Shown here piece after piece: positions 1 through 20,792 of a stretch of 20,792 nucleotides of DNA. Below the pieces are notes generated by a model. That model made no database searches. It was not told the origin of the DNA and saw only the letters and a list, made by a program, of their open reading frames with translations. Both the position numbers and the translations under genes were made by a program. Source of the stretch: a virus; the IMG/VR virus record IMGVR_UViG_3300035204_001802, positions 1 through 20,792 of that record; one strand, 5' to 3'. The stretch's first letter is position 1. Every line of letters starts with the position of its first letter.

Positions 1-1551
1 ATCGCCAACGATCTCGTTAGCGTTCAGCCGATGAGTCTCCCTAGTGGTCTCATCTTCTTCCTTGACTTCACCTTTGGTGGTAACGTCAACTTTAACACTG
101 TCGGCACGCTCCGCGGCGGCTTCGAAGTGGGGCAGTCGCTCTACGGTGGCGCTCGCGTCGCAAGCGAGATCACTGGCGGTGTTAACTTGGATGGTGCTGA
201 CGGAACAAGCGCCGGCGGCGCATACAACTTGCGCAACGGCTACTCGTCTCCGACAGGCTCTGTCCTTGCTGCCGACCTCGCTCTGGTTTTCTCCGGAGTT
301 GTCGGTGACAATGGCAAGGTTTCCGAAGCTGTATTGCCATGCAACAACGCCGGCAACGGCAATGCCGCAGACCTTACGGTCTCTGGTGCTGTTGATCGCA
401 TTCTGCGCTTCGACCCTGACCTGACTTCTGGTTCTTTCGTCTATGTCTTAGAGTTCGATATGACTGGAACACAGTTTAACCGTGAGGATCTTGTTGCTAT
501 CGCGATGACCGGTTCGTCCACCACTGGACAGATCCGCCTCATCCAGCGTCTCTCTGACTTGAAGCGAGATGCGCAGGGTGAACTGGTTGCTCCCAATCAG
601 CTCGCTCGTTTGGTATTTCTCAGTTCCGGCTCTGCCGCCACTGAGAACAAAGAAAACCTTGAAATTGGTGCTGCCCTCCTCCTTGCGCAGGTCGACCAAG
701 ACGGTGCGCTCTCCATGCCGATTACTGATAACTTCACCGGTGGCGATGCCCTCGGTTCCGTTATCGGTACCAACACGTGGGGACTTGAGAACAGTGGTGA
801 TATCCCTGAGATCGACATCAAGGTCGACTCCGTGGCAGTCACCGCGGTTACCAAGAAGCTCAAGGCTAAGTGGACCCCGGAGTTAGGACAAGATCTTAAC
901 GCCTACCACAACCTTGACGCTGAAGTCGAGCTTACTCAGATTCTGTCTGAGCAGATTGCTCTTGAAATCGACCGCGAGATCCTTGAGGACCTCGTCGCCG
1001 GTTCGGCTGCTGGTGTTCGTTACTGGTCGCGTAATCCAGGAACCTTCCTGAATCGCGAGACTGGTACCGCCCTTGCTGCTACTGTTGACTTCACGGGTAA
1101 CGTGAGTGAGTGGTATGAGACCCTCATTGAGACCATCAATGATGTCTCGGCTCAGATCCACCGTAAGACTCTTCGTGGTGCGGCAAACTTTGTGGTTACA
1201 TCCCCAGAGATTGCTAACATCCTTGAGTTCACGGCTGGCTTCCGTGCCAATGTGACTGCCGATAGTGACCGTGGAGACGCGGGCGCTGTGAAGGTTGGTT
1301 CCATTTCGAAGAAGTTCGACATTCTTGTCGATCCTTATTTCCCGCGTAACCTAATGTTGGTTGGACGTCGTGGAAGTAGCTTCCTTGAGAGTGGCTATGT
1401 GTATGCACCTTATGTGCCGCTGCAGACCACACCTACGATCTTCGGTGTTGAAGACTTCGTGCCCCGTAAGGGAGTCATGACTCGATACGCCAAGAAGATG
1501 GTTCGTCCGGATATGTATGGCTTAGTGATCGTTCAGGATCTTGTAAGCTAA
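1..1551 (+). CDS. 23: Major capsid protein, gp23-like (5' end missing)
   Basis: The reading frame is open from the first base of the window, so the gene is truncated at its 5' end; the ATG at 31 is an internal methionine. Translating from base 1 gives a segment containing VQPMSLPSGLIFFLDF, which resembles the conserved gp23 segment around VGVQPMTGPTGLIF. The next 500 or so residues have the acidic, beta-rich composition of a gp23/HK97-fold capsid protein, ending in a VRPDMYG motif near the C-terminus. The product would form the hexameric capsid lattice of the head. A strong hairpin terminator follows immediately, suggesting separate high-level expression. The family call is from sequence memory. 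The N-terminal prohead cleavage region lies outside the window, so processing cannot be judged. Confidence 0.87.
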   Translation: MANDLVSVQPMSLPSGLIFFLDFTFGGNVNFNTVGTLRGGFEVGQSLYGGARVASEITGGVNLDGADGTSAGGAYNLRNGYSSPTGSVLAADLALVFSGVVGDNGKVSEAVLPCNNAGNGNAADLTVSGAVDRILRFDPDLTSGSFVYVLEFDMTGTQFNREDLVAIAMTGSSTTGQIRLIQRLSDLKRDAQGELVAPNQLARLVFLSSGSAATENKENLEIGAALLLAQVDQDGALSMPITDNFTGGDALGSVIGTNTWGLENSGDIPEIDIKVDSVAVTAVTKKLKAKWTPELGQDLNAYHNLDAEVELTQILSEQIALEIDREILEDLVAGSAAGVRYWSRNPGTFLNRETGTALAATVDFTGNVSEWYETLIETINDVSAQIHRKTLRGAANFVVTSPEIANILEFTAGFRANVTADSDRGDAGAVKVGSISKKFDILVDPYFPRNLMLVGRRGSSFLESGYVYAPYVPLQTTPTIFGVEDFVPRKGVMTRYAKKMVRPDMYGLVIVQDLVS

Positions 1552-1579
1552 TACGCTCTGGCGTAAGGTCAAAATAGTT

Positions 1580-1616
1580 AAAGCCCCGTCTCTTTTGAGG
1601 CGGGGCTTTCTATTTA
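1580..1616 (+). terminator. Rho-independent terminator after the capsid gene
   Basis: A 13-bp hairpin pairs 1580-1592 (AAAGCCCCGTCTC) with 1597-1609 (GAGGCGGGGCTTT) around a TTTT loop. The only imperfection is one G-U pair. A short T-rich run (CTATTT) follows. It lies 29 bases after the capsid stop codon and 27 before the next start codon, where it would end most capsid transcripts. Confidence 0.85.
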
Positions 1617-1642
1617 GTAGTGTATTAATCGAGGAAATCTAA

Positions 1643-2911
1643 ATGGCAATCCCTAATCTTAATCCTGCATCAACATCAAATGCCAATATCCTGCCTGTCA
1701 CGGGCACCACAACCAGTGTTGCTGCAACCCTTCCGTTTGGTATTTATGCTAGCTCGACAGCGTTTCTGTCAGGAGCAGCAGATCAAGTAGCCTATACTTA
1801 TAAGAAACTAGGAGGAGATGTTCTTGACATCGAGCTAACTGAGGGGAATGTCTATTCTGCTTACGAAGAAGCTATCCTAGAATATTCGTACCTTGTGAAC
1901 CTCCACCAGAGCAAGAACTCTCTCTCGTCTTATCTGGGGGCTTCCACCGGATCCTTTGATCAAGATGGTCAACTGGCTTCCGGTTCTGCCCTTTCGGGAT
2001 CTAATATAGAGCTGCGGTACCCACGTTTTGATTATGGGTATGTGCGACGAATATCTGAGGGGCTTGCGACAGAAACAGGCATGGGAGGCATTGTTCCGAT
2101 CTATTCGGCATCAGTAACAATGGTCCCCCAGCAGCAAGATTATGATCTTCAAACGATTATTTCTGCTTCTTCGGCAACTGATACTGGATCAGCTTTCTAT
2201 GGAAAGGTGAAAGATAAGAGAGTTGTTATCCGTAAGGTCTTTTTTAAGACGCCACGAGCCATGTGGCGCTTTTATGGTTATTATGGAGGATTTTCGGTTG
2301 TTGGTAATATGCGTACATATGGTCAGTATGCTGACGACTCAACTTTTGAAATCGTTCCCACTTGGCAGAACAAGCTTCAGGCAATTGCCTATGAAGATGC
2401 ATTAAATGTGCGAATTTCTCACTATTCATATGAAATTTATGACAATAGACTGCGCATCTTCCCCAAGCCAGACGCAACAAGCCCTGATAACTATTGGGTT
2501 CAGTTCACAATTGAACGAGAATTTGAGCCGTGGGAAGAGTCTGACAGGGCCAAGACCGGTGTGGGAGGAGTTAATAACCTCAATACGCTGCCATTCCAGA
2601 ATATACCTTATGAGAGTATTAATTCAATCGGCAAGCAATGGATCCGACGTTTTGCCCTAGCTCTGACAAAAGAAATGCTGGGACAAATCCGCGGCAAGTT
2701 TTCAACTGTGCCAATTCCAGGCGAAAGTGTTACTCTCAATGCAGCTGATCTTCTGTCGCAATCTAAATCAGAGCAAGACTCTCTTCGAGCAGAACTAAAG
2801 GCTATCCTAGACGAGACGACATATGACAAGTTAGCGACTCTCGATTCGGGAATGCAGGACGCCGCCGAGAAAGTTCTATCTAATGTGCCCACCGGCATCT
2901 TTGTAGGATAA
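1643..2911 (+). CDS. 13: Neck (head completion) protein, gp13-like
   Basis: The 422-aa product resembles T4 gp13, which with gp14 closes the head-tail connector. Near residues 53-83, KLGGDVLDIELTEGNVYSAY followed by an acidic helix matches the gp13 N-terminal pattern [20 protein letters not shown]. Near residues 333-422, a stretch beginning KQWIRRFALALTKEMLGQIR and ending PTGIFVG matches the gp13 C-terminus, including the closing FGILVG-type residues. It is about 110 residues longer than T4 gp13 (309 aa), with extra material at the N-terminus, in the middle and before the last motif. The ATG follows GAGGAAATCTAA as a ribosome-binding site. The gene follows the capsid terminator and is joined closely to the gp15-like gene. 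Inferred to sit at the head-tail junction. Confidence 0.82.
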   Translation: MAIPNLNPASTSNANILPVTGTTTSVAATLPFGIYASSTAFLSGAADQVAYTYKKLGGDVLDIELTEGNVYSAYEEAILEYSYLVNLHQSKNSLSSYLGASTGSFDQDGQLASGSALSGSNIELRYPRFDYGYVRRISEGLATETGMGGIVPIYSASVTMVPQQQDYDLQTIISASSATDTGSAFYGKVKDKRVVIRKVFFKTPRAMWRFYGYYGGFSVVGNMRTYGQYADDSTFEIVPTWQNKLQAIAYEDALNVRISHYSYEIYDNRLRIFPKPDATSPDNYWVQFTIEREFEPWEESDRAKTGVGGVNNLNTLPFQNIPYESINSIGKQWIRRFALALTKEMLGQIRGKFSTVPIPGESVTLNAADLLSQSKSEQDSLRAELKAILDETTYDKLATLDSGMQDAAEKVLSNVPTGIFVG

Positions 2912-2916
2912 AAACC

Positions 2917-3861
2917 ATGTCTCGAAGTAAGCGAACTCAAGAAGAGATCCAGAATAAAAAAGCTGATCAATATGATTACATTGGCGATAAGAAAGTTGCG
3001 GAAAAACTTCATGAAATTGAATTCGCGCCCTCTAACTTGGAAACCATTGATGGAGCCATGCTTCAGTTTATTGATGACGATTTAAATTTATCTATTACGA
3101 CCAACGAAGGGTTCAAAAAGGTGCCCGTCCTCTGGGTAACAGCCGAACGCGCATATCAGATTAAGCATAACAAGGATTTGCGGGACAAGGAAGAAACTTT
3201 GATCTTGCCCCTTATCACTGTTAACCGAGCCTCCGTTACGAAAGAGCCCAACTTCAAAGGAACCGTGTATGCCAACCTCTATCCGGTTGACGACGCTCGG
3301 GGCGGCACCATTACAATCGCCCGCAATATTAATCAGAAGAAAACAGCTGAATTTCAGAACGCTGAAGCAAATAGAAAGTACGGCGCGAATAAGAACGTGT
3401 CCAGTAAAATGAAAAATACGAATAAACGCAACATGTCTACCGCAAAGACTGTGTATGAGACCATTACGATGCCGATTCCAGTGTGGGTGAAAGTGATATA
3501 CGAAATTACAGTTCGTACTGAATACCAGCAGCAATTGAATGAATTAATTCGCCCTTTTTTGACCGTCCCCGGCAACTCACGCACCCCGCGCCGCATTCAG
3601 AATGAAGGACATTTCTATGAAATCTTTATTGATGGGTCATTTAACGTGGGATCTAATAAAACAAACCTAGGTATGGCTCAACGGAACTACGAAACCACCC
3701 TTAATATCGAGACCTTAGGATATTTGATTGGGGAAGGGGACAACCAAGAGAGACCGAAGATTGTAAGGCGAGAAAACGCTGTGGAATTTAAGATGGGTCG
3801 AGAAAGAACAGTGCTGGGAGATATCCCCGACAACATTAAAGATGGATTTTATAGAGAATAA
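2917..3861 (+). CDS. 15: Tail terminator / proximal sheath stabiliser, gp15-like
   Basis: This 314-aa protein starts 5 bases after the gp13-like stop; its ribosome-binding site (GTAGGAT) lies inside the end of the upstream gene. It shows the gp15 pattern in order: an early segment with FIDDDLNL and KKVPVLWVTAERAYQI (about residues 51-85), resembling the IQIKR and FIRVPITYASKEHF strands of gp15; an ETLILPLITVNRA strand; then MPIPVWVKVIYEITVRTEYQ (about 187-206), matching the gp15 strand pair before its IVEQILPYF helix, here LNELIRPFL. T4 gp15 (272 aa) caps the completed tail tube and sheath and joins the tail to the head. Odd feature: a basic, Lys/Asn-rich insertion at about residues 140-180. 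Position between gp13 and the sheath gene agrees with the call. The similarity is distant. Confidence 0.7.
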   Translation: MSRSKRTQEEIQNKKADQYDYIGDKKVAEKLHEIEFAPSNLETIDGAMLQFIDDDLNLSITTNEGFKKVPVLWVTAERAYQIKHNKDLRDKEETLILPLITVNRASVTKEPNFKGTVYANLYPVDDARGGTITIARNINQKKTAEFQNAEANRKYGANKNVSSKMKNTNKRNMSTAKTVYETITMPIPVWVKVIYEITVRTEYQQQLNELIRPFLTVPGNSRTPRRIQNEGHFYEIFIDGSFNVGSNKTNLGMAQRNYETTLNIETLGYLIGEGDNQERPKIVRRENAVEFKMGRERTVLGDIPDNIKDGFYRE

Positions 3862-3925
3862 TACCATTGCTACTACTTAACACTATTTACTTTGAACATT
3901 TTCATAATGTAGGAGAACGTATCGA

Positions 3926-6817
3926 ATGTCAGTTAAAAATTATAGATTTGTATCGCCAGGCGTTTTCGTCAACGAGATAGACAATTCCCAACTCCCTGCT
4001 TCACCGGCAGGACAGGGTCCGGTTATCATCGGACGAGCAGCAAAAGGACCGGCACTCCGGCCCGTCACCGTTAATTCATTTGAAGAATTTACTAATATTT
4101 TTGGTATTCCAGCTTCCGGCGACCCCGGCAGTGATGTGTGGCGCGAAGGTAACAATACCAGCGCCCCGACGTATGGTGCCTATGCGGCGCAGGCATATCT
4201 CCGAAATAGCGCTCCCCTTACTTATATCCGCCTCCTAGGCGACCAAACCACAGCTAACGGCGGACCTTCCACTACGGCTGGTAATGCCGGCTGGGATGTC
4301 CAAAAGGCTTATGGTCTTGTTGTCTTCGGCTCTGCATCGACTGACTACAACAACAACGTGACTGGCGCACTAGCTGCCATTTTTTACACAAATCATGCGG
4401 ACACTAAAATCGAGTTGTCCGGTGCTTTAGGTGTTTTCGATGGCGACGGTTCCCTTATCGCTGCCACCGGGTCTGACGGTCAAGTCAGTGGGTCTTCTTT
4501 AGTAGTCGCCGAGAACAACAGCGTTGATAAGCAGTTTAAAGCGCTCGTCAAGGCTGCAGACGGATCCACAACCGATGAGGTTATTTTCAACTTCACCGAA
4601 GCCGACTCCCGCTACATCCGCAAAGTGTTTAACACAAACCCACAGCGAGCAAACAGCACAATTTCTAATAATCCTGTATACTATTGGTTAGGTGAGACAT
4701 TTGACCGTCACTTGGCAGCAAATGTCACCTCGACTACTACATTCGCAGCAGTGGTTGAGATTAAAGATGCCACCAACAGTTTGCAGGGCGAGGATCATCT
4801 TGCACCCCTCCAGGGAGCACAAACCCCCGCGATTATCAGTAGCCGACCATCCGCCGGGACAGAACCTGTAGAACTAATGACTTTTCATGCTCTGGGTGAA
4901 CCCGGAGACTGGTCCAACCGTAATCTCAAGATTTCAATTCAGGACATTGCCCGCTCTACAAATGAGTCCAGCGAATACGGAACCTTCTCGGTTGTAATTC
5001 GACACCTCAGTGATTCCGATAACGTTGTGAGAGTCGTTGAGCAGTTCAACAATTGCGATCTTAACCCGGATTCCTTAAATTACGTCGCCCGAAAGATCGG
5101 CGATCGCTATGAAGAGTGGAGTGAAGACGAACGTCGATACGTCCAGCGTGGAGATTATGACAACAATTCTAGTTACATTCGTGTGGCAGTCGCTTCTGAC
5201 GTTGCCGCCAAGCAGACGGATGCAGCCGCACTTCCCTTCGGCTGGCGCGGCATCGTCAAGTATAACGATGAAGACTCCCGCGGCTCGGACGCGACGAGCG
5301 GCTTCGGCGGCAGTACGGATAACTGGTTGACAGCTTCGAACACTACGTTACCGGTCGATTTTCCATTGAATGTAACTACGGGTTCTACCTTCGTCTTTGG
5401 CGGAGAGAGCGTGGCCAATACCGTATACTCAGCATCCGTCCTGTACCCGGTACCAGAGCTTCGCGTAAGCGCGTCTGCTGGCAACCTCAGCAACGGCACG
5501 GATGCCTACTTCGGTTATCAGACAACCAAGACACCCGGCGGCACAGTATACGATACTTCCAACATTGATCTTTTGCGCCCACGTGGCGGTATGGTTGCTA
5601 ACATGTTTGCAGTCGCAAATGCCCAGGCAGAACGCTCCATGCAGTTTACGCTTGATGACGTCGCACAGGGTCCGAGCAGCGAAAGCGGTGTCTGGGTCAG
5701 CGGCTCACACAATGCCGTGACAGCAAATGGCGCCCCATTCGGATCCTACACATATGCCTCTGGCGCTGTTTCTGGTGTCTTAGATGCAGGATACGATCGA
5801 TTCACGGTTCCCATGTATGGCGGGTTCGACGGCACAGATGTGCTTGAGATGGACCCCTTCAGCAACCGGGTCTTCCCCGTGTCCCCTAACGACCGTAACA
5901 GTTACACCTTTAACACCATCCGCCGCGCAATTGATTCAATTGCCGACCCAGAGGTGGTGCAGATGAATGTGGCTTCGATGCCCGGTCTGACCAATGAGGG
6001 TCTAACCACCAATCTGGTTCGCACATGCGAAGACCGTGCTGACGCGCTGGCAGTCATTGACCTCCCCAACGGATATACTCCGCGTGAGGATGGATTGGCT
6101 GCAGCACGTAATAACTCAGCCAGCACAATTCGTCAGGCTGTGAACGGACTTCGATCACGAGGACTTAACTCATCTTATGGTTGTACCTTCTATCCGTGGG
6201 TACGTGCCAGAGATGCTATCAACGGCACTCTCGTTTGGTTACCGCCTTCTGTGGCAGCTATCGGGACTTTCTCTAGCTCGCAGCGGAAGACACAGGTGTG
6301 GTTCGCCCCAGCTGGGTTTAATCGTGGCGGACTAAGCGAGGGCGCTGCTGGTATCCCTGTCATCGATGTGGCACACCAGCTACGCCGTAAAGATCGCGAC
6401 GATCTCTACGCAGCAAACATCAACCCAATTGCCAAGTTCCCGGCAGAGGGTATTGTGATCTTCGGACAGAAGACGCTTCAGGTCACCCCATCGGCTCTCG
6501 ACCGCATTAACGTTCGCCGGCTGATGATCTTTGTGAAGAAGCGCATTTCGCAAATGGCATCGCAGATTCTCTTCGATCCCAATGTGAAGACAACGTGGGC
6601 ACGGTTTACCTCTAAGGTTAACCCTTTCCTGGCGAATGTTAAGACCAACTTCGGTCTATCTGACTACAAAGTGATTCTCGATGAGACCACCACTACTGCA
6701 GAACTGATTGATCGGAACATCTTATACGCTCAGATTTTCTTGAAGCCCACACGAGCCATTGAATTCATTGCTATTGACTTCAATATTACACGAACGGGGG
6801 CATCTTTCGACGATTAA
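3926..6817 (+). CDS. 18: Tail sheath protein, gp18-like, unusually large
   Basis: The 963-aa product begins with the sheath hallmark SPGVFVNEIDNS (about residues 10-21), followed by a GRAAKGPA segment as in T4 gp18 (SPGIELKE, then GKFQWGPA). The C-terminal third (about 630-963) carries the conserved sheath core, including a long helix with DRINVRRLMIFVKKRISQMA and a final strand region LKPTRAIEFIAIDFNITRTG, which in contractile sheaths forms the inter-subunit mesh. T4 gp18 has 659 residues. The roughly 300 extra residues lie between the N-terminal strand and the C-terminal core, and are rich in Gly, Ser, Thr, Asn and Asp; in known sheaths this part forms surface domains. AGGAGA sits 9 bases before the ATG. 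A hairpin follows the stop codon and the tail-tube gene comes next, as in T4. Confidence 0.88.
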   Translation: MSVKNYRFVSPGVFVNEIDNSQLPASPAGQGPVIIGRAAKGPALRPVTVNSFEEFTNIFGIPASGDPGSDVWREGNNTSAPTYGAYAAQAYLRNSAPLTYIRLLGDQTTANGGPSTTAGNAGWDVQKAYGLVVFGSASTDYNNNVTGALAAIFYTNHADTKIELSGALGVFDGDGSLIAATGSDGQVSGSSLVVAENNSVDKQFKALVKAADGSTTDEVIFNFTEADSRYIRKVFNTNPQRANSTISNNPVYYWLGETFDRHLAANVTSTTTFAAVVEIKDATNSLQGEDHLAPLQGAQTPAIISSRPSAGTEPVELMTFHALGEPGDWSNRNLKISIQDIARSTNESSEYGTFSVVIRHLSDSDNVVRVVEQFNNCDLNPDSLNYVARKIGDRYEEWSEDERRYVQRGDYDNNSSYIRVAVASDVAAKQTDAAALPFGWRGIVKYNDEDSRGSDATSGFGGSTDNWLTASNTTLPVDFPLNVTTGSTFVFGGESVANTVYSASVLYPVPELRVSASAGNLSNGTDAYFGYQTTKTPGGTVYDTSNIDLLRPRGGMVANMFAVANAQAERSMQFTLDDVAQGPSSESGVWVSGSHNAVTANGAPFGSYTYASGAVSGVLDAGYDRFTVPMYGGFDGTDVLEMDPFSNRVFPVSPNDRNSYTFNTIRRAIDSIADPEVVQMNVASMPGLTNEGLTTNLVRTCEDRADALAVIDLPNGYTPREDGLAAARNNSASTIRQAVNGLRSRGLNSSYGCTFYPWVRARDAINGTLVWLPPSVAAIGTFSSSQRKTQVWFAPAGFNRGGLSEGAAGIPVIDVAHQLRRKDRDDLYAANINPIAKFPAEGIVIFGQKTLQVTPSALDRINVRRLMIFVKKRISQMASQILFDPNVKTTWARFTSKVNPFLANVKTNFGLSDYKVILDETTTTAELIDRNILYAQIFLKPTRAIEFIAIDFNITRTGASFDD

Positions 6818-6822
6818 AATAA

Positions 6823-6846
6823 TGAGGGAGCTTTGTCGCTCCCTCA
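6823..6846 (+). terminator. Hairpin after the sheath gene, likely terminator
   Basis: TGAGGGAGC (6823-6831) pairs with GCTCCCTCA (6838-6846) around a 6-base loop, giving a perfect 9-bp stem that starts 5 bases after the sheath stop. The sequence after it (CTATATAATATAAGG) is A/T-rich rather than a true T run, so it may be a leaky terminator or an mRNA-stabilising hairpin. The A/T-rich stretch is also a candidate promoter -10 region for the tail-tube gene. Confidence 0.55.
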
Positions 6847-6883
6847 CTATATAATATAAGGATCGTAACAGGAGACACAGAGA

Positions 6884-7459
6884 ATGACATTTTGGACAAA
6901 CCCACTATCAGAACCGAAACGCGAACATAGATTTATTTTGAGAATTCCGGAGCTATCAAGCGTCGACGGAGACTTCTCTTATCAAGACTATCTTGCGAAG
7001 TCGGTCACAAAGCCGTCTTATACGGTCAGCAACACTCCTCATAAGTTCCTGGGAAATACCTATTACTATCCTGGAATCGTTGAGTGGGGAGCCGTCTCAG
7101 CGGAAATTGTTAATGCAGTCAGTCCTGACGGCAACAAGATTATGATGGATGCTCTTACGAAGATGGGATACCTCCAGCCAGATATTCAGGAAGATATTTT
7201 TCTTGCAAACCAAGACCCCAGTACCCCCAATAAGAACGCTGCAGCGATCACACTTGGGGAAGTCTCGATTGAAGAGTTGTCTGGTGGTGGTGGCACCCTA
7301 GGCACCTGGAAGCTCCACAATGCCTTTATTACTTCCGCAAAGTTTGGTGATCTAAATTATGATAATGAAGGAATCCTTAATGTTTCATTAGAATTCCGGT
7401 ATGATTGGGCTACCTATGAAGTGGGTATGGCTACCATGACGCTCCACAACGCAACCTAA
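6884..7459 (+). CDS. 19: Tail tube protein, gp19-like
   Basis: The 191-aa product forms the inner tube through which DNA passes. The length is close to T4 gp19 (163 aa). Near the N-terminus, EHRFILRIP and LAKSVTKPSYTVSNTPHKF fit the first strands and the long loop of the tube fold. YYPGIVEWGAVSAEIV is a typical tube strand pair; the C-terminal part has HNAFITSAKFGDLNYDNEG and VSLEFRYDWATYE, the closing beta hairpin of gp19-family proteins. AGGAGA lies 8 bases before the ATG. The sheath-then-tube order is the standard one in myoviruses. The gene has its own leader after the hairpin, consistent with an abundant product. Confidence 0.85.
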   Translation: MTFWTNPLSEPKREHRFILRIPELSSVDGDFSYQDYLAKSVTKPSYTVSNTPHKFLGNTYYYPGIVEWGAVSAEIVNAVSPDGNKIMMDALTKMGYLQPDIQEDIFLANQDPSTPNKNAAAITLGEVSIEELSGGGGTLGTWKLHNAFITSAKFGDLNYDNEGILNVSLEFRYDWATYEVGMATMTLHNAT

Positions 7460-7479
7460 CCTCAGAAAGAAGGTGACAT

Positions 7480-8343
7480 GTGAGTAGAAAAAACTCCAAC
7501 AGGACCAAGCGGGCTCCTGACGAAACGCCCGCACCCCTTCCTCCAATGCCCAAACATATGGAGGACACAAGTATCTTTTCTTTTACCACTCCGACGGAGT
7601 TTGTAGAATTACCAAGCAAGGGACAGTTCTATCCTCCCTCCCATCCGCTTCATAATACGGATGTGTTGGAAATTCGCCATATGACCGCGAAAGAAGAGGA
7701 TATTCTGACATCTGAAAGCCTTCTTAAGAAGGGGCTTGTGATGGAACGACTTATTCAGTCCGTTTTGGTCGATAAAACCATCGATCCCAATTCTCTTTTA
7801 ATTGGCGACAAGAACGCAGTGCTAATTGCCATTCGACAGACTGGCTTCGGCGATAGATACAGCACAGATATCACTTGTAATGCTTGTGGCGCGCTAAATC
7901 AGAAAGATTTCTCCCTATCCGAGAAGACAATGAAAGAAACTTCCATGGAAGAGGATGTTACGATGCTCGAAAATGGCAATTTCCTCCTAACAGTGGGTAA
8001 TTTCGATCCTCCCATCCAAATGGAGATTCGATTGCTCACCGGCGCCGATGAAGCACGCATTACTAAGACAGTTGAGAACCGGAAAAAGTTAAAACAAGAT
8101 ACTGGTAACGTAACGGAGATTCTTAGGAGTATTTTGGTCTCAGTAAACGGAATTAGCGACCGAAGTGCCCTCGCGCAGATTGCTGATCAAATGCCGGTTG
8201 CGCTTTCTAGGAGAGTCCGAGCCGTATATGATGAAACAATGCCAAATGTAGAGTTATATGGTGACTTCACTTGCGATTCGTGTGATCACGCGGAACGATT
8301 GGAGGTGCCGATCACACTCGGCTTTTTTTGGCCTGACCTCTAG
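7480..8343 (+). CDS. 26: Baseplate hub / tail assembly factor, gp26-like, with zinc-ribbon CxxC pairs
   Basis: A GTG start at 7480 is preceded by AAGGTGA; the overlapping ATG at 7478 runs straight into a stop. The 287-aa product has the pattern of the T4 gp26 baseplate family: FVELPSKGQFY (about residues 41-51), an IRHMTAKEEDIL segment (65-76), a helix leading to LIGDKNAVLIAIRQTGFG (107-124), then C133-x2-C136. A second pair, C265-x2-C268, lies near the C-terminus; the two pairs could bind one zinc ion. In T4, gp26 and the neighbouring gp51 are needed for baseplate hub assembly and are absent or scarce in the mature virion. The last codons run over a seven-T stretch (8323-8329) that may shift ribosomes into the next ORF. 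The location just before the tape measure fits a tape-measure chaperone. Confidence 0.72.
   Translation: MSRKNSNRTKRAPDETPAPLPPMPKHMEDTSIFSFTTPTEFVELPSKGQFYPPSHPLHNTDVLEIRHMTAKEEDILTSESLLKKGLVMERLIQSVLVDKTIDPNSLLIGDKNAVLIAIRQTGFGDRYSTDITCNACGALNQKDFSLSEKTMKETSMEEDVTMLENGNFLLTVGNFDPPIQMEIRLLTGADEARITKTVENRKKLKQDTGNVTEILRSILVSVNGISDRSALAQIADQMPVALSRRVRAVYDETMPNVELYGDFTCDSCDHAERLEVPITLGFFWPDL
8323..8329 (+). promoter_or_regulatory. Candidate translational slip site (seven Ts)
   Basis: In the gp26-like frame this reads GGC TTT TTT TGG. A phenylalanine tRNA on TTT at 8326-8328 can re-pair perfectly with TTT at 8327-8329. That +1 move leads to GGC CTG ACC TCT, the frame of the small downstream ORF. 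A -2 slip would reach the same frame. The zero-frame stop (TAG) comes at 8341. The fused product would be 342 residues (283 plus 59). Confidence 0.4.
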
Positions 8344-8356
8344 TTACCAAGAGTCC

Positions 8357-8509
8357 ATGTATGAAGAGTTTTTTATGCTCAAGCAACATGGAAATTGGTC
8401 GTTTCAAGAGGCATACATGTTGCCGACAGGATTGCGCCGCTGGTTCCTCCAAAGACTGGTTCAACACTTCGAAGAACAAAACAAAGCGCAAGAGGAAGCA
8501 TCTCAATAA
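8357..8509 (+). CDS. Small tail assembly protein, possible frameshift extension of the gp26-like protein
   Basis: From the ATG at 8357 this encodes 50 residues, in the frame +1 relative to the gp26-like gene. The frame is open upstream through the overlap, so coding may instead enter by slippage near 8323 and add 59 residues. The sequence contains EEFFMLKQHGNWSFQEAYML and PTGLRRWFLQRL, a compact helical motif resembling short ORFs that follow the gp26 gene in other T4-like phages, where gp51 sits in T4. The candidate ribosome-binding site (AAGAG) is only 3 bases from the ATG, which is weak and favours frameshifting. Overlapping chaperone ORFs before the tape measure gene are a recurring feature of tailed phages. 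A terminator follows the stop. The reality of the peptide is likely; its mode of translation is unresolved. Confidence 0.62.
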   Translation: MYEEFFMLKQHGNWSFQEAYMLPTGLRRWFLQRLVQHFEEQNKAQEEASQ

Positions 8510-8513
8510 GTCT

Positions 8514-8543
8514 GGGGCGTACAAAAGTACGTCTTTTTCTTTT
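8514..8543 (+). terminator. Rho-independent terminator upstream of the tape measure pair
   Basis: GGCGTAC (8516-8522) pairs with GTACGTC (8527-8533) around an AAAA loop, with one G-U pair, and is followed by TTTTTCTTTT (8534-8543). It begins 5 bases after the stop of the small ORF and would reduce transcription into the next two genes. Confidence 0.75.
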
Positions 8544-8572
8544 GAGAACTATTTAGACTGAGGCACCTCGTC

Positions 8573-8890
8573 ATGGAAAAACAAAAAATCGTTATAGACC
8601 TGAATAACAACTCTCTAAATGAAGCACTCTATAATCAATTCTCGCGCGATGTGGGAAGGCTATTAATAGACATGTACCATGCAGGCTTTGATATCCCCAC
8701 TACCATTCGGGGTACTCAAGAACAAATTGACTCCTTCTTCAAGGCACTTAAAAATGAGAAAAGATATATGGACAGTTACGTCAGGCACGGTCTCGACGAT
8801 TCTCGAACATTATCTAATCGTCACCGTCTTATGTCGTCTGTTGAATCGTTTGAAAATGAAACGGGCTTGCGTTGGCCTTTCAAGAATTGA
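8573..8890 (+). CDS. Small hypothetical protein preceding the tape measure
   Basis: This 105-aa protein has no family I recognise. It is soluble and mainly helical in appearance, without signal peptide or membrane segment. Features include an N-terminal strand-like KIVIDLNN, a helix with DVGRLLIDMYHAGFD (about residues 26-40), and a charged stretch ending in GLRWPFK. TGAGG precedes the ATG by 9 bases, and the stop codon overlaps the ribosome-binding site of the tape measure gene (TTGAGG), so the two are probably coupled. Its place between the gp26-like chaperone region and the tape measure suggests a role in tail assembly, perhaps as a third chaperone (T4 has gp28 in this area), but nothing in the sequence shows this directly. 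Confidence 0.72.
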   Translation: MEKQKIVIDLNNNSLNEALYNQFSRDVGRLLIDMYHAGFDIPTTIRGTQEQIDSFFKALKNEKRYMDSYVRHGLDDSRTLSNRHRLMSSVESFENETGLRWPFKN

Positions 8891-8902
8891 GGCTAATCTG
8901 AG

Positions 8903-11323
8903 ATGCCAATCAGCGACGATAAAGTTAATGAATTAATAAATCAGCTTGCGCGCGCCGCACAGGCGATGGAGAGGGCTGCTAAATCACCCGGCACAGAAGG
9001 CGGCAGAGAAGATTACGGATCCGGAATCAATACCAACGTGACCGGCGCCGAGAGGATTGCGCAGCAAAAACAACAACTAGCTCTCGAACGCGAATTGGCG
9101 GATACAGCAAAAGAAAAGCACGCCATCGAGATGGAGATGCTGGCCCTTGAGATACGGGAGAAAACTAAAGCTCTGCAAACCATGGAGTTCATGGGCGAAG
9201 AGTATCAAAAAGAATTCGCAGAAATCCAAAAGCTGAAAAAAGAGAAGGAAGAGTATGCCAAGACACAACAAAAACTAAATGCGCAGCTCGAAGCTGGCGC
9301 TGGTAAAGCTCAACAGCTGGGAAAAGAGCTTCTTACAATTGGCGGGGAACTCAACGGGCTAGCGCGAGTACTTCCCCTTAGTACAAAAGAACTTCAGGGA
9401 TTTGGGAAAGGTCTCAAAGAAGGTATAAAAAACGGAACAATATTTACGACTGTATTTGCCAAAATTGTTAGCAATTCTCTCGCATTTGCGAATTCATTAG
9501 ATAAATCAACCGCACAATTTAAGCGTGCAACCGGCGCCGGTAATGAATATAACAGAGTTATTGAAGCCGCAGGAATGAAGTACCTGGCATACGGCGTAAA
9601 TGCGGAGAATGCTGCAAAGGCAACGACCGATCTCTTCTCGGGCTTCCGCGACTTTACAAATCTCTCCAAAATCGAACAGGAAAGCATAATTACAACCACC
9701 GCTCTGATGGAGAAGTTTAGTGTATCCGGACAAACATCCTCGCAGATTCTTAACCAGGCAACCAAATCGTTGGGAATGAACGTTGGCGAAGCGGAACAGA
9801 TGCTCTTGAACATTGTTCCCCTAGCCGAATCAGTTGGGAAGCCCGTTACCGAAATCGCTTCCGACTTAGCATCGGCAGCTCCGAAACTAGCTTTCTATGG
9901 CGCCAACATGATAAACGTGTTTAAAGAGCTTGAAGCACAGTCTAAGGCAACCGGCTTGTCCGTTGACGAGCTATTGGGCTTGGTGGGCGAGAAATTCGAC
10001 ACCTTCGAAGGCGCAGGCATGGCAGTCGGCAAGCTTAATGCACTCTTGGGCGGACCCTACCTGAATTCAATCGACATGCTCAACGCTTCAGAGTCAGAAC
10101 GTCTGGAGATGATCCAACAGTCGATGGATGCCTCTGGTGTCGTATTTGATGATCTCAACAAGTTCGAGCAAAAGGCATTTGCGTCCGCGATAGGAACAGA
10201 TGTCGACACCTTGCGGAAGTCACTTAACGACCTCGATCCGGCACAACAACTGAACAACATGCGCCAAGAAGAATTGGCGAAAAAGGCAGGCGATGCCCGA
10301 GATATCATGACCAAACTTAAGGATGCCATTAATTCGTTGGTGATAGCAATGGGTCCAGCAATTGAGAAGCTTTCTGGCTGGATCAATAGCATCTCTAAGT
10401 GGATCACAGAGAACCAAGGTATGGCTAAGTGGATTGCCGGCGCCGGTCTGCTCGGCGGTCTGCTGCTGAAGCTTGTTTTTGGACGCGGACCCCAACGCGC
10501 CGCGATCGCCCAAGCCCGCGCGGTACAGAAGCTAGCTGTAGCATATGGACAATTAGCCGCAGCACAAGCCACCGCAAACGCAACTGCCCCCCGGGGCGGC
10601 GGCGGCATGGGTCCTGGCGGAATGGGTGGACGCGGAGGCATGGGTCCTGGCGGAATGGGTGGACGCGGTGCGATGGGCAAATCCGGTCGCTTCGGGGGCA
10701 GAATGCTCGCCGGTCGCGCGGGGATGATCGGCGGCGGCGCACTGCTGGCTGGCGGACTGGCTACTAACTGGGCAACCAACAAGGGTATAGAACACTACCA
10801 GAAGAAGGGGGAAACCGGAAAAGCACAAGCAACGAGTATTGGGGGCAAGATGGCAGCCGGCGCCTTAACGGGCGCTGCAATTGGCACCTTCGTTCCGGTT
10901 ATTGGCAACGTCGTTGGCGCAGTCGTAGGAGCCGCCCTGGGCTTGGCCGCCGGAGTACATGGTGCAACCAAGATGGGGCCGCCAGTCAAGGACGGCGTTA
11001 TCACCCGAAACGCATCAGGTGACGTAAGAGTCACCCCCATTGATAATAAAGATAATCTTATTGCCACAAAGAAAGGCGGCGCTTTGGCAAAGATGGGTGG
11101 TCTGGGCATGCTGGGAATGATGGGACCCATGGGCATGCTGGCTGCAGGCGGCGGCATGTTGCTTCAGAAAATGATTGTTAAGCCCATCGTTGATGCCATC
11201 GCAGAATCCGGCAATACAAATGTTGTGGTTAAAATTGGTGAGAAGGAACTAAATAAACAAATCGTGGCAGCCTTAAATTCACATCAAGGGAAACAGGCAG
11301 TAAGCCCGTTCTATCAGGGGTAA
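8903..11323 (+). CDS. Tail tape measure protein
   Basis: The 806-aa product has the layout of a tape measure protein, which sets tail length and leaves through the tube at infection. Residues about 45-135 are charged heptad-like coiled coil (EKHAIEMEMLALEIREK, then KLKKEKEEYAK). The middle is helical and Ala-rich. Residues about 507-526 (AGAGLLGGLLLKLVFG) are hydrophobic; 568-589 are two copies of an 11-residue Gly/Met repeat; then come Gly/Ala-rich hydrophobic segments at about 607-625, 649-688 (glycine-zipper-like) and 734-754. These could insert in the host inner membrane. TTGAGG precedes the ATG. T4 gp29 has 590 aa; if length scales as usual (about 0.15 nm per residue), the tail would be near 120 nm, which is inference. 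The position after the chaperones and before tube-initiator and baseplate genes agrees. Confidence 0.83.
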   Translation: MPISDDKVNELINQLARAAQAMERAAKSPGTEGGREDYGSGINTNVTGAERIAQQKQQLALERELADTAKEKHAIEMEMLALEIREKTKALQTMEFMGEEYQKEFAEIQKLKKEKEEYAKTQQKLNAQLEAGAGKAQQLGKELLTIGGELNGLARVLPLSTKELQGFGKGLKEGIKNGTIFTTVFAKIVSNSLAFANSLDKSTAQFKRATGAGNEYNRVIEAAGMKYLAYGVNAENAAKATTDLFSGFRDFTNLSKIEQESIITTTALMEKFSVSGQTSSQILNQATKSLGMNVGEAEQMLLNIVPLAESVGKPVTEIASDLASAAPKLAFYGANMINVFKELEAQSKATGLSVDELLGLVGEKFDTFEGAGMAVGKLNALLGGPYLNSIDMLNASESERLEMIQQSMDASGVVFDDLNKFEQKAFASAIGTDVDTLRKSLNDLDPAQQLNNMRQEELAKKAGDARDIMTKLKDAINSLVIAMGPAIEKLSGWINSISKWITENQGMAKWIAGAGLLGGLLLKLVFGRGPQRAAIAQARAVQKLAVAYGQLAAAQATANATAPRGGGGMGPGGMGGRGGMGPGGMGGRGAMGKSGRFGGRMLAGRAGMIGGGALLAGGLATNWATNKGIEHYQKKGETGKAQATSIGGKMAAGALTGAAIGTFVPVIGNVVGAVVGAALGLAAGVHGATKMGPPVKDGVITRNASGDVRVTPIDNKDNLIATKKGGALAKMGGLGMLGMMGPMGMLAAGGGMLLQKMIVKPIVDAIAESGNTNVVVKIGEKELNKQIVAALNSHQGKQAVSPFYQG
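10604..10669 (+). repeat. 33-bp tandem repeat, two copies, in the tape measure gene
   Basis: Two consecutive in-frame 33-base units (10604-10636 and 10637-10669) are identical except for the last base (A or T). Each encodes GMGPGGMGGRG. This recent-looking duplication would lengthen a flexible Gly/Met linker between hydrophobic segments of the tape measure by 11 residues per copy, and may vary in number between isolates. Confidence 0.85.
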
Positions 11324-11329
11324 TAAAAT

Positions 11330-12298
11330 ATGGCAGCTCAAGATGAAGATCCAGGAAAAGCAGCACTTCAGAGCTGGTATAAGCAGCCTAAAGCAAGTGA
11401 AGAGCCAGGAAATATCAACAATCCCATATTTCAGGTTCACTTTACCCATATACCTACCGCCAAAAAAGTTAGTTTTAAGGGTTGGGTAACGGGCTTTTCA
11501 GACAACTTCCAATCTCAATGGACGGGAACCCCAGTTTATGGTCGTATGGATGACCTATACACATTCCAGAAAACAAGTCGCCGCATTTCCCTGGCTTTTG
11601 ATGTCATCGCCGCCGACGGCGACGAGGCTCGCACTAATTTAGTAAACCTTAATAAGCTGACTCAATTCTTATATCCTGTTTATTCGGACCCCGTTGCCAA
11701 GAACCCCGGAACACCCTCGCGCAACAGTCAGGTTTTGCAAGCCGCGCCTCTTCTTAAGATGAGCTGGAACGGGTTGGTAAGAGACGCTGCAACGGGGGCG
11801 GAGTTAGTGGGGTTCTTGGCAGGATTCATTTACCAGCCCGTCATCGATAATGGTCCGTTTTTTACTACAGGAGGAAACTTGGCATACCAGCATCACACTG
11901 TACAACTAGAGTTCACGGTGTTGCACACTCACCTGACAGGCTGGACAAAAGATGGAAATGTATTAACCTTTGGGGGATCAAACAAAACACAAAAGGATTA
12001 CCCTCACGCCGTTGAAAGCTCAGGAGGTGACAGACCCAGCTCTCCCCCCGGCTCACTTGGTTCAGTGTCCGACGCGGCGTTGCTGCACGATACCGTAGCA
12101 AACGCCGCCGCTGGTGCAGCCACGGGACAAGGAGGCTCAGTCGAGCCGGCAGGCAACCCTCCGCCGGACCTCCAAGCGTGGATTAACGCGGGAAGCCCAG
12201 GCGGCCCAACTGGTTTCACAGCATGGCAACAAAACCGACTAAACGAAGCAGCGAGCCCCGTTACTGCAGCAGGTGAAGAGGATATCACAACACCATGA
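11330..12298 (+). CDS. Probable baseplate / tail tube initiator protein (gp48/gp54 position)
   Basis: The ATG follows AGGGG by 9 bases. Of 322 residues, about 30-205 look like a folded beta-rich domain: FQVHFTHIPTAKKVSFKGWV, a YTFQKTSRRISLAFDVIAAD strand pair, a helix ENL-type segment ending QFLYPVY, and the closing strands HHTVQLEFTVLHTHLTGW. The Phe-Gln-x-x-x-Arg strand followed by a helix and a YP turn is common in tail-tube-like and tube-initiator proteins. The final 110 residues are Gly/Pro/Ala/Ser-rich and probably disordered. In T4 the tape measure gene is followed by genes 48 and 54, whose products cap the baseplate and start tube polymerisation; this gene has that position. I see no clear sequence match to either, so the call rests on context and strand pattern. 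Confidence 0.55.
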   Translation: MAAQDEDPGKAALQSWYKQPKASEEPGNINNPIFQVHFTHIPTAKKVSFKGWVTGFSDNFQSQWTGTPVYGRMDDLYTFQKTSRRISLAFDVIAADGDEARTNLVNLNKLTQFLYPVYSDPVAKNPGTPSRNSQVLQAAPLLKMSWNGLVRDAATGAELVGFLAGFIYQPVIDNGPFFTTGGNLAYQHHTVQLEFTVLHTHLTGWTKDGNVLTFGGSNKTQKDYPHAVESSGGDRPSSPPGSLGSVSDAALLHDTVANAAAGAATGQGGSVEPAGNPPPDLQAWINAGSPGGPTGFTAWQQNRLNEAASPVTAAGEEDITTP

Positions 12299-12633
12299 TA
12301 AACCGATACGCCAACCGAATTTTAGTACGAAACGATGCAGAGGAATACGAGCACCTTCTGGAGAAGCGCGGACTTAAATCCGTTGTTCAATACGGAAGCG
12401 GTGTTTTAAGATATCCCACCGTAAAAGAGATCAAGACCTTAAGCCAGGTTCGCCACATATGGTCAAGTGGCGATCGTTTTTATAAACTGGCAGCCAAACA
12501 CTATGGCAACCCCGAATACTGGTGGGTGATTGCACACTATAACCAGAAGCCCACAGAGGCAAACGTATCTTTGGGGGATATGATTCGAATTCCTCTCCCC
12601 CTGGAAAAAATATTAACTTATATAAGGGATTGA
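12295..12633 (+). CDS. 53: Baseplate wedge protein, gp53-like, with LysM domain
   Basis: This 112-aa protein overlaps the preceding gene by 4 bases (ATGA), indicating translational coupling. Residues about 53-102 form a LysM-like unit: a GDRFYKLAAKHYGNPEYWWV helix, an IAHYN turn, then VSLGDMIRIPLP as the closing strand. T4 gp53 (196 aa) also carries a LysM-type fold, and in the baseplate it joins neighbouring wedges rather than binding peptidoglycan. The residues before this (RNDAEEYEHLLEKRGLKSVV) resemble the N-terminal arm of short gp53 homologues. The gene lies between the probable tube initiator and the giant baseplate gene, consistent with baseplate assembly. The LysM call is strong; the equivalence with gp53 is inferred from domain, size and setting. 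Confidence 0.75.
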   Translation: MINRYANRILVRNDAEEYEHLLEKRGLKSVVQYGSGVLRYPTVKEIKTLSQVRHIWSSGDRFYKLAAKHYGNPEYWWVIAHYNQKPTEANVSLGDMIRIPLPLEKILTYIRD

Positions 12634-12637
12634 ATTT

Positions 12638-15600
12638 ATGGCAAGCTCAGCAAATAGGGTTACCGAAGTCCGCGAAGAAATTGGCAGCGGGGAGTCCGGG
12701 GGTAACAGCACCACCGCGGGTCTCGGACAGTTCGTCGACGATATCGTTGATACCTATATTTATGAATATTTTCTTTATGAAGGAACAGATCAAGACGTTG
12801 CTGAAAGATTAAATGTTTTTTTAAATACGTATCAGCCTGACTGGGCGATGGAAAAGGCAGTCGATGCAGAGGGCAACCCGACCGGCGGACTCACAGGTAA
12901 AATTAGACTCGTCGACCCCTACAAAATGCCCGACTTCAGAGTACACCTATATAGCTTGTGGGAAACCAATGTTGCCAGCAGACTCTTTACAAATCTTTCA
13001 AAGAACTTCTGGGGCGACGGAGCCGCCGGTAAAAGAACTAGAGTTATTGGTGAAAATCTAGGTGATATTTTTTATGAAGAAGCTAACGGCTCCTTTCCGA
13101 ATACCAAGGGCTGGATCGATGGCTCTCCAGCAGAACCTGTTTTCTTTGGTTGGCCAACCCCGGATATGGCAGAGACCACCGCGCCGTGCACCACGAAGGT
13201 GACGCCAATAGATTGGTACACCTTCGTTAATACTGCTGCTAATACTGGACTTTTTACGGTTGGGGCTGGATATGGGGACAATCGCCCGACGTATCAGCCC
13301 GCGCGAGAGGGAACAAGCTCCCGATTTCTTGAGCGCCCTATCACTGCCACTTTTGAAGCCATCTTCGTTAGCGGGAAGGCTCCTATAGCAAAATATGAAT
13401 TATACTATACAGTCGGCAACAACATCCGTAGTCGTTGGCGATGGCTGCCGGTAGTTGCGCCAAACGCGGAGGGCGATTGGGTACCACTGAACGCTACCAA
13501 GGCGGATCTGTATGGCGACGGCAACTATTTCTGGTTGAAGACAGGAAGAGAACTAATAGGCAACGACTCGAGCATTGGCACGAGCGAATTCGAGAGTGAG
13601 AAACTAAATCCACACACGTCAGCCACTCGACACACGGAAAAAACTCATTATAAGGTGCCCGATGAGGACTTCGGCGCGAGCGGAATGGCTGACGCCTGGA
13701 ACGATGTCAAAGCGGAGTGGAGATCCTCAAATATTATTTATATTGGATCGGACCCCCCCGACGCGAGGCAAGAGTTAAAGTACAGATTCGCCAGCCGACC
13801 GAACTCGCCATTCCTCCCCGGTGGCGCCGGCAGTCTAATCCGCTTTAATGTAGAAGTTATCGCTGCTATCGCATCATGTTATCCTCAACGTATAGCAGCA
13901 CGAATGAAGGATGTTCTGAGCGACGTTTTTGAGGAAGTACTGGCGAATAAAAAGCATGCCGGTGACATTGTGGGCGACCCGGATGCGATTAGAGATCCAT
14001 TTACTAAGACACACGTCAGCCCGGATGTAGCGGGACTGAAGCCATTTAATGAACAGTGTTTCTTGTTAGAGTATATTCGCCCCATTACGAAAGCTAAAAA
14101 CGCGATGGATGCAGAAATTGGCGCCCGCCGGGCTTACTCCCGTATAGGTCGAATTGGTAACGACCACAAGGCACCCGGCAACTTAATTTCTTTCCTCAAT
14201 CATGGTAAAAAAAGCAAGGAAGTTAACGCATTGTTGAATTTGTGCCCCGAGGTTTATGCGCTGCTGACCCCACATATCAAAATCTATCGAGTTGATTATC
14301 TAAAAGACAAAACTCTGGTGCCATATCGAGAAACCGAGATTCCTTTTCCGACGTTCATCGACCCGGAGGACATACAAGCAATTACCGACAAGGATTACGG
14401 TCGATTCCCAGGCGCCGGCATTAAATCGTTCAGTTGGAACTTAGACGGCGTCAACCCAGCAGAAGTAGAAAACAATATTTCAGCGAATCTAGTCCTCCAT
14501 TTCCAGACAATCCAGGACTTTTTTTCTCTTAACACTTCTTTGAAAGCCGGCGCCGACCAGGCTGGGTATCTTGATCTGGTTATCGGTTCTGGCACTTCTT
14601 TCCTTGAGAAGCCTGTAAAAGCACTAAAAAACAATCCCGAAAAGGCCGTAGCTTCGGGGTGTTTGGAAGCGGCGACCTCGAAGTATGAAGGAGAACGCTT
14701 TCGTATTAAAGTTTGTGCCGGTTGGAGCACACCCCCCGGCTTTGAGAACCTTGTGGCCGCGATGGATACCTCTCGCGGCAAGAATCCTGATTACGGAAAA
14801 GATTTGAAAGATGCTATCGATCGTACACGTATCTCCCTCTACCTTCAAAACACAACTCACGAGCTAACCTTTAATGAAGACGGTTCTGTTGGTCTCAGTA
14901 TTGATTACCAGGCATCTTTGTCGGGTATTTTGCGCGCGCCCAATGCAGATATCTTTACGGGTGGTACCGAATATGACCAGACAATTGAAAAACTGGAAGA
15001 ACAGATAGAGAAGAAAAATGACGAGATTGCTGATGTGCTCAAAGAAAAGCCGGATGCTACAGGAGATGATCCTGATATAACGCGTCTTAGTGGGCAAAAA
15101 AAGGAACTTCTAGAGGAGTTAGAGTCTTTGTTAAAAAAAGAAAAGGCTCTAAAATATAAAAGATTTTTATGCGGACTGTATACCTCCGGCAAAATATATT
15201 CTCTCAAGGTCCCCCGTGAGGAGTTTAGTCTATTGAAGGATCTTTCCCCGATCCAGCGAGACAAAGCGGCACGAAAACGCGTAGCTGGCAAGATGTATAC
15301 AGTTGGCTTCACTCCGCAAAATCCCACCAATACTGACCTTGACAGGATGAATGATTATGCATCTCAACTTGTTAATTTGACGCTTAACGATTCTTCCAAT
15401 CCCGACGAGGACATGGCTTCGAAGATAAGAGATCTGCAATTTAGTAAAACTCTAGATAAGCTGACGAGCAATACAGTTGATATTTCATATTTTTATTTAG
15501 GGGATTTCATTGATAACATTCTGCAATACCTGAGTACCATCGTTACTAAAAATGGAACAACTGACGGCAGCTTTCAGATGCTGCTAGCAAATGTGGAACT

Positions 15601-16954
15601 GATGGACCCTTTGTTGGCATTTCAAATCAAAGAAGTAGATATCAAGTGCGGCACCGCGGCCAACACCATTATTAAAAAAGCCATGGCTGATGTCAACCCG
15701 CTTAAGTTTCGAGGTCTCAACCAGATTAAGTTTACCACAAACTTGTCGACGATTCCGATATCGTTAGAGTTTTTTCAAGAATGGTTTGTTAATCATGTGG
15801 TCAGAAGTCAACGAGAAAAATATCCCTTTCTTCAGTTTATTAAAGCTGTGTGTTCCTCCTTGATTGCCAAATCCTTTAACTCCACCTGTTTTGATGATGC
15901 ACTTAAGTTTCAGCTTCGATTTGATACAAATATTTTTAATTTTGATAAGTCGTACACTTCAAAAGTAGTTAATGTGGATACGCTCGCAGCCTCCAAAGCC
16001 CGGGCAGACGAGACGAGCTGCCAACCACTCACAAAACCAGGAGACGTTGTTGTTCCATCTATTGTGTTGTATAGTGTAGACTCGCAGCCCACAAGTGAGG
16101 GCGACTATACTAGTGACCTAGAAAACGGCATTTATCACTATTATCTTGGAGCTTCCTGTGGTATTGCAAAGAAGATTCAGTTCCAACGTCAGAATATGCC
16201 TTATTATCGTGAAGCTCGAATTGGCAGAACGAGTGCCCTATCGGCTGTTCAGTTGAGAGAATTGTATAATACTCAAATTGACATGATCGGCAACAACTTA
16301 CATCGCAATGGACAATATTTGTATGTTAATCCAGTTGCGATAGGAGCAGGAAGTCAGGGTCCCGTCTCAGGGGAGTTGCCCACTTTTGCCCGACTTTTGG
16401 GAATTGGCGGCTACTATCTAATTAGTAAGGTTTCCCACGAGGTCTCAGCAGGAGGGTTTGATGTGTCGGTCACCGGCATCCAAGAAGGTCAAGATTTTTC
16501 ATCAGACGCTAACAAGCTTGTTGGCATGACAACGTTTGGGGGAGAAGCCATGGATATCAAGGGAGACCCTGCGAACTTTACGGCAACTGCAGACAGCGAC
16601 AGCGACGAAGTTGACACGAGCGGCTTGAGTCCAGATGATGATGCCCTTCTACGGGCGCGAACAGGGCTGACTGACAACGATATTCGTCTGTTCGAAACCA
16701 CCTACGAAGAGATGACGATCGGCACCGGGGAAGATCTCCGCGAGGTGCTGTTCGAGACCATCGAGGCGCAGTGGGCTGCAAATCTGGCGCAGGAGGTAAA
16801 TTGGGAGGCCATTGGCGACGATGCGTCGAAAATGGAGCAGATCGCCACAGAGATCTCGGTGAGGGCAAAGATGACGACCGCCGAGCAGATGCCCGATGCT
16901 ATTGTTGCTTATAATAGATGGGCTAGAGCAAACGCACTGGACACTATAGACTAA
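12638..16954 (+). CDS. Giant baseplate protein with possible hub-like C-terminal domain
   Basis: AAGGG precedes the ATG by 9 bases. At 1438 residues this is the largest product here. I recognise no full-length family. Visible parts: a Gly/Ser-rich N-terminus (to about 25); an aromatic-rich domain (30-350); a segment GIKSFSWNLDGVNPAEVENN (about 595-614) followed by LVLHFQTIQDFFSL, a strand pattern seen in phage baseplate proteins; a coiled coil at about 778-845 (KLEEQIEKKNDEIADVLKEK and another Lys/Glu-rich helix); and near 1225-1290 NGQYLYVNPVAIGAG then LLGIGGYYLISKVSHEVSAG, resembling the last domain of hub proteins of the gp27/gpD type. An acidic tail rich in Asp and Ser follows (about 1308-1345), then a helical end. 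Inferred to be a central baseplate component, perhaps several T4 proteins merged. No lysozyme motif is visible. Confidence 0.6.
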   Translation: MASSANRVTEVREEIGSGESGGNSTTAGLGQFVDDIVDTYIYEYFLYEGTDQDVAERLNVFLNTYQPDWAMEKAVDAEGNPTGGLTGKIRLVDPYKMPDFRVHLYSLWETNVASRLFTNLSKNFWGDGAAGKRTRVIGENLGDIFYEEANGSFPNTKGWIDGSPAEPVFFGWPTPDMAETTAPCTTKVTPIDWYTFVNTAANTGLFTVGAGYGDNRPTYQPAREGTSSRFLERPITATFEAIFVSGKAPIAKYELYYTVGNNIRSRWRWLPVVAPNAEGDWVPLNATKADLYGDGNYFWLKTGRELIGNDSSIGTSEFESEKLNPHTSATRHTEKTHYKVPDEDFGASGMADAWNDVKAEWRSSNIIYIGSDPPDARQELKYRFASRPNSPFLPGGAGSLIRFNVEVIAAIASCYPQRIAARMKDVLSDVFEEVLANKKHAGDIVGDPDAIRDPFTKTHVSPDVAGLKPFNEQCFLLEYIRPITKAKNAMDAEIGARRAYSRIGRIGNDHKAPGNLISFLNHGKKSKEVNALLNLCPEVYALLTPHIKIYRVDYLKDKTLVPYRETEIPFPTFIDPEDIQAITDKDYGRFPGAGIKSFSWNLDGVNPAEVENNISANLVLHFQTIQDFFSLNTSLKAGADQAGYLDLVIGSGTSFLEKPVKALKNNPEKAVASGCLEAATSKYEGERFRIKVCAGWSTPPGFENLVAAMDTSRGKNPDYGKDLKDAIDRTRISLYLQNTTHELTFNEDGSVGLSIDYQASLSGILRAPNADIFTGGTEYDQTIEKLEEQIEKKNDEIADVLKEKPDATGDDPDITRLSGQKKELLEELESLLKKEKALKYKRFLCGLYTSGKIYSLKVPREEFSLLKDLSPIQRDKAARKRVAGKMYTVGFTPQNPTNTDLDRMNDYASQLVNLTLNDSSNPDEDMASKIRDLQFSKTLDKLTSNTVDISYFYLGDFIDNILQYLSTIVTKNGTTDGSFQMLLANVELMDPLLAFQIKEVDIKCGTAANTIIKKAMADVNPLKFRGLNQIKFTTNLSTIPISLEFFQEWFVNHVVRSQREKYPFLQFIKAVCSSLIAKSFNSTCFDDALKFQLRFDTNIFNFDKSYTSKVVNVDTLAASKARADETSCQPLTKPGDVVVPSIVLYSVDSQPTSEGDYTSDLENGIYHYYLGASCGIAKKIQFQRQNMPYYREARIGRTSALSAVQLRELYNTQIDMIGNNLHRNGQYLYVNPVAIGAGSQGPVSGELPTFARLLGIGGYYLISKVSHEVSAGGFDVSVTGIQEGQDFSSDANKLVGMTTFGGEAMDIKGDPANFTATADSDSDEVDTSGLSPDDDALLRARTGLTDNDIRLFETTYEEMTIGTGEDLREVLFETIEAQWAANLAQEVNWEAIGDDASKMEQIATEISVRAKMTTAEQMPDAIVAYNRWARANALDTID

Positions 16955-18279
16955 TGACCACGTACCGCCGATGGATGCCCTTCTATCCGGAAGAGGAGAA
17001 AACAAACCCCCAAGGGAATAACGATCTTTCCCCCCGCGCAAAGTTTTATCAGCGCGCCATGTATGAAGATGTTGTATATCCCAGCACAGTAGCCAAACCA
17101 TTGGATTCTTGGTATGACAAAAACCTTTTTGGTCGTGTAGACTCAGCGCAAAATACTATTATTCCCCAGCTCGGAGAGTTGGTGGAAATGCAAACGGCAG
17201 CTGTTCCTGGCATTTACTGTTTGGGCTTTGTTGCGCGCGCCTTCGCTGCTTTTGCACGGCACATGCAGACGGCTTTTATAACAAACTGCTTAGATAAACG
17301 AGGGAATACATCCATCATTAATTTGAAAGCCCGATTTGCCTATATTGACCCCACTACTAAATGGGAAGCGCACAGAGACGCTCTCATCCAGGCATTCATT
17401 AATAACTATGTAGGAAGCCTCACTGCCCCAATTAAAAATTTTGCTGACTTTAAGCCGGCATTTCTTGAATACTTGCGTGTGATGTCTCAGCAGGTGCCTA
17501 TTACAAAAACCACTTTTTTGGTTTCCAATATGGTGAGCCCTCTTGGATCAGGGTTGAAAATTGCTATAGCTCAAGAGAACGCTGGAGATGACTCTGTTAA
17601 ATATGATGATTTTATTGCTGATCCCAACTTTAGTTTTTACGCGAATGCAGCCAAGAAGTTTGGGTTCCTTATAGATAAGAACGCCCCATGGATTCTTACA
17701 GCAGATTTATTTTCGACTGCCGCCATGAAATACATCGATTTTTATCTTACCGAAAACGGTGATCCTATAACACCTCATAACTTTTTTCCCACCTTCTTCA
17801 CTCAGACATACGCCACTGATTTTGATGACCTGGAAGCCTTCGCCCGGCGAGCTTACACAAAACTATTGGCCAATAATCCTCTTTACGAGCAAGAAAAAAC
17901 CATCTACCGTGCTGACTGTGCCGAACCCCATGAGACCATAATATACCGGCGCGAAGACCTTGGCGCAACCGAAGGTCTCGACACAAAAGAATTAATTGAC
18001 CTCTACATTCAGTTGCGGTATAATCAAGCTCAACAGTCGGGACCGTCTATGGAGAAAGTAAGAAAGCGAGCATACGAGATATACCGAAACACGCCCGATA
18101 TCACTACAGCACGCACTGATATCCTCCAATATATAAACGCATCCTATAAAGACTTCTTATACCCCAAGAATTATAGAAGAATTAATTTAACTCTTGACAC
18201 CCGCACCCAAACCCGTATAATAGACACAGTGGCAGACATCGCGCAGGCAATCTACGCACCACAAACCGCCACTTATTAA
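16954..18279 (+). CDS. Probable virion structural protein of unknown function
   Basis: The gene starts within the stop codon of the giant baseplate gene (TAATG), so translation is coupled. The 441-aa product begins MTTYRRWMPFYPEEE. Near residues 46-60 KPLDSWYDKNLFGRVDS is followed by a helical stretch, AVPGIYCLGFVARAFAAFAR (about 87-106), which is moderately hydrophobic but has too many polar residues to be a clear membrane segment. The rest is mixed, with many aromatic residues (FFPTFFTQTYATDF) typical of tail or baseplate proteins. The C-terminal region (about 350-440) is helical and rich in Arg and Tyr. I do not recognise the family. Coupling to the baseplate gene suggests it joins the same substructure. 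Its last 90 bases also contain the promoter of the replication block, so it marks the end of the late genes. Confidence 0.75.
   Translation: MTTYRRWMPFYPEEEKTNPQGNNDLSPRAKFYQRAMYEDVVYPSTVAKPLDSWYDKNLFGRVDSAQNTIIPQLGELVEMQTAAVPGIYCLGFVARAFAAFARHMQTAFITNCLDKRGNTSIINLKARFAYIDPTTKWEAHRDALIQAFINNYVGSLTAPIKNFADFKPAFLEYLRVMSQQVPITKTTFLVSNMVSPLGSGLKIAIAQENAGDDSVKYDDFIADPNFSFYANAAKKFGFLIDKNAPWILTADLFSTAAMKYIDFYLTENGDPITPHNFFPTFFTQTYATDFDDLEAFARRAYTKLLANNPLYEQEKTIYRADCAEPHETIIYRREDLGATEGLDTKELIDLYIQLRYNQAQQSGPSMEKVRKRAYEIYRNTPDITTARTDILQYINASYKDFLYPKNYRRINLTLDTRTQTRIIDTVADIAQAIYAPQTATY
18194..18221 (+). promoter_or_regulatory. Consensus sigma70 promoter for the polymerase operon
   Basis: TTGACA at 18194-18199 and TATAAT at 18216-18221 match the consensus exactly, with a 16-base spacer. 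The start of transcription would be near 18228, about 60 bases before the polymerase start codon. It lies inside the coding end of the preceding structural gene, at the boundary between virion and replication genes, which suggests use by unmodified host RNA polymerase early in infection. Confidence 0.72.
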
Positions 18280-18289
18280 AGGGGATGAA

Positions 18290-19477
18290 TTGCTTTTTCA
18301 AGTACTGGACTCTAAAGCAGAGTGTGTAGGAATTTATACAGATAGTATGCTCAAGCCAGGGGCTCTTGTGCCCCTCCAGGGTGAGACCTGGGACTATTCG
18401 CCGCACCTCCTAGGAAACGACTACGAAATAGCGCGCATCTACAGCCAAGGAGCGACGATTACAGACGTTTGCCCGGAGGATTTGAAGGAGGACTGGGAAA
18501 AGATCAAGAAGACGCTTAAATCGTGTCTCAAAGCCTTTAACACTTCCCGTGTCTCACTCGATGAAAACTGTTTTTATGATGTGGTGCCCGAATACTTCTT
18601 ATATCAATACCTGGAGACCAAAAATCGCATCACTCATCATGTGTTAGAGACAATCCCAAGACCGGAGAACTATGATTTCATGTATAATCTCGTCGAGATG
18701 CTCACAGACATTCGATCCCGCGCACTACACATCGATCTGGGACCCATTCAACACCTGTTGGGTTCTGTTCGAGGGCAAAACTTTCATCGGACAATCAATA
18801 CCGTTCGACACGTATCAGATTATAATCCGTGGGGCACCATTACAGGAAGATTATCTACTAACCCAAAGAGCTTTCCTATTCTTACCATGAATAAGGAATT
18901 TCGAGCATGTATGCAGCCCACCAATGATTGGTTTGTGGAGTTGGATTTTAACGCTGCCGAGCTGCGGACGTTATTAGCCCTGTCGGGGGAACAACAGCCC
19001 CAAAACGACATTCATGATTGGAACGTTAAGAACATTTTTGATGACAGTCTGACTCGGGAAGAGGCTAAAGTCAAGACCTTTGCGTGGTTATATTCCAGCA
19101 ACGAAAACAAGGACTTAGAGCGTCTTTACAACAAAGATTTAGTGCGGAATAAGTACTGGGATGGCTTAAAAATTACGACGGATTATGGTAGAATAATAGA
19201 GAACGTAGACGAGCATCATGCCCTCAATTACATCGTTCAAAGCACCACAATTGACATGGTGCACGAGCAGGCTTACAAAATCTACGAGCTTTTGAAGGGG
19301 AGAAAAAGCCACATCGCATTTCTTATTCACGACGCTGTGTACATCGATCTCGCCGAAGAGGATCGCTACGAAATATTAAATTTGCTTGACACATTCAAGA
19401 AAACGCGCTATGATATGTTCAAGGTTAACGTCTCCGCCGGAAGAAACCTCGGAGCACTCAAGGAACTCAGACTATGA
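18290..19477 (+). CDS. Compact family A DNA polymerase, no exonuclease domain
   Basis: A TTG start is preceded by AAAGGGG, 5 bases upstream; the first in-frame ATG, at residue 20, lacks such a site. The 395-aa product carries the Pol I palm motifs: TGRLST (185-190); motif A D219-F-N-A-A-E224-L-R; motif B R256-x3-K260-x3-F264-x3-Y268, where the usual Gly after Tyr is Ser; a Q-S-T segment (317-319); and motif C H347-D348-A, where the common Glu after the catalytic Asp is Ala. Both metal-binding Asp residues and the motif B Lys are kept, so activity is plausible. No 3'-5' exonuclease motifs (DxE and so on) are seen; the first 170 residues may be a reduced thumb. Motif spacing is shorter than in Pol I (41 versus about 53 residues from A to B), so the fingers are small. 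T4 uses family B gp43 instead. It is followed by a coupled MazG-like gene. Confidence 0.85.
   Translation: MLFQVLDSKAECVGIYTDSMLKPGALVPLQGETWDYSPHLLGNDYEIARIYSQGATITDVCPEDLKEDWEKIKKTLKSCLKAFNTSRVSLDENCFYDVVPEYFLYQYLETKNRITHHVLETIPRPENYDFMYNLVEMLTDIRSRALHIDLGPIQHLLGSVRGQNFHRTINTVRHVSDYNPWGTITGRLSTNPKSFPILTMNKEFRACMQPTNDWFVELDFNAAELRTLLALSGEQQPQNDIHDWNVKNIFDDSLTREEAKVKTFAWLYSSNENKDLERLYNKDLVRNKYWDGLKITTDYGRIIENVDEHHALNYIVQSTTIDMVHEQAYKIYELLKGRKSHIAFLIHDAVYIDLAEEDRYEILNLLDTFKKTRYDMFKVNVSAGRNLGALKELRL
19386..19414 (+). promoter_or_regulatory. Near-consensus sigma70 promoter before the MazG-like gene
   Basis: TTGACA (19386-19391), a 17-base spacer and TATGAT (19409-19414; one mismatch to consensus) lie within the 3' end of the polymerase gene. 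Transcription would start near 19421, about 53 bases before the MazG-like start codon, giving the two downstream genes expression independent of the polymerase. Confidence 0.55.
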
Positions 19478-19794
19478 AAAAGAAGCTATTATATCACAAA
19501 CTCGTTAGGGATCGTATTCCAGAAATAATCGAACGCGAGAACAAAGGCTTTCAAGTAAGCCAGGTGGATGCCATGAAGTTGCGTCAGTATGCTTTCAACA
19601 AGTTGCGAGAAGAGGTGGAAGAGTTTATTGAAAACCCCTGTGCCGAAGAAGCAGCAGATATCCAGGAAATCCTGGAGTTTATCTGCCATCGTCAGGGAAT
19701 TAGGTCTCGCACCATTAACGCTCAAAAAGTAGCTAAGTATGCCACCAAAGGTGGATTTGAAATGGGATATATTTTGGAGTGGGTTGAAGAATGA
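19474..19794 (+). CDS. MazG-like nucleoside triphosphate pyrophosphohydrolase
   Basis: The 106-aa product overlaps the polymerase stop by 4 bases (ATGA), with AGGA 9 bases before the ATG. The N-terminal KLVRDRIPEII (residues 9-19) and C-terminal K-x4-GGFE-x-G are signatures of a short MazG / phosphoribosyl-ATP pyrophosphohydrolase-like family. The metal-binding pattern is present: EEVEE (46-50) and E59-x2-D62, on two helices of an all-alpha fold. Such enzymes hydrolyse (d)NTPs to monophosphates and pyrophosphate with Mg2+. Phage members have been proposed to clear non-canonical nucleotides, supply dNMPs, or lower (p)ppGpp; the sequence cannot tell which. Placement between a DNA polymerase and a gp32-like gene favours a nucleotide-pool role during replication. 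All key residues are present. Confidence 0.85.
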   Translation: MKKKLLYHKLVRDRIPEIIERENKGFQVSQVDAMKLRQYAFNKLREEVEEFIENPCAEEAADIQEILEFICHRQGIRSRTINAQKVAKYATKGGFEMGYILEWVEE

Positions 19795-20657
19795 GAGTCG
19801 TTGGGCTTGGAAAAGCAGGCTGTAATATTGCGAAGGCATTTTCTAAATTCCCCCAATATGAAACTCATGGGATAGACACACACGACAGTGCTACCATTAC
19901 CATTCGTAGCAAAAAGAGCCACGAAGATTATGATGAAAGCTTTCCTAACCTCAAGCGCAAGCTTAAGTTCACCAACGAAGATGTGATGGTGGTGGTGGCA
20001 GGCGCTGGCACAATTTCTGGGGGTACACTTCGACTATTGGAACAGCTTAAGAGCAATCGCCTCACGGTTTTGTATATTGAGAGTGATCTCTCAATTATGA
20101 GCGAAAACCAAAAGAAGCAAGAAAAAATAGTAGGAAACGTCTTACAAGAGTACGCTCGCTCGGGCATACTAGAAAACCTTATATTAGTATCAAACCCAGC
20201 TCTTCAAAAGAGCATTGGTGATATGTCTATAATTGGTTATTACGACACATTGAATCAGGCCATCGTCAACACGATCCATATGATTAATGTTTTTAAGCAC
20301 ACCGAGCCGGTGATTGGCAACTTTATCCATCCCGCTGATATTAGCCGCATTTGTACTCTTGGTATCGTGGATATGGAAGACGATGACGAGCGCAAACATA
20401 AAGAAAAGTGGTTTTACCCCTTGACAAGCGTTCGTGACGTGGTATACTATTATGGTATTGGAGAGGAAGACTTGAGGAACGACGGCACACTGTTCAGAAA
20501 GATCAACAACTTTGTGAAGTCTCGTGTTGGTGACAATCTTAACGTTTCGTATGGCGTATTTAAAACCACCTACGAACAGAAATATTGTTATTGCATTAAG
20601 TATTCATCTATGGTACAATCATACAAAGAACTACTAGACGATCAGGATATTGGCTGA
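19791..20657 (+). CDS. Divergent FtsZ/tubulin-like protein
   Basis: Start and upstream stop overlap (ATGA); GGAG lies 11 bases upstream. The 288-aa product follows the FtsZ/tubulin GTPase order: strand 1 and loop RVVGLGKAGCNIAKAF (residues 2-17; FtsZ has IGVGGGGGNAVNRM); VVVAGAGTISGGTLRLLEQL (67-86) in place of the GGGTGTG signature loop; LTVLYIESD (91-99) at the TVGVVTxPF position; LENLILVSNPALQKS (127-141), matching DTLIVIPNDRLL; a helix YDTLNQAIVNTIHMI (151-165) at ADDVLRQGVxGI; and VIGNFIHPADISRI (174-187) resembling the T7 loop INVDFADVRTVM, with N177 and D183 kept but one catalytic-type Asp unclear. The C-terminus is short and ends acidic (LLDDQDIG). It is smaller than FtsZ (about 380) and PhuZ (about 315). 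The fold call is from motif order; polymerisation and GTPase activity are unproven. Confidence 0.72.
   Translation: MRVVGLGKAGCNIAKAFSKFPQYETHGIDTHDSATITIRSKKSHEDYDESFPNLKRKLKFTNEDVMVVVAGAGTISGGTLRLLEQLKSNRLTVLYIESDLSIMSENQKKQEKIVGNVLQEYARSGILENLILVSNPALQKSIGDMSIIGYYDTLNQAIVNTIHMINVFKHTEPVIGNFIHPADISRICTLGIVDMEDDDERKHKEKWFYPLTSVRDVVYYYGIGEEDLRNDGTLFRKINNFVKSRVGDNLNVSYGVFKTTYEQKYCYCIKYSSMVQSYKELLDDQDIG
20421..20448 (+). promoter_or_regulatory. Near-consensus sigma70 promoter upstream of the gp32-like gene
   Basis: TTGACA (20421-20426), a 16-base spacer and TATACT (20443-20448; one mismatch) lie inside the tubulin-like gene. A transcript starting near 20455 would have a leader of about 235 bases before the gp32-like start, including the hairpin at 20638-20661. 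The spacer length equals that of the promoter at 18194. Confidence 0.5.
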
Positions 20658-20661
20658 TCGT
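20638..20661 (+). promoter_or_regulatory. Hairpin in the gp32-like leader
   Basis: ACGATCAG (20638-20645) pairs perfectly with CTGATCGT (20654-20661) around an 8-base loop. It spans the stop codon of the tubulin-like gene (20655-20657) and ends 16 bases before the ribosome-binding site AAGGAG. No T run follows, so a plain terminator is unlikely; an mRNA processing, stability or regulatory element is possible. Confidence 0.45.
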
Positions 20662-20689
20662 ACTTTAACCCAACTATAAGGAGATAAAA

Positions 20690-20792
20690 ATGGGTATCAA
20701 TTTAGACAAGATGAGAGAAAAGCTCTCGTCACTACGTGGAGATAATAACTCCAATGACACATTCTGGCGACCAGAAGATGGCGACCAGGATA
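20690..20792 (+). CDS. 32: Probable single-stranded DNA-binding protein, gp32-like (3' end missing)
   Basis: Only the first 34 codons are inside the window. AAGGAGATAAAA precedes the ATG, an excellent ribosome-binding site in an A-rich leader. The start, MGINLDKMREKLSSLRG, followed by a short polar stretch, FWRPEDGDQD, resembles the N-terminal arm and first core residues of gp32 proteins of distant T4-like phages, where a basic helix (LREKL type) precedes a W-x-P-x-x-G motif. In gp32 this arm gives cooperative binding to ssDNA. The preceding polymerase and nucleotide-metabolism genes support a replication role. With so few residues the call is tentative; the zinc-binding core would lie beyond the window edge. 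Confidence 0.6.
   Translation, partial: MGINLDKMREKLSSLRGDNNSNDTFWRPEDGDQD

Follow-up and report, generated by a model that had tools for sequence, protein, structure and literature searches.

Frameshifted tail assembly chaperones are general in long-tailed phages. Within the T4-like phages, frameshifting is reportedly conserved in several groups, as found by Vladimirov, Gautam and Davidson in 2022. Excerpts of the papers on PRFect (PMC10885494) and Adele (PMC12846349) refer to Vladimirov 2022 both for T4-like chaperones encoded by separate genes and for polyT −1 signals. According to the available portion of PMC5009743, −1, −2 and +1 shifts are each used for tail products, in different phages, and G-T frameshifting is widespread 'except T4'. 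The haloarchaeal myovirus HSTV-2 is described in extracts of the same paper and of PMC8211752 as very likely using a +1 shift. Bacillus phage 0305phi8-36 has a two-gene tail chaperonin, for which its authors found no frameshift in the part of their account available (PMC2147016). Here we analyzed a 20,792-base virus record, referred to as the window, in which a gp26-like gene and a small overlapping +1 frame very probably form, judging from the sequence, a single tail assembly chaperone locus with a +1 frameshift.

Gene Content and Putative Frameshift Site of the Window

The coordinates of the locus and its neighbors are collected in Table 1. On its profile matches, the product of the gp26-like gene, here referred to as TAC-N, is a member of the T4 gp26 family: it matched T4_baseplate (gp26/gp51, PF12322) with 42.3 bits against a Pfam cut-off of 24.5 (E 9.2e-11) and the PHROGs baseplate hub family phrog_150 (E 5.2e-11). 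The gene order is tail tube, TAC-N, the +1 extension (TAC-C) and the probable tape measure gene, the placement expected of frameshifted tail chaperone pairs. No telling Pfam or PHROGs family match was obtained for the 806-residue protein; it is probably the tape measure protein given its place, its size and the record of Flavobacterium phage immuto, where an annotated tape measure gene directly follows the equivalent pair of TAC-N and small frame. Between the chaperone locus and the probable tape measure gene sits a 105-aa frame (8573-8890), for which Pfam and PHROGs gave no match up to E 1. Scans of the window for Rfam families (gathering threshold) and tRNAs found nothing. Farther downstream, positions 18290-19477 encode a 395-aa protein of DNA polymerase family A (PF00476, E 1.9e-14), short for its family and possibly part of a split polymerase, and positions 19791-20657 encode a 288-aa protein beginning MRVVGLGKAGCNIAKAF, which resembles FtsZ/tubulin by eye only and had no Pfam match at E 0.01.

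Table 1. Features of the tail assembly chaperone locus and neighboring genes in the window.
Feature	Position	Strand	Remarks
gp26-like gene, TAC-N (short tail assembly chaperone)	7480..8343	+	287 aa; GTG 7480, TAG 8341-8343; PF12322, phrog_150
Putative frameshift site TTT TTT TGG	8323..8331	+	P-site UUU 8326-8328 to UUU 8327-8329; A-site UGG; from conservation
CCT, Pro codon in frame 0	8332..8334	+	T supplies the second position of the conserved +1-frame Leu codon CTN
TAC-C, 59-codon +1 extension (GLTSSYQE...ASQ)	8330..8509	+	codons 8330-8506, then TAA 8507-8509; profile matches
ATG in +1 frame, candidate independent start	8357..8359	+	not conserved
Tail tube protein gene, just upstream of TAC-N	6884..7459	+	phrog_4542 tail tube, E 3.1e-19
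Probable tape measure protein, 806 aa	8903..11323	+	by place and size

The 3′ end of frame 0 reads GGC (from 8320) TTT TTT TGG (the last from 8329) CCT GAC CTC TAG, with a run of seven T at 8323-8329. An earlier note on this DNA had placed GGC TTT TTT TGG five codons before the stop, and the TAG indeed comes five codons after the slip codon. From ATG 8258 the +1 frame stays open up to its stop at 8507-8509, and reading the window bore out the note's proposal that a +1 slip on TTT re-pairs and enters a frame of 59 residues, giving a fused product of 342 residues. The −1 frame is closed 4 bases before the frame-0 stop. Taken from the window alone the +1 frame is only suggestive, since it was also open in 3.1% of 20,000 shuffles of the segment with the same base make-up; its conservation among relatives makes it secure.

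Conservation of the Slip Codon and the +1 Extension

Relatives were collected in IMG/VR scans, each of which kept its best 80 loci, so that all counts refer to loci kept. The first scan supplied L001-L080; together with the window, three further scans and eight named phage loci this gave 269 loci, four of which lie on contigs ending before the stop, leaving 265 to be read. The gene ends with TTT TTT TGG CCT in the window and in the best 80 relatives, except for five with TTC TTT TGG CCT. In 258 of the 265 loci, the window included, frame 0 has a TTT with T or C as the next base at most 12 codons from the stop, and the +1 frame is open for at least 30 bases past it. The other seven were L011, whose contig ends, and L085, L088, L089, L169, L274 and L279. 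Two later scans added 160 loci, one of them truncated, and 145 of the remaining 159 had the same pattern. The 14 without it were L364, L375 (in which the chaperone frame is broken early), L384, L385 and the ten members of a subclade, L444-L453; as the scans overlap, L364 is the same contig as L279, and L444 the same as L169. A conserved out-of-frame 3′ extension with a conserved slippery site was thus present in 258/265 and 145/159 loci, and the check proposed in the earlier note, whether homologs keep the T run and the overlap, was positive for the slip codon and the overlap.

The 403 loci with the +1 pattern correspond to 315 distinct sequences, and in all 403 the open +1 frame goes with a frame-0 TTT whose next base is T or C. 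From this set we drew 140 representatives with complete extensions and less than 85% DNA identity; TTT was a selection criterion for them, yet no locus with a recognized +1 extension lacked it. A profile of TAC-C trained on the window and L001-L080 matched at +1 in 254 of the 265 loci; of the 184 loci it had not been trained on, 174 matched. Among the ten misses, L114, L163 and L281 are cut short, L087 has an open +1 frame that the profile does not recognize, and in the remaining six it is the −1 frame that holds the extension or is open.

Codon usage argues for dual coding of the overlap. Of 138 representatives, 136 have CCT as the first Pro codon after the slip, which was not a selection criterion; in gene bodies, CCT accounts for 285 of 899 Pro codons (32%). 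Dual coding predicts such an excess, since the T of this codon also serves as the second position of the Leu codon that stands at the extension's start. Phe codons in gene bodies are TTT in 817 of 1064 cases. Among 42 representatives of the window's clade, differences in the +1 frame over 50 codons fell on codon positions 1, 2 and 3 in 31, 15 and 54% of cases, the pattern of a coding frame. For the nine codons directly after the slip, the values were 29, 28 and 43%; this weaker third-position excess fits the overlap with frame 0, although it is less telling. The residues directly after the slip are conserved, with G in 86%, L in 99% and Y in 89% of aligned rows.

Independent Start, Direction of the Shift and Other Explanations

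The small frame could instead be a separate gene, which ribosomes that have terminated at the TAG at 8341 would enter by coupling or reinitiation at ATG 8357 or at an ATG farther on. This ATG begins 14 bases after the first two bases of the stop codon, near enough for coupling, and detached forms exist in L274 and L279 (ATG right after the stop) and in L085 (TAATG). However, no conserved start codon for the small frame was found among the 140 representatives: 24 have no ATG anywhere in TAC-C, 77 lack ATG, GTG and TTG over the first 20 codons past the slip, and in 136 the first such codon downstream lies beyond the sixth codon, so that the conserved residues precede it. Some ATG, GTG or TTG occurs in the +1 frame before the slip in 78 representatives, 11 of which have a Shine-Dalgarno (SD)-like 5-mer ahead of one, and 32 lack a start codon both ahead of the slip, in the open +1 frame, and over the next 20 codons. 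In the window, the ribosome-binding site of ATG 8357 is too close, as the earlier note held, with AAGAG only 3 bases before the ATG. In none of the 140 representatives does an SD-like 5-mer precede a start within the first 20 small-frame codons, which is a weak point against a separate gene because the genes' own starts mostly go without one (present in 28/139, and in 34/130 of the next genes). Furthermore, the truly detached L274 and L279 have their extension in another frame and have no TTT-Y. The same note had counted homologs whose small ORF is detached and started independently as evidence against a frameshift; such forms do occur, in L274, L279 and the distant L085, but they are rare, and we regard a separate gene in the window as very unlikely.

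Slighter still is the probability of a −2 shift, which would add one extra Phe, as proposed for Mu. The earlier note had allowed for either direction, and TTT TTT T does permit −2 re-pairing, as do 257 of the 315 distinct sequences. The other 58 (e.g., TTC TTT T and ACC TTT C) would mispair at −2, whereas the chosen codon re-pairs at +1 in all 315 (UUU to UUU in 274, UUU to UUC in 41), so that only the +1 half of that proposal stood. The sites of the Flavobacterium immuto group read TTT CTT TGG or TTT CTA TGG, and since a prfB-like slip on the Leu codon would leave CTA mispaired, the rule shared by all sites appears to be UUU followed by a pyrimidine. This also qualifies the note's emphasis on the T run: the UUU codon before a pyrimidine is kept, and the full run of seven T is not essential.

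Slippage of RNA polymerase on the seven consecutive T of the window, with transcripts of altered U number encoding the fusion, is scarcely credible given that relatives with only TTCTTTT or TTTC retain the +1 frame. Polymerase slippage needs longer runs than these, and the short T runs of some +1 relatives argue that the arrangement does not depend on the run of seven. Chance overlap or sequencing error has a negligible probability, the share of shuffles open over an equal length notwithstanding, as many separate contigs have the same arrangement as the cultured Microcystis phage Mel-JY01, Flavobacterium phage immuto and Rhodothermus phage RM378.

Proposed Mechanism and Possible Stimulators

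The product of a +1 shift would most likely be a long tail assembly chaperone, made through tRNA-Phe slipping from UUU to UUY. A majority of ribosomes would terminate at the TAG at 8341 and give TAC-N. In a minority, tRNA-Phe would occupy UUU 8326-8328 in the P site with UGG waiting in the A site, step one base forward onto UUU 8327-8329 and continue reading GGC CUG, yielding the joined protein, TAC-NC, with its 59 residues as a helical C-terminal domain. If the pair works as lambda G and GT do, the role of TAC-N would be to coat the tape measure protein, and that of TAC-NC to bring in tail tube subunits. The sequences themselves establish the conserved site, the dual-coded stretch, the coding character of the +1 frame, the want of a conserved start and the homologies; the occurrence of the shift, its rate, a pause at UGG and the role in assembly are inferred. 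UGG is generally not a rare codon, and this, like the results on RNA structure and SD-like stimulators below, counts against this account.

An alignment of 19 sequences gave no conserved RNA structure around the site (4 pairs, 0 with compensatory change); the window alone folds somewhat better than its shuffles (z −2.2), for which the alignment gives no support. No SD-like stimulator was found at the prfB spacing among the 140 representatives, in which the nearest SD-like 5-mers begin 12-13 bases upstream (5 occurrences). In the same representatives SD-like 5-mers often lie between 24 and 40 bases upstream of the slip codon, including GGAGGTG in the window (8290-8310). This is farther than known stimulators, and these 5-mers may merely reflect the coding sequence.

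Relatives With −1, Detached or Interrupted Extensions

In the cyanophages P-SSM2 and Syn9 the site reads T TTT TTC, and in Pelagibacter phage HTVC008M T TTT TTT, in each case with the extension at −1. All of the best 80 IMG/VR relatives kept for P-SSM2 have T TTT TTC with the −1 frame open (two are cut by the contig end) and the +1 frame closed. A profile built on +1-fused proteins scored the joined products of these phages better than the short ones (P-SSM2, 2e-12 vs. 1e-7; HTVC008M, 4e-9 vs. 7e-5; Syn9, 4e-8 vs. 1e-3) and aligned across the junction in all three, which shows homology of the window's chaperone to the −1-linked proteins. In Stenotrophomonas phages CM1 and RAS14, AGT TTT TTT A lies farther from the stop with the −1 frame open. 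Their extension was not recognized by the profiles and the fused profile stops at the junction, so that a −1 reading there draws on the heptamer and the open frame. RM378 (L087), with its open +1 frame, likewise gave no match to the extension profile, and the fused profile ends at its junction.

L274 and L279 fall inside the +1 rows of the tree. In this detached type, represented by two contigs, a separate ATG follows the stop and starts the extension, which has an N-terminal addition and lies in another frame, and the slip codon TTT-Y is lost. In L085 (4680-4790), from the huge phage LR756511, the chaperone has an Arg/Glu-rich tail and the ATG of the small ORF overlaps the stop.

The subclade L444-L453 ends in AAT TTC TTY TGG CCY TCC CRG TAR (or CGA in L444). 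Its extension lies at −1 in the nine members long enough to show it, with no classical slippery heptamer; only L447 and L448 of the ten retain TTT-Y, the other eight having lost it, and four members have CCC as the Pro codon and six CCT. In a 42-row tree with midpoint root these loci form one clade (100/98, 8 rows) between +1 groups, and L169 stands among +1 rows in the wider tree, so that the simplest account is that +1 gave way to −1 here. Our guess is that a single codon slips here, from UUC to UUU at AAT TTC.

In L384 and L385 (1300-1893 in each) a GIY-YIG endonuclease frame is inserted directly after TTC TTC TGG CCT GAT TTT TAA, at the frameshift junction; the L384 frame matches PF01541 (E 8.5e-6). 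The extension profile found nothing in either locus.

Predicted Structure

The AlphaFold2 model of TAC-N has a pLDDT of 89, and TAC-C was predicted as three helices with a mean pLDDT of 83. Against the PDB, a second-look alignment of the TAC-N model placed HK97 gp13 (2ob9) first of 996 chains, with a modest Z of 5.2 and an rmsd of 6.6 over 96 residues, and Foldseek ranked the same HK97 tail assembly chaperone second (E 0.3). The named matches of the TAC-N model in the viral library were largely baseplate hub or baseplate proteins, some of them called T4-like. TAC-C alone had no structural match in that library at E 0.001, and no PDB sequence relative of the fused protein was found up to E 1.

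Comparison With Known Systems

The locus is of a known kind, a frameshifted tail chaperone. Its short chaperone, predicted rare extended form and place before the tape measure gene recall lambda G/GT as presented in excerpts of PMC5009743. However, lambda shifts by −1, whereas the extension in the window lies at +1, outside the lambda-type tandem slippage on X XXY YYZ, and the site would have a single P-site tRNA stepping forward. HSTV-2, as described in the available text, is likewise a myovirus with an inferred +1 shift in this gene class, in an archaeal host. The prfB (RF2) site CUU UGA, as described in extracts of PMC10885494, shares the single-tRNA +1 slip onto a U-rich triplet, and the immuto-group sites contain CTT T, resembling prfB. 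The A-site stop and close SD-like sequence of prfB have no counterpart in the window, where UGG occupies the A site and no SD-like sequence is closely spaced.

With T4 gp26 and gp51 the locus shares the PF12322 family and the existence of a short and a long form, but in T4 the long form is a second gene, while the window has one locus with a +1 shift. The earlier note had equated the small ORF with gp51; T4 does use two genes, but gp51 is a second gp26-like protein, both T4 proteins matching PF12322 (E 8e-65 for gp26 and 2e-53 for gp51), and its C-terminus aligns weakly with the extension (domain E 0.44). In 0305phi8-36, by the description in the available part of PMC2147016, long and short chaperone forms arose by duplication, as in T4.

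A literature search, which did not cover Vladimirov 2022 itself and is no proof of absence, turned up no paper that we recognized as describing a +1 shift in T4-like chaperones. The +1 step, the strict UUU-Y rule and the changes of direction within the T4-like chaperone family therefore appear to be new. In public records, those of immuto, Mel-JY01 and RM378, pieces of the extension frame are split off into separate hypothetical proteins (L082, 4860-4970; L084, 4734-4970; L087, 4698-4874), so that the long chaperone is missing from the annotation. The 315 distinct natural +1 sites all obey one strict rule, a U or C after UUU, and the natural losses can serve as controls; together they make it possible to test what +1 slippage requires and how frameshifts change direction in evolution.

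A further comparison is with the Kyanoviridae (P-SSM2, Syn9 and HTVC008M), which have a related TAC-N and an out-of-frame TAC-C, theirs at −1 and that of the window at +1. We give even odds to the broader proposal that the same two-part chaperone is joined by different recoding, its direction flipped and its product kept, with a +1 form not previously described: a +1 shift on UUU-Y by a single step of tRNA-Phe, with no evident stimulator, in a large set of mostly uncultivated T4-like phages, a −1 shift on U UUU UUC in cyanophages, another −1 form lacking the classical heptamer in L444-L453, and two genes in T4 and in L274/L279.
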